A DNA stretch of 64,000 nucleotides from NCBI RefSeq assembly GCF_030268205.1, contig NZ_BSQF01000001.1:788649-852648 (forward strand), in the 5' to 3' direction. The position numbers and the translations under genes were made by a program. The DNA is from Allomuricauda sp. NBRC 101325. Lineage in GTDB: Bacteria > Bacteroidota > Bacteroidia > Flavobacteriales > Flavobacteriaceae. The notes below the pieces were generated by a model that was not told where the DNA came from, did no database searches, and worked only from the letters and a program-made list of their open reading frames with translations. Below are positions 1 to 64,000 of the stretch, piece after piece (within the stretch, counting starts at the first letter, position 1; each line of letters begins with the position of its first letter).

Positions 1-486
1 GACGTGATCCTTCCTAAAACAGACACGCCCTCTGCCACCGAAATGAACGTGCACACCTTTATCGATGCCTATCTGGACGAGGTGATGCCGTTGGAGCAAA
101 GGGACTTTGTAATGATGAAGATGGATGCCTTCTACGGCAAGATACTTGCCGATTCCGGCAAGTCCTCACTAATGGACATCGAAGCTGCGGACATTGAGCC
201 TGCTTTGCAGACCTACCTCAGAAAACGTTCCGACGACGAAGAGAAACTGCATTTCGAGGCCATCATGAACTATATGCAGGCCATCACGGAAGGTGGATCT
301 GCAACCCTTGACGAGGAAATCTCACGTTTTTCATTTGCGACCGAATTGCGGGATCTGGCCACTTGGGCCTACAAGTCATCGGAATACGTTGGCGAAGAAG
401 TTCTGGCCTATTTGCCAGTACCAAGTGAGTACATCGGTTGTGGAGACCTTCAGACATTGACAGGCGGTAAAGCTTGGTCTATTTAA
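1..486 (+). CDS. Gluconate 2-dehydrogenase subunit 3 family protein (5' truncated)
   Basis: The reading frame is open from base 1 with no convincing start, so the N-terminus, including any export signal, lies outside the window. The visible part opens with I-L-P-K-T-D-T-P, the usual beginning of the conserved region of the gluconate 2-dehydrogenase subunit 3 family (Gluconate_2-dh3). Members are small periplasmic partners of GMC-type flavoprotein dehydrogenases, including glucoside 3-dehydrogenases. The catalytic GMC subunit would be expected next door outside the window (inference). A strong terminator follows 27 bases after the stop. The family call is good; the substrate cannot be told. 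Confidence 0.8.
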   Translation, partial: DVILPKTDTPSATEMNVHTFIDAYLDEVMPLEQRDFVMMKMDAFYGKILADSGKSSLMDIEAADIEPALQTYLRKRSDDEEKLHFEAIMNYMQAITEGGSATLDEEISRFSFATELRDLATWAYKSSEYVGEEVLAYLPVPSEYIGCGDLQTLTGGKAWSI

Positions 487-512
487 CCAAGATTCCTGCA
501 ATCATATAAAAG

Positions 513-541
513 AAAACCCTCCAAATTGGAGGGTTTTTTTA
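513..541 (+). terminator. Rho-independent terminator
   Basis: The arms AAAACCCTCCAA and TTGGAGGGTTTT pair as a 12-bp stem with a 2-base centre, followed by a T-run. It closes the transcript of the dehydrogenase small subunit. Confidence 0.85.
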
Positions 542-824
542 TTCAAAAAAAATACCTCGGAATGTTCTTTTGTGGGGTGAACAATTTCCGAGGCATAAAT
601 CAATAAACACTATCACGCGTGCTGATAAAGTTCAACACAAACTACAAAAGAGTTCCATTTCACATCAAATAGATGTTTTTGAAACAAGTTTGGCAAAGAT
701 TTAAAAATGAAAATAAACGATGAAAAAATTAACACTAAAAACTATTCAAAGTTTTTAACATAAGGTGTTGACATCTAGGAGTACAGCTAAATTCAAGTGA
801 AATATTCGACCTATCATAAGAAAT

Positions 825-858
825 AAAAAAAGCCATGAAATAGTAATTATTCCATGGC
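825..858 (-). terminator. Rho-independent terminator on the minus strand
   Basis: Read on the minus strand, GCCATGGAATA and TATTTCATGGC form an 11-bp stem with one G-U pair and a 5-base loop, followed at once by seven T. No minus-strand gene of normal size lies upstream of it. It therefore ends a transcript made of the structured segment at 884-1065, possibly with the small reading frame at 1093-1212. Confidence 0.75.
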
Positions 859-1066
859 CTATAATGTATGACGAAATACAAAGTTGTATTACCAAAGCGT
901 ACGGCCTCCCCGATAAGTTAATCATTGTCTTTCCTCAACTTAGGTAGTTCCCCCGAAACCTAATATCGAATCCAGACCATAACTGTCTCGAAGATTTTAT
1001 TTTGCAAGCGGTTTAACAATCAGATGATTGGTTGCTGTGGCCGTACAATTTATTTGGTAATACAAT
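825..1066 (-). ncRNA. Candidate structured non-coding RNA, about 240 nt
   Basis: Two segments, 884-906 and 1039-1065, are complementary over 13 bp (TTGTATTACCAAA with TTTGGTAATACAA) and a further 8 bp (GTACGGCC with GGCCGTAC), separated by a small asymmetric internal loop. They close a domain of about 130 nt holding further hairpins: TTAGGT/ACCTAA around 948-971, AGAC/GTCT around 976-990, and CAATC/GATTG around 1017-1030. On the minus strand this is followed by an intrinsic terminator, which suggests that strand is transcribed. No reading frame explains the pairing. The long closing stem recalls 6S-type RNAs, but no 6S, tmRNA, SRP or RNase P signature could be confirmed. A short inverted-repeat element (MITE) is the main alternative. 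Confidence 0.5.
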
Positions 1067-1092
1067 ATTTTAAAGAACTAGTGCCGAACACA

Positions 1093-1212
1093 TCATTTTT
1101 TTACCAACACCCTTTCCATAGGCGCCTCAAACTTATCGCTTTTGGCTTGGGATACGGCAGCAATAACCAACGCTACAACTAAAATCAAAAAAAGCAAAAC
1201 GCATTTTCTCAT
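1093..1212 (-). CDS. Small exported peptide, 39 aa, unknown
   Basis: ATG at 1212 opens 39 codons ending in TGA. After M-R-K-C comes a hydrophobic stretch of about 16 residues (V-L-L-F-L-I-L-V-V-A-L-V-I-A-A-V), then S-Q-A-K and a short charged tail ending V-K-K. This is a signal peptide or single membrane anchor followed by about 20 residues. A possible promoter, TTG-N18-TTTCTTTG, lies at 1227-1255. The gene points away from the LytTR/histidine kinase operon that begins at 1512. No family is recognised. Chance occurrence is possible at this length. Confidence 0.4.
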   Translation of the reverse strand: MRKCVLLFLILVVALVIAAVSQAKSDKFEAPMERVLVKK

Positions 1213-1456
1213 GGCTGGTTAATTAACAAAGAAACAATCCTTTATTTTTTGACAATCCGAATATAGACAACAAATAGATGGTGGTTTTTAGGGTATGTAT
1301 AAACTGTACTTTTTTATGTATAGTTGGTGTTCGGTTTTTGTATAAAGTTTGATTTTCCTTCCAAAACCATAGGAAAAAATATGTCCCAATGCCTTAAAAA
1401 CATATGGTTTTGCATTTTTTACCAGTTATACGTGTTAAATATCCATTAACACATAA

Positions 1457-1490
1457 TTGTAGTGTTATAAAAAGATTAATTCTAAATTTG
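1457..1490 (+). promoter_or_regulatory. Bacteroidota-type promoter of the LytTR operon
   Basis: TTG at 1457-1459, 23 bases, then TAAATTTG at 1483-1490. This matches the TTG-N17-23-TAnnTTTG pattern known for flavobacterial housekeeping promoters and sits 21 bases before the start codon. Confidence 0.6.
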
Positions 1491-1511
1491 GTTTAACAGA
1501 TACCCCGTTCT

Positions 1512-2246
1512 ATGTTAGAAGCAGTAATAGTTGACGATGAGATCAAAGCACTACAGAGCTTAAGTTGGGAATTGACCAATTTAAGCGATGAAGTGGAAAT
1601 TGTAGCGTCCTTTACCGATGCGCGTGAAGCTTTGGAATATTTGGAGCACAATACTCCTGACTGTCTGTTCCTTGACATTGAGATGCCGGCAATGGATGGT
1701 TTTCAATTCATTAAAAACCTGAAAAACAAGAACTTTCCCGTTGTTATCACAACTGCTTATAACCAATATGCGCTTCAAGCCTTAAAGAACGAAGCCATCG
1801 ATTACCTATTAAAACCTATTGACACTGACGACCTTGAGGTAACTATTACCAAAATAAAAAAATATAACGCTAAAAGTCTTACTGTTGAGCGTCTTGAAAA
1901 AATTTTGCTTAACTTCAATTCAGAAACGCACAGTAAAAAAATAACCATTAATACCGATGGGAAACTGGTGTTTTTGAACAGTGATGACATTTTGTATGCG
2001 GAGTCCGACGGCAATTATAGCACCATCTTTTTAAAGGACGGTCAAAAAATATTGTTGACCAAAAAACTAAAGGAAGTCAATGCACTATTGCCTGAATCCA
2101 GCTTTTTTAGGATTCACAATTCATACATCATCAACCTGAATAAAATAAAGGAATTTCTTAAAACTGACGGCTACGTTGTTTTGGAATCCAACGATAAAAT
2201 ACCTGTTTCACGTCAAAAGAAATCCGATTTTTTGGATATGTTTTAA
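1512..2246 (+). CDS. LytTR-family response regulator
   Basis: This 244-residue protein is a standard LytR/AlgR-type two-component regulator. Residues 1-120 are a receiver domain with the acidic pair D8/D9, phospho-acceptor D55 (in F-L-D-I-E-M-P), T80/T81 and K101 (in L-L-K-P-I-D). Residues about 140-240 are a LytTR DNA-binding domain containing D-I-L-Y-A-E-S-D-G-N-Y and F-F-R-I-H-N-S-Y-I-I-N. It is followed 15 bases later by a sensor kinase of the type that partners such regulators, so the two should form one phosphorelay. Targets are unknown; LytTR proteins usually bind pairs of direct repeats. Confidence 0.93.
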   Translation: MLEAVIVDDEIKALQSLSWELTNLSDEVEIVASFTDAREALEYLEHNTPDCLFLDIEMPAMDGFQFIKNLKNKNFPVVITTAYNQYALQALKNEAIDYLLKPIDTDDLEVTITKIKKYNAKSLTVERLEKILLNFNSETHSKKITINTDGKLVFLNSDDILYAESDGNYSTIFLKDGQKILLTKKLKEVNALLPESSFFRIHNSYIINLNKIKEFLKTDGYVVLESNDKIPVSRQKKSDFLDMF

Positions 2247-2261
2247 ACTGCCACCAATCCC

Positions 2262-4226
2262 GTGCCTATTGTAAAGTTCAAACAAGTCGAAAACCTACAT
2301 CGAGTACCCAGAACTACTCTGGTCTTTCTATTATTGTTCATTTACCAACTTTTACCGGCACAAGAAATACCCGAAGATTTTAAGGAAATTGCAGAAACTC
2401 TTGTTGAGCTAAGATCACCAAGCTATGAGGCTTTGGATAAAGATCTGGATGCCTTCAAAAATGACACTACCCTAATTCGATATTTCGACAAAATTGCAGA
2501 CCGATCCCATTATTTAGAGGGTAGAGCTTATGCCCTAAATCTTTTGGGCAGAAGCTATCGCAACATATCGCAATATGAAAAGTCAGTAGCTTTGCACCAA
2601 GAGGCCCTTTCAATATCGGAGGAGGCCAAAAGCTTGGATTTTAAAATATTAAGCTTAAACATGTTGGGAGTTGCCTATCGCAGAATGGACGCAATTAAAA
2701 CAGCTTTGGATTACCATCAACAGGCCTTGGAACTCGCTGAAGATGTCGAAAAACCATCCCATCACATTAAACGAAGCATCAATGTATCCCATAATGGAAT
2801 CGGGAACCTTTACCTTACCTTGGAGCAATACGATCAAGCCATAGCCCAGTTTCAAGAGGCATTGAATTTGGAACAGGAACTGGTCAATAAATTGGGATTG
2901 GCCATCAATTATCAGAACATTGGTTATTGTTTGGAGCAAAAAGGCGATTTGGACGGCGCTTTGGAAAACTATAGGAAATCCTTGGCTTACAATGAGGACA
3001 TTGATTCCGATACTGGAAGGATCATCTGCAAAAACAGTTTGGCTCAAATCTATCTGAAACAGGACATGTCCTATTCAGCTTTAACCTTATTAAATCCTTT
3101 AAAAGAAGAATCAAAAAAAGCTAAAGATCTATTTATCGCTTCTTATGTATATATAAATTCTGGGTGGGCCAATACCCAATTGGGCAATTACGATCAGGCC
3201 TATGAGGAAATTCAAGAAGGGCTAGAAATGGCCAAGTCCCGAAACATGCCCAGCAATATTCTTTATGCCTACCAAAAACTGTCCGATCTCGCCAATGCCA
3301 GAGGAAATTATAAAGAGGCTTATGAATATTATAAAATGGCCGATGAGTACGATAAAGAAATTTTAAGTGCCACCAACCTTAGGTACATCAACGATAACAT
3401 CGAAAAGTACCAAGACGATAAAAAGACCAACCAGATTGCTGTTTTGGCCGCTGAAAACGAATTGGTAAGATTGCGTTTAAAAAAGAACGAGACCACTTTT
3501 TTGGTGAGTGCCTTGATTGTGGGATTGATTTCATCCATACTTTACATTCTGTATCGCCAATACCAAAGCAAAAATGAGAAGCGTGTACTTACCTTGGAGC
3601 AAAAGATGTTGCGCAGCCAAATGAATCCCCATTTTTTGTTCAATTCCTTGAACTCCATCAAGCTGTATATTATCAACAACGAGCAGAAAAATGCGGTACA
3701 TTACCTCAACAAGTTTTCCAAATTGGTACGGAAAATCTTGGAAGCCTCCTCGCAACGGGAAATATCATTGGCAGAAGAACTGGAAACAGTAGAACTCTAC
3801 ATGAACATTGAAAATATTCGATTCTCCAATGAAATCAATTTTAAAATCAATGTGGATGATGATATCAATATAGACAACATCAAGATTCCATCATTGACCC
3901 TTCAACCTTTTTTGGAAAACTCACTATGGCATGGATTATCCCCAAAAGATGGCGAAAAGAGCATCCAGATCAATGTGCGAAACAAAAACAATGGCCACGT
4001 AAGCATCGAAGTGATCGATAATGGGGTCGGGAGGACCATGGCCGAAGTGAACAAGGAAAACCGTGTGCTCAAAAAGAAATCATTGGGAATACATATCACC
4101 AAAGAACGTTTGGCCAATTTCTCCAGGGACTACCAAAACAAGTTCGATGTGGACATTATGGACCTATTTAACGAAAACGGCGATCCGAACGGCACCAAGG
4201 TTATTTTGGATATTCCTACGATTTAG
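2262..4226 (+). CDS. TPR-repeat sensor histidine kinase (LytS/YpdA-type)
   Basis: The 654-residue protein starts at a GTG 15 bases after the regulator; no in-frame ATG precedes the signal peptide (about residues 1-34, ending L-L-P-A-Q). Residues about 85-365 hold tetratricopeptide repeats in the periplasm, followed by a coiled segment and one membrane helix at about 412-431. The cytoplasmic part is a His_kinase domain with phospho-acceptor H457 in M-N-P-H-F-L-F-N, then an ATPase domain with N553 (N box) and D586-N-G-V-G. The architecture suggests that a periplasmic protein or peptide ligand is sensed through the TPRs (inference). Its 3' end overlaps the convergent DUF3109 gene by 11 bases. 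Confidence 0.92.
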   Translation: MPIVKFKQVENLHRVPRTTLVFLLLFIYQLLPAQEIPEDFKEIAETLVELRSPSYEALDKDLDAFKNDTTLIRYFDKIADRSHYLEGRAYALNLLGRSYRNISQYEKSVALHQEALSISEEAKSLDFKILSLNMLGVAYRRMDAIKTALDYHQQALELAEDVEKPSHHIKRSINVSHNGIGNLYLTLEQYDQAIAQFQEALNLEQELVNKLGLAINYQNIGYCLEQKGDLDGALENYRKSLAYNEDIDSDTGRIICKNSLAQIYLKQDMSYSALTLLNPLKEESKKAKDLFIASYVYINSGWANTQLGNYDQAYEEIQEGLEMAKSRNMPSNILYAYQKLSDLANARGNYKEAYEYYKMADEYDKEILSATNLRYINDNIEKYQDDKKTNQIAVLAAENELVRLRLKKNETTFLVSALIVGLISSILYILYRQYQSKNEKRVLTLEQKMLRSQMNPHFLFNSLNSIKLYIINNEQKNAVHYLNKFSKLVRKILEASSQREISLAEELETVELYMNIENIRFSNEINFKINVDDDINIDNIKIPSLTLQPFLENSLWHGLSPKDGEKSIQINVRNKNNGHVSIEVIDNGVGRTMAEVNKENRVLKKKSLGIHITKERLANFSRDYQNKFDVDIMDLFNENGDPNGTKVILDIPTI

Positions 4227-4788
4227 CGTTTTCTTCCGCCACCTGCTCCAATTCTTTGTACCACGCTTTTCCAAATTTTTGGATCAACGCATCTTTTACA
4301 AACTTATAGATAGGTACTTTAAGTTCTTTGCCCAAACTACAGGCAGGATCACAGATTTCCCATTTATGGTAATTTACAGCGGTAAACTCCGTGTATTCTC
4401 GGGTTCTAACTGGGTATAAATAACAGGAAATAGGCTTTTTCCATTTAGTAGCTCCAGCTTCATAAGCGGCTTCCAGACCACACTTGGCAACACCCTGATC
4501 GGAAAATACCACATATGCACATTCGTTGTTGTTTACCAAAGGGGTTTCCCATTCTCCATCTTCTCCTTTAACGAAGGCTCCCTGCTCCTCGATGGCCTTG
4601 ATTCCTTCCGGACGCAAAAACGGTTTTGCATCTTCAAACACATTTACCAACTTGTCGGTTTCGTAATCCTCTACCGGGGCGCCATATTCCCCTCCCACAC
4701 AACAAGCACCTTTGCATGCGTTCAAGTTGCATACAAAGTCGTTCTCCAATATATCTTCGGATACAATAGTTTTGCCTATCTGAAACAT
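4216..4788 (-). CDS. DUF3109 family cysteine-rich protein
   Basis: This is a 190-residue cytosolic protein with a conserved N-terminal cysteine cluster at C20, C25, C29 and C30 (V-C-N-L-N-A-C-K-G-A-C-C) and further cysteines near K-P-I-S-C-Y-L-Y-P and C-D-P-A-C. The pattern is that of DUF3109, related to the YkgJ-type putative iron-sulfur or zinc proteins. The function is unknown; the cysteines suggest metal binding. It converges on the histidine kinase with an 11-base overlap and appears to be monocistronic. A minus-strand TACCTTTG lies about 25 bases upstream and may be its -7 element. Confidence 0.85.
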   Translation of the reverse strand: MFQIGKTIVSEDILENDFVCNLNACKGACCVGGEYGAPVEDYETDKLVNVFEDAKPFLRPEGIKAIEEQGAFVKGEDGEWETPLVNNNECAYVVFSDQGVAKCGLEAAYEAGATKWKKPISCYLYPVRTREYTEFTAVNYHKWEICDPACSLGKELKVPIYKFVKDALIQKFGKAWYKELEQVAEENAKS

Positions 4789-4909
4789 ATTAGCCTATTA
4801 ACTTTTGGGCAAAGGTAAATTAAAAGCCAAAATTTGATGTTTTCTAAACAATTTAATGTGATCCAAAAGCTTTTTTTACTCGTACATTTGCTGCCGAAAA
4901 TTTGGAACC

Positions 4910-5494
4910 ATGAATTTTGACATCAAAGAAATAGCAACCGCTGGAATGATCTTGTTTGCCGTAATCGATATTTTGGGCAGTATTCCCATTATTATCTCCC
5001 TTAGAAACAAGGTTGGGCACATTCAATCGGAGAAAGCTTCTTTAGTGGCCGCATGTTTAATGGTGGCCTTTTTGTTCGTGGGGGAAAGAATTCTTTCCTT
5101 AATTGGAATCGATGTGAATTCCTTTGCCGTAGCTGGTGCTTTTATCATCTTCTTTTTGGCCATAGAAATGATCTTGGGCATCACACTTTACCGCGATGAT
5201 GTTCCCGAAACCGCTTCCATAGTTCCCATTGCCTTTCCTTTGATCGCAGGTGCGGGTACCCTTACCTCCATTTTGGCATTACGGGCCGAATATCACGTGG
5301 AGAACATTATCGTTGCCATAATTATTAACATTATCTTTGTGTATCTCGTGCTTAAATCCAGTTCAAGGATTGAACGTATTTTGGGTAAGAACGGATTGAA
5401 CGTGATCCGTAAAGTATTTGGTGTTATTCTAATGGCCATCGCCGTTAAGTTGTTCGCAGCAAACATCAACCAATTGTTCGAGCACGGTGTTTAA
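4910..5494 (+). CDS. MarC family integral membrane protein
   Basis: This 194-residue protein has six predicted membrane helices spread over its length and matches the MarC/UPF0056 family: early G-M-I-L-F-A-V-I-D-I-L-G-S-I-P, middle P-I-A-F-P-L-I-A-G-A-G-T-L. The family was once linked to multiple antibiotic resistance, but that role is not supported; its substrate is uncertain, with amino acid transport suggested in some annotations. TACATTTG at 4883-4890 fits a -7 promoter element 20 bases before the ATG. A small membrane protein follows 9 bases later and is probably cotranscribed. Confidence 0.9.
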   Translation: MNFDIKEIATAGMILFAVIDILGSIPIIISLRNKVGHIQSEKASLVAACLMVAFLFVGERILSLIGIDVNSFAVAGAFIIFFLAIEMILGITLYRDDVPETASIVPIAFPLIAGAGTLTSILALRAEYHVENIIVAIIINIIFVYLVLKSSSRIERILGKNGLNVIRKVFGVILMAIAVKLFAANINQLFEHGV

Positions 5495-5503
5495 ACCATT
5501 CTC

Positions 5504-5704
5504 ATGAACAAAACTTTTGCAATTGTCCTGATTATTTTGGCCTTGGCCCTTATCGCCTATAATGTAACCATGGTAAATTTTAACAATCCCCTGCAGGGCG
5601 ATAGTACTGTGGCGTTGATCGGTATTGTGGCTTCTTTGTGTGCCATTTTGCTTATCCTCATTTTTATGACTTCCAAAAAAATAGAGAACAAGCTTAAAAA
5701 GTAA
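5504..5704 (+). CDS. Small two-helix membrane protein, unknown
   Basis: This 66-residue protein has two hydrophobic helices (about residues 4-24 and 37-56) joined by a short polar loop, and a lysine-rich tail (K-K-I-E-N-K-L-K-K), which suggests both ends are in the cytoplasm. No domain is recognised. It starts 9 bases after marC in the same direction and ends 5 bases before the convergent protease gene, so it is most likely the second gene of a marC operon. Similar small proteins are common in flavobacteria and their role is not known. Confidence 0.7.
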   Translation: MNKTFAIVLIILALALIAYNVTMVNFNNPLQGDSTVALIGIVASLCAILLILIFMTSKKIENKLKK

Positions 5705-5709
5705 GTGCT

Positions 5710-7338
5710 TTATTGCCTGATTCCGACAGCCCCTATTTGGGATTGGTTCATTACCATTTCGTCAATCGTTTTTACCTTTTGAAGCATGGCATCGTGCTCC
5801 CCTTTAATCTGGGCCGATACGTTTGGCGAAAACAATTGCTCCGCTATATTGGCTTTTAGGTATGCCTTGATTTTGTCCTCGTAGGCGTAGAAATCCAATT
5901 TAATCTTTCTATCGAGAACAAATTGGATAAAATTATCGAACAGGATATCATCTACATTGAAATTTTCCAAAAACTCGTTTTGGTCATAGCTTTCATAACG
6001 TGTTCTATCTTCTTCCAAATGCTCAAAAATAAAGCGGGCAAAAAACTGATAGGTCTCATCCATACTTTCAATCGCTTCTTCTTGATTGCTGCCAATAGGC
6101 ACAAATACATCTGGAATAATTCCGCCGCCGCCATAAACAATCTTACCCTTTGGCGTCACAAATTTTAATGAATCAGCTACCTTAATGCTATCCGCAGAAG
6201 TCAATTCGCCGCTGGAATAACGCTCCATGAACTTTTTATAATAGTCGTGGTTGCCATCTTTATAGGATTTTTGAATGGAACGACCCGTAGGCGTATAATA
6301 TCTGCTTACCGTTAGGCGAACAGCAGAACCATCGCCCAAATCCATTTCGCGCTGTACCAAACCTTTTCCAAACGATCGTCTTCCGACAATGGTTCCTATG
6401 TCATTATCCTGCAGCGCACCTGCAATAATCTCACTTGCCGATGCGGAACGCTCGTTGATCAATACATAAACAGGTTTGTTTTCAAAATCTCCTTTCTTGG
6501 TGGCATAGGCTTTTTCAATCTTGCCCCTTTTGTTTTTGGTGAACAGAATGAGTTTGTCATCCTCCAAAAATTCATCGGCCAACTTTTCGGCAATGCCCAA
6601 ATAACCTCCTGGATTATCCCTAAGGTCGAGCGTCAATTTTTCGGCACCACGCAATTTTAATTTTCTAAGGGCATCCTTGAACTCGTCGAAAGTGGTTTCT
6701 GCAAAACGGTTGATTTTAATGTAGCCCATATCACTGGTCATCATATAATAGGCATCCACACTTCGAATTGGCACCTTGTCACGCACAACATCGATGTCCA
6801 TCAGTTTATTTTCCGTTTTTCGAAAGACCTTAAGGTTTACCTTGGTCCCTATTTTACCTTTTAGCGTGGAAACCACATCATCGTTTGGAATCCTTTTCCC
6901 GAACAACGTATCACTTCCTGCCATTAAGATTCTATCCCCAGGCTTTATCCCACTGATATAACTAGGGCCATTTTTAATGGTTCTGATCACCGTGATGGTA
7001 TCCTTATACATGTAAAAGCTAACTCCGATTCCTGCAAAATCCCCCTTCATGTTTTCGGCAACATCCTTCATTTCATCTTTGGGAATGTAAACGGAATGCG
7101 GATCTAGCTTGCCCAAAATATTGTTTACCGTTACATCCACAATGCTATCGGTATCCACATCATCCACATATTCGTAGTCGATGTAATCGATTAGGCGGTT
7201 GAGCTTATCTTTCTTGGAATTTGTAGAGAACAATTTCTCCGGGGAATCGTTAAAATGAAGCTTGCCCCCAATAAAAATACCAATGGCAACTGCCAAGGCT
7301 AATAAGGTAGGCCATATATATCCTTTGATCTTTTTCAT
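5710..7338 (-). CDS. S41 family C-terminal processing peptidase
   Basis: The 542-residue protein has an N-terminal membrane anchor (about residues 8-25), a PDZ domain at about 95-175 (G-I-G-V-S ... G-I-K-P-G-D-R-I) and a tail-specific protease core with L-R-D-N-P-G-G-Y-L. The catalytic dyad is S300 (N-E-R-S-A-S-A-S-E) and K325 (S-F-G-K-G-L-V-Q), spaced 25 residues as in CtpA and Prc. It should act in the periplasm, cleaving proteins from their C-terminus. It lies 14 bases after the dCMP deaminase gene, a pairing seen in other flavobacteria, and is probably cotranscribed with it. Confidence 0.94.
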   Translation of the reverse strand: MKKIKGYIWPTLLALAVAIGIFIGGKLHFNDSPEKLFSTNSKKDKLNRLIDYIDYEYVDDVDTDSIVDVTVNNILGKLDPHSVYIPKDEMKDVAENMKGDFAGIGVSFYMYKDTITVIRTIKNGPSYISGIKPGDRILMAGSDTLFGKRIPNDDVVSTLKGKIGTKVNLKVFRKTENKLMDIDVVRDKVPIRSVDAYYMMTSDMGYIKINRFAETTFDEFKDALRKLKLRGAEKLTLDLRDNPGGYLGIAEKLADEFLEDDKLILFTKNKRGKIEKAYATKKGDFENKPVYVLINERSASASEIIAGALQDNDIGTIVGRRSFGKGLVQREMDLGDGSAVRLTVSRYYTPTGRSIQKSYKDGNHDYYKKFMERYSSGELTSADSIKVADSLKFVTPKGKIVYGGGGIIPDVFVPIGSNQEEAIESMDETYQFFARFIFEHLEEDRTRYESYDQNEFLENFNVDDILFDNFIQFVLDRKIKLDFYAYEDKIKAYLKANIAEQLFSPNVSAQIKGEHDAMLQKVKTIDEMVMNQSQIGAVGIRQ

Positions 7339-7352
7339 TAAGCATTGAGGTT

Positions 7353-7790
7353 TTAAACCATTTCTTCAAGCACGGGCAAATGAACTATCTCAATACCCGC
7401 TCTTTCCAGAAACTGAATTCCCGAATCATCTTTGTAGGCATTTTTATACACCACACGTTTTATGCCAGCTTGATGTACCAGCTTACTGCATTCCCTACAA
7501 GGAGACATGGTAATGTACAAAGTTGCACCCACACAGGATTGGGTTGAAGAAGCTACTTTAAGAATAGCGTTGGCTTCGGCGTGTAGGACGTACCATTTGG
7601 TGTAGCCCTCATCATCCTCACAAAAATTTTCAAAACCGGTCGGCGTACCATTGTACCCATCGGAAATGATCATTCTATCCTTTACGATTATGGCCCCGAC
7701 CTGTCTTCTTTTACAGTAGGACAGTTTGCTCCATTCCAAGGCCATGCGCAAATACGCCTTATCGTACTTTTCTTGTTTGCTCTCCTTCAT
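7353..7790 (-). CDS. dCMP deaminase (ComEB-type)
   Basis: This 145-residue zinc enzyme deaminates dCMP to dUMP, feeding thymidylate synthesis. The zinc and catalytic residues are H70-A-E72 and P-C98-x2-C101, in the order H-A-E ... P-C-x-x-C of the cytidine/deoxycytidylate deaminase family. The extra region K-R-R-Q-V-G-A-I-I-V and S-D-G-Y-N-G-T-P-x-G-F is characteristic of dCMP deaminases rather than cytidine or tRNA adenosine deaminases. The length is normal. It is the first gene of a likely two-gene unit with the downstream S41 peptidase. Confidence 0.93.
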   Translation of the reverse strand: MKESKQEKYDKAYLRMALEWSKLSYCKRRQVGAIIVKDRMIISDGYNGTPTGFENFCEDDEGYTKWYVLHAEANAILKVASSTQSCVGATLYITMSPCRECSKLVHQAGIKRVVYKNAYKDDSGIQFLERAGIEIVHLPVLEEMV

Positions 7791-7876
7791 AAATCAGAAA
7801 AAACACTGATAATTAATTAAATATACCTGTATTGAAAGACCCTTACAACCTTATTCGATAAAATTTAACGTAAGCC

Positions 7877-8461
7877 CTACATCGGGAACGTTGCAATGAG
7901 CAAGGGTATTGTTATGGCAATGATCAAAATGGAAGCTACAGCTATAAAAATCTTCTTTTTTAACTTGAGCAGGTCCAAAACCAGAAAGGCAATGGTCAAA
8001 ACCATCATGATAATGGTCACTTGCGAAAGTTCGATACCCGTTGCAAATCCCAACAAGGGAGTAATCTTGTCCTCTTCTTCGGCCATCAACATTTTAAAAT
8101 AGTTGGAAAAACCAAAACCGTGTATCAAACCGAAAAAGGCGGTTGCCAAAACATGGAGGATCAAACCAACATCCAAGGCCTCTTTATACACATAGGCAAA
8201 ATTAAAAAGTGCAGTAAGCAAAATGGTTACTGGTATCAAAAATTCGATAAGACCTACATCAACCGTAGCGACTTCATACACGGACAGTGCAAGTGAGGTA
8301 CAATGGGCCACCGTAAAAATGGTCGCCAAAAGCAGTACACGTTTCCATTGTTTAAACGTAAAGGGAACCGCTAAAGCGGTAAGGAATAAAATATGATCGT
8401 AGGCCCCAAAATCCAAAACATGATCCAGACCCAATTTAATATAAAACCAAAATTCTTGCAT
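7877..8461 (-). CDS. HupE/UreJ family membrane protein
   Basis: This is an integral membrane protein with about six helices. The motif L-D-H-V-L-D-F-G-A-Y-D-H-I-L-F-L near the start and L-I-H-G-F-G-F-S in the middle are typical of HupE/UreJ proteins, some of which carry nickel or other metals. The start shown (M-Q-E-F-W-F-Y) follows the family pattern. Upstream ATGs at 8488 and 8512 are in frame; the one at 8488 has a GGAGGAGGG stretch just before it, unusual in this phylum, so it is a real alternative. It is divergent from a siderophore receptor, and one of the paired operator-like repeats lies in its own upstream region. Confidence 0.85.
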   Translation of the reverse strand: MQEFWFYIKLGLDHVLDFGAYDHILFLTALAVPFTFKQWKRVLLLATIFTVAHCTSLALSVYEVATVDVGLIEFLIPVTILLTALFNFAYVYKEALDVGLILHVLATAFFGLIHGFGFSNYFKMLMAEEEDKITPLLGFATGIELSQVTIIMMVLTIAFLVLDLLKLKKKIFIAVASILIIAITIPLLIATFPM

Positions 8462-8529
8462 GCTGCTTTTGTTCTCAAAAATAGCCATTAATCCCTCCTC
8501 CAAGGAAAACATTTAACCTCATTTTAAAT

Positions 8530-8553
8530 TTATTTTTAATTAATCTAAATAAT
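8530..8553. promoter_or_regulatory. Operator-like 24-bp repeat, copy 1
   Basis: TTATTTTTAA-N4-TCTAAATAAT just upstream of the -33 element of the receptor gene. It is 21/24 identical to copy 2, 63 bases away. Each copy is an imperfect palindrome (TTATTT ... AAATAA). By context an iron-responsive repressor such as Fur is the likeliest binder (inference). Confidence 0.6.
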
Positions 8554-8554
8554 C

Positions 8555-8587
8555 TTTGGATGTTTCATTGAGCCGACCCTATATTTG
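8555..8587 (+). promoter_or_regulatory. Promoter of the TonB-dependent receptor
   Basis: TTTG at 8555-8558, 21 bases, TATATTTG at 8580-8587: a near-perfect Bacteroidota promoter. It lies exactly between the two operator-like repeats. Confidence 0.75.
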
Positions 8588-8592
8588 CGATA

Positions 8593-8616
8593 TTATTTTT
8601 AACCAGTCTAAATAAT
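8593..8616. promoter_or_regulatory. Operator-like 24-bp repeat, copy 2
   Basis: TTATTTTTAA-N4-TCTAAATAAT covering the expected transcription start, 8 bases before the receptor ATG. It differs from copy 1 at only three central positions. Binding here would block RNA polymerase. Confidence 0.6.
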
Positions 8617-8624
8617 AACTAATA

Positions 8625-11006
8625 ATGCTCAAAAACATACTTTCAATCTTACTATTAACTGCCAGTATTTGTTCTGCCCAACAGAGCAGTCTGTCTGGTT
8701 CTGTAACCGATAACACGGGTGGACCTATTCCCTTTGCCCATGTAATTATTACTTCTGAAGGCATCGGTACTTCTGCAGATCAATACGGGTTCTATGAAAT
8801 CAAAAATCTTAAACCCAACTCCTATGAGGTCGTTGTTTCCTCGGTCGGGTATCATTCCATGAAAAAAACCGTGACTCTGAGTTCCAACTCCGAGGCCATC
8901 CTAAATTTCACACTTCAACAAGGCAATGAGCTGGAACAAGTAGAGGTCTTTGGGAATCGATACGAGCATCCCGATAAAATTGAGGCCTTGACACGTCTTC
9001 CCTTGGCTCCCTACGAACAAATTCAAAGTATTTCCGTGGTTTCTGAAAAGCTTATCGAGCAACAGGGAAACCTGACCATATCCGAAGCAACCAAAAACGT
9101 ACCCGGAGTATATACTTTCGCAACTTATGGCAATCAGCGCGAAAGTATGTCTTCCCGTGGGTTTAGAGGAATCCCAATTCTAAAAAACGGGGTGCGAATC
9201 AACTCCGATTTTAGAGGTGTCGGGGTGTTGACCGATATGCAAGGAGTGGATAACATCCAAGTGTTGAAAGGTGCCGCTTCCATTACTCAAGGTGTTGCCA
9301 CGGACTTGGGAAGTCCTGGAGGGGTAATCAATATTGTGACCAAGACCCCTAGATACCAATTTGGTGGAAACGTTAGTGGACGAGTGGGCAGTTTTGGTCA
9401 AGCAAGAACAACTTATGATGTGTACGGACCACTCAATGAAAGTAAAAACCTTGCCTTTAGAATTGATGGAACCTTCGAAAAAGGAGATTCCTTTAGGAAG
9501 ATGGTGGAAGGTGAACGCTTTTACATCAATCCTTCTTTGGAATGGCGTATTGACAACAAGAGCAAGTTGACCTTGGAAATGGACTATTTGGATGACAGTC
9601 GAACCCCAGATATTGGAACCGTAAACTTGGGAGAAAGTGACACCAATGCCATTTACGACCTTCCCTACGATCAGTTTTTGGGATTTGAAACCGATAGGTC
9701 CAATACCATGAACCAAACCTACTCCATTCGTTTTAACAGGGATCTGGATGATAAGTTGAATCTTCAAGTAGCCTATTACCACTCCAACTTGGATTTGGAC
9801 AGCAGGGGGGCAAGCCTTGGCAGCGCTATTGAAGATATTGAAGGAAATACCATTTACAATCAACGCCTCAGAGGATTTTCAAATTCCGAGCGTTCCGACA
9901 AAAACAGTGTGCTTCAAGTAGATTTGATCGGGGACAAACTGGAAACTGGAAAAATCAAGCACACCTTCCAAGTGGGAATGGACTACCGTTCTACCAAATA
10001 CAGCACATTTTCCCAAAGTGTTACCGCTGTGGACACCATTGATATCTTCTCCACAATCAACAACACTTTACCCGATGACATTGCATTTGGAACTCCTCGT
10101 GAGGCCGAAGCATCGTCACGTTCTTTAGGTTTTGTGGCCCAAGATGTCATCACTTTTAATAGCTGGTTGAAATCCTTTCTCGGTATTCGTTACAGCACCA
10201 CCAAAACAGATTCAGAAACCGAATCGGTAACCAATGATGCCTTTAACCCATTGGCTGGGTTAATTGTGACGCCTTACAAAAACATCAATGTATTCGCATC
10301 CTATACCAACAGTGCATATCCAAGAACAGCTGCTCGATTGGATGAAAATGGAAATCCTTTGGGCAATGAACGCTTTGACCAATTGGAGGCAGGAATCAAA
10401 ACCAACTGGTTGGACAATAAATTGCGATTCAATTTTACCTATTTCCAAATCAATAATAAAAACATTAACCTACCTGTTTATGATGAAAACTGGGTAGCCA
10501 CAGGTTTCTATCAAAAAGGTGGAAACGATGAGCGCAAAGGGGTAGAACTAGAATTGACCGGTCGAATCTTGGAAAATCTGGAACTGATCGGAGGTTATTC
10601 GTATATCGATGCACAATACAAAGAACACACCTCTTTTGTATATGGTTCCGCACCCTTAAACACTCCTAAACACACTTTTAACCTCTATTTAAATTATGGG
10701 TTTACCGGGGCACTCGATGGTTTAACCTTAGGGGGTGGCGCTTACTATACGGGAAAAAGACCCATTAACGATTGGAGTGCAGGAGCCGTAACCCACGAAG
10801 GCATTGTTCCCAACCAAAAACCTTTTGATGTGGACGCTTATACCTTGGTCAACCTTCAAGCGGCCTATCGTTTCAATCGCAATTGGAACTTCAGGGTCAT
10901 TGCCAACAATATTTTTGATACAATTGGCTATAATGCCTACAGAACGAGTTTCATCAATCAAACGGATCCGTTCAATTTGGCGGGAGTAGTGACCTATTCA
11001 TTTTAA
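8625..11006 (+). CDS. TonB-dependent siderophore receptor
   Basis: The 793-residue outer-membrane protein has a signal peptide (about residues 1-18), a carboxypeptidase-like regulatory domain at about 20-105 (G-S-V-T-D-N-T-G-G-P-I-P-F-A-H-V), a plug at about 125-240 (V-P-G-V-Y-T-F and V-L-K-G-A-A-S-I-T-Q-G) and a 22-strand barrel ending V-V-T-Y-S-F. The plug and barrel resemble FhuA/FcuA-type ferric siderophore receptors more than SusC, and no SusD follows. The adjacent PepSY reductase-like gene supports iron uptake. Its promoter is framed by two operator-like repeats, suggesting repression when iron is sufficient (inference). Confidence 0.92.
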   Translation: MLKNILSILLLTASICSAQQSSLSGSVTDNTGGPIPFAHVIITSEGIGTSADQYGFYEIKNLKPNSYEVVVSSVGYHSMKKTVTLSSNSEAILNFTLQQGNELEQVEVFGNRYEHPDKIEALTRLPLAPYEQIQSISVVSEKLIEQQGNLTISEATKNVPGVYTFATYGNQRESMSSRGFRGIPILKNGVRINSDFRGVGVLTDMQGVDNIQVLKGAASITQGVATDLGSPGGVINIVTKTPRYQFGGNVSGRVGSFGQARTTYDVYGPLNESKNLAFRIDGTFEKGDSFRKMVEGERFYINPSLEWRIDNKSKLTLEMDYLDDSRTPDIGTVNLGESDTNAIYDLPYDQFLGFETDRSNTMNQTYSIRFNRDLDDKLNLQVAYYHSNLDLDSRGASLGSAIEDIEGNTIYNQRLRGFSNSERSDKNSVLQVDLIGDKLETGKIKHTFQVGMDYRSTKYSTFSQSVTAVDTIDIFSTINNTLPDDIAFGTPREAEASSRSLGFVAQDVITFNSWLKSFLGIRYSTTKTDSETESVTNDAFNPLAGLIVTPYKNINVFASYTNSAYPRTAARLDENGNPLGNERFDQLEAGIKTNWLDNKLRFNFTYFQINNKNINLPVYDENWVATGFYQKGGNDERKGVELELTGRILENLELIGGYSYIDAQYKEHTSFVYGSAPLNTPKHTFNLYLNYGFTGALDGLTLGGGAYYTGKRPINDWSAGAVTHEGIVPNQKPFDVDAYTLVNLQAAYRFNRNWNFRVIANNIFDTIGYNAYRTSFINQTDPFNLAGVVTYSF

Positions 11007-11026
11007 ACAATTAAATTAATTCATAC

Positions 11027-11055
11027 AGGCCCAGCGGTTGCGTTGGGCCTTTTTA
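11027..11055 (+). terminator. Intrinsic terminator between receptor and PepSY gene
   Basis: AGGCCCAGCG and CGTTGGGCCT form a 10-bp stem (one G-U pair) with the loop GTTG, followed by five T. It ends only 6 bases before the ATG of the next gene, so that gene is expressed either by read-through or from a promoter hidden in the receptor gene. Confidence 0.85.
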
Positions 11056-11060
11056 CGGTT

Positions 11061-12218
11061 ATGGGAAAAAGTAAATCAAACTATGGAATCAGGGCATTTA
11101 TCAACGATGTGCACCTTTGGTTGGGATTAGTCAGCGGTATCATCATTTTTTTGGTCTGCTTGAGCGGAACCATCCTAACCTTCGAAAAAGAAATTGAAAA
11201 CTGGTTTAAGGAAGAATTGATAATTGTGCCCGCTGGGTCTAAAAAATCACTTTCAAACCTAGTGGACGACCCAACAATTCAATCCAAAGGACAGCTCACT
11301 TCGATTACAATACCTTCAGATGAAACTATTCCGTATTCATTATCCATTAAGGAAGACCCCAAACAGCGTAGAGGCTCAACCTATGAACTAAATCCATACA
11401 CTTCAGAAATTTTGGCGCCCCAAAAAACCGCCATTGATGATTTTATGTTCAGTATGTTCAAAATGCACCGCTGGTTGCTGATGGACATTAAATGGGGAAG
11501 ACCCATTGTGGGAATTGCCACGATTATCTTTTTGATTCTTTCTATCACAGGGATAGTGCTGTGGTTTCCCAAAAAAGTAAAATGGAAAACTGTTAAGGCT
11601 GGTTTTAAGATCAAGACCAATGCCAATTGGAAACGCATCAACCACGATTTGCACAATACGCTAGGGTTTTATTCCTGTTTGTTGATTCTGATTATGGGCA
11701 TTACAGGACTATGTTGGTCTTTTGAAGGCTACAGAGATGGATTGAGCAGCTTAATGGGGGCCAAGGTTTTTGGAAACCGTGGTGCTCAACCCGAGCTTGA
11801 CCTTGGAAATTTACATACTGAAAATGTAATCGGTTTAGAAGAAGCGGTACAATTGGCCAATAAAACATTGGATTATCGTGGCACCCTTACCGTAAGTTTA
11901 CCGAACGATAAAAATCCTGTTTATAGTTTTCGTAAAATTGCCGATGATTCTTGGTCAACAGTGGCTCAAGATCAATTGCAAATCCATACTTCGGGAGAGA
12001 TAGTTCACAAAGAAATTTATGCTGACAAACCCTTAAATGTAAAAATCGCCTCAGCGATTCGACCCATTCATACGGGTGAGATCTATGGAACTTTTAGCAA
12101 GTGGCTGTACTTTTTAGCTTGTTTAGTTGGCACCAGCCTGCCTGTGACAGGAACCATTATTTACATCAACAAACTAAAAAAGAAAAGTAAGCGAAGAAGG
12201 AGTTTGGCAACGGCCTAG
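11061..12218 (+). CDS. PepSY-associated TM helix protein (putative siderophore-iron reductase)
   Basis: This is a 385-residue membrane protein with four main helices: about residues 18-40 (W-L-G-L-V-S-G-I-I-I-F), 150-175, 200-222 (N-D/H-D-L-H-N-T-L-G-F-Y) and near the C-terminus. Histidines in the helices (D-V-H-L-W, M-H-R-W, D-L-H-N) are the usual heme or metal ligands of PepSY_TM proteins, several of which reduce ferric siderophores at the inner membrane. An upstream in-frame TTG at 11043 lies inside the preceding terminator, so the ATG at 11061 is preferred. The 3' end overlaps the convergent DnaJ/TerB gene by 4 bases. Confidence 0.88.
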   Translation: MGKSKSNYGIRAFINDVHLWLGLVSGIIIFLVCLSGTILTFEKEIENWFKEELIIVPAGSKKSLSNLVDDPTIQSKGQLTSITIPSDETIPYSLSIKEDPKQRRGSTYELNPYTSEILAPQKTAIDDFMFSMFKMHRWLLMDIKWGRPIVGIATIIFLILSITGIVLWFPKKVKWKTVKAGFKIKTNANWKRINHDLHNTLGFYSCLLILIMGITGLCWSFEGYRDGLSSLMGAKVFGNRGAQPELDLGNLHTENVIGLEEAVQLANKTLDYRGTLTVSLPNDKNPVYSFRKIADDSWSTVAQDQLQIHTSGEIVHKEIYADKPLNVKIASAIRPIHTGEIYGTFSKWLYFLACLVGTSLPVTGTIIYINKLKKKSKRRRSLATA

Positions 12219-12952
12219 GAAACACCTCTATCTTTTTGAATGGTTTCGTAGGCTTTCTGAACCTCTTTAAATTTTTCCTCGGCTCCCTTTCGAATAGCTT
12301 CATTTTCAGTGACCACACGATCGGGATGGTATTTTTTTGCCATGGTACGATAGGCTTTTTTAACCTCTTCGTCCGTGGCATTTTTATTGATCTCAAGGAT
12401 TTTATAAGCATTGTCTGCAGCTTCAATGAACATGGCCATAATACTTTCAAAGTCATTACGTCCCACGCGCAAATAACCTGCGATTTCACGTAATTTTTCT
12501 ACTTCAGCCCTACTTACTTGTCCATCCGATTGCGCTATCCCAAACAAAAAGTGCAATAATTGCAATCGCACTTCGTAGCGCGTACGCTGTTCCATAAATG
12601 CACAGATGCGTTGTGCAGATATTTCGCGCTTTTTGATTACCTCATTAAAAGTGCGAAAAATGGCATTGGCCTTTTCCTTTCCGTAGGTACTTAAAAAATA
12701 CTGTCGAACATAATCCAATTCTCTCTGGTTTACCTGTCCATCCGCCTTGATGATAATAGAGCAGAGGGACAATAAATTGAGTTCGAAATCGGCAGGAGAT
12801 ACCGATTGCCGGGTATACTCTTGGAAAACGGACTTGGCCTTGTTACCGGAACCGCCGAAATTATCCAAAAAAGTACCCACAATAAATCCCAGCACCGCAC
12901 CTGGGAATCGAAATAAAAAATAGCCGATAAAGGCGGCCACCCATTTGATCAT
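12215..12952 (-). CDS. TerB/DnaJ-domain protein (DjlA-like)
   Basis: The protein, about 245 residues, starts with a hydrophobic glycine-rich membrane segment (W-V-A-A-F-I-G-Y-F-L-F), then a TerB-like helical domain at about residues 45-165 (L-L-S-L-C-S-I-I-I-K-A-D-G-Q-V and F-G-I-A-Q-S-D-G-Q-V-S) and a C-terminal J domain at about 175-240 with the H-P-D tripeptide in A-K-K-Y-H-P-D-R. This is the DjlA arrangement: a membrane-anchored co-chaperone that stimulates DnaK. ATG at 12952 begins the membrane segment; an ATG 21 bases upstream is also possible. It appears monocistronic. Confidence 0.9.
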   Translation of the reverse strand: MIKWVAAFIGYFLFRFPGAVLGFIVGTFLDNFGGSGNKAKSVFQEYTRQSVSPADFELNLLSLCSIIIKADGQVNQRELDYVRQYFLSTYGKEKANAIFRTFNEVIKKREISAQRICAFMEQRTRYEVRLQLLHFLFGIAQSDGQVSRAEVEKLREIAGYLRVGRNDFESIMAMFIEAADNAYKILEINKNATDEEVKKAYRTMAKKYHPDRVVTENEAIRKGAEEKFKEVQKAYETIQKDRGVS

Positions 12953-13044
12953 GCTATAAAATTTAATCGACAAATATAGGGCTTTGATAAGTAAACAAGG
13001 CGTTAAGCAATGTTAAGGGTGATGAAAATACGCTCCTAATAGCT

Positions 13045-13052
13045 TATCTTTG
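13045..13052 (+). promoter_or_regulatory. Probable -7 element of the bacilliredoxin gene
   Basis: TATCTTTG matches TAnnTTTG and lies 22 bases before the ATG. No clear -33 TTG is seen at the right distance. Confidence 0.4.
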
Positions 13053-13074
13053 AGACATAATTAAAAAAAGTACT

Positions 13075-13485
13075 ATGTATCCAGAAGAATTGGTAAAACC
13101 TATGCGTGCAGATTTGGCCACTGCAGGGTTTGAAGAACTACATACAAGTGAAGCTGTAAATGACGCCCTAAAAAAGGATGGAACTACTTTGGTAGTGGTA
13201 AATTCTGTTTGTGGATGCGCCGCGGCCAATGCCAGACCTGCAGCAAAATTAAGCCTTCAAAACAGCAAAACACCTGATAATTTGGTCACTGTTTTTGCAG
13301 GAGTAGATATGGAAGCTGTTGCAACGGCGAGAAACCACATGGTTCCTTTTCCTCCTTCATCGCCAAGCATGGCTTTGTTCAAAGATGGAGAATTGGTTCA
13401 CATGATCGAAAGACATCACATTGAAGGTAGACCAGCTGAACTTATCGCTGAAAATTTAATGGAAGCTTATAACGAGTTTTGCTAA
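13075..13485 (+). CDS. BrxA/BrxB family bacilliredoxin
   Basis: This 136-residue thioredoxin-fold protein carries the C46-G-C48 active site in V-N-S-V-C-G-C-A-A-A-N-A-R-P, diagnostic for the YphP/YqiW (bacilliredoxin) family. In Firmicutes these remove bacillithiol from proteins after oxidative stress. Flavobacteria can also make bacillithiol or related thiols, so a de-thiolation role is plausible but inferred. It has its own promoter-like element and a terminator directly after it, so it is a single-gene unit. Confidence 0.92.
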   Translation: MYPEELVKPMRADLATAGFEELHTSEAVNDALKKDGTTLVVVNSVCGCAAANARPAAKLSLQNSKTPDNLVTVFAGVDMEAVATARNHMVPFPPSSPSMALFKDGELVHMIERHHIEGRPAELIAENLMEAYNEFC

Positions 13486-13511
13486 ATCAACTTTCACAAA
13501 GCATTTGAATG

Positions 13512-13536
13512 ACCACCCTTAAGGGTGGTTTTTTTA
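13512..13536 (+). terminator. Rho-independent terminator
   Basis: ACCACCCTT and AAGGGTGGT form a 9-bp palindrome followed by seven T, 26 bases after the bacilliredoxin stop. Confidence 0.85.
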
Positions 13537-13564
13537 TTTTTACACCAACCTAAACGTTACGACC

Positions 13565-14299
13565 GTGCAAAAACTCCTATCATATCCGTTAACAATCCTA
13601 TTCTTTATATTTTTTGGTTTGGCCTTGGTCATATTTCATCCGATACAATGGATATGCTTTAATCTTTTTGGATACAACGCCCATAGAAAAAGTGTTTTCA
13701 TTCTCAATTGGTTTTTAATGCGCTGTACCAACATTTTGGGCACCCGTTACAAATTTGAAAATGAACAAGAAATCCCAACGGGTCGTCCACTCATCATCGT
13801 GACCAACCATCAGAGCATGTACGATATTCCCCCGATAGTTTGGTATATGCGCAAATACCATCCCAAATTTGTGAGCAAAATAGAATTGGGAAAAGGTATT
13901 CCGAGTGTTTCCTACAATTTAAGACATGGAGGTTCGGCTCTTATTGATAGAAAGGACCCCAAGCAATCCATTTCCGAGCTTCAGAAACTGGGTAAATATA
14001 TTGAGGAGCACAACAGAAGCGCCGTAATATTCCCTGAGGGCACCCGAAGTAGAACCGGAGTGCCCAAACCCTTCCGTACAACAGGACTAAAAGTGATGAT
14101 AAAAAATGCACCTTCGGCTTTGATTGTACCTATCAGTATAAATAATTCCTGGAATCTATTGCGCTTTGGACAATTCCCGATGGGATTGGGTTCCTTTGTT
14201 AAATTCAAAGTGCATCCTCCCATGGAAATCGAAGGTAATGTTGACGAATTGATTGCAGCAGTTGAAAAACAAATCGTTTCGGGGGTAATTTCAAAATAA
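13565..14299 (+). CDS. plsC: 1-acyl-sn-glycerol-3-phosphate acyltransferase
   Basis: This 244-residue membrane-associated acyltransferase starts at GTG; no ATG lies upstream. An N-terminal helix (residues 5-30) precedes the PlsC domain with the catalytic H82-x4-D87 (N-H-Q-S-M-Y-D) and the F-P-E-G-T-R block at 156-161. It should acylate lysophosphatidate to phosphatidate in phospholipid synthesis, though substrate cannot be fixed because related enzymes acylate other lipids. Its TAA overlaps the ATG of the HD-domain gene by one base (TAATG), so the two are translationally coupled. Confidence 0.88.
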   Translation: MQKLLSYPLTILFFIFFGLALVIFHPIQWICFNLFGYNAHRKSVFILNWFLMRCTNILGTRYKFENEQEIPTGRPLIIVTNHQSMYDIPPIVWYMRKYHPKFVSKIELGKGIPSVSYNLRHGGSALIDRKDPKQSISELQKLGKYIEEHNRSAVIFPEGTRSRTGVPKPFRTTGLKVMIKNAPSALIVPISINNSWNLLRFGQFPMGLGSFVKFKVHPPMEIEGNVDELIAAVEKQIVSGVISK

Positions 14300-14955
14300 T
14301 GAATAAAGACCAACTGGTACAAAATACCATCGATTTTGTAAAAAAAGAGCTTGAAAATGCCGAAGGCGGACATGATTGGTTTCATATTGAACGGGTTTTC
14401 AATACCTCAAAACTTATATTAAAATCAGAAGATGCAGATGAAATTGTAGTTCAATTGGCAGCACTTTTACATGATATTGCAGATCCAAAATTTCATAATG
14501 GGGATGAATCTGTGGGGCCAAAAGTTGCCCGAACATTTTTAAAAGATCAAGAAGTTCCTGATCATATTATCGAACATGTGGTGAACATCATCAAGCACAT
14601 GTCCTTTAAAAATAGTCTTGAAAACAATGGTAAAGCCTTTAATTCTCTTGAACTTCAAATAGTACAGGATGCCGACCGATTGGATGCCATTGGTGCAATC
14701 GGTATTGCCCGCACCTTTAACTACGGTGGATTTAAAAACAGGCCAATGTACGACCCCGCTGTCCCTCCAAATTTAAACATGTCCAAAGAGGAGTATAAAA
14801 ATTCCAACGCCCCGACCATCAATCATTTTTACGAGAAATTATTACTGCTAAAAGATAAAATGAACACCAAAACAGGCAAAAAACTGGCCGAGGAGCGACA
14901 CCAGTTTATGTCGGACTTTCTGAATCAGTTTTATAAGGAATGGAATGGGGCTTGA
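14299..14955 (+). CDS. HD-domain phosphohydrolase
   Basis: This 218-residue cytosolic metal hydrolase has H29 in G-G-H-D-W-F-H, H58-D59 in L-L-H-D-I-A-D, a third histidine in I-I-K-H-M-S-F and D in V-Q-D-A-D-R-L-D-A-I-G-A-I-G. This pattern is that of the YedJ/PA-type HD phosphohydrolases. The substrate is unknown; nucleotides or other small phosphates are likely. It overlaps plsC by one base, so the two are coupled in one operon. Confidence 0.9.
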   Translation: MNKDQLVQNTIDFVKKELENAEGGHDWFHIERVFNTSKLILKSEDADEIVVQLAALLHDIADPKFHNGDESVGPKVARTFLKDQEVPDHIIEHVVNIIKHMSFKNSLENNGKAFNSLELQIVQDADRLDAIGAIGIARTFNYGGFKNRPMYDPAVPPNLNMSKEEYKNSNAPTINHFYEKLLLLKDKMNTKTGKKLAEERHQFMSDFLNQFYKEWNGA

Positions 14956-15005
14956 TCCCATTCACTTTTTTGTATCTTGTGAAAGCATAAATCAAACTAA
15001 ACAAA

Positions 15006-16430
15006 ATGCAAAGAAGAAAATTCATTAAAAATGCGGCAGCTGCTTCGGCTGCTTTTTCAATTGTACCCAGCCATGTGTTGGGAAAAACACATGTTCCGCC
15101 CAGTGATACACTCTACGTAGCTGGTTTTGGGGTTGGAGGTAGAGGTAATGGTGTGCTTAGAGGATTTAACGATACTGGAAAAGTAAAATTTGTTTCTTTT
15201 TGCGATGTTGATGATCGTCGTGCCAAAGAAACCTACGACCTATTTCCAGATGTAAAAAGATATAAGGACTTCCGTAAGGTTTTTGATGAGCAATTGAGCG
15301 ATATCGATGCCATTATGGTAGCTACTCCAGATCACATGCATGCAACCATCGCGCTTCCTTTTATGCGCGAAAAAAAGCACGCTTATGTGGAAAAACCTTT
15401 GACCCACAATATCTACGAAGCACGTTTAATGACCAAGGTGGCCAAAGAAAATGGGATTGTGACCCAAATGGGAAACCAAGGAGCATCAAGTGATGACAGT
15501 AGAATTGCCCGTGAATGGGTGGAATCTGGCATTATTGGCAAGGTACACACTATCGATTGTTGGACCAACCGTCCTGTTTGGCCTCAAGGTGTTCCCATGC
15601 CTACCAAAAAGGATCGTATTCCAAAGGAATTGGATTGGGATCTTTGGTTGGGCCCAGCTGCCATGCGCGATTATAACAATGCTTATCTTCCTTTTAAATG
15701 GAGAGGATTCTGGGATTTCGGTACCGGAGCTTTAGGAGATATGGGATGCCATATCATGGAAACACCATTCAGTGTATTGGATCTAGGTTATCCAACTGAG
15801 GCTGAAGCAAGTTGTACCACGGTTTGGGTAGATGATTTTGTGGAAGCTGATTACAGCCACTCTTGTCCTCCATCTTCTAAAATACATTTGAAGTTTGAAC
15901 ATGAACACCATGGAGACATTGCATTGAACTGGTATGATGGTGGTCTTAAACCAGACCTGCCAGATGAATTGAAGGATGGTGAAACAATAGGTGATACTGG
16001 CGGTGGAACCGTTATTTATGGAGAAAAAGGGATTTTGGTTTGCGATACCTATTCTAGAAATGCACGCTTATTGCCATCCGATATGATGGATCTTTATAAG
16101 GCCCCTGCTCCAAAATACCCAAGGGTACCTGGAGGAGTGGATGGGCACGTAGCCAATTTTGTGGATGGTTGTTTGAACGGCACCCCTACCTCATCCAATT
16201 TTGAGAAAGCTGGTAAATTGACCGAAACCGTTTTGATGGGAAATTTGGCGGTGAAAGCATACCAATATAAAGAACTGCAACCTGGTAAAACTGCAAGGGA
16301 TTGGAACCCTTACAATTCTCCTGGAAGAAGAAAATTATTGTGGGATGGCGAGAATATGAAGATTACCAACTATGAAAAGGCCAACGAATGGGTAACGCGT
16401 GATTACCGTGCTGGTTGGGAATTGAAATAG
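15006..16430 (+). CDS. Gfo/Idh/MocA family oxidoreductase with Tat signal
   Basis: The 474-residue protein opens with a twin-arginine signal (Q-R-R-K-F-I-K, then an alanine-rich stretch to about residue 26), so it is exported folded with its NAD(P) cofactor. The Rossmann part has G-F-G-V-G-G-R-G-N-G, and the conserved E-K-P-L-T-H follows at about residue 140. The C-terminal half has the GFO_IDH_MocA fold. Close relatives oxidise or hydrolyse sugars; the substrate is unknown. It is isolated from sugar genes here, though a second member lies at 29897. It stands alone, with a terminator behind it. Confidence 0.9.
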   Translation: MQRRKFIKNAAAASAAFSIVPSHVLGKTHVPPSDTLYVAGFGVGGRGNGVLRGFNDTGKVKFVSFCDVDDRRAKETYDLFPDVKRYKDFRKVFDEQLSDIDAIMVATPDHMHATIALPFMREKKHAYVEKPLTHNIYEARLMTKVAKENGIVTQMGNQGASSDDSRIAREWVESGIIGKVHTIDCWTNRPVWPQGVPMPTKKDRIPKELDWDLWLGPAAMRDYNNAYLPFKWRGFWDFGTGALGDMGCHIMETPFSVLDLGYPTEAEASCTTVWVDDFVEADYSHSCPPSSKIHLKFEHEHHGDIALNWYDGGLKPDLPDELKDGETIGDTGGGTVIYGEKGILVCDTYSRNARLLPSDMMDLYKAPAPKYPRVPGGVDGHVANFVDGCLNGTPTSSNFEKAGKLTETVLMGNLAVKAYQYKELQPGKTARDWNPYNSPGRRKLLWDGENMKITNYEKANEWVTRDYRAGWELK

Positions 16431-16450
16431 TCAACTTATTTAATAATAAT

Positions 16451-16496
16451 AAAGCGCAGTCGAGAACCTAATTATAGGGCTTTGCTGCGCTTTTTG
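16451..16496 (+). terminator. Probable terminator after the Gfo/Idh gene
   Basis: AAAGCGCAG and CTGCGCTTT pair across a 25-base loop and are followed by T residues. The loop is long, but the stem and T-run placement fit termination. Confidence 0.65.
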
Positions 16497-16606
16497 GTTT
16501 GACTCGAATTTTACCAATTTGCTCGAATATTTAGAAGGTAATTTTTATTGAGCTTACACTTGAATTAAACTCATCCTAATTGTTTATTGCTCATTGAACA
16601 TTGTAT

Positions 16607-17680
16607 TCAAAACAACTTCATCTGCCCATTTTTATAACTCTCGTGGAGTTCATGATTGAGTTTTGGAAAAACCCTATCTGCAAAATATTTCTTTCGTGCC
16701 AATTGAGCCATTTCATGGATTTGCTCGGCTATTTTACCCTCTCCTTTGGTTCTGGTTCCAAATCGACTATCGTTTAATGATCCTCCATGACAATCCTGAA
16801 TCTGATGCAACACTTTTCCAGCTCTATCTGGCATTGTTTTTTGAATCCAATCTGTGAAAATTTGCCCAATGGCACCATTCAACCGGACTACCGTAAAACC
16901 AAAAGAAAGCGCCCCATTTTCAGCAACTTTTTTGGCCAATGGCAATAATTCATGACTGTTGATTCCTGGAATCATAGGTGCCAACATTGCATTTACAGGG
17001 ATATTGTTTTCCGTTAAAATCTTGATGGTCTTTAATCGCTTTTGAATGGAAGCTGTTCTTGGTTCCAAAATTCTTCTTGTTTCCTCAGACAATGAAGTCA
17101 CTGAAATATTGACTCCTATTAAACCATAATGGTTCAACTCTTTCAAAATATCCAAATCCTTTAAAACCCATGCATTTTTTGTTATGATTCCCACTGGGTG
17201 TCTGTATTTTAAAAACACTTCCAAACATTTTCGGGTCAATCCAAACTTTTGTTCGGCTGGCTGGTAACAATCCGTGTTTCCAGACAAAACGATTGTGGCT
17301 GCTTTCCAATTTTTACTCTTGAGCTTTGCTTCCAACAGCTCGGGTGCTGACCTTTTTACCAAAATGCGTCGTTCAAAATCCAAACCAGCACTATAACCCC
17401 AATATTCATGGGTATTTCTGGCATAACAGTAAATGCATCCATGTTCACAGCCTTGATAGGGATTTAAAGAGTATGTCATCCCCACATCTGGACTGGTCAC
17501 TTTATTCACAATGGTTTTGGGAAAAATGGGTAAATATTGGGTGGTATTGCTTTCCACTTCCTCTCCTTCCAATCGACAGAATTCTAAAAAATCATCCCTT
17601 GTTTCATACAGATGTTGCAGAAACTTGTTGGGTGTATTTTGTTGGGCACCCCTTCCTTTTAGATGTTCTTTTGTGGACAA
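16607..17680 (-). CDS. PA0069-family radical SAM protein
   Basis: The 357-residue protein binds a 4Fe-4S cluster through C78-x3-C82-x2-C85 (Q-G-C-E-H-G-C-I-Y-C-Y-A-R), the spacing of the spore photoproduct lyase-like radical SAM branch. The N-terminal K-G-R-G-A-Q-Q-N is characteristic of the PA0069/Rv2578c family. Its reaction is not established; DNA or nucleotide repair has been suggested by similarity. The start is TTG at 17680: an in-frame stop lies four codons upstream and no ATG precedes the conserved N-terminus. A minus-strand TATATTTG lies at 17696-17703, and a heptanucleotide tandem repeat sits further upstream. Confidence 0.9.
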   Translation of the reverse strand: MSTKEHLKGRGAQQNTPNKFLQHLYETRDDFLEFCRLEGEEVESNTTQYLPIFPKTIVNKVTSPDVGMTYSLNPYQGCEHGCIYCYARNTHEYWGYSAGLDFERRILVKRSAPELLEAKLKSKNWKAATIVLSGNTDCYQPAEQKFGLTRKCLEVFLKYRHPVGIITKNAWVLKDLDILKELNHYGLIGVNISVTSLSEETRRILEPRTASIQKRLKTIKILTENNIPVNAMLAPMIPGINSHELLPLAKKVAENGALSFGFTVVRLNGAIGQIFTDWIQKTMPDRAGKVLHQIQDCHGGSLNDSRFGTRTKGEGKIAEQIHEMAQLARKKYFADRVFPKLNHELHESYKNGQMKLF

Positions 17681-17742
17681 AAATTGGTTTTATTCCAAAT
17701 ATATGGATTATTTCCATTTTATATTGATGCGAATTGCAGGAA

Positions 17743-17813
<71 letters not shown>

Positions 17814-17987
17814 AGAAATATCTAAAATCGATCATGACCAAACTTAATTGGGAAGAATAGTATAAATAACCTCTGGTCGACTTTGCTCTTGGTTCTTGGT
17901 TCAGAAAAGAATGACACTAATTGCACGAATTTCTGGAATTGAGTGAAAAGGGAAAAGACCTTGGATATTGTTAAATGTTCAGTGAAT

Positions 17988-18020
17988 AGATTTCTCGTCG
18001 CAAGCTCGCTCGAAATGTCA
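17988..18020 (-). repeat. Dispersed intergenic repeat (GTCATTTCGAGC ... GAGAAATCT type)
   Basis: On the minus strand it reads TGACATTTCGAGC ... GCGACGAGAAATCT. It is one member of the dispersed repeat family found at seven places in this window. Confidence 0.7.
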
Positions 18021-18058
18021 GCAACCAGCTTATTGCTTATTGCTTATCGCAAACTTGT

Positions 18059-19618
18059 CTATTGCTCATTGAAATCAACCTTTACCAACTGTTTTTTACT
18101 GCCCTGCTTGGCATAAAAAAGCATCTTGTTTTCTCCCACATCTTTTAAGGGTTTGGAAACCATCAATGGCAGACGGGCTTCTTTGGAATCGATGATTTTC
18201 TCGTAATCGATACTTCCATTTTCATCCAAAGAAATAATGAACACATTTCGGTTTCTACTAAATCCTTGCTTAAAAATCAGTCGGTCGTTGCTCATTAAAT
18301 CGGGGGATTCTGATGCTGTACAGATGAAAAAATAAGTTTTCCCATTTTTAAAGTAGGAACTGTAGGAAGCATAGGCGCCATCGCCTTGGGTCACCTCAGT
18401 TTTGTTAATGTTTCTGGCCCAATCCAGGGATCCATCGGAAGCAAGCTTCACGCTAACAATATCGTTATAATGGTATCTTTCAATTTTTACACGTTGCCCT
18501 GCACCTGTAACTTCCAATCCCGAAGTAACAAAGTATTCCTCGGCATTGAAGAAAATCTCATTTTTTGGAGAAACTTCCACACTTTTAAAAATCAGGTTTT
18601 TTATCTCTTTATCTCCCTCTCTACCAAACTTATCGTCCATAAATTGTTGGGAAAAAGGATTGTACTTTTGGCTTTTGATGTTTAAGGTCGTTGGATCTAC
18701 ATCAAAATAGGCGATCCCATTGTACCGATTATCTTTTCTATCCGCATAAAACCCTACACAGACCAGTCTGTTTTTGATATTTATAGGAAAAAGTGCCTCC
18801 GGATACTTTCCAGGATCTACAAATGATTGGGTTTGACTCCCTGCAGCATTCACTTTGATGAGTTCATATTGGAATTTGCGCTCATCTACTTGGAACCTTT
18901 TCTTTTTAAAATAGGCCTTCCCCACAATGTATGCTGTTTGAAGATCTTGGGAGATGGCTATATTTTCAAAAGCATAGTTCTTTTCCTCGATTTCATCCGA
19001 AAAATCATGTTCGAACTTTTGATTCAAAGAAGTATCGAACAAATGGATCATATGTTTGTTGTCTTTTCCCTTTTTATGGTGGGTACTGATTACAAATCCG
19101 GTCTTTGCTTCATTAAACAAGACTGCAGTAGTAAACCCTTTACTGAAATTTCGGTTATAGTAGTTCTTTCCCACAGGATCATCCACTGGCTCGGATGCTA
19201 TGGAAAGCAATTTCTTTTCCTTAAAGTTAAAGTTGATTATGGGACTGGTATGTGCCCAATATTCGTATTGACCTTGTCCTTGGTTGTAATTAATGAACAA
19301 TAGGTGTAATTGTCCGTTCTTTAAAAATCCGTCAACAAAATCCATCCCCTTAAGTTTATAGTTGAACTCATTGATCAACTCAAGGTCTTTGTTGTAATGT
19401 TCTATAAGATATCCTTTGGGCCTTAGCACCAATCCTTGATAATAGGCACGCACCAAAATATAACCACCTGATGCATCTTCATCGATCGTCATAAGATTGG
19501 AGTAGCGATAACGGTCCTGGTATTTTTCCCCAAAATCGTAAGAAACGGGCATTTTTTGCGCATTGGCAACAACACCGGCACACAGAAAACATAGGGTAAG
19601 CAGTAGGTTTTTAGTCAT
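18059..19618 (-). CDS. Exported protein of unknown function
   Basis: The 519-residue protein has a clear signal peptide (about residues 1-20, ending A-N-A-Q) and then a mature part rich in aromatic and charged residues with repeated strand-turn patterns such as N-K-D-L-E-L-I-N-E-F and F-D-T-S-L-N-Q-K-F. The spacing suggests a beta-propeller-like repeat fold, but no family is recognised. It probably lives in the periplasm or on the cell surface. It lies 25 bases after the crotonase gene on the same strand and may share its transcript. No catalytic motif was found. Confidence 0.8.
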   Translation of the reverse strand: MTKNLLLTLCFLCAGVVANAQKMPVSYDFGEKYQDRYRYSNLMTIDEDASGGYILVRAYYQGLVLRPKGYLIEHYNKDLELINEFNYKLKGMDFVDGFLKNGQLHLLFINYNQGQGQYEYWAHTSPIINFNFKEKKLLSIASEPVDDPVGKNYYNRNFSKGFTTAVLFNEAKTGFVISTHHKKGKDNKHMIHLFDTSLNQKFEHDFSDEIEEKNYAFENIAISQDLQTAYIVGKAYFKKKRFQVDERKFQYELIKVNAAGSQTQSFVDPGKYPEALFPINIKNRLVCVGFYADRKDNRYNGIAYFDVDPTTLNIKSQKYNPFSQQFMDDKFGREGDKEIKNLIFKSVEVSPKNEIFFNAEEYFVTSGLEVTGAGQRVKIERYHYNDIVSVKLASDGSLDWARNINKTEVTQGDGAYASYSSYFKNGKTYFFICTASESPDLMSNDRLIFKQGFSRNRNVFIISLDENGSIDYEKIIDSKEARLPLMVSKPLKDVGENKMLFYAKQGSKKQLVKVDFNEQ

Positions 19619-19643
19619 GATTTGGCTTGGTTAAGGCCACTGA

Positions 19644-20426
19644 TCACGATCCAGGGAAATCTGCCTTGCGCTTGTCCAAAAATGCGGAGGTTCCTTCTTT
19701 AAAGTCGTCGGTTCCAAAGCAAGTGCCAAAGGCATCAATTTCGGCCGAAAAGCCATCAGCGTCATACCTAAAACCAGCATTTACCGCTTTTATTGCATAT
19801 TTTATGGCCACAGACGAATTATTCGATATCCTGCTCGCTATTTTGGCGCACACCGGTAACAATTCCTCTGGGGAAACCACATGATTTACCAGACCATAGG
19901 CAAATGCTTTATCGGCATCGATCATCCCTGCCGTCATGATCATTTCCATGGCCCTTCCTTTTCCAATAAGTTGAGGAAGACGTTGCGTACCTCCGTAACC
20001 TGGAATCACTCCCAAAGAAACTTCGGGCAATCCCATACGAGCATTACTGTTGGCAATTCTAAAGTGGCATGCCATGGCCAGTTCCAATCCGCCTCCCAAT
20101 GCAAAGCCATTTATGGCTGCTATAACAGGTGTGGTTAAATTTTCAATAAAATCGAACAATTTTTCTTGGCCAACTGCTGCCAATTGACGCCCTTCCTTTA
20201 CCGAAAAATTTGCGAATTCAGAGATATCGGCCCCAGCCACAAAGGCTTTTTCGCCACTTCCGGTAATAATGATTACCTTAATTTCAGGATCCTCGCCCAA
20301 CTCCTTAAATGCCACATGAAGCTCCGTAATGGTTCTTTGGTTGAGTGCATTAAGTTTACTTGGTCTATTGATGGTAATAATGGCCAAATTGTTCTCTTCC
20401 TCAATATAAATGTTCTCGTAGTCCAT
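19644..20426 (-). CDS. Enoyl-CoA hydratase/isomerase family protein
   Basis: This 260-residue crotonase-fold enzyme hydrates 2-enoyl-CoA in fatty-acid or amino-acid breakdown. The oxyanion-hole segments are A-G-A-D-I-S-E (about 65-70) and N-G-F-A-L-G-G-G-L-E-L, and the two catalytic glutamates of hydratases are present as E115 and E135 (G-L-P-E-V-S-L-G-V-I-P-G). Both glutamates together favour a hydratase over an isomerase. No other beta-oxidation genes are nearby. A histidine kinase gene lies upstream of it, 39 bases away in the same direction. Confidence 0.9.
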   Translation of the reverse strand: MDYENIYIEEENNLAIITINRPSKLNALNQRTITELHVAFKELGEDPEIKVIIITGSGEKAFVAGADISEFANFSVKEGRQLAAVGQEKLFDFIENLTTPVIAAINGFALGGGLELAMACHFRIANSNARMGLPEVSLGVIPGYGGTQRLPQLIGKGRAMEMIMTAGMIDADKAFAYGLVNHVVSPEELLPVCAKIASRISNNSSVAIKYAIKAVNAGFRYDADGFSAEIDAFGTCFGTDDFKEGTSAFLDKRKADFPGS

Positions 20427-20465
20427 ATGAGTAGCTATTAATTTTTATTGAATTCTTGAAGGAAA

Positions 20466-21923
20466 TTATGCTGAATGTTCCTTGGGAAACTCAATGGTAA
20501 AAACGGTGCCCTTTCCTTGCTTTGAAGTAAAGTTAATGGTTCCGCCGTAGTTTTCCACAATGTTTTTTACCATTCCCAATCCCAATCCGGTACCGCTGGA
20601 TTTGGTGGTAAATTTTGGTTCAAAAACGCGGTGCTTGTAATCATCCGATATGCCCACGCCATTGTCCGCCACCGAAATTTTTACCCTATCGCCCACTGTC
20701 GCTACGGTTACCAAAATACGGGGTGCTTCCACATCGGGCACGGCCTGAATGGCATTTTTAACCAAATTGGTCACCACTCTGATCAATTGGGTTCGATCCA
20801 ATTTAGCGATGATCTCTTTTTCATCCGTTATAAAATGAATATAGTCCTCCGTAAAGATTTCCAAGGCCAATTTTACCACATTTACCACGTTCAAAGTCTC
20901 GTTCTGTTGAGCCGGCATATCCGCAAAGCTTGAAAATGCTGTGGCAATATTGCTCATTGTATCGATTTGTTGGATCAGGGTATTTGAGAACTCATGCACC
21001 TTTTTGTCAATATCAGGATCGTTCGGATCAAATTTGCGCTCAAAACTTTGTACGGTCAAACGCAACGGCGTCAAAGGATTTTTGATTTCATGTGCCACCT
21101 GTTTTGCCATTTCACGCCATGCTTGCTCCCGCTCACCACGGGCCAATTTTACGGCACTTTCTTCCAGTTCGTCGATCATTCGGTTGTAAGAATCCACCAA
21201 GGTGCCAATTTCCTCTCCAGGGCTGTCGATATAAATTTTCTCGTTTTGTCTGGTCAAGTTCGTTCGATTGATCTTATCCGAGATGGTCTGCAGTGATCGT
21301 GTAATATATTTTGTGATGAAATAGGCCAAAATAATGGCCACGATCAACATCAAAAGGTAAACCAACCCCAATCGCATTAAAAACTCCCTCAATTCCATAT
21401 TATTGAAGGAATTGTCTTCAAAATACGGCAAGTTCAAAATCCCTATCGGTTTAAACTTTAGATCCAACAAATAGGTGTAGGAAGCCTGAAAATCTTCACC
21501 GGCGGCATGTTTTTCCTCTACCAACCTGGATTCTCCACTTTCCCTCAAATAATTCAACACCTCTGCATCCAAACAGGCGGAAATGGAATCGGTATCGAAA
21601 CTGGGTCTGGAACTTTTGATTAGACTTCCCTCAAGATCATAAATATTGAAGTTTACATCCTGAATATTGGCAATCTTATAGATTTCCTCGCTAAAGATGA
21701 GTCCTAGATTTTCGGTATTTATAGGGTAAGTTGTTTCACGTAGTGTATACGTAATGCTTCTTGAAATTTGTTGCTCCTTTCGCTCCAAACGAACATCGTG
21801 ATAATCCCTGGACTGTTCCTTGTATTGGTAAACGGTAACCCCAGCAATCAAGACAGAGGCAACCACCACCAAAGTAATCATGGAAATGAAAATACGGGAC
21901 CTTAAGGATAGTTTTCGGAACAA
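20466..21923 (-). CDS. HAMP-containing sensor histidine kinase
   Basis: The protein has two membrane helices (about residues 12-32 and 195-215) around a periplasmic domain, then a HAMP linker, a HisKA domain with the phospho-acceptor in A-K-Q-V-A-H-E-I-K-N-P-L-T-P, and an HATPase domain (N-L-V-K-N-A-I-Q-A, D-N-G-V-G-I, G-T-G-L-G-L-G-M-V). The H-E-I-K-N-P-L-T-P block is of the NtrB/NtrY-like kind. No ATG lies before the first helix; the TTG at 21923 (M-F-R-K-L-S-L-R-S-R) fits the family start. A TTG at 21983 is inside an inverted repeat and is rejected. No regulator gene is adjacent, so it is an orphan kinase here. Confidence 0.88.
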   Translation of the reverse strand: MFRKLSLRSRIFISMITLVVVASVLIAGVTVYQYKEQSRDYHDVRLERKEQQISRSITYTLRETTYPINTENLGLIFSEEIYKIANIQDVNFNIYDLEGSLIKSSRPSFDTDSISACLDAEVLNYLRESGESRLVEEKHAAGEDFQASYTYLLDLKFKPIGILNLPYFEDNSFNNMELREFLMRLGLVYLLMLIVAIILAYFITKYITRSLQTISDKINRTNLTRQNEKIYIDSPGEEIGTLVDSYNRMIDELEESAVKLARGEREQAWREMAKQVAHEIKNPLTPLRLTVQSFERKFDPNDPDIDKKVHEFSNTLIQQIDTMSNIATAFSSFADMPAQQNETLNVVNVVKLALEIFTEDYIHFITDEKEIIAKLDRTQLIRVVTNLVKNAIQAVPDVEAPRILVTVATVGDRVKISVADNGVGISDDYKHRVFEPKFTTKSSGTGLGLGMVKNIVENYGGTINFTSKQGKGTVFTIEFPKEHSA

Positions 21924-21973
21924 TTTAGCTTGATTTAATGTTAAATTTAAGCAATTATTGAGCCAAATAATGT

Positions 21974-22077
21974 GCAAGTTCAAGTGTAAAGTTTAAGTGT
22001 CAGAATCAAGCTCAAACCCAAGTATAAATATTTCATTGAAACATGTACTTGAATTTGAACTTAAACCTTGAACTTGC
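21974..22077. repeat. Intergenic inverted repeat, arms about 20-25 bp
   Basis: GCAAGTTCAAG ... GTTTAAGT at 21974-21998 pairs with ACTTAAAC-CTTGAACTTGC at 22059-22077 (8 and 11 bp, with a 6-base bulge on one side). It fills the gap between the histidine kinase and hemJ. The loop also contains related AAGTTCAA-like words. It could be a small palindromic element or a transcript-end structure. Confidence 0.6.
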
Positions 22078-22088
22078 GCCTGAAATTT

Positions 22089-22634
22089 TTAGGCATTAGG
22101 ATTTCTATCCCTTACTTTTTTATACCATCGAATACCCAGCATCAATAGCATCATCAACACAAATATTCCGACAATGCCATAGATCCAGTTAAAGGCGCTC
22201 TTTAAGATGACCAAAAACACCACTGCAAACAGGATTAGGGTCGCCACCTCGTTCCACATCCGCATAAACTTGGAGGTGTAGTTGACCTCATCGCGTTGCA
22301 ATTGTTTAAAAATTTGATGGCATTTAAAATGATACCCGAACAGCAATGCCACAAAGGCAAGTTTTACGTGCATCCACGATTGCTCCAACCATCCCGGCAT
22401 TAAAATCAGTAGCCAAATGGCGGTAAGTGTGCACAAAATAGCCGAGGGCCACGTAATGATATACCACAACCGTTTGGTCATCAACTTTAGTTGGTCGGAA
22501 AGAATCTCCTTATCCGGCGATGGTTTTTGACTTGCTTCAATGTGATAGATAAACAGTCTAGGAATGTAGAACAAGCCAGCAAACCAAGTGACCACAAAGA
22601 TCAAGTGCAAGGATTTTATATAAGGGTACAGCAA
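22089..22634 (-). CDS. hemJ: Protoporphyrinogen IX oxidase, HemJ type
   Basis: This 181-residue membrane protein with four to five helices matches the HemJ (UPF0093) family: conserved H10 in I-K-S-L-H-L-I-F-V-V-T-W-F-A-G-L-F-Y-I-P-R, H31, and K91 in W-M-H-V-K-L. HemJ oxidises protoporphyrinogen IX to protoporphyrin IX, the step before ferrochelatase, using heme b and the respiratory chain. No hemG or hemY is in the window, so this is likely the working enzyme together with the hem cluster at 44276-51831 and hemH at 40080. It follows the 22654 gene on the same strand after 19 bases. Confidence 0.88.
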   Translation of the reverse strand: MLYPYIKSLHLIFVVTWFAGLFYIPRLFIYHIEASQKPSPDKEILSDQLKLMTKRLWYIITWPSAILCTLTAIWLLILMPGWLEQSWMHVKLAFVALLFGYHFKCHQIFKQLQRDEVNYTSKFMRMWNEVATLILFAVVFLVILKSAFNWIYGIVGIFVLMMLLMLGIRWYKKVRDRNPNA

Positions 22635-22653
22635 TTTATCCTGTTTTTACATT

Positions 22654-25600
22654 TTACATTCGGATAGCTCCCACTCCGTTTTCCCAAAGTTTTTTGTTGA
22701 AATTGGGAATATCGGATTTCATAAGCGTTTCTGCTCTCTGTTTCAACCCTTCCCATTGGGCATCCAACTCCTTTTTTCTATCCTTTGAGGGTTGGTTGAT
22801 CTGCGGAAGCGAACTATCACTATGGTTCATCAAAAATAAGTACTCTGCTGTAAACTTGTTGGGGAAATTCTCCACATCATCATACGCTTGTGATTTTCGC
22901 TGCACCATATCTCCGTCCCAAGCCTTTAATTTTTTCAACAATGCCTTACCCTCTTCTTTTAAGGTTTCATTGTCCAAATCCTTCAACAAAACTGTTAGTT
23001 GGTCCTGTACTTTTTTAAGAGTATTAATCTTGTTGTGCATATCGGTCACATTGGACTCAATTTCAGACATAAATGTGTGATACTCCTCAAAGCGTTCTTG
23101 GGTAATTTCCGTATTTGGTGTTTTGATTACGGATGCTTGAATGGAAACCGTCTCATCTCCAACCTTTAGGTTGATCGTGTAAGTTCCTGGCGGTACTTTA
23201 TGTCCCGTAAAATTAGCTTCGATATACACTCCAGGAACTCCGGGAACAATCGGTGTTTTTAAATCCCACACAAAACGGTTCAATCCTTTGTCCTTTCCTA
23301 AAGTTGGAGCTGGAGGTGCATTGCCCCCATTATGTGGAACAAATGTTTCATCTCTTTTTGAGGTCAAACTGCGAACCACTTTTCCTTTACTATCCACAAT
23401 TTCCATAGTCAAGTCTGTGCTGTCCAATTTCTCAGGCAGATGGTAATAGATCACCATACCATTGGCAGGGTTAACCCCTTCAAAAGTATTGGTGCCCTTT
23501 TCATCTTTGGAACTACTGTTCAGTTGACTGCCCCAATACCCATGAACAGTTGTTTCAGGCTGGAACAGTTTCAAGCTTTTGGAATCGCCTTTATATTGGG
23601 AAAAGGTTGTTATGTTATCCAAAATCCAGAAAGAACGTCCCGAGGTGGCCACGATCAAATCGCCTTGGTGCACTTTTAAATCTGTAATTGGAGTTTTAGG
23701 CAAATTCAACTGAAGGGGTTCCCATTTTTTCCCATCGTTCCAAGAAACAAAAAGTCCTTTTTCGGTTCCGGCATACAACAAACCCTTTTGGTCCGCATCT
23801 TCTCGAACCACTCGGGTAAAAGCTCCATAAGGTATACCCTCACTAATATTGGTCCAGCTTTTTCCGTAATCCGTACTCTTGTACAATCCTGGTGTATAAT
23901 CGTTGAATTTGTATCGCGTAGTAGCAATATAAAGGGTAGCTGGGTCGTGTGGGGATACTTCAATGGCATTTACCAAACATTCCTTTAACCCCTTTGGGGT
24001 TATATTTTCCCATGATTCCCCTCCATTTTTAGTGATGTGCACCAAACCATCATCACTACCGGATATCAAAACTCCTTTTTCGTGTGGTGATTCTAACAAA
24101 TAGGCCAAAGTGCCGTAGTTTTCTGCTCCTACCGCTTCATTGGTGTAGGGTCCGCCCCCTTTTCCTTGCAATTCATCTTGGTCGCGGGTAAGATCGGGTG
24201 AAATCTCTTCCCAAGTCACCCCATTGTCCCTAGTACGCAGAACCAATTGTGCTCCATGGTAAAAAGTGCCCGGTTCATGCTTGGACCAAATAATAGGAGC
24301 ATTCCAATTGTAGAGGTATTTCATATCTCTAGCATCACGTCCCAAATACTGGATGGGTGCAGCCATTACATTGCTCGACATTTTGGATTCCATATCCAAT
24401 AACTCAATGGTACCCAAATAACTTCCTCCCATCACATATCGAGGGTCATTAGGGTCAAAGGCCAAAAAAGCACTTTCCCCACCTGCGGAGTAATGCCAAT
24501 CTTCTTGACTTATGCTCCATCGACCCAAAGAAAGACTTGCAATCTTTACCGAAGTATTGTCCTGTTGTCCCCCATAAATATTGTAAGGAAATAGATTATC
24601 GGTATTGATGCGATAAAACTGTGCGGTAGGCATGTTGTCTTGTAACGTCCAATTTTTTCCGTAATCAAAAGAAATGGTTGCCCCACCGTCGTCAGCCAAT
24701 AGTATATTTTTTGAATTATCTGGGTTTATCCACAACTCATGGGTATCTCCATGGGGCACAGAAATGGTTTCCCAAGTTTTACCGCCATCTTCTGAACGGA
24801 ACATGGACGCACTCAAAACGTAAACCGTATCCTCGTCATTTGGGTCTGCAAACACTTCGATATAATACCAAGCTCGTTGCACCAAACGATTATCTCCACT
24901 TACCATATTCCAGCTATCCCCAGCATCATTGGAAACAAACAACCCACCTTTGTCTTGATTGGAATCACTTTCGATGACCGCATATACTTTATCGGAATTG
25001 GCAGCACTTACAGCAATGGCCATTTTTCCCTTTTCCTCGGGCAGACCTTTGGTCATTTCTTTCCAAGTGTCCCCACCATCGGTACTTTTATACAATCCAC
25101 TACCAGGTCCGCCACTGATTACCATATTGGGTTTACGTTGGTGTTCCCACATGGCAGCATACAATACCAAGGGATTTTTGGCGTCCATAGAAAGCTCTGC
25201 CGCACCAGTTCCGGCATCAACATAAAGTATCTTTTCCCAAGTCTTTCCTCCGTCTTTGGTGCGATATACTCCCCTTTCTTCATTTGGCGCATACAAAGCA
25301 CCTTGGGCAGCGACATAAACAATATCAGGATTGGTCGGATGAATGATGATTCGGGAAATATGTTGGGTTTTTTCAAGTCCTAGTTTGATCCAAGTTTTTC
25401 CTGCATCGTTGGATTTATACATACCATCGCCATAAGAAGTCATTACCCCTCTTGGGGCATGCTCCCCCATTCCACAATACACAATATTTGGGTTAGAAGA
25501 GGAAACCGAAACAGCTCCCACAGAACCCAATTCAAAAAAACCATCGGAAATATTTTCCCATTGTCCGCCTGCATTGGTGGTTTTCCAAAGTCCTCCTCCA

Positions 25601-25779
25601 GTAGTTCCCATATAATAGGTAAGCGGGTCTCCCACTACACCACTTGCCGTAACGGAACGTCCTCCCCTAAATGGGCCAATGTTCCTAAATTTCATAGGTT
25701 CAAAATAATCGTTCGCGGTCTGTGCAATTGTAAGTGTTCCCCAAACGCCGCACAGCAAGAGTAGTAATCCTTTTTTCAT
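22654..25779 (-). CDS. Exported BNR/sortilin-like beta-propeller protein
   Basis: The 1041-residue protein has a signal peptide (about residues 1-19) and then two beta-propellers built from BNR/Asp-box repeats, of which many are visible ([32 protein letters not shown]). The C-terminal 250 residues form a different domain, first beta-rich then helical (coiled-coil-like around residues 930-980). Often annotated as glycosyl hydrolase or VPS10/sortilin-like, but no catalytic residue can be assigned. It is a tandem paralogue of the next gene. Function unknown; surface protein binding is plausible. Confidence 0.85.
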
Positions 25780-25815
25780 GATGATGATATGTGTTCTTCC
25801 TAATGATATAAAGTA

Positions 25816-25844
25816 AAAGCCCCTATGAAAAACATAAGGGCTTT
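25816..25844 (-). terminator. Probable terminator between the two BNR genes
   Basis: On the minus strand AAAGCCCTTATG and CATAGGGGCTTT pair with one mismatch and a 5-base loop, followed by a T-rich tract. It lies just after the stop of the upstream paralogue, so the two paralogues can be transcribed separately. Confidence 0.65.
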
Positions 25845-25852
25845 AGCTTGTT

Positions 25853-28800
25853 TTATTCTTCGATGCTCAAATAGCTTAAGTTAAGCTTGTTGAACTCCTC
25901 GTTAAAGTCTGAAATTTCCTTGTCAACCAAGGCATCAAATTGGGTTAATTCTTCTTTTATTTTTGCTGACAATTCATTTTTAACAGCAATTGCCTGTTCT
26001 GTTGGCGGAAAATCATCCGTGGAAACCAAACTGTTCAAGGCCGCCAATTTATTGGTCAACCTGATCGGGAAGTTCAAAGGATCCTGATTACTTCTGTTCT
26101 GGGTTTGATACAGGGCCTTTTCAATATCACCAAACTTTTCCTTCATGGTTTTGGCCTTCTCCACCATAGATTTGGTAGCTGCATCATCCTTGTATTTTTT
26201 GATGAATTCATCCAGCTTGCCATTTACCATTCTAATTTTCTTAATGGATTGGTGGGCCAAATCCACCGTCTCATTGATCTCGGTAATAAAATCGTATTGC
26301 TCTTGCATACCGGCAACAGTTACCTCAGCCCTAGGATCAGGCAAAATCTTGAAATCCTCTGTTTGGGTAGCTCCATTCACGTTCAGGCTTACTTTGTAAG
26401 ATCCAGGAACCGCTTTGGGCCCGCTAAGGTTTGCCCACCATAGGATCATTCCCTCCAAGCGTTCAGCACTTTTGCCGCGAGTATCCCAAACGTGGGTATT
26501 TCCACCCTTTTTAACCTCTAACTTTTTATCCCTTTCTTTGGAATAGGTACTGTAAGTGGCCAAAGTATCACCGTTCATTTTGGTGTAGGTAAGCGCCACA
26601 CTGTCTTTTTCTGCGAAATCCTTGAGATAGAAATGTGTAATTACCCCATTTGCCAAGTTTTCACCTGATGTTTTTGAAGGACCTCTCCCTGTTCTTCCTT
26701 TTGTTCTGTAGCTTTCTCTTGGTTGGTACAAAATAGTTTCGGATGATTTTTTAGCATCATCCAATTGATGAAGTACCGTAAGATCATCGATCACCCACAA
26801 GCTTCTACCTTGGGTGGCCACGATCAAGTTGTTGTCCTTAATGGTTAGATCAGTAATTGGAACTATCGGAAGGTTCATTTGGAATTTCTCCCATTTGGCA
26901 CCATCATTAAATGAAACGTACATTCCTGTTTCTGTTCCAGCGTACAACAATCCTTTTCTTTTTGGGTCTTCCCGAACCACACGGGTAAAGTGTTCGTCAT
27001 CGATGCCGTTTGTAATCAACGACCAAGTTTTACCGTAGTCGGTGGTTTTGTACAAATAAGGCGTAAAATCCCCCAACTTGTATCGCGTAGCGGCAACGTA
27101 GCAAGTTCCTTCATCGAATGCCGAAGGCTCAATACTGTTGATCATGTTCCACTCTGGCATATTGGATGGGGTAACATTTTCCCATGTTTTTCCACCGTCT
27201 TTGGTAATATGGATCAAACCGTCATCACTACCCACCCAAAGCAAGCCTTCTTTTAATGGGCTTTCGTTGGCAGCAAAAATGGTACAGTAATATTCCACAC
27301 TGGTATTATCTTGTGTAATAGGTCCACCACTTGAAACCAATTTTGTTGGGTCATTTCTTGTAAGGTCATCACTCAACAACTCCCAGCTTTGACCTTCATT
27401 GGTGGTCATATGTACGTGGTTGGAGAACGTGTACAATTTTTTGGGATTGTGCTTACTGAACAGGATCGGGAAGTTCCATTGAAAACGATACTTCATTCCT
27501 TCTGCACCATAACCCATAGGGTTATCTGGCCATACGTTAATGGCTCTGGATGTATTTTTATCATGGTTTACCCGCTCCAGCAAACCATCATAACTACCAC
27601 CATAAACAATCTGATCATTGGTTGGGTCCACAGCAAGCGTAGCTGATTCTCCACCTGCGGTAGTTTCCCAATCGTCCTCACCAATTGAAAAATTGTCACT
27701 TCTATAATTGATTCTTAGGGTAGAGTTATCTTGTTGGGCCACATAGATTCTATATGGGAATGCATTGTCTGTGGTAACCCTATAAAATTGCGCTGTGGGT
27801 TGGTTCATCATAGTACTCCAAGTATCGCCACCATCATAACTAATTTGGGCACCCCCATCATCGGCGATGATCATACGTTTAGAATCTTCCGGAGCGATCC
27901 AAAGATCGTGGTGATCACTGTGAGCTGCTACAGATGCCTTGAATGTTTTACCACCATCTGTACTTTTATGGTATTGTACATTCATCACATAAACAGTATT
28001 CTCATCATTGGTGTCGGCATAAATTCGTGTATAATACCAAGCTCTTTGTCTTAGGTTCCTATCACCATTGATCAAACTCCATGTGTTACCTCCATCTTCT
28101 GAACGGTACAAACCTCCTTTGTCCTTGTTCTCTACCAAGGCCCATACCCTATTGCTGTTTACCGGAGAGACTGCCACACCAATGATTCCCAAGGTATCCG
28201 TTGCAAAGCCTTTGTTTGTTGAAATCTCTGTCCAAGTTTCTCCACTATCGGTACTTTTCCAAAGTGCAGAGCCTTCGCCGCCACTGCTTAAGCTATAAGG
28301 TGTACGTTGCACCCTCCAAGTGGAGGCATATAAGATTCTTGGATTGTTGGGATCAAAAACCAAATCCACAGCTCCTGCCAAATCGTTGGCATAAAGCACT
28401 TTTTTCCATGTTTCGCCACCATCGGTACTTTTGTACACCCCTCTTTCTTCAGTTGGCTTGTACAAGTTTCCCATTACCGCAGCATACACCGTATTGTGAT
28501 CGGAAGGATGAACCCGCATGCGAGAAATGTGTCTACTGTTATCCAATCCAATGGATTTCCATGTTTTACCGGCATCTTCGGTTTTCCAAGCGCCATAACC
28601 GGATGAAACGTTACCCCTTACGGTCTGCTCACCTCCACCTACATAAATCACATTGGGGTCACTTTGTGAAACTTCAACGGCACCAATACTGCCGCCAAAA
28701 AATCCATCTGAAATATTTTCCCAGGTATTTCCGCCATCAGTGGTTCTCCAAACGCCACCACCCGTGGCTCCAAAATAATATAGTTTTGGTTGTCCCGGTA

Positions 28801-28987
28801 CCCCTGCAACCGTACCTGAACGTCCTCCTCGAAATGGACCTATCAATCTATATTCCAAACTGGAATACAGCTCTTCGGGATACTCGGGAGCGCTCTGGGT
28901 TTTCTTTTTTCGTTGTGAATAAATTGGGGAAGTAAACAAGACGGTAGCCAGTAATAGCATACCGACCCTTAAAAAGCTAGTCTTCAT
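25853..28987 (-). CDS. Exported BNR/sortilin-like beta-propeller protein (paralogue)
   Basis: The 1044-residue protein has a signal peptide (about residues 1-24) followed by the same architecture as its downstream neighbour: [21 protein letters not shown], many Asp-box repeats (T-T-D-G-G-N-T-W, T-E-D-A-G-K-T-W, S-E-D-G-G-N-T-W), a beta-rich C-terminal region and a helical tail. Several blocks match the neighbour almost residue for residue, so the pair arose by tandem duplication. The catalytic role, if any, is unknown. It starts just over 100 bases from the divergent DUF1080 gene. Confidence 0.85.
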   Translation of the reverse strand: MKTSFLRVGMLLLATVLFTSPIYSQRKKKTQSAPEYPEELYSSLEYRLIGPFRGGRSGTVAGVPGQPKLYYFGATGGGVWRTTDGGNTWENISDGFFGGSIGAVEVSQSDPNVIYVGGGEQTVRGNVSSGYGAWKTEDAGKTWKSIGLDNSRHISRMRVHPSDHNTVYAAVMGNLYKPTEERGVYKSTDGGETWKKVLYANDLAGAVDLVFDPNNPRILYASTWRVQRTPYSLSSGGEGSALWKSTDSGETWTEISTNKGFATDTLGIIGVAVSPVNSNRVWALVENKDKGGLYRSEDGGNTWSLINGDRNLRQRAWYYTRIYADTNDENTVYVMNVQYHKSTDGGKTFKASVAAHSDHHDLWIAPEDSKRMIIADDGGAQISYDGGDTWSTMMNQPTAQFYRVTTDNAFPYRIYVAQQDNSTLRINYRSDNFSIGEDDWETTAGGESATLAVDPTNDQIVYGGSYDGLLERVNHDKNTSRAINVWPDNPMGYGAEGMKYRFQWNFPILFSKHNPKKLYTFSNHVHMTTNEGQSWELLSDDLTRNDPTKLVSSGGPITQDNTSVEYYCTIFAANESPLKEGLLWVGSDDGLIHITKDGGKTWENVTPSNMPEWNMINSIEPSAFDEGTCYVAATRYKLGDFTPYLYKTTDYGKTWSLITNGIDDEHFTRVVREDPKRKGLLYAGTETGMYVSFNDGAKWEKFQMNLPIVPITDLTIKDNNLIVATQGRSLWVIDDLTVLHQLDDAKKSSETILYQPRESYRTKGRTGRGPSKTSGENLANGVITHFYLKDFAEKDSVALTYTKMNGDTLATYSTYSKERDKKLEVKKGGNTHVWDTRGKSAERLEGMILWWANLSGPKAVPGSYKVSLNVNGATQTEDFKILPDPRAEVTVAGMQEQYDFITEINETVDLAHQSIKKIRMVNGKLDEFIKKYKDDAATKSMVEKAKTMKEKFGDIEKALYQTQNRSNQDPLNFPIRLTNKLAALNSLVSTDDFPPTEQAIAVKNELSAKIKEELTQFDALVDKEISDFNEEFNKLNLSYLSIEE

Positions 28988-29093
28988 TATTAAAGTGTTG
29001 AGTTAGTCGGCCTTAAATGTAGTGAAAAAGGGTCAAAAAAAGTATGTAATATTTTGTACTTTGCTCCTTCACATATGATCAAATAACTAAACT

Positions 29094-29885
29094 ATGCACA
29101 AATTAATTAAGCTGGCAATCGCAATATCCTTGGTTGCGGCTTGTAAAAATCAAACCAAACCTCCGGAATCTTCCCAAAGTCCAGAAACTGTTGAAAATGA
29201 AACTTCTGAATGGATCTATCTTTTTGATGGCACCTCTTTGGATGGATGGCGAGGCTACGGCATGGATTCTTTACCCCCAGGCTGGACCATTAAGGACAGC
29301 ACCTTGACTTTTGACACCGATTTGGGTCTTGAACAGGATTACAAAGGAGGAAAAGACATTCTTTACGGAGCTGAAGAGTTCGATAATTTTGAACTTTATT
29401 TGGAATGGAAAATTCCCCAAGGTGGAAACAGTGGCATTTTTTACCACGTTAAAGAGGGCTACGATGGACCTCCAGTAGTTTCTCCGGAATACCAATTGAT
29501 TGATGATGAAAACTACGCCAATATCCACGATTTGGTGGGGTACAACTCCCAATTTGGTGCAGAACATCCCGAATTGCTTCAAGATTGGCAAAAAACGGGA
29601 GCGGATTATGCAATGCACACGGCTGATGAATCCCAAAAACAATTGAATCCGGTGATGGAGTGGAATTCCACCAAAATTGTTTTTACTCCGGAAAAAGTTG
29701 AGCATTGGCTCAATGGTAAAAAACTCTTGGAATTTGTGCCTTGGTCCGAGGAATGGAACACCAAAAAGGCTTCAGGTAAATGGGACAACGCACCCGACTA
29801 CGGAAAATACAAAACGGGCTATATTGCTTTGCAAGACCATTCCAGCCCTATTTGGTTCAGAAACATAAAAATTAAAAAACTATAA
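29094..29885 (+). CDS. DUF1080 (3-keto-disaccharide hydrolase) lipoprotein
   Basis: The 263-residue protein has a lipoprotein signal with lipid-attachment cysteine C17 (L-V-A-A-C), so it should be anchored to the outer or inner membrane on the periplasmic side. The mature part is a single DUF1080 domain of concanavalin-like fold: W-I-Y-L-F-D-G-T-S-L-D-G-W, then G-G-N-S-G-I-F-Y-H-V, P-E-Y-Q-L-I-D-D-E and a C-terminal H-S-S-P-I-W-F-R-N-I. The family includes enzymes that cleave 3-keto-glycosides. It is 11 bases upstream of a Gfo/Idh/MocA oxidoreductase, the kind of enzyme able to make or reduce 3-keto-sugars. Confidence 0.88.
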   Translation: MHKLIKLAIAISLVAACKNQTKPPESSQSPETVENETSEWIYLFDGTSLDGWRGYGMDSLPPGWTIKDSTLTFDTDLGLEQDYKGGKDILYGAEEFDNFELYLEWKIPQGGNSGIFYHVKEGYDGPPVVSPEYQLIDDENYANIHDLVGYNSQFGAEHPELLQDWQKTGADYAMHTADESQKQLNPVMEWNSTKIVFTPEKVEHWLNGKKLLEFVPWSEEWNTKKASGKWDNAPDYGKYKTGYIALQDHSSPIWFRNIKIKKL

Positions 29886-29896
29886 CCCTCCAGACC

Positions 29897-31318
29897 ATGA
29901 ATAAAAGAGACTTTATCAAAAAAAGTAGTGTTGGAGCACTCGGAATCATGTTGGCACCCTCCTTTTTAAAGGCAGGTTTCCCTCAAAACAAACTAAGAAC
30001 TGCCCACATTGGTGTTGGAAATATGGGAATGGAGGATTTAAAAGCCATTTCTTCCCACGCATCCGTTGATGTTGTTGCATTGTGTGATGTGGATGCTATC
30101 AATCTATCCGCTGCGCACAAAATGCACCCTGGAGCACGCATCTTTTTCGATTACCGTGCCATGTTGGAAGAAATGGGTGATGAAATTGATGCCGTAGTGG
30201 TTTCAACCCCCGACCATACCCATGCACCCGCTTCGTTGATGGCGATGAACATGAACAAACCTGTGTATTGCCAAAAACCTTTGACGCACTACGTTTCAGA
30301 GTCAAGAGAAATGAAAAAAGTAGCGGCTGAAAAAGGATTGGTCACTCAAATGGGAATTCAGGTGCATTCCTTTTACGATTACAAATTGGCCACTTTGCTG
30401 ATCCAATCCGGAATTATCGGAAAAGTACATACGGTTCACGCTTGGTCCCCTAAAAACTGGGGTTACGACGGTCCACTTCCTGAGGGAGAAGATACCGTAC
30501 CAACCCAATTGGATTGGAACCTTTGGTTGGGCACTTCCAAAGAGAGACCTTATAAAGAGGGCATGTACCATCCGGGAAATTGGAGAAAATTAATGGACTA
30601 CGGTTGTGGCACTTTGGGCGATATGGGCGTTCATATTTTTGATACACCATACAACGCACTTCAATTGGATGTGCCAAGAACCATAACCACAGAATGTAGA
30701 CCGTCCAACGGATTCGGATTCCCAGAAAACAATACAGTGACCTATGAATTTCCAGAAACCCCGTACACAGGAAAATCCTTAAAATGGGTTTGGTATGATG
30801 GCCCTGGTGCTCCAGAAATGCACGAAGACCTGATGTTGCCCGGAATGGAAATGAAGAAGGACAATGCGTCAAAAAAGACTGATGGAAATAGCATATCGTT
30901 GGATGCAGGTGTTGCAGGAGAAAATGAACTTCCAGAGCAAGGCGCCATGTTCGTAGGAACAAAAGGCCGTTTGTTATTACCGCACTTTATGCAACTCCCT
31001 AAAAAGATTGTTCGCGGTAAGTATGTGGACATTTCCAAGGAAATCGCCAAGGTATCCGAAGAGCATAACTTGGGCGAGCCAATCCGAAATTATGGTACCG
31101 AAGGCCCTAAACACTACCACCAATTTGTTGATGCTTGTTTAGGAAAAGGAGAAACCACAGCACCTTTTGATTATGCAGCTCGATTGACCGAAACTATTCT
31201 TTTAGGAACTATAGCAGGTCGTTTCCCTGGTGAAACATTGCATTGGGATGCAGAAACGGCGCAATTCCAAGAAGAAAAGGCAAACAAATATTTGTCTGGG
31301 GATTATCGAGATTTTTAA
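29897..31318 (+). CDS. Gfo/Idh/MocA family oxidoreductase with Tat-like signal
   Basis: The 473-residue protein starts M-N-K-R-D-F-I-K-K, a lysine-arginine version of the Tat motif, followed by a hydrophobic segment ending around residue 26, so export is likely. The Rossmann motif is G-V-G-N-M-G-M-E, and the conserved Q-K-P-L-T-H (usually E-K-P) follows. The C-terminal half matches the Gfo/Idh fold and resembles the gene at 15006. It lies 11 bases after the DUF1080 gene, with which it is surely cotranscribed. Action on 3-keto-glycosides is a reasonable inference; the substrate is unknown. Confidence 0.9.
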   Translation: MNKRDFIKKSSVGALGIMLAPSFLKAGFPQNKLRTAHIGVGNMGMEDLKAISSHASVDVVALCDVDAINLSAAHKMHPGARIFFDYRAMLEEMGDEIDAVVVSTPDHTHAPASLMAMNMNKPVYCQKPLTHYVSESREMKKVAAEKGLVTQMGIQVHSFYDYKLATLLIQSGIIGKVHTVHAWSPKNWGYDGPLPEGEDTVPTQLDWNLWLGTSKERPYKEGMYHPGNWRKLMDYGCGTLGDMGVHIFDTPYNALQLDVPRTITTECRPSNGFGFPENNTVTYEFPETPYTGKSLKWVWYDGPGAPEMHEDLMLPGMEMKKDNASKKTDGNSISLDAGVAGENELPEQGAMFVGTKGRLLLPHFMQLPKKIVRGKYVDISKEIAKVSEEHNLGEPIRNYGTEGPKHYHQFVDACLGKGETTAPFDYAARLTETILLGTIAGRFPGETLHWDAETAQFQEEKANKYLSGDYRDF

Positions 31319-31327
31319 ATTTTACTA

Positions 31328-31831
31328 ATGTCAAACGCTCCCGAATATTGGCTCAGTGGACCAATACCAGATGTACCACCTCTTTTGCAACCTGCGGCCC
31401 ACGCCCTGTTGCAATCAGTTCGGGAAATAAAGACCTATCTAACGGATTTTCCCGAAGACAAACTTTGGGAAAATCCAATGGGTAGAGCATCGGTCGGATT
31501 TCATTTGAGACATATGACCGGAGTACTGGATCGCATGCTTACCTATGCCGATGAAAAAGCATTGACCGAAGAACAGTTTCATTTCCTGAAAAATGAAGGG
31601 AATGGAGAAGGTGCACCCTCATCCCAACAATTGATCGCTGATTTTGAGACCAAGGTAAATCAAGCCCTCGCCTATTTTAAAAATACTCCAGAAAACATAC
31701 TTACTGAGGAACGGTTTGTTGGGCGTAAAAAATTACCCTCAACAGTTATTGGATTGCTATTTCATGCCGCGGAACATAGTCAAAGACATGTAGGACAATT
31801 GTTAGTAACCGTGAGTGCTGTAAAAGATTAA
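31328..31831 (+). CDS. DinB family protein
   Basis: This 167-residue protein folds as a four-helix bundle of the DinB/YfiT family, whose members carry three metal-binding histidines. They are visible as H in F-H-L-R-H-M-T-G-V-L-D and H-x3-H in L-L-F-H-A-A-E-H-S-Q-R-H-V-G-Q. Such proteins are often metal-dependent thiol (bacillithiol or mycothiol) transferases. It lies 9 bases after the Gfo/Idh gene and 10 before the P1 peptidase, forming a run of five close genes from 29094 on. Its substrate is unknown. Confidence 0.88.
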   Translation: MSNAPEYWLSGPIPDVPPLLQPAAHALLQSVREIKTYLTDFPEDKLWENPMGRASVGFHLRHMTGVLDRMLTYADEKALTEEQFHFLKNEGNGEGAPSSQQLIADFETKVNQALAYFKNTPENILTEERFVGRKKLPSTVIGLLFHAAEHSQRHVGQLLVTVSAVKD

Positions 31832-31841
31832 ATAATTCGAA

Positions 31842-32990
31842 ATGAGCCAACCCAAATCCAGTCTATTTTTCACATTCTTTTTAATTCCATTGCTGATGCT
31901 ATCACAAAACCGACTTCGAGATCATGGGGTTGAAATTGGCGTACTCCAACCCGGAACATTCAATGCCATAACCGATGTGCCAGGGGTTCAAGTGGGGCAT
32001 ACCACTCGCAATGAAGGTGAAAATATAAGAACTGGAGTAACGGCCATTCTACCACACTCTGGAAACATTTTTCAAGAAAAAGTACCCGCAGCCATTTATG
32101 TGGGCAACGGATTTGGAAAGTTGGCTGGCTATACTCAGGTTAAAGAGCTAGGCAATTTGGAAACCCCTATTGTATTGACCAATACATTGAATGTTTCCAC
32201 AGCCATGAATGCCGTAATTGGTTACACCTTGGACCAAAAAGGCAATGAAAATGTCCGTTCTGTGAATGCGTTAGTTGGCGAAACCAACGATGGTTACCTC
32301 AACGATATTCGAGGGCGTCACGTTACTGAGACTGATGTTCTCCAAGCCATTTCAACAGCAACATCTAGCGCCGTGCCCGAAGGCAATGTAGGCGCAGGAA
32401 CAGGCACTATTTGTTTTGGGTTTAAGGGTGGTATTGGTACCTCATCCCGAGTGTTGCCTAAAAACTCTGGAGGTTATACTGTGGGTGTATTGGTCCAGTC
32501 CAATTTTGGAGGGGTTTTGCAAGTTGCAGGTGTTGAAGTGGGAAAAAAATTGGGGCATTATTCCGAAAGTTTCAAGTATTCCCCCGATGGTTCTTGCATG
32601 ATGGTGGTGCTTACCGATGCACCCTTGGATTCTAGAAATTTAGCGCGATTGGCAAAGCGAGCTATGCTCGGTTTATCCAGAACAGGAGGTATTGCTAGCA
32701 ACGGAAGTGGCGATTATGTGATTGCGGTTTCCACTGCCGAGGAATGCAGAATTCCGTATGAAAGTGAAAGCCCAATTCAAACAATGCCAACCTTGCGCAA
32801 TGAGGCCATGACCCCGTTGTTTTTGGCCACCATTGAAGCAACGGAGGAAGCCATCCTCAATTCCCTTTTTGCAGGAGAAACCACCTTTGGACGAGATGGT
32901 CATAAAATTGAAGCACTTCCAAAAGAAAAGGTATTGGAGCTATTGAAGGAAGCTGGAAAAATAAAGAAGAAAACACCTTCAAAACAATAA
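31842..32990 (+). CDS. P1 family peptidase (DmpA-like aminopeptidase)
   Basis: This 382-residue enzyme has an N-terminal hydrophobic segment (residues 8-22, L-F-F-T-F-F-L-I-P-L-L-M) that looks like a signal peptide, then the P1/DmpA fold. Visible blocks include T-D-V-P-G-V-Q-V-G-H-T, G-V-T-A-I-L-P-H-S-G, the G-N-V-G-A-G-T-G-T region, and the S-N-G-S-G-D-Y autocleavage site around residue 287; the new N-terminal serine is the nucleophile of this self-processing family. It should release N-terminal residues or cyclic or D-amino-acid peptides. Last gene of the run that begins at 29094. Confidence 0.9.
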   Translation: MSQPKSSLFFTFFLIPLLMLSQNRLRDHGVEIGVLQPGTFNAITDVPGVQVGHTTRNEGENIRTGVTAILPHSGNIFQEKVPAAIYVGNGFGKLAGYTQVKELGNLETPIVLTNTLNVSTAMNAVIGYTLDQKGNENVRSVNALVGETNDGYLNDIRGRHVTETDVLQAISTATSSAVPEGNVGAGTGTICFGFKGGIGTSSRVLPKNSGGYTVGVLVQSNFGGVLQVAGVEVGKKLGHYSESFKYSPDGSCMMVVLTDAPLDSRNLARLAKRAMLGLSRTGGIASNGSGDYVIAVSTAEECRIPYESESPIQTMPTLRNEAMTPLFLATIEATEEAILNSLFAGETTFGRDGHKIEALPKEKVLELLKEAGKIKKKTPSKQ

Positions 32991-33029
32991 CGTAAATACT
33001 CCCCCGTTTCAAAATAAACAACCAAAACC

Positions 33030-33878
33030 ATGACAAGAGCAGAACATTTGGTTTTTTGCAAACAATGCAAAAACCGATACCTAGATTTCAATAAAGGATT
33101 ATTATGTAATCTAACTAAAAAGGAAGCAGATTTTGAAGGAGAATGTTCCGATTACTTATACGACTCCTCAAACAATTATATCCCTAAACCAAAAGAAGCG
33201 ATTAGACCTAATAAACAGCGTGCTAAATGGGCAGAATACATTCTTTGGGGATTATTGGGACTTAGTTTCATTTCACTGATTTCCTCTTACCTTCAGTATG
33301 ACTTGCTTTTAAAAGTTGAAGAAGGGTATTATGTCTCTGACAACGAATTAACACTTAATGATCTACGAGAAGGAATTGTGGGCATAACCAATATTATCTT
33401 ATACATTACTTCTGTTATTTTCTTTATCAGATGGTTCCGACGAGCCTATTTCAACCTAAATAGCAGATCAGGCACATCACATGATGAAGGTTGGGCCGCA
33501 GGCAGTTGGTTCGTTCCTTTCCTTAATTTATATCGCCCTGTTCAGATCATGAATGAGATTGATGAAGGCAATTCTGTTCTTATTACCAGATATTCACACG
33601 AGCCATCCAAAAAAAATAGCCTTTTAATTGGTGGATGGTGGGCACTTTGGATTTTGGGTGGTATAATCGGACGGTACATTTTCAAAACAAGTTTGCGAGC
33701 AAATAGTTTAACGGAGTTAATAGAAAGTACACAGGCTGATATGTTTGGGCAATTAATTGATATTCCGCTTACTATTCTTGCCATTTTGGTAATCAGGGCC
33801 GTTTCACAAAAAGAAACATTGCTTGCCAATCTTGAAATTCAGCATGTGGAAAATGCAGCAGCAGTGGGTTCTAAATAA
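33030..33878 (+). CDS. DUF4328 membrane protein with N-terminal zinc-ribbon-like segment
   Basis: This 282-residue protein begins with a cysteine module (F-C-K-Q-C-K-N-R ... L-L-C-N ... G-E-C-S-D-Y, residues about 10-43) likely to bind zinc. The DUF4328 part has four to five helices and the blocks F-I-R-W-F-R-R-A-Y-F-N-L and A-A-G-S-W-F-V-P-F-L-N-L-Y-R-P. Function unknown. It heads a group of three same-strand genes, the others being an SPFH-GYF protein and a membrane zinc-ribbon protein, though repeats lie in both gaps, so it may not be one operon. Confidence 0.88.
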   Translation: MTRAEHLVFCKQCKNRYLDFNKGLLCNLTKKEADFEGECSDYLYDSSNNYIPKPKEAIRPNKQRAKWAEYILWGLLGLSFISLISSYLQYDLLLKVEEGYYVSDNELTLNDLREGIVGITNIILYITSVIFFIRWFRRAYFNLNSRSGTSHDEGWAAGSWFVPFLNLYRPVQIMNEIDEGNSVLITRYSHEPSKKNSLLIGGWWALWILGGIIGRYIFKTSLRANSLTELIESTQADMFGQLIDIPLTILAILVIRAVSQKETLLANLEIQHVENAAAVGSK

Positions 33879-33962
33879 AATTCCCCTTAATCACTGTAAC
33901 AAACTAGCATCATTTCACACTAATCTAACGGAAGTAATCTTCTTTTTTAATAGTTTTAAAAC

Positions 33963-34040
33963 GTCACTCTGAATTTATTTCAGGGTCACATCAAAATTTA
34001 AACCATCTAGCATGTGATGCTGAAACAAGTTCAGCATGAC
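33963..34040. repeat. Intergenic palindromic repeats (TCACTCTGAA and ATGCTGAA types)
   Basis: One element, 33963-33990, starts GTCACTCTGAA. The other, 34017-34037, has ATGCTGAA and TTCAGCAT arms around a 5-base loop and reads GTCATGCTGAAC on the minus strand. Both belong to the dispersed family described in the findings. They fill most of the 194-base gap before the SPFH gene. Confidence 0.7.
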
Positions 34041-34072
34041 GATTAAATAAAAACCATTTTAAAAACACTACC

Positions 34073-35212
34073 ATGGATATTTTTGGAAAGATCAAGGAAA
34101 AACTCAGCAATGAGTTTATTGATATTATTGAATGGCTCGACTATACCGATGACACCATCGCTTTTCGGTTTGAACGCTATCAAAATGAAATAAAGAACGG
34201 CGCAAAGTTGATTGTTCGTGAAGGACAGACCGCAGTTTTTATCAACGAGGGTCAATTGGCCGATGTTTTTGAACCAGGCACTTACGACTTGACCACCCAA
34301 AACCTACCAATTTTGGCAACACTTAAGGGTTGGAAATATGGTTTTAATTCTCCTTTTAAAGCAGAAGTTTATTTTGTAAACACCCACCTTTTCACGGATG
34401 AAAAATGGGGTACCAAAAGTCCTATCACTTTAAGTGATGACCGATTTGGACTTGTTGAAATACGTGCTTTTGGAACGTATGCCTATAAAATTTCAGATGC
34501 TGGAAAGTTCATTAAAGATATTGTTGGTACAGACAGCAACTTTACCAATTTCGAGATCAACGAGCACTTAAAAAGTTTAATTGCTACACGATTCACAAAT
34601 ACGGTTGGTCAGGCTAATCTACCTATAGAACTCTATGCCGCCAACACCACCGAACTTTCGGATACGTGTCGCGAAGTGATGTCGCCCGAGTTTGAAAGCG
34701 TAGGTATTTCCTTGGAGAAATTCTACATCGAAAATGTCTCAATGCCTGAAGACCTTAAAAAGGAAATCTTTGAGTACAGCCGTATCGACAAACTTGATCT
34801 GGACAAATTGACCAAATTCAAGACTGCAAAAGCCATCGAAGCTGCTGCCCAAAACGAAGGTGGAACCGCTGGAGCGGGTATGGGAATGGGAATGGGATTT
34901 GTTTTGGCCCAACAAATGGGCGGCATGATGGGTGGTAGCACCCAAGCTGCACCTCAACAAGCCGCTCAACCCACTGGAGGAGCCGTTCCTCCCCCTATGC
35001 CAACTCAAACCCAATATTTTTATGCCTCAAACGGAGTACAACATGGTCCAGTAGGTTTTGAACAAATGCAATCCTTGTTTGCTTCCAGAGCCATCAACCG
35101 TGATAGTTTGGTGTGGAAACAAGGTATGTCAGCTTGGACTGCATTAAAAGAAGTGGAAGAATTAAAATCGTTCTTAGGAGGTAATACACCACCACCATTA
35201 CCAACGGAATAA
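34073..35212 (+). CDS. SPFH-domain protein with C-terminal GYF_2 domain
   Basis: The 379-residue protein lacks a signal peptide. Residues about 1-260 form an SPFH (stomatin/prohibitin-like) domain of the YdjI type: L-I-V-R-E-G-Q-T-A-V-F-I-N-E-G-Q near residue 45 and D-R-F-G-L-V-E-I-R. A methionine-glycine-rich, then proline-glutamine-rich linker (M-G-M-G-M-G-F) follows. Residues about 315-365 are a GYF_2 domain (H-G-P-V-G-F-E-Q-M ... D-S-L-V-W-K-Q-G-M-S-A-W). SPFH proteins organise membrane patches; GYF domains bind proline-rich partners. It pairs with the zinc-ribbon membrane protein that follows. Confidence 0.88.
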   Translation: MDIFGKIKEKLSNEFIDIIEWLDYTDDTIAFRFERYQNEIKNGAKLIVREGQTAVFINEGQLADVFEPGTYDLTTQNLPILATLKGWKYGFNSPFKAEVYFVNTHLFTDEKWGTKSPITLSDDRFGLVEIRAFGTYAYKISDAGKFIKDIVGTDSNFTNFEINEHLKSLIATRFTNTVGQANLPIELYAANTTELSDTCREVMSPEFESVGISLEKFYIENVSMPEDLKKEIFEYSRIDKLDLDKLTKFKTAKAIEAAAQNEGGTAGAGMGMGMGFVLAQQMGGMMGGSTQAAPQQAAQPTGGAVPPPMPTQTQYFYASNGVQHGPVGFEQMQSLFASRAINRDSLVWKQGMSAWTALKEVEELKSFLGGNTPPPLPTE

Positions 35213-35222
35213 TCATATTTAT

Positions 35223-35317
35223 TGTCATTCTGAGCTGATACCTGAGCGTAGTCGAAGGGAAGCGAAGAATCTATACTTTTCATGATTGTGAGATACTTCA
35301 CTTCGTTCAGTATGACA
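35223..35317. repeat. Pair of facing dispersed repeats
   Basis: 35223-35274 (plus orientation) is a 52-bp repeat, TGTCATTCTGAGC ... GCGAAGAATCTAT, identical at 51 of 52 positions to the copy at 55561-55612. 35290-35317 is a shorter related element in the opposite orientation (TGTCATACTGAAC on the minus strand). They face each other and could fold into one large hairpin. Confidence 0.85.
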
Positions 35318-35399
35318 ATTTTAAGCCTACATCTTAGTCAATCCTATTTTGCTGGAATCCAATAATGATTTGGATTTCCATCCTCACGGAAATGAACCT

Positions 35400-36494
35400 A
35401 TGGAAGAACAAAAAATCCAAAAAACCGAGCTCAAAAAAGCCTGTGCCAATTGTGGCGCAGAGCTTAAATACAAGCCTGGGACCACAAGCATAACCTGCGA
35501 ATATTGTGGCCATGAGGAATCCATCGCCATTGATAATAAAGGTTTCCAAGAGTTGGAATTGTATCCCTATCTCCAAGAAATGGGATCACAAAAACACAGT
35601 GAAGAAATCTCCATGCTCCATTGCAAAAACTGTGGCGCGGATCAGCACGTAGAGGAAAACTACAAATCGCTCCATTGTGTGTACTGTGGTCAACCTTTAG
35701 TAATTGAGGATGCCTATAAAGAAAATTGGATTTTACCAGGAGCGGTTTTGCCCTTTCAAATTGATAAAAAGAAGTCCTTTCTAATTTTTAAGAACTGGGT
35801 AAAGAGCCTCTGGTTCGCTCCGAACAATTTAAAAAAGGCCGCTCTAGATCCTCAATTTACCAAAGGGCTGTATTTACCTTATTGGACCTTTGATGCACAA
35901 CTCTATGCTTCATATACGGGGCAACGGGGTGAATATTATTATGAAACCAAACGAGTGCGCAACTCCCAAGGTAAAATGGTGACCCAAAGGGTCAGAAAAA
36001 CAAGATGGTACCCTGCCGCGGGAGAAGTATCGGGTTTTGTGGATGATACCTTGATCAAAGCTTCACATCAAAAAACAGGGCGGATTCCAGGTAAAATTTC
36101 TTCTTGGGATTTAAAAAAGTTACAGCCCTTTGATAGTGGTTTCCTTTCTGGGTTTGTAACAGAAAAATATACCATTCCACTTAAGGATGGTCATTTGCAT
36201 TCCAAAGAAGTGGCTACAGATATTGCAACCACTTGGTGTATGCGTGACATTGGTGGCGATACACAACGTGTGTTGTCCATGGACATGAAATTATCTGAGG
36301 AGACGTTCAAGCACATTTTATTGCCTGTTTATGTAAGCGCATACCGATACAACGGAAAGGAGTACAACTTTTTCATTAACGGGGAAAATGGAAGCATTTC
36401 AGGAAGTCGTCCTTATAGTTTCTGGAAAATATTCTTTGCCGTTCTCGCTGGACTTATAGTGATCGGGGTGATAGTTTTCTTGGCTAAGAAGTAA
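35400..36494 (+). CDS. Zinc-ribbon protein with C-terminal membrane anchor (YdjG-like)
   Basis: The protein begins at ATG 35400 (an upstream TTG at 35349 is in frame but unlikely). Two treble-clef zinc ribbons follow: C-A-N-C-G ... C-E-Y-C-G near residues 15-40 and C-K-N-C-G ... C-V-Y-C-G near 75-100. A middle beta-rich region contains W-T-F-D-A-Q-L-Y and W-Y-P-A-A-G-E. The C-terminus is one membrane helix (F-F-A-V-L-A-G-L-I-V-I-G-V-I-V-F-L). Bacillus YdjG, partner of the SPFH protein YdjI, is the closest known arrangement by architecture; homology is inferred. Confidence 0.85.
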   Translation: MEEQKIQKTELKKACANCGAELKYKPGTTSITCEYCGHEESIAIDNKGFQELELYPYLQEMGSQKHSEEISMLHCKNCGADQHVEENYKSLHCVYCGQPLVIEDAYKENWILPGAVLPFQIDKKKSFLIFKNWVKSLWFAPNNLKKAALDPQFTKGLYLPYWTFDAQLYASYTGQRGEYYYETKRVRNSQGKMVTQRVRKTRWYPAAGEVSGFVDDTLIKASHQKTGRIPGKISSWDLKKLQPFDSGFLSGFVTEKYTIPLKDGHLHSKEVATDIATTWCMRDIGGDTQRVLSMDMKLSEETFKHILLPVYVSAYRYNGKEYNFFINGENGSISGSRPYSFWKIFFAVLAGLIVIGVIVFLAKK

Positions 36495-36690
36495 AGATTC
36501 TTCGCTTCACTCAGAATGACATTCAGAACATTATTCATAATTCATTTGTCATACTGAGGAGTCCTCAAGGACGACGAAGTATCTCTTATAAATACGGAGA
36601 TTCTTCGCTTCCCCTTGAATATTCCTTCGACTACCTGCCGGCCGCAGGCGGGCGCTCAGGAAACGGCTCGGGTATCAGCTCAGAATGACA
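36495..36690. repeat. Cluster of three dispersed repeats, one with a nested insertion
   Basis: 36495-36520 is a short element read on the minus strand (GTCATTCTGAG). 36547-36585 is a plus-orientation element (TGTCATACTGAGG ... GAAGTATCTC). 36598-36690 reads TGTCATTCTGAGCTGATACC on the minus strand, then has GC-rich palindromic sequence (CCGCCTGCGGCCGGCAGG) inserted within the 52-bp type. The cluster fills the 205-base gap between the zinc-ribbon gene and the convergent lactonase. Confidence 0.85.
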
Positions 36691-36699
36691 ACTAGACCA

Positions 36700-37797
36700 T
36701 TATTCAAACAATAAACAAACAGGAATTGAGTGCTTGATCTCGTTTAAAAAGGTTAAAGTGCCCTTATCGACATCTCTTTTGAAAACTGAAATATTGTTTG
36801 ACTTCTGGTTGGCGACCAATAAAAACTTACCTGTTGGATCCATAGAAAAGTTTCTGGGCCAATCTCCATGAACAGATTCCCTGCCCACCAATTCCAATTT
36901 TCCAGAAGTGTCATTAACCGAAAAGATTACGATGGTGTTTTCACCTCGATTGGAACCATATAAAAACTTCCCATCGGGCGATAAATGGATATCGGCGCAA
37001 AAGCTTTCACCTTCGAAATTTGCATCCAAAGTCGGTACGACTTGAACTTTTTGATAGTTTCCATTTTCAACATTTTCAAAAACAGAAATGGTACTGTTCA
37101 ATTCGTTTATCACGTAGAGCATTTTCCCATTTTTACCATAGGTAAAATGTCTAGGGCCAGCCCCATCAACAAATGGAAGAGATGCTTGTTCCGCAGGCAC
37201 AAAGGTTTCATCCTTTTGCTCGTATCGTTTTATGGCATCCAACCCCAAATCCGTCACCATTAGCCCATAAGCATCAAACTGGGCCATGTGAGCATGGGAG
37301 GTTTTTACAGAATCCAAGATTTTATGATCAATAATTTGAGGGTCTTCCCCAATAGAGCCATCAGCATTCAAAGAAAATACAGACACATTGCCCCCAGAGT
37401 AATTCGCCACCGCCAGTTTCCCATCCTCTGAAAGGGAAACATGACAGGGATGCGCTCCTTGTGTTCCCATACTGTTCTGAAGTTCCAACAGTCCATCTTT
37501 TAAAGCAAAGGCCGTAACCCCTCCTCCCAAACTATCAAAATCGGCAGTTTCCTGAACGGCATATAGATTTTTCTTGTCATTTGATAAGGCCAAATAGGAT
37601 GGATTGGTGATTTTGGCCATCAACTTTTGATTGGATAGCTCGCCTGTATTGGCATCAAAAGTATAGGTGTAGATACCCTCACTATCGCCATCGGTATAAG
37701 TTCCAACAAAAAGGGTGTACATGGGTTTGTTTTCAGGTTTTTCAGAACAGGCAAAGGCCAAAATAGCAGTAAATCCCGTTAGTATTAATTTTTTCAT
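36700..37797 (-). CDS. Lactonase family (PF10282-type) lipoprotein
   Basis: The 365-residue protein has a lipobox with C17 (A-I-L-A-F-A-C) and a seven-bladed beta-propeller of the 6-phosphogluconolactonase/Lactonase family: Y-T-L-F-V-G-T-Y-T-D-G near the start, N-P-S-Y-L-A-L-S, G-A-H-P-C-H-V-S-L-S-E-D-G, G-A-G-P-R-H-F-T-Y and G-D-W-P-R-N-F-S-M-D-P-T-G. Known members hydrolyse sugar lactones, but because this one is exported it cannot be the cytosolic pentose-phosphate enzyme. Its substrate is unknown. The MATE gene on the same strand lies upstream, 45 bases away. Confidence 0.88.
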   Translation of the reverse strand: MKKLILTGFTAILAFACSEKPENKPMYTLFVGTYTDGDSEGIYTYTFDANTGELSNQKLMAKITNPSYLALSNDKKNLYAVQETADFDSLGGGVTAFALKDGLLELQNSMGTQGAHPCHVSLSEDGKLAVANYSGGNVSVFSLNADGSIGEDPQIIDHKILDSVKTSHAHMAQFDAYGLMVTDLGLDAIKRYEQKDETFVPAEQASLPFVDGAGPRHFTYGKNGKMLYVINELNSTISVFENVENGNYQKVQVVPTLDANFEGESFCADIHLSPDGKFLYGSNRGENTIVIFSVNDTSGKLELVGRESVHGDWPRNFSMDPTGKFLLVANQKSNNISVFKRDVDKGTLTFLNEIKHSIPVCLLFE

Positions 37798-37842
37798 GGA
37801 TGTTTAGTTATGCCCTCCAAAGTAAGCATTCTTACTGAATGC

Positions 37843-39225
37843 TTAGGCAGGAATTAGTTTGGTCTTTATTTCTTTCACCAAATACACACCCGTAACAATG
37901 GTGGCCAACACATCGGCAATGCAAAATGAGACCCAAACTCCAAGTTCTCCATAAAAACTGGGCAGCACCAATATTAATGGGATAAAAAAGAACCCTTGAC
38001 GCGATAAGGTCAATAAAAGAGCAGGAATCGCCTTTCCAATAGCTTGGAAATAGGCGGCTCCTATCAATTGAATGGCGATTATAGGCGTTGCTGCGAATAC
38101 CAATCGCATAGCCAAAGGCGTATGTTCCAACACATATTTGTTGGTTGCCAATTGTTTGGCTCCCAAATCTGGTCTATCACTTAAAAATAGCGATGCGATT
38201 TCTGCTGGGAAAACCATAAGCACCACAAAAACAATGGCAGCAACTAAAGCCGCATATTTGATTGCCGTGTAGATGGATTCCTTTACCCGATCATATTTTA
38301 AAGCACCATAATTATAGCCCGCAATGGGTAAAAATCCTTGGGTAACACCAAAAACAGGGAACAGGGCAAACATCAACATTCGGCCAACTATGGCGTAAAC
38401 AGCCACACTTGCCTCTCCTCCCAAATTGAACAAAATATTGTTCATCAATAAATAAGTGATGCTGGTTACGGCTTGTCTGGCCAAGGTTACAAAACCCAAA
38501 GAACCAATTTCACGCAAAATAGGTCGGTCCAACCCAAAATGGGAAATATCAATCTTTAATTCCGAATTTTTTGACAGGAAGAAATACAGCACATAAAAGA
38601 AGCACAATAAATATCCTACGGTGGTTGCCCAGGCAGCTCCCTCCATGCCCCAATCGAACACGTAAATGAAAATATAATCCATCAACAGGTTTCCTATAGA
38701 TGGAATGATCATCGCAATCATGGCGAACCTTGGTTTCCCCTCGGCCCTAATCACGGTATTTCCCATCATACAAAGGGCCAAAAATGGCACACCATATAAA
38801 ATGATGGTATAATAGATTTTCGCGGGTTCAAAAATGGTGCCTTTTCCTCCAAATGCAGGGATAAGATTGTCCACATAATATAGTCCCAAGGCCACCATAC
38901 CAACCGTGACCAATAAGGTCAATGTAATTTGGTTTCCAAATGTTTTAAGGGCCTTTTCTCGGTTGTTTGCTCCTAAGGCACGCGATATAATACTGGCACC
39001 ACCAATCCCAATGGCCATTCCCAATGCCGCAATAAAAAAAGAAACAGGAAGAACCACATTAATAGCGGCGATGGCAATGGAACCGATCCAGTTTCCTACG
39101 AAAATGGAATCGACCAACACGTTTAACGACATTACCAAAATACCAATGGATGCAGGAACGGCCTGTTTGATCAGTAATTTTCCAATGGGTTCTGTCCCGA
39201 GTTCGTCAGAGGTAATTTTGGCCAT
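37843..39225 (-). CDS. MATE family efflux transporter
   Basis: The 460-residue protein has twelve hydrophobic helices in two six-helix halves, the MATE fold, and MatE-type features: N-terminal G-K-L-L-I-K-Q-A-V-P-A-S-I-G-I-L-V, and the I-S-R-A-L-G-A-N-N-R and Q-G-F-L-P-I-A-G-Y-N-Y-G-A segments of the first and second halves. MATE proteins export cations, dyes or drugs using sodium or proton gradients; the substrate here is not predictable. It is 42 bases downstream of the DUF3050/ferrochelatase pair, with the lactonase next. Confidence 0.92.
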   Translation of the reverse strand: MAKITSDELGTEPIGKLLIKQAVPASIGILVMSLNVLVDSIFVGNWIGSIAIAAINVVLPVSFFIAALGMAIGIGGASIISRALGANNREKALKTFGNQITLTLLVTVGMVALGLYYVDNLIPAFGGKGTIFEPAKIYYTIILYGVPFLALCMMGNTVIRAEGKPRFAMIAMIIPSIGNLLMDYIFIYVFDWGMEGAAWATTVGYLLCFFYVLYFFLSKNSELKIDISHFGLDRPILREIGSLGFVTLARQAVTSITYLLMNNILFNLGGEASVAVYAIVGRMLMFALFPVFGVTQGFLPIAGYNYGALKYDRVKESIYTAIKYAALVAAIVFVVLMVFPAEIASLFLSDRPDLGAKQLATNKYVLEHTPLAMRLVFAATPIIAIQLIGAAYFQAIGKAIPALLLTLSRQGFFFIPLILVLPSFYGELGVWVSFCIADVLATIVTGVYLVKEIKTKLIPA

Positions 39226-39267
39226 GCCTAGGGTATTCTTTGGTATTCTAAATGGAACAACCCAAAG

Positions 39268-40059
39268 CTACAACGCATCCACCAAACTTCCCTTATTCTC
39301 GGTCAGTTTTTTGGCAATGCTGTCCCAAAGTTCAATGCGGTACTGCAGTGCTCTTTTGCTATATTCTTCAACATCGTTCCATTTATGAGCATCGGAACCA
39401 CAAAGAGCCTTGATCATGCGCAAGGCCAATGGACCGTGTTCATCTCCATCCAATTCGATGTGCCTTTTGAGGTAATACTCCAACTTTTTGTACTTGCTAG
39501 GACCCTCTTCTCCAGATTGCTCAATAATGCTCAAGAACATATCGGGAATCAAATCTTCGCGACCAAACGTAAAGGCAGCTGCGATAATGTGGGCTTGTTG
39601 CGTATTGATGACTTCAAAGGTAAACTGAAGGAAGTTCTTTTCAGCTTGATTCAAATCTGCCGATTCGATTTGTTTGGAAATCTGCTCCAAATCGGTAAAG
39701 CCAGCAATGGTTTGAGTAACTTTTTCTGTATTGGCATCCACTTCTTTCATGGCATCCAAGTACATTTCAAAATGGCTTTTCGGTTCTCCCAACTCGTTAA
39801 AATCGGTTTCCTCTTCCAAAACAATTTCATTAATGAATCGTGCCACGGCAGTATCGCTGGCAGGATGCCAAGGCAAACCAACACAGGTCAGGTTTTGTTG
39901 CAATGCTTTTAACAGCGACATAAAATCCCAAACGGCATACACATGGCTTTCCATAAAGGTTTTAATGTCCTCAACGGAATCCAATTGTGCGTAAAGCGGA
40001 TGGTTTTTTAGTTGTTCTCTGAAAGGTTGAAGCGTATTTTCTAATTTTTCGATTTGCAT
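39268..40059 (-). CDS. DUF3050 protein (heme-oxygenase-like fold)
   Basis: The 263-residue all-helical protein matches DUF3050, which belongs to the heme-oxygenase-like structural clan. The likely metal ligands are E37 and H39 (E-S-H-V-Y-A-V-W-D-F-M-S) and the H-x3-D-x3-H series in R-H-I-E-L-D-G-D-E-H-G-P. This arrangement recalls heme-oxygenase-like diiron oxidases, but no activity is known. The start is ATG 40059 (M-Q-I-E-K-L-E-N); a longer frame to 40155 would overlap hemH. It is 20 bases downstream of hemH on the same strand, so the two are likely cotranscribed. Confidence 0.85.
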   Translation of the reverse strand: MQIEKLENTLQPFREQLKNHPLYAQLDSVEDIKTFMESHVYAVWDFMSLLKALQQNLTCVGLPWHPASDTAVARFINEIVLEEETDFNELGEPKSHFEMYLDAMKEVDANTEKVTQTIAGFTDLEQISKQIESADLNQAEKNFLQFTFEVINTQQAHIIAAAFTFGREDLIPDMFLSIIEQSGEEGPSKYKKLEYYLKRHIELDGDEHGPLALRMIKALCGSDAHKWNDVEEYSKRALQYRIELWDSIAKKLTENKGSLVDAL

Positions 40060-40079
40060 ATCGTTTTTTCTATCAACTT

Positions 40080-41126
40080 TTATTGAATGTTGTACTCGGG
40101 CAGTACATTGCTTTTTTCCCATTCGTTGATCCATTTGGCCATCAGTTGGGCCCAATCATCACGATCGTTCAAACAAGGAATATGAATGTAATCCCCTCCC
40201 CCTGCTTCTTGAAACTGGTGCTTACCTTCCATGGCAATCTCCTCCAATGTTTCCAAACAGTCACTCACAAAAGCTGGTGTTATGACAGCCAATTTTTTAA
40301 CCCCCTCTTGCCCCAAACGTTCAAATTCTTTATCGGTAAAAGGTTGCAACCATGGGTCGCTTCCCAATCTGGATTGGAAAGATGTGCTTACCTTATCCTC
40401 TGGCAATCCCAATTGCTTTTTAACCAATTCGGTGGTGTCATAACATTGATGTCTATAACAAGTATGGTGAGCTACGGAATTCGTTTTGCAACACGCTCCG
40501 TTCAATTGGCAATGGAATTTTGTCGGATCTGACTTTTTAATATGTCGTTCTGGAATTCCGTGATAAGAAAACAAAATGTGGTCGTAATCAAAATCCTTTA
40601 GACCCTCGGCAATACTTTCTGAAAGTATTTTCACATAGTCTAGATTGCTATAAAAAGCAGGAAGCGTGGTTATTTCCATTTCTGGAAAATCTTGTTTTTG
40701 CACTTCCAATACCTTTACCACCACGGTTTCGTAGGATGACATGGCGTAATGGGGATATAAGGGCACCAAGAAAACTTCATCTACTCCCTTATCCTTCAGT
40801 TCTTGCAAGGCATTTTTAATGGTCATGGAACCGTATCGCATACCCAAAGTAATGGGAAGATTGGTATGCTGCTTTACCTTTTCCATAAACCGCTCGGAAA
40901 TCACAATCAATGGGGAACCCTCTTTCCACCAAATTTTGGAATAGGCCTCTGCCGACTTTTTAGGACGGGTATTTAAGATGATTCCACGAACAATAATGTT
41001 TCTGAGTACAGGATTCACATCAATGACACGTTCATCCATCAAAAATTCATCCAAATAGGGCTTAACATCCTTTGCTGTGGGGCTATCAGGCGATCCCAAA
41101 TTGACCAATAAAACTCCTTTTTTCAC
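40080..41126 (-). CDS. hemH: Ferrochelatase
   Basis: This 348-residue enzyme inserts ferrous iron into protoporphyrin IX, the last step of protoheme synthesis. It has the N-terminal G-V-L-L-V-N-L-G-S-P-D-S-P, the catalytic histidine in F-S-Y-H-G-I-P-E-R-H and the conserved glutamate region C-L-E-T-L-E-E-I. The start is set at GTG 41126 (K-K-G-V-L-L-V), in line with the family; a GTG at 41159 is in frame and would add 11 residues. It is followed by DUF3050. Cysteines (C-H-C-Q ... C-C-K) at C-Q-L-N-G-A-C-C suggest a possible iron-sulfur cluster. Confidence 0.92.
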   Translation of the reverse strand: MKKGVLLVNLGSPDSPTAKDVKPYLDEFLMDERVIDVNPVLRNIIVRGIILNTRPKKSAEAYSKIWWKEGSPLIVISERFMEKVKQHTNLPITLGMRYGSMTIKNALQELKDKGVDEVFLVPLYPHYAMSSYETVVVKVLEVQKQDFPEMEITTLPAFYSNLDYVKILSESIAEGLKDFDYDHILFSYHGIPERHIKKSDPTKFHCQLNGACCKTNSVAHHTCYRHQCYDTTELVKKQLGLPEDKVSTSFQSRLGSDPWLQPFTDKEFERLGQEGVKKLAVITPAFVSDCLETLEEIAMEGKHQFQEAGGGDYIHIPCLNDRDDWAQLMAKWINEWEKSNVLPEYNIQ

Positions 41127-41272
41127 GGTTTTTTCGTTTAGGCCGCTAAAATACAACACGAAGTGGACTTCACCTTTTTCGCATCAAAATACTTTCTTAT
41201 GATTGGATAATGAATCTCGATTTTGTTTAAGCTTTCTATTCTGCTTGAGTTTTCTGCCTTATTTTTGGGAAC

Positions 41273-42349
41273 ATGGATAGTTTTTACGACAATGTTTCCA
41301 AAGAATCTGTTATTTACCTAGGCATTGCCCTCCTTGTACTAATCATTCTGTATTGGACCACATCAGTGGTGTTGAAACGTTTGGGGAAAAATCCAAAATA
41401 CCTCTTACCCAAAAGTGCCTTTAAACGATTGGCCACTCCTTTGGTGCTGATATTTGTTTCAGTTCTGCTCAGATTGAAGGCGCTTCGGGATATTCTCAAT
41501 TTGGAAGATGCAGGCTATTGGTTCCGCAAAGCCAGTACACTCTTGTTCATTTTCGCCATGGCTTGGGTAATGATTGCGATTCTTAAAATTGTAAAGAATA
41601 TCGTGATTAAAAATTACGATATCGGGGTTGCAGACAACCTTAAAGCTAGAAAAGTCTACACTCAATTTACCATTTTAGAGCGCATTTTCATTTTCATCAT
41701 CATTTTGTTGGGTGTTGGATTTATGCTGATGAGTTTTGAAGAAATTCGAGAAGTGGGTATCAGTATTTTTGCCTCAGCAGGAGTTGCGGGGATCATTATA
41801 GGTTTTTCGGCCCAGCAATTTATTGGAACCATTTTGGCGGGGATTCAAATTGCCATTGCCCAACCCATTAAACTAGATGATGTGGTTATTGTTGAGGGTG
41901 AATGGGGCCGCATTGAAGAGATTACGTTGACCTATGTTGTGGTTAGCATTTGGGACAAAAGACGCTTGATCGTGCCTACTCCCTATTTTATCAACCAGCC
42001 TTTTCAAAACTGGACAAAGACTTCGGCCGATTTGATGGGCACGGTATTTTTATATGTAGATTACAATGTGCCATTTGATAAACTTCGCGAGGAACAAACG
42101 CGCATTTTGAAGAGTACCGATTTGTGGGATGGAAAGGTGGATGTGCTTCAAGTAACCGATACCAAACCCAATTATGTGGAGGTTCGCTGTTTGATGAGTG
42201 CCAAAGATTCACCAACTGCTTGGGACCTAAGGGTGCTGGTCCGCGAAAAATTGATTGTTTATCTTCAAGACAATTATCCAGAAAGTATTGCTCGAACCAC
42301 ACGATTGACCGTTGAACAAAAAAATGAAGAATCCGATGGTGAAAATTAA
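41273..42349 (+). CDS. MscS-type mechanosensitive ion channel
   Basis: The 358-residue membrane protein has four helices in its first 180 residues, the pore-lining helix A-S-A-G-V-A-G-I-I-I-G-F-S-A-Q-Q (about 166-182), and a soluble beta/alpha domain with the conserved D-D-V-V-I-V-E-G-E-W-G-R-I-E-E-I. MscS channels open under membrane tension and release solutes after osmotic downshock. The pore segment is intact. A TATTTTTG lies 5 bases upstream of the ATG, too close for a normal leader. The DUF1460 gene overlaps its 3' end. Confidence 0.9.
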   Translation: MDSFYDNVSKESVIYLGIALLVLIILYWTTSVVLKRLGKNPKYLLPKSAFKRLATPLVLIFVSVLLRLKALRDILNLEDAGYWFRKASTLLFIFAMAWVMIAILKIVKNIVIKNYDIGVADNLKARKVYTQFTILERIFIFIIILLGVGFMLMSFEEIREVGISIFASAGVAGIIIGFSAQQFIGTILAGIQIAIAQPIKLDDVVIVEGEWGRIEEITLTYVVVSIWDKRRLIVPTPYFINQPFQNWTKTSADLMGTVFLYVDYNVPFDKLREEQTRILKSTDLWDGKVDVLQVTDTKPNYVEVRCLMSAKDSPTAWDLRVLVREKLIVYLQDNYPESIARTTRLTVEQKNEESDGEN

Positions 42350-43190
42350 TATTACAGCGCTGCTTTTGTTTTTTGCAAGCATGCTAAATGCCCAACAAAT
42401 CACATGCTCGCCAGAAGATAAATCCCTTTTTGAAACCAAAATTGTTGATCTGGAAAAAACAAAGGGTACGAATTTGGGTGACACCATTTCTTTAGTAGGT
42501 CAATCCTTTTTGGGAACACCTTATGTAGAAAAAACGCTTGAAGTGGGCGATACAGAAACCTTGGTTGTGAACTTTGGCGGTTTGGATTGTACCACTTTTG
42601 TGGAAAATGTGCTGGCCTTTAGTTTGATGCTTCAAAACCAGCAGAGAGAGTTTGAAAACTTCACAAACTATCTTGAAACCGTACGGTATAGAAATGGCGA
42701 TTTAAATGGCTACCCGTCTCGTTTACATTATTTTACGGAGTGGATTCGGAACAATGAAAAGAAAGGTTTAGTAAAAGATATTACCGCAGAATTGGGTGGC
42801 GTGGAGCTGGAAAAACCTATAAATTTTATGGGCACTCATCGAAATCTATATCCTTTTTTGGCCAGCGATGCGAATTTTGAAGCTATGCTTGTGGTTGAAA
42901 AAGAGATAGCCAAAGAAAAACTTTGTTATTTGCCCCAAGACCACATTGAAAGTAAGGAACACCTCATTAAATCGGGAGATATCTTGGCCTTGGCCACTTC
43001 CATAAAAGGTTTGGATGTGACCCATACTGGAATTGCCATCCATCAACCTGATGGAAGACTGCATTTGTTACATGCCTCAAGCAAAAATGGGGAAGTGGAA
43101 ATCTCCGAACTGCCTTTGGCAGATTATCTCAAAAACATCAAAAGCAATATTGGGATTATTGTGGCTAGACCTGTTTTAAAAGCACTTTAG
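42324..43190 (+). CDS. DUF1460 domain exported protein (N-acetylmuramoyl-L-alanine amidase-like)
   Basis: The protein has a signal peptide (about residues 1-24, I-N-I-T-A-L-L-L-F-F-A-S-M-L-N-A-Q) and a DUF1460 domain, related to NlpC/P60 and amidase-like folds: F-G-G-L-D-C-T-T-F-V-E-N-V-L-A contains the likely catalytic cysteine, and V-T-H-T-G-I-A-I the histidine. Cell-wall peptide cleavage is expected in the periplasm. ATG 42324 is used; ATG 42336 would shorten it by four residues. It overlaps the MscS gene by 26 bases and the convergent AraC regulator by 4. Confidence 0.85.
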   Translation: MKNPMVKINITALLLFFASMLNAQQITCSPEDKSLFETKIVDLEKTKGTNLGDTISLVGQSFLGTPYVEKTLEVGDTETLVVNFGGLDCTTFVENVLAFSLMLQNQQREFENFTNYLETVRYRNGDLNGYPSRLHYFTEWIRNNEKKGLVKDITAELGGVELEKPINFMGTHRNLYPFLASDANFEAMLVVEKEIAKEKLCYLPQDHIESKEHLIKSGDILALATSIKGLDVTHTGIAIHQPDGRLHLLHASSKNGEVEISELPLADYLKNIKSNIGIIVARPVLKAL

Positions 43191-44065
43191 ACGTTTGATG
43201 TCAGGTATTTTTTCGGGGTAGTGCCAAATTTCTTTTTAAAGGAAGAAATAAAATGACTTGCCGTGCTGTATCCAACTTTTAATCCAACCTCGTTCACATT
43301 GTGCTTGCCCGTTTCCAGCATTTTTCGGGCATATTCCATTTTGTATTCAAACAAAAACCCATAAACCGAATCCCCATAGATTTGTTTAAAACCCTCTTTG
43401 AGTTTTTTCAAGCTCAGTCCAACTTCATTGGACAATTCTGCTAAAGTCGGTGGTTCTGCCATTCTGGAAATCATGATTTCTTTGGCCATTTTTATACGGC
43501 GCACATTGTCCTCATCGGCCAAATAGGGACATTGTTCCAAATCGGCATCTTGGGTTTTATTGAAATACAGGGAAATCAATTCGAACACCTTTCCCTTTAG
43601 GTACAATTTTTTAATGGATGGGTGAAGATTATAATTCATCATCTGGCTCAGCACTACCGCCGTGGCAGGAGAAACCATTTCTTGGGAGTAATACTTTTTC
43701 TCCTTGTTGTCGTCACTTAAAAAGGGAATGTAATCGGCCTCATTGGAAAATAGCGAATGGAATTTTCGAATGGTCATTACTACGGACAACAACCAAGATT
43801 TGGGCGAAACAATTAGGTTCAGCGGTAAATCCTTTTGGGTGTTGTACAGCAATAATGAGTTTTCTTCATTGACTTCCAAATAGTAGTTCCCCTCATTAAA
43901 ATTGAACCTGGATCTTCCTTTCAAACAAAAGTGAAATTGAATATGGGTACTGTCTATTTCCCGTTCAATGAGTTTGGGTTCGTTGGATTCATTCTGGATT
44001 TTAAGAATATAAATCCCATCCTCCACCAATATTTCATCATACGAACCTTGAGCGATATTTTCCAT
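43187..44065 (-). CDS. AraC family transcriptional regulator
   Basis: The 292-residue protein has a variable sensor part (residues 1-190, beta-rich early) and a C-terminal double helix-turn-helix of the AraC/XylS type (residues about 193-290): L-A-E-L-S-N-E-V-G-L-S-L-K-K-L, then N-V-N-E-V-G-L-K-V-G-Y-S-T-A-S-H-F, ending F-G-T-T-P-K-K-Y-L. It is divergent from hemA with a 210-base gap, so control of the heme operon is likely (inference). The ligand is unknown. It overlaps the convergent DUF1460 gene by 4 bases. Confidence 0.9.
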   Translation of the reverse strand: MENIAQGSYDEILVEDGIYILKIQNESNEPKLIEREIDSTHIQFHFCLKGRSRFNFNEGNYYLEVNEENSLLLYNTQKDLPLNLIVSPKSWLLSVVMTIRKFHSLFSNEADYIPFLSDDNKEKKYYSQEMVSPATAVVLSQMMNYNLHPSIKKLYLKGKVFELISLYFNKTQDADLEQCPYLADEDNVRRIKMAKEIMISRMAEPPTLAELSNEVGLSLKKLKEGFKQIYGDSVYGFLFEYKMEYARKMLETGKHNVNEVGLKVGYSTASHFISSFKKKFGTTPKKYLTSNV

Positions 44066-44222
44066 GCCTTAAGAAGTATCTGATTTTTAAAAAATTCAAT
44101 TTAGAATCACTCTAAATTAACTTTTAAGACATCTAATTTATCAATAAAATCAATGTCTAAGGCGAATTTAACCCAATTTTTGGATTGAAATTACAATTGG
44201 TGATATTTATAGTACCGCTAGC

Positions 44223-44255
44223 GTTATTTTTTAATAACTAAGCCTGTTACTTTTG
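44223..44255 (+). promoter_or_regulatory. hemA promoter region with palindrome
   Basis: TACTTTTG at 44248-44255 matches the TAnnTTTG -7 element, 20 bases before the hemA ATG. GTTATT-TTTT-AATAAC at 44223-44238, a perfect palindrome, overlaps the -33 region; the 8-bp palindrome CGCTAGCG lies just upstream. No clear -33 TTG is seen. The palindromes may be operators, for example for the divergent AraC protein, but that family usually binds direct repeats. Confidence 0.5.
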
Positions 44256-44275
44256 TGTCGCGATTACAATCCTTT

Positions 44276-45532
44276 ATGAGGAACTACCATATTTCAAAAC
44301 ATAATTCCTTCTACGCCATTGGGTTAAGTTACAAGAAGGCAGATGCAGAGGTGAGAGGAAAGTTCAGTCTGGATGTTCCGGGCATTGACCATATTATGGA
44401 AAAGGCCAAGGAAATTGGGGTGGATGGGCTTTTGGCCATATCTACCTGCAACCGTACCGAACTCTACGGTTTTGCGCAACACCCTTACCAACTTATCAAA
44501 TTACTTTGCGACCAAACCCAAGGTACCGTTGAAGAATTTCAGGAAGTGGCCTACGTGTACAAAAACCACGATGCCATTTCGCATATGTTCAAAGTCGGCA
44601 CTGGTTTGGACAGCCAAATCTTGGGTGATTTTGAAATCATAAGTCAGATAAAGCAGGGATTTTATCGAGCTAAAAAACAAGATATGGCCAATCCGTTTTT
44701 GGAGCGTTTGTGCAATTCTGTGATTCAGGCCAGCAAACGTATCAAAAATGAAACCGAGCTTTCTTCAGGTGCCACATCCGTAGCTTTTGCTTCCGTAAAA
44801 TATATTTTGGACAATGTTCCCGATATCTCCAAAAAGAACATTTTGCTGTTCGGAACGGGTAAAATAGGCAGGAATACTTGTGAGAACTTAGTCAAGCATT
44901 CTGACAATTCACACATCACTTTGATCAATAGAACTCGTGAAAAGGCCGAAGACATTGCTGGGAAGTTTCAACTGACTGTAAAAGATTACGGTGATTTACA
45001 ATCCGAGATTCGTAAAGCGGATATTTTGGTTGTGGCCACGGGCGCACAATTGCCAACAGTTTCCAAAGCATTGATCTATCCGAAAAAACCATTATTGATT
45101 TTGGACCTTTCCGTTCCCAAAAATGTTTCGGACGATGTAAAGGATTTGGAAAATGTGACCGTAGTACACTTGGACCAACTTTCCCAGATTACAGATGAAA
45201 CCTTGGCGAAAAGAAAAGAATACGTTCCTAAAGCAGAAGCTATAAATGAAAAGGTGAAAAAAGAGTTTCTAAAATGGTTGGAGACCCGAAAATTTGCACC
45301 TGTGATCAATGCCTTAAAGGAAAAGTTGAACACCATGAAGGTGGAAGAAATCGACTTTCAAACCAAAAAGATTGAAGGTTTCGACCAACTACAAGCGGAA
45401 ATCATCTCCGACCGCATCATTCAAAAAATTACCAAGCAATTTGCCAATCACCTGAAGAGTTCAGAGGTTGATACCGAGGATAGCTTGGAACTTATTCAGA
45501 AAGTCTTTCAGTTAGAACCCCATTCCAAATGA
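44276..45532 (+). CDS. hemA: Glutamyl-tRNA reductase
   Basis: This 418-residue enzyme reduces glutamyl-tRNA to glutamate-1-semialdehyde, the first committed step of heme synthesis by the C5 route. The catalytic cysteine is C58 in S-T-C-N-R-T-E-L-Y-G; a NADPH-binding domain follows with L-L-F-G-T-G-K-I-G-R, and the C-terminal dimerisation helix region follows from about residue 300. ATG 44276 (M-R-N-Y-H-I-S-K-H-N-S) is chosen; a GTG at 44255 overlaps the promoter. It overlaps hemC by 4 bases and is the first gene of the hem operon. Confidence 0.95.
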   Translation: MRNYHISKHNSFYAIGLSYKKADAEVRGKFSLDVPGIDHIMEKAKEIGVDGLLAISTCNRTELYGFAQHPYQLIKLLCDQTQGTVEEFQEVAYVYKNHDAISHMFKVGTGLDSQILGDFEIISQIKQGFYRAKKQDMANPFLERLCNSVIQASKRIKNETELSSGATSVAFASVKYILDNVPDISKKNILLFGTGKIGRNTCENLVKHSDNSHITLINRTREKAEDIAGKFQLTVKDYGDLQSEIRKADILVVATGAQLPTVSKALIYPKKPLLILDLSVPKNVSDDVKDLENVTVVHLDQLSQITDETLAKRKEYVPKAEAINEKVKKEFLKWLETRKFAPVINALKEKLNTMKVEEIDFQTKKIEGFDQLQAEIISDRIIQKITKQFANHLKSSEVDTEDSLELIQKVFQLEPHSK

Positions 45533-46455
45533 GCAAAATCATCCGAATAGGAACACGCGACAGTGAACTGGCATTGTGGCAAGCCACTACCGTGCAGCAA
45601 ATGCTGGAAGAATTGGGTTATGACACCACCTTGATTCCAACAAAATCTATGGGTGATGTTGTTTTAGACAAACCCTTGTATGAATTGGGTGTCACTGGAA
45701 TTTTTACCAAAACATTGGACGTTGCCCTATTAAAAGGTCAAATTGATATTGCGGTACATTCCATGAAAGATGTACCCACCCAACTACCAAAAGGCATTGT
45801 TCAGGCTGCTGTTTTGGAAAGAGCAATCACACACGATATTTTGGTGCACAAAGGGTCGGATTTTTTGGAATCAGACCAAACTGCCACCATTGCAACAGGA
45901 AGTTTAAGAAGAAAAGCCCAATGGTTGAACAAATATCCCAACCATCAAGTGGTGGATTTAAGAGGTAATGTGAACACCCGACTGATCAAATTAATTGAAA
46001 ACGATTGGCAAGGTGCCATTTTTGCCCAAGCAGGATTGAAACGAATTAAGCTTTTACCTAAAGATGCCATTCAATTGGATTGGATGATTCCTGCTCCTGC
46101 ACAAGGGGCCATGTTGGTGGTCGCAAAGGAAGAGGACAAGTTTTCAAGAGAAGCTTTGGCAAAGCTCAACCATTCGGAAACCGAAATCGCAACAACCATA
46201 GAGCGTGAATTTTTACGTACGTTGGAAGGTGGTTGTACGGCACCCATCGGAGCTTTGGCTCAAATTAAAGATCAAAAGGTATTTTTTGAAGGTGTTGTTT
46301 TTTCTTTGGATGGAAAACAGAAAATCGACATCAAAAAAGAAGCAAAACTTTCCGATGCAAAAGGAATGGGCAAAGCTTGTGCCGAAGAAGTCTTGCAAAA
46401 AGGCGGCGATAAATTGATGCAAGAAATCAGAAATGAAAACAGTGCTCTCCACTAA
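45529..46455 (+). CDS. hemC: Hydroxymethylbilane synthase (porphobilinogen deaminase)
   Basis: This 308-residue enzyme joins four porphobilinogen units into hydroxymethylbilane. D81 in H-S-M-K-D-V-P-T is the catalytic aspartate, and C236 in E-G-G-C-T-A-P-I-G-A is the attachment site of the dipyrromethane cofactor. The R-I-G-T-R-D-S-E-L-A-L-W-Q-A and T-G-S-L-R-R-K-A-Q blocks are also present. Its ATG overlaps the hemA stop (ATGA), and its 3' end overlaps hemD by 23 bases, so translation is tightly coupled. Confidence 0.96.
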   Translation: MSKIIRIGTRDSELALWQATTVQQMLEELGYDTTLIPTKSMGDVVLDKPLYELGVTGIFTKTLDVALLKGQIDIAVHSMKDVPTQLPKGIVQAAVLERAITHDILVHKGSDFLESDQTATIATGSLRRKAQWLNKYPNHQVVDLRGNVNTRLIKLIENDWQGAIFAQAGLKRIKLLPKDAIQLDWMIPAPAQGAMLVVAKEEDKFSREALAKLNHSETEIATTIEREFLRTLEGGCTAPIGALAQIKDQKVFFEGVVFSLDGKQKIDIKKEAKLSDAKGMGKACAEEVLQKGGDKLMQEIRNENSALH

Positions 46456-47080
46456 AATATTAACCCCCGCGCAGAAAGAATTGTTCCTAAATTCTGGATT
46501 GGGATTGGTGGAGTACGATGCCCTAAAAATTGATTTCTTGAACGTAGAAATCCCATTGGATTGCAGCAACTATATTTTCACAAGCAAAAATGCCGTAGCA
46601 GCATTTTTAAATCAAGTTAAAGGAGCTGAAGTTTCCAAATTCAACACTTTTTGTGTAGGAGAAAAGACTAAAGCACTTTTGGAGCAAAATGGCCTTAACG
46701 TGATTGAAATGGCCAATAATGCCTCGGAATTGGGTAAAAACATCGTGAAAAACCATAAAAACGAGCATTTTTTGTTTTTATGTGGCAATAAAAGAAGAGA
46801 CGAGCTTCCTGAATTGTTGACTGAAAACAACATCCAGTTTAAAGAAGTTGAGGTATACCGAACCGAGTTAAATCCAAAGGCATTTCAAAGAGATTTTGAA
46901 GGAATATTGTTCTTTAGCCCAAGTGGCATCCGAAGCTATCTGTTAGAAAACAACATGGGTAATAGCACTTTGTTCTGTATTGGAGATACCACAGCGACCG
47001 AAGCCCGAAAACATTCAACCCAAATTATTACAGCCAATAAACCTACCGTTGAAAATGTGTTGGTACAGGCGATAAAATAA
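46433..47080 (+). CDS. hemD: Uroporphyrinogen-III synthase
   Basis: This 215-residue enzyme closes hydroxymethylbilane into uroporphyrinogen III with ring-D inversion. The family is poorly conserved; recognised here from position and from F-T-S-K-N-A-V (substrate region) and F-S-P-S-G-I-R-S-Y (C-terminal half), with I-G-D-T-T-A-T-E-A near the end. It starts inside hemC (23-base overlap), the usual arrangement. After the stop there is a 93-base gap holding palindromic repeats, which may partly end transcription before hemE. Confidence 0.9.
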   Translation: MKTVLSTKILTPAQKELFLNSGLGLVEYDALKIDFLNVEIPLDCSNYIFTSKNAVAAFLNQVKGAEVSKFNTFCVGEKTKALLEQNGLNVIEMANNASELGKNIVKNHKNEHFLFLCGNKRRDELPELLTENNIQFKEVEVYRTELNPKAFQRDFEGILFFSPSGIRSYLLENNMGNSTLFCIGDTTATEARKHSTQIITANKPTVENVLVQAIK

Positions 47081-47096
47081 TTATCAATCAAAATGG

Positions 47097-47162
47097 GGGA
47101 CTGAGCGTAGTCGAAGTCCCATGCACAATCTAATTAAGATTCCTGCCCGCGCAGGAATGACA
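47097..47162. repeat. Two adjacent palindromic repeats between hemD and hemE
   Basis: GGGACT ... AGTCCC at 47097-47120 encloses GAGCGTAGTCGA, the core of the 52-bp dispersed repeat. At 47138-47162, ATTCCTGC and GCAGGAAT form a hairpin with loop CCGC followed by GAC. Neither has a T-run, so they are not intrinsic terminators. Confidence 0.7.
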
Positions 47163-47173
47163 AATTAAAATCT

Positions 47174-48196
47174 ATGATAAAAAACGACTTGTTCCTAAAA
47201 GCTTTAAAAGGTGAAACTGTTGAACGTCCACCCGTTTGGATGATGCGACAAGCAGGGCGCTATTTGCCCGAGTTTATGGAACTACGTAAAAAATACGATT
47301 TCTTCACACGTTGCCAGACCCCAGAATTGGCTTCGGAAATTACCGTGCAGCCCATTCGCCGTTATGGCATGGATGCCGCTATTTTGTTCAGTGATATTTT
47401 GGTAATTCCACAGGCCATGAACATCGAAGTTGAAATGAAACCGAACTTTGGACCTTACTTACCAAACCCGATTCGTTCTAAAGAAGATTTGGACAAAGTG
47501 ATTGTTCCAGATATCCAAGACACCTTGGGATATGTGATGGATGCCATTAAAATGACCAAGGAAAAACTGAACGATGAAATTCCATTGATTGGTTTTGCAG
47601 GTTCTCCTTGGACCATTCTTTGTTATTGTGTGGAAGGACAAGGAAGCAAAAGTTTTGACAAGTCACGAGGATTTTGTTTTACCCAACCTGAAGCTGCACA
47701 TGCATTGCTTCAAAAAATTACGGATACCACCATTGCTTACCTAAAAGCAAAAGTTAAAGCTGGCGTGAATGCTGTTCAGGTATTTGATTCTTGGGGAGGC
47801 ATGTTGTCCCCGCAAGATTATCAAGAGTTTTCCTGGAAATACATTCAGCAAATTGTAGATGCTTTAAAAGACGAAGCACCCGTGATTGTTTTTGGTAAAG
47901 GTTGTTGGTTCGCTTTAAAAGAAATGGCCAATTCGGGAGCGTCTGCCGTTGGTGTGGATTGGACATGTTCTGCCAAAAACGCTAGGTATTTGACTGGTGG
48001 AAATGTTACCCTACAAGGGAATTTTGACCCTGCTCGTTTACTTTCGCCTCCAGAGAAAATTAAGGAAATGGTAACGCAGATGATTCGTGATTTTGGAAAG
48101 GATAAGTACATCGTAAACCTTGGACACGGAATTCTACCAAATATTCCTTTGGAAAACGCCAAGGCATTTATTGATGCGGTAAAAGAATATAAATAG
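47174..48196 (+). CDS. hemE: Uroporphyrinogen decarboxylase
   Basis: This 340-residue enzyme removes four carboxyl groups from uroporphyrinogen III to give coproporphyrinogen III. Conserved substrate-binding R25 and R29 occur in [14 protein letters not shown], and the family block [12 protein letters not shown] follows, containing the catalytic aspartate. The G-F-A-G-S-P-W-T and N-L-G-H-G-I-L-P segments are also intact. It is followed by DUF6973 with a one-base overlap, so both are in one operon. Confidence 0.95.
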
Positions 48197-48687
48197 TGAA
48201 CCTTTTTGCGGCATTAAAGCGGGTTGATTTTAAAAATATACTGAAAGGTGTATGTATTGGATTGAGGCGACCTCACTTTATACTGCCGACCATAAAGGCC
48301 ACTAAGGATTGTATTTCTATTTCGACGAAGTATTACGGCAAGCTGCATCATAAAAATGGACCTGCCAATGCCTTTAGACATGCTTTTTGGAATTATTTGA
48401 TTGCCAAAAGGTGTTTTAAATGGCAAAAGAATGAAGAAGCAGTTTTGAACTGGGCGAAAAAAGTAACGGATTGGCACGAGGATTCTTTTCCGAATAAAGA
48501 GTTGCCTAAGGCGATGGATTTGCACAATAATGAAGTAGGACGATTCATTTTTGAACAGCATTCAGAAAAATCAGAGCAGGAAATTGTGGAGCTATTGAAG
48601 CAAATGGCGTTAGAATCGACCAAAATTGATGAAAGTTCAGTGCTTTCTGAATATAAAAACCGAATGGTACATATTTTAGAACAATGA
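48196..48687 (+). CDS. DUF6973-like protein of unknown function
   Basis: This 163-residue protein starts at GTG (its G is the last base of the hemE TAG). It carries the signature N-A-F-R-H-A-F-W-N, T-D-W-H-E-D and M-D-L-H-N-N-E-V-G-R, with several conserved His, Asp and Asn residues that look like a metal site; this pattern fits DUF6973. No membrane segment or signal peptide is clear. It lies between hemE and hemF with overlaps of 1 and 4 bases, so it is cotranslated with heme genes. Function unknown. Confidence 0.78.
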   Translation: MNLFAALKRVDFKNILKGVCIGLRRPHFILPTIKATKDCISISTKYYGKLHHKNGPANAFRHAFWNYLIAKRCFKWQKNEEAVLNWAKKVTDWHEDSFPNKELPKAMDLHNNEVGRFIFEQHSEKSEQEIVELLKQMALESTKIDESSVLSEYKNRMVHILEQ

Positions 48688-49586
48688 AAGATAAATTCTA
48701 CGCATACATTCAACAATTACAGGATACCATTACCTCAAAATTGGAAGAATTGGACGGTACAGCTAAATTTCAACAAGATTTATGGGAACGTGAAGAAGGC
48801 GGTGGCGGTAGAACCCGAGTGATTGAAAATGGTGCTGTTTTTGAAAAAGGAGGCGTAAATATTTCTAAAGTTCATGGTCCATTACCCAAAAGCATGCAAA
48901 ACTATTTTGGAGTAGAAGATGTAGATTTCTTCGCTTGCGGACTGAGCTTGGTAATTCATCCAAAAAGTCCAATGGTGCCAACCGTGCATGCCAACTGGCG
49001 TTATTTTGAAATGTATGACAAAGAGGGAAACATCGTGGATCAATGGTTTGGTGGTGGACAAGATCTTACCCCTTATTATTTATTTGAGGAGGATGCAACT
49101 CATTTTCACTCTGTTTGTAAAAAAGCCTGCGATGCCCATAATCCAGAATTTTATCCTGCCTACAAAAAGAAATGTGATGAGTATTTCTGGAATACCCATC
49201 GAAATGAAGCCCGAGGCGTAGGTGGATTGTTCTTCGATTATTGCAAAGCAACGAACGAAACCAGCATGGAGGATTGGTACAATTATGTGACCGAAGTTGG
49301 GAATAGCTTTTTGGAAGCCTATGCACCTATTGTTGAAAAAAGAAAAGACCTTTCTTATTCGGAAGAGAACCGCGATTGGCAAGAAATTCGTCGTGGACGT
49401 TATGTGGAGTTCAATTTGGTTCACGATAAAGGAACTCTTTTCGGTTTGCGAACCAATGGTCGTATTGAAAGTATTTTGATGAGTTTACCACCTCACGTGC
49501 AATGGCGATACGATCATCATCCAGAAAAAGGTAGTGAGGAAGCACAATTGATAGATGTGCTACAACACCCCAAGGAATGGGTTTAA
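48684..49586 (+). CDS. hemF: Oxygen-dependent coproporphyrinogen III oxidase
   Basis: This 300-residue enzyme uses oxygen to convert coproporphyrinogen III to protoporphyrinogen IX. Family blocks include P-T-V-H-A-N-W-R-Y-F, W-F-G-G-G-Q-D-L-T-P-Y-Y, F-D-Y, E-I-R-R-G-R-Y-V-E-F-N-L and R-T-N-G-R-I-E-S-I-L-M-S-L-P-P. The use of HemF rather than the anaerobic HemN implies heme synthesis under aerobic growth. It overlaps the preceding DUF6973 gene by 4 bases. Confidence 0.95.
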   Translation: MKDKFYAYIQQLQDTITSKLEELDGTAKFQQDLWEREEGGGGRTRVIENGAVFEKGGVNISKVHGPLPKSMQNYFGVEDVDFFACGLSLVIHPKSPMVPTVHANWRYFEMYDKEGNIVDQWFGGGQDLTPYYLFEEDATHFHSVCKKACDAHNPEFYPAYKKKCDEYFWNTHRNEARGVGGLFFDYCKATNETSMEDWYNYVTEVGNSFLEAYAPIVEKRKDLSYSEENRDWQEIRRGRYVEFNLVHDKGTLFGLRTNGRIESILMSLPPHVQWRYDHHPEKGSEEAQLIDVLQHPKEWV

Positions 49587-49614
49587 TCTGTAGTTTTACA
49601 CTGAAAACTAAGCT

Positions 49615-50403
49615 ATGAGACAGAAAATTTATCAAATAGATGCATTTACAGCCCAAACTTTTGGCGGTAACCCTGCCGCAGTTTGTATTTTGGATTCTTG
49701 GTTGAGTCCAGAATCGATGCAGAAAATTGCGCAAGAAAATCATTTGGCTGAAACTGCCTTTGCGGTTAAGCGCGAAGATATCTACGAAATCCGATGGTTT
49801 ACCCCCGAAGTGGAGGTGGATCTGTGCGGTCATGCTACTTTGGCCACTGCTTACGTAATATTCCATTATTACGAACTTGAAAAAAATACCATTCAGTTTT
49901 ATTCAAGCAGAAGTGGGGATTTATATGTCAACAAAGCCGACAACAACTGGTTAACCATGGATTTTCCTACAGATACATTGGTTGCCATCAAAAATATTGA
50001 TGAAATTGACCACGCTTTGGGGAAATCCCCAATAAAAACCTTTAAGGGAAAAACAGACTATATGCTGGTCTACAATTCCCAAAAGGATATCGAAGAACTG
50101 GCTCCCAATTTCTTTCTTTTAGATCAAGTGGATGCAAGGGGTGTTATTGTAACCGCACCTGGAACCGAAGTTGATTTTGTTTCCCGATTTTTTGCTCCAT
50201 CTTGTGGTATCCCCGAAGACCCCGTTACAGGTTCTGCCCATACCTCAATGTCTCCATATTGGTCAAAGGAATTGGATAAAACCAAAATGACGGCCAAACA
50301 GCTTTCCAAAAGAGGCGGCGACCTTGTTTGTGAAATGTTGGGCGACCGCGTAAAAATTTCTGGAAAAGCGGTACTATATCTAACAGGAGAAATCGAAATT
50401 TAG
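49615..50403 (+). CDS. PhzF family isomerase
   Basis: This 262-residue protein has the two-domain PhzF (diaminopimelate epimerase-like) fold: F-G-G-N-P-A-A-V-C near the start, A-E-T-A-F-A-V with the catalytic glutamate E47, and C-G-I-P-E-D-P-V-T-G-S-A-H near residue 200. Named members isomerise a phenazine intermediate; most relatives have unknown substrates. It is in the hem operon after hemF with a 28-base gap, and no phenazine genes are nearby, so the name should not be taken as function. Confidence 0.9.
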   Translation: MRQKIYQIDAFTAQTFGGNPAAVCILDSWLSPESMQKIAQENHLAETAFAVKREDIYEIRWFTPEVEVDLCGHATLATAYVIFHYYELEKNTIQFYSSRSGDLYVNKADNNWLTMDFPTDTLVAIKNIDEIDHALGKSPIKTFKGKTDYMLVYNSQKDIEELAPNFFLLDQVDARGVIVTAPGTEVDFVSRFFAPSCGIPEDPVTGSAHTSMSPYWSKELDKTKMTAKQLSKRGGDLVCEMLGDRVKISGKAVLYLTGEIEI

Positions 50404-50432
50404 CTCAAACATTAAGCTAAAAGTTCTAAGCT

Positions 50433-50798
50433 ATGGGAAATTATAAAAATTATAAGGTTTGGGAAAAATCACATGAACTTGTGCTCAATGTTTATACCTT
50501 GACCAATACTTTTCCAAAATCTGAACAGTATAATTTAATCTCCCAAATGAACAGAGCTTGTGTTTCAATCCCTACAAATATTGCAGAGGGATGTGGCAGA
50601 GAAACTCAAAAAGAGTTTATTCGTTTTCTGTACTTTGCTTCAGGTTCTGCCCATGAATTGGATTATTTATTGCTTTTGGCTTCAGATTTAGGATATATTG
50701 AATCGGAAACATCTAAAGACATCATTTCAGAAATAGACGAAATCAAAAAGATGCTCGCATCTTTAATCAACACTATTAAATCATCATTAAAAACCTAA
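50433..50798 (+). CDS. Four-helix bundle protein of the S23/IVP family
   Basis: This 121-residue protein is a member of the 23S rRNA intervening-sequence (S23) family of small four-helix bundles: K-N-Y-K-V-W-E-K-S-H-E-L, the conserved S-I-P-T-N-I-A-E-G-C-G-R, and S-A-H-E-L-D-Y-L-L. These proteins form pentameric rings and are related to the Avd proteins of diversity-generating retroelements. A 9-bp direct repeat (CTAAGCTAT) brackets the gene, and AAGCT-rich sequence flanks it. It interrupts the hem operon between phzF and hemB, suggesting insertion. Confidence 0.9.
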   Translation: MGNYKNYKVWEKSHELVLNVYTLTNTFPKSEQYNLISQMNRACVSIPTNIAEGCGRETQKEFIRFLYFASGSAHELDYLLLLASDLGYIESETSKDIISEIDEIKKMLASLINTIKSSLKT

Positions 50799-50841
50799 GC
50801 TATTAGCTTATAGCTAAGCGCTTATAACTTAAAACTAAAAC

Positions 50842-51831
50842 ATGTACCCATTAATAAGAAATAGAAGACTTCGTGCCTCCGAATCCATTAGAAGATTGGT
50901 TCGGGAAACCACCTTGACCCCAGATGATTTTTTGGTGCCTTTGTTCGTGACAGAGGGAAAAGGAATCAAAGAAGAAATTCCATCCATGCCCAACTATTTT
51001 CGATTGAGTTTGGACAATCTTGAAAAGGAAGTAAAAGAACTTTGGAAAATGGGATTGTGTTCTGTGCTTCTATTCGTAAAAGTTGAGGATAAACTAAAGG
51101 ACAACAAGGGTACTGAAGCCTTAAATCCTAATGGTTTGATGCAACGAGCCATAAAAACCGTGAAAAATGCCTGTCCACAAATGTTAGTGATGACAGACGT
51201 TGCTTTGGATCCATTTTCTTCATATGGCCATGACGGCATCGTAGCTGAGGGTATGATTCTAAACGATGTATCTGCAGAAGTTTTGGCAGAAATGAGCGTT
51301 TCCCACGCAAAAGCTGGAGCCGATTTTGTTGCACCAAGTGATATGATGGATGGGAGAATCTTGACCATTCGCGAAGCTCTCGAAGATGAGGGCTTTACCA
51401 ACACTGGAATCATGGCTTACTCCGCAAAATATGCAAGTGCTTTTTACGGCCCTTTCCGTGATGCCTTGGATTCTGCCCCTGTTGATATTGCCAATGTGCC
51501 CAAGGACAAGAATACCTATCAAATGGATTATGCCAATCGGTATGAAGCCATTCGTGAGACCCAATTGGACATTGACGAAGGCGCTGATATTGTAATGGTA
51601 AAACCAGGTTTGTGTTATTTGGATATTGTTCGTGAAATCAGAAATGATGTGGATGTTCCCGTAGCTGTTTATCAGGTTTCAGGGGAATATGCCATGGTTA
51701 AGGCCGCTGCCGAAAAAGGATGGTTAGATCATGATGCCGTAATGTTGGAACAATTGACAGCGATTAAAAGAGCGGGAGCCAATATTATAGCCAGTTATTT
51801 TGCGAAAGATTTTATCCGTACTTTGGGATAA
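50842..51831 (+). CDS. hemB: Delta-aminolevulinic acid dehydratase (porphobilinogen synthase)
   Basis: This 329-residue enzyme condenses two 5-aminolevulinate molecules to porphobilinogen. The two Schiff-base lysines are K196 (Y-S-A-K-Y-A-S) and K254 (M-V-K-P-G). The metal-site region reads D-V-A-L-D-P-F-S-S-Y-G-H-D-G with D119 and D123 in place of the zinc-binding cysteines, so this is a magnesium-type rather than zinc-type enzyme. It follows the S23-type gene by 43 bases. The upstream sequence contains AAGCT-type repeats rather than a recognised promoter. Confidence 0.95.
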   Translation: MYPLIRNRRLRASESIRRLVRETTLTPDDFLVPLFVTEGKGIKEEIPSMPNYFRLSLDNLEKEVKELWKMGLCSVLLFVKVEDKLKDNKGTEALNPNGLMQRAIKTVKNACPQMLVMTDVALDPFSSYGHDGIVAEGMILNDVSAEVLAEMSVSHAKAGADFVAPSDMMDGRILTIREALEDEGFTNTGIMAYSAKYASAFYGPFRDALDSAPVDIANVPKDKNTYQMDYANRYEAIRETQLDIDEGADIVMVKPGLCYLDIVREIRNDVDVPVAVYQVSGEYAMVKAAAEKGWLDHDAVMLEQLTAIKRAGANIIASYFAKDFIRTLG

Positions 51832-51841
51832 AATCAACCTA

Positions 51842-53149
51842 ATGAAAAAAACCACCGTTTCGTTTTTCCTCATCACTTTAGTGATGCAATTTGGATTTTC
51901 CCAACGCGAACTAATCCATGCCTATCCCGCCAATTTAGGATTTGATGAAGATTTCATCAACCAAAAAGTGGATTCCATTATGGAAATGGGAATCGATAGC
52001 TTGGCGTTTCCCGGTGCGCAACTTTTAGTAGCCAAAAACGATACGGTAATTTTTCACAAAGCCTACGGTTTTCATACCTATGATAAAAAGCAGGCTGTCG
52101 CATTAAATGATTTATACGATTTAGCTTCTGTTACCAAAATTTCTGGTCCTCTTCCTGCCTTGATGAAATTGGTGGATGAGGGAAAATTGGATTTAGATAA
52201 GCCTTTCAGTACCTATTGGGAGCCTTGGCAACATCAAAAAGACAAAAAAGACCTAACGCTACGCGAAATTTTGGCCCACCAAGCGGGTTTGGTACCTTAC
52301 ATTGTTTTTATGCAAAAAGTGCTTCGGAAAAATGGGAAATTGAAAAAGCGCTTTGTCCATACTTCGCAGGATGATAAGTTTCAAGGACAGGTGTATGATA
52401 AGCTATACATCAACAATCGATTTGAACGAAAAATGAACCGAATTATTAATCGGTCTAAAGTTTCTGAAGAAAAGAAATATACCTATTCTGGCCTTACTTT
52501 TCTCATTTTTCCAAGATTGATCGAACAACTTACGGGAACCGACTATCAAACCTATCTCGATGAAAATTTCTACCACCCTTTAGGGTGTCATACCTTGGGA
52601 TATCTTCCAAAAGAAAATCATTACGTGAATAATATAGTGCCCACCGAAATTGATACCCTATTCCGAAAAACATTGGTGCAAGGTTGGGTACACGATGAGA
52701 ATGCCTCTTTAAAAGGAGGGGTTTCTGGGAATGCAGGTTTGTTTGGAACCGCAGATGACTTGGTAAAGTTGATGCTCTTCTACCAAAATTATGGGAATGT
52801 GGATGGCAAACAACTCATTTCAGCTGAAACAGTAAAGGAATTTACTACCGTTCAATATCCGGAGAACGAAAATTACAGAGGATTGGGTTTTGATAAACCC
52901 TTGTTGAACAATTCAGAATTGCCTTTAGAAAAAGCCTACCCCTCTCCCTTGGCATCACCCGAAAGTTTTGGTCATTCTGGATTTACAGGCACTTTTGTTT
53001 GGGCCGACCCTGTTAAAAAACTGACATTTATCTTCCTGTCCAATCGAGTTTATCCTACTCGAGACCATCGAAATTTATATAGTTTGGACATTCGACAAGC
53101 TTTGCAAGATGTTTTTTATAAAGCAGAGGGTTTAAACATTCAAAATTAA
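51842..53149 (+). CDS. Serine hydrolase (beta-lactamase/penicillin-binding-like)
   Basis: The protein has a signal peptide (about residues 1-20, ending F-G-F-S-Q) and a beta-lactamase class C-type domain with the catalytic S96-V-T-K99, Y-S-G-L in place of Y-x-N and H-S-G-F-T-G in place of K-T-G. The fold also covers esterases and D-amino-acid peptidases, so antibiotic resistance should not be assumed. ATG 51842 begins the signal peptide; an earlier start would overlap hemB. It begins 11 bases after hemB and may be in the same transcript. Confidence 0.9.
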   Translation: MKKTTVSFFLITLVMQFGFSQRELIHAYPANLGFDEDFINQKVDSIMEMGIDSLAFPGAQLLVAKNDTVIFHKAYGFHTYDKKQAVALNDLYDLASVTKISGPLPALMKLVDEGKLDLDKPFSTYWEPWQHQKDKKDLTLREILAHQAGLVPYIVFMQKVLRKNGKLKKRFVHTSQDDKFQGQVYDKLYINNRFERKMNRIINRSKVSEEKKYTYSGLTFLIFPRLIEQLTGTDYQTYLDENFYHPLGCHTLGYLPKENHYVNNIVPTEIDTLFRKTLVQGWVHDENASLKGGVSGNAGLFGTADDLVKLMLFYQNYGNVDGKQLISAETVKEFTTVQYPENENYRGLGFDKPLLNNSELPLEKAYPSPLASPESFGHSGFTGTFVWADPVKKLTFIFLSNRVYPTRDHRNLYSLDIRQALQDVFYKAEGLNIQN

Positions 53150-53189
53150 TTCCGATTCCCTATCTTGGTACTAAAGATTCTGCCAACCT

Positions 53190-54311
53190 ATGGGATTACT
53201 CATTTTTTACGCCCTTATTTCCATTTTCTTTTCCTTTCTATGCTCCATTTTGGAAGCGGTTTTGCTGAGCATTACCCCAACTTTCCTAAATGTAAAAAAG
53301 CAAGCAGGTAAGGAATATGCCACTACTTTGGAAAACCTTAAAAAGGATGTGGATAAACCTTTGATTGCTATTTTGACCCTAAATACCGTGGCGCACACTG
53401 TAGGTGCCATTTTGGTAGGTGTCCAGGCCAAAGTAGCCTATGCAGAAATATACGGTGCCACAGAACGTACTATTCTTGGTTTTAAACTTACCGAAGACCT
53501 TATGGTTGGAATAGTTTCTACCATCATGACCATTTTGATTTTGGTTGCTTCGGAAATTATACCAAAGACCATTGGCGCCACATACTGGAAACAATTGGCC
53601 AATTTTACGGGCAAAGCACTTACCATAATGGTATTTGCGCTAAAATGGACAGGGCTTTTGTGGATCCTACAATTGTTTACAAAACTCATTGGAGCAAAAG
53701 GAGAACATGGTAGTGTGTTGAGTCGCGAAGACTTTACCGCCATGACGGATATTGCCCATGAAGAAGGTGTGTTCCAAGAATCGGAATCGAAAGTGATCAA
53801 GAACCTGTTGAGGTTTGATGAAGTTCTGGCCAAAGACATCATGACCCCAAGAACCGTAATGAAAATTGCATCGGAGGATATGACCATTAAAGAGTTTTTT
53901 GATGCCAATCGTCCTTTGCGCTTCTCAAGAATACCCCTTTATAAGGATCGTATGGACAATATAACGGGCTTTTTCCTCAAAGATGAACTCATGGAGGCTA
54001 TCATCAATAAAAAGGGCAGTCAAACGCTTTCTGAGCTCAAACGTGAAATGTTGGTCACTAGCAGAACCAAGCCAATTCCAGAGTTGTTCGATAAATTTGT
54101 GAAGCAACGGGAACATGTTTCATTGGTAGTTGATGAGTATGGTTCGGTCAGTGGATTGGTAACCATGGAAGATGTGATTGAAACCCTCCTTGGATTGGAG
54201 ATTATGGACGAAAGTGACAATGTGGAAGACCTCCAATCGCTTGCTAGAAAGAACTGGCACCAACGTGCACAACGTTTAGGAATTATTGAAGATGAAAGTG
54301 AAATAGAGTAA
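53190..54311 (+). CDS. CNNM/HlyC-type membrane protein with CBS domains
   Basis: The 373-residue protein has an N-terminal DUF21 (CNNM transmembrane) domain with four helices in residues 1-180, then a CBS pair at about 210-330 (D-I-M-T-P-R-T-V-M-K-I and V-V-D-E-Y-G-S-V-S-G-L-V-T-M-E-D-V-I-E-T-L-L-G). The C-terminal corC/HlyC transporter-associated domain is absent, so it is shorter than usual. CNNM relatives move magnesium; the term hemolysin used for the family is a historical label. It overlaps the ogt gene by one base. Confidence 0.88.
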   Translation: MGLLIFYALISIFFSFLCSILEAVLLSITPTFLNVKKQAGKEYATTLENLKKDVDKPLIAILTLNTVAHTVGAILVGVQAKVAYAEIYGATERTILGFKLTEDLMVGIVSTIMTILILVASEIIPKTIGATYWKQLANFTGKALTIMVFALKWTGLLWILQLFTKLIGAKGEHGSVLSREDFTAMTDIAHEEGVFQESESKVIKNLLRFDEVLAKDIMTPRTVMKIASEDMTIKEFFDANRPLRFSRIPLYKDRMDNITGFFLKDELMEAIINKKGSQTLSELKREMLVTSRTKPIPELFDKFVKQREHVSLVVDEYGSVSGLVTMEDVIETLLGLEIMDESDNVEDLQSLARKNWHQRAQRLGIIEDESEIE

Positions 54312-54781
54312 TGGAAATTGCTTATTTACAAACACCTATAGGAATTACAGAGTTCAAAGGCGACGAAAACGGTCTTGCTTCGATTACTGTTTTGGATAAT
54401 AATAAACCTATCGGTACAATTCCTGATGTTTTAAACGATGCCGTTACCCAATTTCAAGAATATTTTGAGGGAAAAAGAACGGATTTCGACCTAAAATTAA
54501 ACCCAGAGGGTACCGATTTTCAAAAGAAAGTTTGGAACGCCCTTTTAGAAATACCTTTTGGAAAAACCATTTCTTATTTGGAACTTTCCAAACAACTCGG
54601 TGACGTAAAAGCCATTCGTGCAGTAGCCTCGGCCAATGGTAAAAATCCACTTTGGATTGTGGTTCCTTGTCACCGTGTCATAGGGACCAACGGAGACCTC
54701 ACAGGCTATGCGGGTGGACTGCATAGAAAAAAATGGTTATTGGAACACGAGAGCCCTGCAAAGCAGACGTCTCTTTTTTAA
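54311..54781 (+). CDS. ogt: Methylated-DNA--[protein]-cysteine S-methyltransferase
   Basis: This 156-residue suicide repair protein transfers the methyl group from O6-methylguanine to its own cysteine in P-C-H-R-V-I-G. The preceding V-A-S-A-N-G-K-N-P and downstream L-T-G-Y-A-G-G-L-x-R-K-x-x-L-L-E-H-E are typical, as is the G-K-T-I-S-Y-L-E-L-S DNA-binding helix. It lacks an Ada regulatory domain, so it is the Ogt form. It overlaps the CBS gene by one base and precedes an exonuclease gene by 9 bases, forming a small repair-related unit. Confidence 0.94.
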   Translation: MEIAYLQTPIGITEFKGDENGLASITVLDNNKPIGTIPDVLNDAVTQFQEYFEGKRTDFDLKLNPEGTDFQKKVWNALLEIPFGKTISYLELSKQLGDVKAIRAVASANGKNPLWIVVPCHRVIGTNGDLTGYAGGLHRKKWLLEHESPAKQTSLF

Positions 54782-54790
54782 ATTTTTACC

Positions 54791-55504
54791 ATGCTTTATA
54801 AACTTAACCTGGAGCATATCCTTTTTTTGGATATTGAGACCGTACCCCAAAAACAACATTTCACCGAGCTGGATGAAACCGTCCAATCCTTATGGGAACA
54901 AAAAACACAATACCAGCGCAAAGACGAATTCACGCCTGAAGAGTTTTATGACCGTGCGGGCATTTGGGCCGAATTCGGAAAGATTGTTTGCATTTCCGTA
55001 GGCTATTTTGCCCCAAAGGGTGATCAGCGCAATTTTAGAGTGACCTCTTTTTATGGGGAGGAAACCAAAATATTAAAAGAATTTAAGCAGTTACTCACGG
55101 ACCATTTCAGCCAAGCAAAGCACCTTTTGTGTGCCCATAACGGAAAAGAGTTCGATTTCCCCTACATCGCACGCAGAATGATCATCAATGGCATCAATTT
55201 ACCCTACAAACTGGATTTGTTTGGGAAAAAGCCATGGGAAGTACCTCATTTGGACACCATGGAACTTTGGAAATTTGGGGATTACAAACACTTTACATCT
55301 TTAAAATTATTGGCTCATGTACTGGGAATTCCATCACCCAAAGAAGACATGGATGGCAGCATGGTAAAGGATGTTTTTTATATAGAAAAGAACTTGGATA
55401 GAATTGTAACCTATTGTGAATTGGATGTGGTTACCACGGCACAAGTATTCCTTAAAATGCGCAATGAGGAACTTCTAACGGATAATGAGATTAAAAAAGT
55501 TTAA
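54791..55504 (+). CDS. 3'-5' exonuclease (PolB-like exonuclease domain)
   Basis: This 237-residue protein has an RNase H-like exonuclease fold with the DEDD acidic residues: D-I-E-T (residues about 16-19), H-N-G-K-E-F-D-F-P-Y (about 117-126), and C-E-L-D-V-V-T-T-A (about 211-218). It resembles the stand-alone exonuclease domain of family B DNA polymerases (predicted 3'-5' exonuclease PolB-like). The gene is close to ogt and translated in the same direction, so a role in DNA processing or repair fits. The exact substrate is unknown. Confidence 0.9.
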   Translation: MLYKLNLEHILFLDIETVPQKQHFTELDETVQSLWEQKTQYQRKDEFTPEEFYDRAGIWAEFGKIVCISVGYFAPKGDQRNFRVTSFYGEETKILKEFKQLLTDHFSQAKHLLCAHNGKEFDFPYIARRMIINGINLPYKLDLFGKKPWEVPHLDTMELWKFGDYKHFTSLKLLAHVLGIPSPKEDMDGSMVKDVFYIEKNLDRIVTYCELDVVTTAQVFLKMRNEELLTDNEIKKV

Positions 55505-55533
55505 GGAGGTTGGGTAAAAGGTAAAAGGGGAAT

Positions 55534-55612
55534 GGTTAAGGGTTAAGGGTTAAGATTAAATGTCATTCTGAGCTGATACCTGAGCGTAGTCGAAGGAAAG
55601 CGAAGAATCTAT
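55534..55612 (+). repeat. Heptamer run and 52-bp dispersed repeat
   Basis: Three copies of GGTTAAG at 55534-55554 resemble the GAGGGTT run at 17744. 55561-55612 is the 52-bp TGTCATTCTGAGC ... GAAGAATCTAT repeat, with one mismatch to 35223-35274. The rest of the gap to 55711 is AT-rich and shows nothing else. Confidence 0.85.
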
Positions 55613-55711
55613 TTTTAATTTGTTTGACTCGAATTTCACGAATTTACACGAATGCCATTTCCCTCGATACAAATCAATTGGTCATTGTTAATTGCAAATT
55701 AAAAACTGCTG

Positions 55712-57907
55712 TTAGTTTTTATAAAACTTCGTGCTCTTGATTCCAGCGTAATCTTGGACTACCAAAACATATAAACCTGAGGATAAAGAAGAAACATTGA
55801 TGGAGCCTTGCGTTTTTCCCTTTTTGATCACATTCCCAGAGGTAGTTACAATCGAATATTGTGCATCTTGTGAAAGTTCCGCTTCCACATTCAAATAACT
55901 TACGGCTGGATTAGGGTAAACAGATATATTCAATTCTTGTGGAATGGTTAAAGGAGCATTCACCATGATTTGAGTCTCTTCTCCATTAAATTCAAACTCC
56001 AAAATATCTGAAAACTCAGAAACTGCATTCTCGGTACAAATGGAACGAACTCGTGCTTCGTACACTTTTCCAACCTCCAAATTGGTCATTGTAAATTCAC
56101 TTTCCCAAAGCATTTCACTGGTCCAATCTTCAGTATCAATGCTTTTGAATTGTACTTCATATAAGGTTTCACCTATTCCCTCCCACGAAATGTTAGTTGT
56201 ATCCTCTGAGGAATCCAATACTTCCAATCCAGTTGGCACCTCCAAGGAACAAGTTGAAATCTGTGCACCCGAAACAATCAAAGAAAAATCTTGAACCCCA
56301 TTGGTTAAACTTCCTTTATGGGTAATGGTAATCGTGTACTCACCTGAAGCATTCGATATATCGATTCGTTCAAAAGGATCAACTTTGTTATCACCTGTCG
56401 TAGCGGCATCATTGGCTTTGGCTGGATTTAATTTCCAAGGCAAATAAGTCTCACCACCTTTCGTAATTCTAATATCCAAATCGTTCATTAAGGCTGCAGT
56501 AGTGCTATTCAAATCTCCTCTGTTGATGTTTGCCGCTTCTGGATCAGTCCAAGAAATAGAAGCCATCAAAGGGCCATTTCCGTCTGCAGTAACCGTGATG
56601 GAATAGTAATTTCCATTAGTCAAGCTTTCTTCATTTACCAAAGTGGTGTAATCCTTATTTTGAAGAACCTCAGCGGCAACTTTCGCATTCATTACCCCCC
56701 AACCCATTTTGTAGTCAGGACCTTTGGCACCCACGTCATCCGCAGTATGAAGCGCAAGCCCCTTTAAGGTAGCCGCTTTCATGTAATTACCAAAAAGCTC
56801 TTCGTGGTATTGTTGCAACAATAATAATGACCCTGTAATTCCAGGAGCCGCCATAGACGTTCCTGCAGAAACTTGATAACTGCTATTGGTTGCAGAACTG
56901 GTGGATAAAATATTGGTTCCATCACCTGCTAGATCTGGTTTGATACGACCATCATCCACAGGTCCAAAACTACTATATCCAGCCACAGAAGCTTTTGTCA
57001 ATTCACCATTTTGATTGATTTCAGTATCGGCCCCTGCAATGGTCAGACCATTTTTAGCCACGGTAAAACCCAACAGCAAATCAAAACCATCTGCGGTTTT
57101 TCCAAAATTAGGTGTGGCATTATCGTATGAATTTTGTGCGTTTCCAGCAGCAGTTACCATTAAATAATATGGAGCATTGTACATGATCTTGTCCCAATCC
57201 TGAGCAACTTTGATGTAGGCACCAAAATACCAATCTGGCACACGGTCGGGCAAAATTCCATAGGAATGATTGCTTAGCAACATCCCATTTGCAGCAGCTT
57301 CAGCTACCTCAATTTTATCACGAGACCAATCGTAGGTTTGGGCTTTGGCTCCGTAAGCAACACCTTGGGCGTTCGGCTCAACTCCAGATGAAATGATATT
57401 TCCTGTTACCAAAGTAGAGTGTAAACTTACCTCACCAGAACCGTCTGCATTAAAGGCTCTGGTATCAAATTCTTGGTGTGAGGTTAATGCAGCACCGGAA
57501 TCCCAAACACCTACATTCATTCCCAAACCCGTTAATCCAAGGTTTAAAAGACCATTATCATACAAAGTATACGCTCTTGAAGTTTGGGAAGCAGGATCAT
57601 TTAAAGTGGTATAGTAAAGTGGTGTGCCGTCTGTTCCTACATCTTTCAAGGCTACATCTGCACCTTCGGCGGATTTCTCGTTGGCCTTAATTCCTTTGGA
57701 TGTAAGTAGATCAGCAATCTTTTTGTTTGTGATTTCATATTCGGACTCCATTTCTGAAATAATGGAAACCATTTTGCCATTGTTGTAGGAAGAACGAATG
57801 GCTTCTTTAGCATTGGTTGACTGGCCCATTGCTGTGAACAAGCCCGTAGTCGAAAGTAAGATGGAGAAGATCAATCTTTTAGCCCCTGTAGACAATCTGT
57901 AATCCAT
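55712..57907 (-). CDS. S8 subtilase-like serine peptidase with type IX secretion signal
   Basis: This is a 731-residue secreted protease with a signal peptide (about residues 1-29) and a subtilisin catalytic domain with D136 (V-W-D-S-G), H163 (L-H-S-T-L-V-T-G), N256 (A-A-G-N) and S351 (G-T-S-M-A-A-P). A proprotein-convertase-like region and a fibronectin type III domain (about 560-650) follow. The last 80 residues (I-S-V-Y-P-N-P ... S-S-G-L-Y-V-L-V-V) are a type A sorting signal for the type IX secretion system. ATG 57907 is used. It should be exported and attached at the cell surface. Confidence 0.92.
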   Translation of the reverse strand: MDYRLSTGAKRLIFSILLSTTGLFTAMGQSTNAKEAIRSSYNNGKMVSIISEMESEYEITNKKIADLLTSKGIKANEKSAEGADVALKDVGTDGTPLYYTTLNDPASQTSRAYTLYDNGLLNLGLTGLGMNVGVWDSGAALTSHQEFDTRAFNADGSGEVSLHSTLVTGNIISSGVEPNAQGVAYGAKAQTYDWSRDKIEVAEAAANGMLLSNHSYGILPDRVPDWYFGAYIKVAQDWDKIMYNAPYYLMVTAAGNAQNSYDNATPNFGKTADGFDLLLGFTVAKNGLTIAGADTEINQNGELTKASVAGYSSFGPVDDGRIKPDLAGDGTNILSTSSATNSSYQVSAGTSMAAPGITGSLLLLQQYHEELFGNYMKAATLKGLALHTADDVGAKGPDYKMGWGVMNAKVAAEVLQNKDYTTLVNEESLTNGNYYSITVTADGNGPLMASISWTDPEAANINRGDLNSTTAALMNDLDIRITKGGETYLPWKLNPAKANDAATTGDNKVDPFERIDISNASGEYTITITHKGSLTNGVQDFSLIVSGAQISTCSLEVPTGLEVLDSSEDTTNISWEGIGETLYEVQFKSIDTEDWTSEMLWESEFTMTNLEVGKVYEARVRSICTENAVSEFSDILEFEFNGEETQIMVNAPLTIPQELNISVYPNPAVSYLNVEAELSQDAQYSIVTTSGNVIKKGKTQGSINVSSLSSGLYVLVVQDYAGIKSTKFYKN

Positions 57908-58092
57908 AATCAAGTTTAGGTAAGATTTGGACTACGAATATATTAGGACAAGTAAGAAACTTCGATAAAAATCCTACTTTATTCGATGAAATACACCTTG
58001 ATTTATATCAAGCTGTTGTGAAAATTCACTTTTATGTGGTGTAACTTTTTTCCTACTTATTATTTGTAGTCTAAAAACACCTCAAACGATTC

Positions 58093-60834
58093 CTACTTTT
58101 TTCCTGTTTCAGAGGCCTCTTGGGTCACAGGAACACTTTCCCATGACTCTAAAACTTCTCTTTTCATGTTGGGCATTTCATTTCCGTATAGCAATGCATT
58201 GAAAAGTGTTCGATACGTTCCCATGGGTTGACCTCTCCATTGCGGTTGGAATCCAAATAGCAAAACATGACCTTTACCGTGTTTTACATCCAAAGCGGCC
58301 GCCTTTCCATTTAGATAGCTTTCCCCAACTAAATAACCAGACATTAATGGAGAACCTTGTTCTTGGTATTTTGCCAAAACCTCTCCTTCAAATCCATCAG
58401 TAGTGGCAAAAACCGGACTGTTGTAGACAAACACATTTGCCTTTTCCATCATTCCTGCCATTACAGGATGACTTGGATTGGTATTGACCTGTACAATTGA
58501 ACCACCGGTAAAGAATTTGGCTCTGCTTACTTTATCCACCACATTGGCAACTGGCAAATGCAATGCTTTTATGGCATATTCAGAACTACGGTTTAAACTG
58601 ATCAATGTTCCACCTTCTTCCACAAAGCTATTTAAGTTTCTCGAACCAAGTTCTCCCAAACCGCCCGTATATTCAGCAGGTGCCGAACCGGGTTCGATAC
58701 CATTTTCTATTGATCCTGGCCATTCCGAACCCAAAACTATCACATCAAAACGATCTTTTAAATTCCCCGATCTAAAATCAATATCCCGAAGTGAGGCGTA
58801 GTCAAACCCAAAATTATCCAATAACCAACGGGTCCAACCCATATCCATACTGGCTGTCCAAGGACGATAAACACCAATTCTAGCTTTCACTTTTGAGGAA
58901 CCAGACCCAGAACCTTGTACCCCGTTAATGGCATAATCTCTCACCCATTGTTGCTTCTTGGTAGTGCTAGCCCCTTGCACACCATATTTTTTGGTTTTGG
59001 CATCGTAAATGACAGATTTTCCAGAGGATTTTGTAGCCTCAGCCAATACACGGAAAATATTATTTTCAGCAGGATCTAACCAAAGTGTGCTCCCTCCTCC
59101 TTTTAAAGTGCCGGGCAAAGGTTTGATTCCAGCTGCAGTGGCATCCGTGTCAAATCCAACCCCGGGAGCAAAATCAATTTTGTTTAAATCTTCAGTTTCA
59201 TCATCGGTGGTTTCCAACGGTGTTCCCTCAACTGGTTTTAGTGCAGCTCTGAAATTGTCTGACAAAGGCACCATTCCCGTTACCACGTTCACTTCCATCT
59301 GAAAAGGCAGCGTCCAACCAGCCGCATCGTACGGTTGTTCCAAAGGTCCATCGGGAGATTCCCTTAAATCAGGATACACTTGCACATCCAACACCTGTCT
59401 TGCCATTTCCGCAAACTCTTGGTCCATTGGTATTACCCAAGTTCCTTTAGGATAAGTAACCCCTGAATATGCCATAGGTTGGTCCAATTGCGCAATTTCA
59501 ACCCCATTAAAGGCCAAACGCTTCAACAATTCAACCGGACGAACTGGATCGCGTTGCTTTTGTGGAATGATGTACGCATAAGGCGCTTCATTCTTATATT
59601 TTTCAATGGTAGTTATCGCTGCCTGATATTTATTGAAAAGCAAGGTTTCCTTATACTTGGCCGAATAATCCAACACAGCAATGGAAGCCGTTTGCATGTA
59701 TTGCATGGCATTGCTCAAACGCCACCAACCACCTTTCCACGGGCTATTGTACAAAGATTCTACCCGTAAATCCCTACGACTTTTAGGAAAATCCCGAATG
59801 GTATAAAAATAAGGCGTTGCATATCGGTACAATGCGGTTTCCGTCCAAAAAGATGGGATATTCTGCATGGCAGGCAAGTAATCGATGTACCCGGGATACC
59901 AAGCATCAAAACCTTTTCCCATGTGAACGGCACCGGGCAAACCTTCTGTTTCCAATTCCTGTGCCATGGCCATCCCTATCATGTTCACTTCTCTAGAAAC
60001 AATCGGTGGAGTTTGCGGTGCAATAGGCTCAGCAAATGGTGGCAACCAAATACGGGTTGGGAATGGGGAGGACTGATGGTGCACATGGATCACATTCGGT
60101 TCCCACTCACGCCATGTTCTTCCAACCACCCGAGATTCCAGCATATTGAGCATATAGGCATCCCTGTTGTTATCGTGCCCTACATATTTTTGATACAACC
60201 AAGGGGTTCTTGCTGTTTCGTAAGGCGTTCCCACATTGGACATATACCAATTGGCGATGATATCTTGCCCATCAGGATTTAAAGATGGCCAAAGCACCAA
60301 AATCACATCATCTAAAATCGGTTTGAATTTCTTGGTATCGGCCTCGCTGATTATTTGATAGGCCAAAGTGATGATATGTTGTGCTCCAGCTGCTTCCGAA
60401 GCGTGCAATCCGCCACTTAAGTCAACAATGGCCTTCCCTTCTTCGGCCAATTTTTGGGCTTCCTCCTTGCTCAACCCTTTAGGGTGGGCCAACTTCTGGG
60501 AAATTTCTTTGTAATGGTCAATCTTGGCCAGATTCTCCTTGGAAGAAATCAACACATAATACCACGTTCTCCCTTCGGAAGTTTTTCCGGTTTCACGCAT
60601 CTCTACCAAATCACTGGCAGCATCCAACTTTTTAAAATATTCGATGGATTGTTCGTAGGTGGCCAAATGAAAATCAGAACCCACTTCAAAACCGATGACA
60701 TCTTCAGGTTTTGGAATTTTGGAATTTTGGGCCTGAAGTCCAAAACACATCAAACTAAAAAGAGATAAAAATCGAAGTTTCAAAAAGGAAAAACTACTAA
60801 GCTTTCCCTTGGGGGAGTTAGGTAAATGGAGCAT
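58093..60834 (-). CDS. M14 family zinc carboxypeptidase with C-terminal GATase-like domain
   Basis: The 913-residue protein has a signal peptide (about residues 18-36) and an M14 carboxypeptidase-like domain with the zinc motif H144-x2-E147 in L-S-G-G-L-H-A-S-E, followed by S-L-N-P-D-G and H-V-H-H-Q-S-S. After a long middle region comes a C-terminal glutamine-amidotransferase-like domain (about 670-890; I-G-V-Y-R-P-W and V-I-V-L-G-S-E). It should be periplasmic or surface-located and cleave peptides. Exact specificity is unknown. It is monocistronic; it faces away from hflX. Confidence 0.9.
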   Translation of the reverse strand: MLHLPNSPKGKLSSFSFLKLRFLSLFSLMCFGLQAQNSKIPKPEDVIGFEVGSDFHLATYEQSIEYFKKLDAASDLVEMRETGKTSEGRTWYYVLISSKENLAKIDHYKEISQKLAHPKGLSKEEAQKLAEEGKAIVDLSGGLHASEAAGAQHIITLAYQIISEADTKKFKPILDDVILVLWPSLNPDGQDIIANWYMSNVGTPYETARTPWLYQKYVGHDNNRDAYMLNMLESRVVGRTWREWEPNVIHVHHQSSPFPTRIWLPPFAEPIAPQTPPIVSREVNMIGMAMAQELETEGLPGAVHMGKGFDAWYPGYIDYLPAMQNIPSFWTETALYRYATPYFYTIRDFPKSRRDLRVESLYNSPWKGGWWRLSNAMQYMQTASIAVLDYSAKYKETLLFNKYQAAITTIEKYKNEAPYAYIIPQKQRDPVRPVELLKRLAFNGVEIAQLDQPMAYSGVTYPKGTWVIPMDQEFAEMARQVLDVQVYPDLRESPDGPLEQPYDAAGWTLPFQMEVNVVTGMVPLSDNFRAALKPVEGTPLETTDDETEDLNKIDFAPGVGFDTDATAAGIKPLPGTLKGGGSTLWLDPAENNIFRVLAEATKSSGKSVIYDAKTKKYGVQGASTTKKQQWVRDYAINGVQGSGSGSSKVKARIGVYRPWTASMDMGWTRWLLDNFGFDYASLRDIDFRSGNLKDRFDVIVLGSEWPGSIENGIEPGSAPAEYTGGLGELGSRNLNSFVEEGGTLISLNRSSEYAIKALHLPVANVVDKVSRAKFFTGGSIVQVNTNPSHPVMAGMMEKANVFVYNSPVFATTDGFEGEVLAKYQEQGSPLMSGYLVGESYLNGKAAALDVKHGKGHVLLFGFQPQWRGQPMGTYRTLFNALLYGNEMPNMKREVLESWESVPVTQEASETGKK

Positions 60835-60957
60835 TGTATTGAGTTAGGTTGAATTTCGGCTTCAAGATAGGAAACAATCCGTTGCCATGGCACAGTTTTC
60901 CTATGTTCATCGTGCTTTAAATGGCAAATAGCAGATTTTTCCTTGCAAAACATTGTG

Positions 60958-60965
60958 TAGATTTG
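60958..60965 (+). promoter_or_regulatory. Possible -7 element of hflX
   Basis: TAGATTTG matches TAnnTTTG and lies 17 bases before the start codon. No TTG is found at the right distance upstream. Confidence 0.35.
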
Positions 60966-60982
60966 CACTTTAAAACTTTTTG

Positions 60983-62194
60983 ATGCTAGAAAAGAAGTCA
61001 ATAGATTATGAAAAGGCAGTGCTCATTGGTATCATCAACCAAGCGCAAGATGAAACCAAAGTGAACGAGTACTTGGATGAATTGGAGTTTTTGACCTACA
61101 CTGCCGGTGGGGAGGTGGAGAAACGATTTGTGCAACGAATTGATGTACCAAATCCGAAAACTTATATCGGAAGTGGGAAGATGGTAGAGGTTGAAAAATA
61201 TGTGACCGAAAATGAAATCGGCTCCGTTATTTTTGATGACGAGCTTACCCCTGCCCAACAGAACAATATTGAAAAAATACTTCGCTGTAAGATTTTGGAC
61301 AGAACGGGTTTGATCCTGGACATTTTTGCCCAACGAGCCCAAACCAGTTATGCCCGCACTCAAGTTGAATTGGCCCAATATGAATATTTATTGCCTCGTT
61401 TAACGGGACTTTGGACGCACTTGGAGCGTCAGCGAGGGGGTATTGGAATGCGTGGTCCCGGGGAAACGGAAATTGAAACGGATAGACGTATTGTTCGAGA
61501 CCGTATTTCATTGCTGAAAAAGAAACTGACCAAAATCGACCGTCAAATGGAGACCCAACGAGGTAACCGTGGTGCATTGGTTCGAGTTGCCCTTGTGGGA
61601 TATACCAATGTTGGAAAATCCACTTTAATGAACGTGATCAGCAAGAGTGATGTGTTTGCAGAAAACAAACTTTTTGCCACCCTCGACACTACTGTTCGAA
61701 AAGTAGTGATCGGCAACCTTCCCTTTTTGTTGAGTGACACAGTTGGATTCATTCGTAAACTGCCCACTCAATTGGTGGAGAGTTTTAAAAGTACGTTGGA
61801 CGAGGTGCGCGAAGCTGATTTATTGCTTCATGTAGTCGATATTTCCCATCCCAATTTTGAGGAACATATTGCTTCTGTCAATAAAATCTTGGACGAAATT
61901 GATAGTTCTGGCAAGCCTTGTATCATGGTCTTCAATAAAATTGACCAATACCAGCCCGAAATTATAGAGGAAGATGACTTGGTAACGGAACGCACCACAG
62001 CCCATTTCACTTTGGAAGAATGGAAGAAAACCTGGTTCAATAAAATTGGGGATAACGCTCTTTTTATCTCCGCATTGAACAAGGAAAACATGGACGATTT
62101 TAGAAAGAAAGTCTATGATGCGGTTCGCGACATTCACGTTACACGATTCCCGTACAACAACTTTTTGTACCCAGAACACTTGGATGAATATTAA
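60983..62194 (+). CDS. hflX: GTPase HflX
   Basis: This 403-residue protein is the ribosome-associated GTPase HflX, which splits stalled 70S ribosomes after heat stress. The N-terminal HflX domain has Y-I-G-S-G-K and the linker R-G-G-I-G-M-R-G-P-G-E-T-E; the G domain follows with G1 G-Y-T-N-V-G-K-S-T, G3 D-T-V-G-F-I and G4 N-K-I-D. ATG 60983 is chosen; a TTG three bases upstream adds one residue. A terminator lies about 220 bases after the stop. Confidence 0.94.
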   Translation: MLEKKSIDYEKAVLIGIINQAQDETKVNEYLDELEFLTYTAGGEVEKRFVQRIDVPNPKTYIGSGKMVEVEKYVTENEIGSVIFDDELTPAQQNNIEKILRCKILDRTGLILDIFAQRAQTSYARTQVELAQYEYLLPRLTGLWTHLERQRGGIGMRGPGETEIETDRRIVRDRISLLKKKLTKIDRQMETQRGNRGALVRVALVGYTNVGKSTLMNVISKSDVFAENKLFATLDTTVRKVVIGNLPFLLSDTVGFIRKLPTQLVESFKSTLDEVREADLLLHVVDISHPNFEEHIASVNKILDEIDSSGKPCIMVFNKIDQYQPEIIEEDDLVTERTTAHFTLEEWKKTWFNKIGDNALFISALNKENMDDFRKKVYDAVRDIHVTRFPYNNFLYPEHLDEY

Positions 62195-62412
62195 ATGGCA
62201 TTGGACAAAGTGTTCTCATTTTCCGATAAGACGTTGCTCGGTTAAGTTTTTACCACATTATAAAGAAGGTTCACAACAAAAATTTAGGGAAAGACCATGA
62301 ATGACATAGATTCACATTGTTTTTAAGTCGTTTAGTGTCAACCTCGATCTTACTGATCTTAACCTACTTTGTCCTTGGTCTTAAAAACAGTAGAAAATAT
62401 TTTTCACCCCAC

Positions 62413-62442
62413 AAAAATGCCCTTCGATTGAAGGGCATTTTT
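62413..62442. terminator. Bidirectional terminator between hflX and DUF3078
   Basis: AAAATGCCCTTC-GATT-GAAGGGCATTTT is a 12-bp stem with a tetraloop, flanked by A-run and T-run, so it can stop transcripts from both converging genes. The rest of the 62195-62467 gap shows no gene. Confidence 0.85.
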
Positions 62443-62467
62443 TGTTATTGATATTTGATATAATTCT

Positions 62468-63400
62468 TTAAAACTTATAGCTCAACCCAAGGGTCCAATA
62501 GGTTTGCAATTCATTGTCAATATTGTCGAATGTTGCATTTGGGTCTGGAGTTGGAGCATTGTTCAAAACATAGTTCAAAGTCTCTTGTTTGTTGCTTCTC
62601 AAACCAAAATCAAAACCTACCCCGATCATCTTCCAAAGGGAATAGGAAAATGAGTTGGTCCATGTCCAGTTGCTGTAATCACTGCTCTTGTAGCTTTGGA
62701 ACATGGAAAGGTTACTTTTAAAGCTGATATCTCCAAATTTCTTGGTATAATCCGCAACGATCTTGGCACCCATCGAAGATTCAAAAATGTCATCCCCACT
62801 ACTGAACACAAAGTTGTAGTTCAAAGGATGGATTACCACAACCAAATCTGGAATAGGGGTCCAAGTACCCCCAACACCCAAATCGAGGTATCCAGGATCA
62901 TTGAAGTTATCCAAAATAGTAGTTCTGTATTCCCCTAGAGCTGAAATCGCAAAGCTTTCGGTCAATTTCCAGCCATAAAGCGAGGAAATATTGAAAACAT
63001 CCGTGGTTGGTCTAAAGCTGTCATCATCATTTGGGTCATCCTTATCATCCAATTTTACCCAAGATAGGTGTAGATTTGCTGCGTTTCTCCAAAAGTATTT
63101 TTCCTCCTTTAGATTTGCATAGGCATTCACTGTAAAACCAATGTTCCCAGAGGAGTTGTTCGGAATTCCCTGTGAAAACCAATTGTTGAATTGGGAAAGA
63201 CTACCCCCAATGGTTCCAAAAGCCCCAATTTTCCAGCCGGGAAGTGCATCCAATTGGGCTTGTAAGGCATCTACCCTTTTTTGAATAGCGGCGATGGAAT
63301 CTTTCTTTGGTCCCATTTCAGCCTTGATTTCTTCTTCGGTCTGTGCCGAGGCAAAAGACCACACGAAAATGGCCAAAATGGCCAAAAGCAATTTTTTCAT
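62468..63400 (-). CDS. DUF3078 outer-membrane beta-barrel protein
   Basis: The 310-residue protein has a signal peptide (about residues 1-20, F-A-S-A-Q), a short coiled segment (residues 22-52, I-Q-K-R-V-D-A-L-Q-A-Q-L-D) and then DUF3078, an outer-membrane barrel: W-K-I-G-A-F-G-T-I-G-G-S-L-S-Q, F-W-R-N-A-A-N-L-H-L-S-W and D-L-G-V-G-G-T-W-T-P-I-P, ending in L-G-L-S-Y-K-F. Common in Bacteroidota; function unknown. It converges on hflX and is followed by a shared terminator. Confidence 0.88.
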   Translation of the reverse strand: MKKLLLAILAIFVWSFASAQTEEEIKAEMGPKKDSIAAIQKRVDALQAQLDALPGWKIGAFGTIGGSLSQFNNWFSQGIPNNSSGNIGFTVNAYANLKEEKYFWRNAANLHLSWVKLDDKDDPNDDDSFRPTTDVFNISSLYGWKLTESFAISALGEYRTTILDNFNDPGYLDLGVGGTWTPIPDLVVVIHPLNYNFVFSSGDDIFESSMGAKIVADYTKKFGDISFKSNLSMFQSYKSSDYSNWTWTNSFSYSLWKMIGVGFDFGLRSNKQETLNYVLNNAPTPDPNATFDNIDNELQTYWTLGLSYKF

Positions 63401-63568
63401 AGTATGGAGTTTACTGTTTAGACCCCAAAAATAAGAAATGTCACTGTGATGTTGACATTGGGCTATTTTTTTGACCTCACACTAGTGGAGATTCGCCTAT
63501 TTTTTCTGGTAAGATTGATTCTTGGATTATTGGATAGCTTGATCATTGGATTATTTGTGTATGTTCGA

Positions 63569-63650
63569 TGTCATTCTGAAAGAGCCCCGCGACTGAAGAA
63601 TCCCATTCCTTTGAAATAAATTAGATTTCTCACCTCTGTTCGAAATGACG
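63569..63650. repeat. Two facing dispersed repeats
   Basis: 63569-63604 (TGTCATTCTGAAAGAG ... GAAGAATCCC) and 63623-63650, which on the minus strand reads CGTCATTTCGAAC ... GAGAAATCT. The 376-base gap 63401-63776 holds no gene otherwise. Confidence 0.75.
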
Positions 63651-63776
63651 ATTTATTTGTTATCTACTTTTTGAAAACTTGCACATCCATCAACCCAAAA
63701 GGGGCATTCATCAATTGGCATACCATACATTCCGCTTTTTCTCCTTTCTTGATGCATAAACCAAATTTTACATATC

Positions 63777-64000
63777 ATGAAAAGATTACTACTTAATGCA
63801 TTTTGCATTTTAACCGCTTGTCTTTTGATTGTTTCCTGTGGCAAGGATGAAGACCCAACACCTGTTGCAGCAGGCCCAAAAATAAGTGGCTTCAATCCAA
63901 CATCTGGACCCATAGGAACTGAAATCACGATCAAAGGAGATAATTTTGGGGCAACTTCGGCCGAGAATATTGTGAAAATCGGGTCAGCCACAGCAACCAT
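63777..64000 (+). CDS. IPT/TIG-domain lipoprotein (3' truncated)
   Basis: ATG 63777 opens a frame that runs off the window with 74 codons visible. Residues 1-21 are a lipoprotein signal with C21 in L-I-V-S-C-G-K-D. After a short linker (D-P-T-P-V-A-A-G) an IPT/TIG domain begins (P-K-I-S-G-F-N-P-T-S-G-P-I-G-T-E-I-T-I-K-G), the immunoglobulin-like fold often found in surface-exposed carbohydrate-binding lipoproteins of Bacteroidota. The C-terminal part and partner genes are outside the window. A shadow frame on the other strand covers the same bases and is rejected. Confidence 0.85.
   Translation, partial: MKRLLLNAFCILTACLLIVSCGKDEDPTPVAAGPKISGFNPTSGPIGTEITIKGDNFGATSAENIVKIGSATAT

What the first reader, a model, noticed from the sequence alone, without database searches (positions are those of the whole stretch)
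825..1066. Unannotated structured RNA candidate, ended by a strong terminator
Two segments 132 bases apart pair over 13 and 8 bp, enclose several hairpins, and are followed on the minus strand by an 11-bp stem and seven T. No reading frame explains this. The closing-stem-plus-internal-hairpins layout could be a 6S-like or other housekeeping RNA of flavobacteria, or a new family. It may also be a short inverted-repeat element.
Basis: partly seen in the sequence, partly recalled or inferred. Interest (0 to 1): 0.68.

Follow-up and report, generated by a model that had tools for sequence, protein, structure and literature searches.

The report
Conserved regulatory RNA beside two-component system
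This bacterium and many relatives carry an uncatalogued folded RNA next to a tiny membrane protein and a signalling gene pair that probably switches both on, much like a well-known gene switch of Staphylococcus but in an unrelated group of bacteria.

Summary
In detail: 825-1065 (minus strand) is a structured RNA ended by a terminator. It is single-copy, has no credible Rfam match and is not 6S (6S-Flavo lies on another contig). It is in 69 of 71 genomes of the genus and, by an exact 18-mer, in 40 of 299 family genomes (34 of 236 genera), one copy each. Outside the family nothing exceeds the control. In 73 relatives 29 of 37 base pairs show compensatory change (slid controls: at most 21). The apical hairpin UAGGUUUC-GGGG-GAACUACCUA is nearly invariant.

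The neighbours suggest a function. A LytTR response regulator and TPR histidine kinase are transcribed away from the RNA (regulator found in 118 of 119 loci with enough flank). Between regulator and RNA lie tandem LytTR-type repeats at a 21-bp period, a promoter box and a membrane micro-ORF under purifying selection.

Best reading: the two-component system switches on a micro-ORF/RNA transcript, and the RNA regulates other genes through its exposed oligo-G hairpin. It works like agr-RNAIII but is not a member of that family. Structure, conservation and gene order are shown; transcription, regulation and targets are inferred.

The parts
825..1065 (-). structured RNA, from the 5' arm of P1 to the terminator
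   Evidence: fold z -4.85; found in 66 of 71 genus genomes; covariation in relatives
1053..1065 (-). P1, 5' arm (pairs with 884-896)
   Evidence: helix 1
884..896 (-). P1, 3' arm
1039..1046 (-). P2, 5' arm GTACGGCC (pairs with 899-906)
   Evidence: helix 2: 8 of 9 pairs with changes on both sides
899..906 (-). P2, 3' arm GGCCGTAC
1004..1035 (-). hairpin GCAACCAATC...GATTG...TTGC of the short form
   Evidence: GCAA/TTGC kept in the genus
941..962 (-). apical hairpin TAGGTTTCGGGGGAACTACCTA with GGGG loop, nearly invariant
   Evidence: 30 of 30 genus loci fetched by whole-RNA search; variants
825..860 (-). intrinsic terminator, hairpin plus seven T
1093..1212 (-). 39-codon micro-ORF, one hydrophobic segment, starts MRKC
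   Evidence: coding test; pattern-matched ORF between regulator and RNA in 116 of 124 loci
1258..1265 (-). TATATTCG, one base from the flavobacterial -7 consensus TAnnTTTG
   Evidence: consensus from passages of PMC9723704
1296..1328 (-). tandem LytTR-type direct repeats, 21-bp period
1512..2246 (+). response regulator, receiver plus LytTR domain, divergent from the RNA
   Evidence: Pfam; synteny
2262..4226 (+). sensor histidine kinase, TPR repeats plus His_kinase domain
   Evidence: Pfam; synteny

Best explanation
A LytTR-type two-component system binds tandem repeats at 1296-1328 and activates a divergent promoter (box 1258-1265). The transcript, about 430 nt, first encodes a 39-residue membrane peptide and then forms a compact structured RNA closed by P1 and P2 and ended by the terminator at 825. 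The RNA, as such or cut from the transcript, is the main output: its nearly invariant hairpin displays an oligo-G loop that pairs with C-rich targets or is held by a partner protein, so that the two-component system controls genes after transcription. The peptide may have a membrane role of its own, perhaps feedback on the kinase. Shown: RNA structure and conservation, coding of the ORF, gene order, conserved repeats. Inferred: transcription, binding by this regulator, action in trans, targets, role of the peptide.
For: Covariation 0.354 against 0.204 (shuffles) and at most 0.103 (slid) in 73 relatives. Regulator divergent from the RNA in 124 of 124 loci that hold it, found in 115 of 119 loci with 1500 nt or more upstream and in three of the other four with more flank. 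Repeats with 5 or fewer of 24 mismatches in 112 of 116 regions, all at 21 bp, against 2.2% of 2320 mononucleotide shuffles; only one such site in the genome at 3 or fewer mismatches. Repeats centred near -59 of the inferred start, as AgrA repeats near -60. Micro-ORF pN/pS 0.39 in frame, 0.82 and 1.36 out of frame. RNA-bearing regulators form one supported clade (98/91) in the tree.
Against: No RNA-seq, binding or target data. One regulator inside the clade (L190) has neither RNA nor micro-ORF; L087 shows no regulator within 2148 nt. Repeats also stand upstream of regulator orthologs without this RNA (28 of 37 loci at 5 or fewer mismatches, a count that includes two loci with the RNA), so they are older than it. 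The related regions are not independent. Short-form covariation is weak: the +3 slide reaches the same number of two-sided cells, 19. P1/P2 and ORF would also be conserved if the peptide alone mattered.
Confidence: 0.6

Rival explanations
1. The membrane micro-protein is the product that matters; the structured RNA is a 3' UTR that stabilises its mRNA, places it or sets its translation.
For: The micro-ORF is upstream on the same strand and under protein-level selection; no separate promoter was seen between ORF and RNA in the window (by eye).
Against: The distance from ORF to RNA varies from about 20 nt to several hundred, with another gene between them in many loci (44 of 124 loci hold the ~185-aa gene); helices covary and one hairpin is nearly invariant, more than stability needs; in 8 of 124 loci no such ORF was recognised.
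Confidence: 0.2
2. The RNA acts on its own signalling pathway, for example by holding the regulator, the kinase mRNA or an RNA-binding protein, as a local feedback device and not as a regulator of many genes.
For: Strict linkage to the regulator; the only strong repeat site in the genome is here.
Against: No complementarity to the regulator or kinase mRNA was tested; orthologous regulators live without this RNA.
Confidence: 0.12
3. A 6S-like or other known housekeeping RNA, or a MITE or other inverted-repeat element.
For: Closing stem with inner hairpins; palindromic layout.
Against: 6S-Flavo lies elsewhere; no Rfam match; one copy per genome and conserved neighbours.
Confidence: 0.02

Closest known systems
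agr P3 transcript RNAIII of Staphylococcus aureus (PMC4227749, passages)
   Same: LytTR response regulator with its kinase, direct repeats centred near -60, divergent transcripts, a structured effector RNA that carries a small peptide ORF.
   Different: No Rfam similarity; kinase with TPR repeats; other phylum; oligo-G loop where RNAIII has C-rich loops (recalled). AgrB and AgrD were not searched for.
VirSR and VR-RNA of Clostridium perfringens (recalled; search listing only)
   Same: A LytTR-type regulator that turns on a regulatory RNA (recalled).
   Different: No comparison of sequences was made; conserved micro-ORF linkage and divergent order are features found here.
6S-Flavo RF01685 and Flavo-1 RF01705 (PMC2864571, passages)
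   Same: Structured RNAs of Bacteroidetes.
   Different: 6S-Flavo is a separate gene in this genome; neither family matched this RNA.
Rfp18 of Flavobacterium psychrophilum (PMC9723704, passages)
   Same: A conserved flavobacterial sRNA with strong predicted structure, required for normal levels of two metalloprotease mRNAs.
   Different: Its sequence is in a supplement that could not be read, so relation is untested.

Membership tests
agr/RNAIII | LytTR response regulator next to its sensor kinase | tested here: met
   Pfam domains of 1512-2246 and 2262-4226
agr/RNAIII | tandem repeats centred near -60 of a divergent promoter | tested here: met
   repeats 1296-1328, box 1258-1265, inferred start near 1253; the start itself is not measured
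agr/RNAIII | RNA sequence or covariance-model similarity to RNAIII | tested here: not met
   no match at or near threshold in cmscan against Rfam 15; that RNAIII is among its families is recalled
agr/RNAIII | autoinducer genes agrB and agrD | not tested
   no search made
agr/RNAIII | RNA is the effector and also the mRNA of a small peptide | not testable with these tools
   order and coding fit; no transcript data
6S RNA (6S-Flavo, RF01685) | match to the 6S-Flavo model | tested here: not met
   the genome's match is at G000:C2:456684-456793, 95.3 bits, not in the window
MITE / inverted-repeat element | several copies in the genome | tested here: not met
   one copy in the own genome and one match in each of 66 genus genomes
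structured noncoding RNA | compensatory base changes beyond controls | tested here: met
   29 of 37 pairs, 247 cells, 0 of 500 shuffles as high

The most novel reading that the evidence does not exclude
This is a Bacteroidota counterpart of RNAIII, reached independently: a signalling pair whose one strong direct site in the genome drives a micro-protein/RNA unit. The oligo-G hairpin would be the effector module and older than the unit, because regulator orthologs in other Flavobacteriaceae stand upstream of a different, about 110-nt, three-hairpin RNA (type II) that also shows a UGGGGA loop. G-rich loops would suit bacteria that rely little on Shine-Dalgarno pairing (recalled), the mirror image of C-rich loops elsewhere.
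Probability: 0.3. Interest if true: 0.88.

Novelty: new variant of a known kind. Interest (0 to 1): 0.74.

Why it matters
Few regulatory RNAs of Flavobacteriaceae have been worked out. A covariation-backed RNA family tied to one regulator, one operator and one micro-protein makes direct questions testable: what the kinase senses, which genes the RNA controls, and whether an RNAIII-like output arose independently in Gram-negative bacteria.

Tried and rejected
6S or another Rfam family: rejected. cmscan gave no match at gathering score in the window. With lax filters, 22 weak matches in 487-1511; only a plus-strand mir-4003 hit (1050-1111, E 1.1) touches the RNA's 5' edge. In ten relatives one weak match (AbsR28, 26 bits against a cut-off of 50) overlaps the 3' end of the L033 RNA; I take both as chance. 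MITE: rejected. Control of a downstream gene in cis: unlikely, since a terminator follows, and in the window the next gene is convergent while in other loci different genes follow. tRNA or tmRNA: none found in the window.

Covariance model R1 found 8 of 299 family genomes, but only eight candidates per genome were scored; the exact 18-mer found 40 of 299. The 18-mer then served as the key for A2 and A3, so hairpin invariance there is partly by construction. Tests free of that key: 30 of 30 loci fetched by whole-RNA search have it (36 of the 66 matching genomes were not fetched); variants are a U-G closing pair in G005 and G054 and one more loop G in L234/G273.

Rows dropped: A2 has 73 of 84 long-form sequences (90% filter), A3 has 36 of the 41 left by a 92% filter (L070, L080, L097, L113, L120 removed by me as long forms mis-sorted by length). 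Automatic helix finding put about ten loci in a wrong register and none for L157; it served for sorting and for the terminator scan, whose count (91 of 142) may suffer. Two of the five helices were picked on the same alignment. The repeat scan used mononucleotide shuffles and related sequences. The micro-ORF is recognised by a pattern; the one first picked in L039 is a chance match, though one search shows a proper one there. The coding test took only ORFs of exactly 39 codons.

Against the reading: L190 and L087; weak short-form covariation; in the phylum scan three hits outside the family, all with 3 mismatches, against eight outside-family control hits by my count. Type II hairpins are absent from most regulator orthologs: the G-loop hairpin in 9 and TGCTATTAATC in 14 of 37 loci. 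Searches of the paper library for this RNA listed no description of it; most subscription journals are not held, and PMC8632094 held none of six taxon terms.

Full report
WHAT IS THERE. The fold beats all 200 shuffles (z -4.85). The plus strand also folds well (z -4.71). Direction comes from the terminator, the promoter box and wobble pairs: across the helices of 73 relatives, 234 cells are G-U on this strand against 34 A-C.

SPREAD. There is one copy in the own genome. A DNA search finds it in 66 of 71 genomes of the genus. Of the other five, three carry the hairpin with 2-3 mismatches in 22, beside the same regulator and a micro-ORF; the last two are 83% and 92% complete. Among 299 family genomes the exact 18-mer GGTTTCGGGGGAACTACC occurs in 40, once each, in 34 of 236 genera; the reversed pattern never occurs. 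Of the 80 titles shown, most name Flavobacteriaceae (Flagellimonas, Allomuricauda, Maribacter, Robiginitalea, Zobellia, Arenibacter, Eudoraea, Croceivirga, Pricia, Kriegella and others); the rest are Bacteroidia or Bacteroidetes bins, one 'Cytophaga sp.' and one 'Algicola sp.' bin. In 395 genomes of the phylum, six family genomes match with at most one mismatch, and three others match with three mismatches, no more than the reversed control. The nearest named relative is probably Allomuricauda zhangzhouensis: G070 matches at 96%, and its contig has the length of that species' record.

STRUCTURE. On 73 long-form relatives, aligned in fixed windows without structure, RNAalifold recovers P1, P2 and the apical hairpin; 17 of 25 pairs have compensatory changes. 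With two more helices found on the same alignment, 29 of 37 pairs change on both sides and the covariation score is 0.354, against 0.204 (sd 0.006) for shuffles and at most 0.103 for slid partners. P1 and P2, not chosen by that scan, have 6 of 7 and 8 of 9 such pairs. The short form, carried by the window, points the same way more weakly: 11 of 30 pairs, score 0.110 against 0.080 for shuffles and at most 0.051 for slides, while the +3 slide reaches 10 pairs and the same 19 cells. Six apical pairs never vary in either alignment, partly because the 18-mer was the search key. Loci found without that key show limited variation: a U-G closing pair (G005, G054) and one extra loop G (L234).

NEIGHBOURS. 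Divergent from the RNA lies a LytTR response regulator followed by a TPR histidine kinase. The regulator was found in 115 of 119 loci with at least 1500 nt upstream and in three of the other four when more flank was fetched. It is divergent in all 124 loci that hold it; in 116 of these a pattern-matched micro-ORF lies between it and the RNA, 109 of them starting M[KRN][KR]C or alike, about 35-68 codons long in the listings. ORFs of exactly 39 codons are under protein-level selection: pN/pS 0.39 in frame, 0.82 and 1.36 out of frame, 39 loci; one hydrophobic segment starts at residue 4 of the window's ORF. In 44 of 124 loci a gene of about 185 codons without a Pfam family was also detected on the RNA's strand.

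CONTROL REGION. Repeats MCMRTTWATACA recur at exactly 21 bp between regulator and micro-ORF: 112 of 116 regions with 5 or fewer of 24 mismatches, against 2.2% of 2320 shuffles. LytTR sites are described as two repeats of 9-11 nt with 11-13 nt between (PMC4847170, passages). In the window they lie at 1296-1328, with TATATTCG at 1258-1265. With the -12 to -5 position given for flavobacterial boxes (PMC9723704, passages), the start would be near 1253 and the repeats centred near -59; AgrA repeats are centred near -60 of P2 and P3 (PMC4227749, passages). At 3 or fewer mismatches this is the only such site in the genome, so the unit is likely the regulator's main direct target beside, perhaps, its own gene.

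HISTORY. In a tree of 76 regulators the 41 rows with the RNA fall in one supported clade (98/91) that also holds one row without it, L190 (L189, which carries the start of the RNA at a contig end, dropped out because its reading held a stop). Among 37 ortholog loci from genomes without the exact 18-mer, 28 have the repeats, two of them (L189, L234) with the RNA. In nine of the 37 a G-loop hairpin such as AGTGATCGTGGGGATTCACT follows, and in 14 the motif TGCTATTAATC, several with a terminator. In 20 the next ORF of 90 codons or more is, by its start, nrdB (the same ORF in L106 is Ribonuc_red_sm). This 'type II' RNA has no Rfam match. It shares the oligo-G loop; homology is not shown.

MECHANISM. 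Most likely the two-component system activates one transcript that gives a membrane micro-protein and a structured RNA, and the RNA acts on other genes through its exposed G loop. Shown: structure, conservation, coding, order, repeats. Inferred: one transcript, activation, action in trans, targets. It works like agr-RNAIII, or VirSR and VR-RNA (recalled; listing only), but it is not a member: no Rfam similarity, another kinase type, another phylum.

VERDICT. An RNA family not described in the papers that the searches reached, in an RNAIII-like setting. My judgement: conserved structured RNA 0.97, controlled by the LytTR pair 0.85, full mechanism 0.6.

Noticed in passing
L191, L192, L193, L195, L200, L207, L235-L238, just beyond the tandem repeats upstream of the regulator: A different, about 110-nt unit of three hairpins (AGTGATCGTGGGGATTCACT or alike, TTGATTAAATGCTATTAATCAA, terminator) in genera without this RNA; no Rfam match.
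   Followed up: partly
window 1422-1452: A perfect 7-bp inverted repeat GTGTTAA...TTAACAC (1432-1452) beside a third CCAGTTATAC (1422-1431, plus) on the regulator's side; conserved in the genus, maybe autoregulation.
   Followed up: no
window about 735-780: An element like TTTCAACA...GTGTTAAAAAC, seen upstream of nrdB in relatives, is kept downstream of the terminator although the next gene here is Gluconate_2-dh3.
   Followed up: no
L045, L055, L065, L100, L113 between micro-ORF and RNA: A conserved ~185-codon gene with a hydrophobic start and no Pfam family.
   Followed up: partly
window 508-541: A strong hairpin with T runs on both sides, likely a terminator for both strands; source of most weak leader and sRNA matches.
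   Followed up: no
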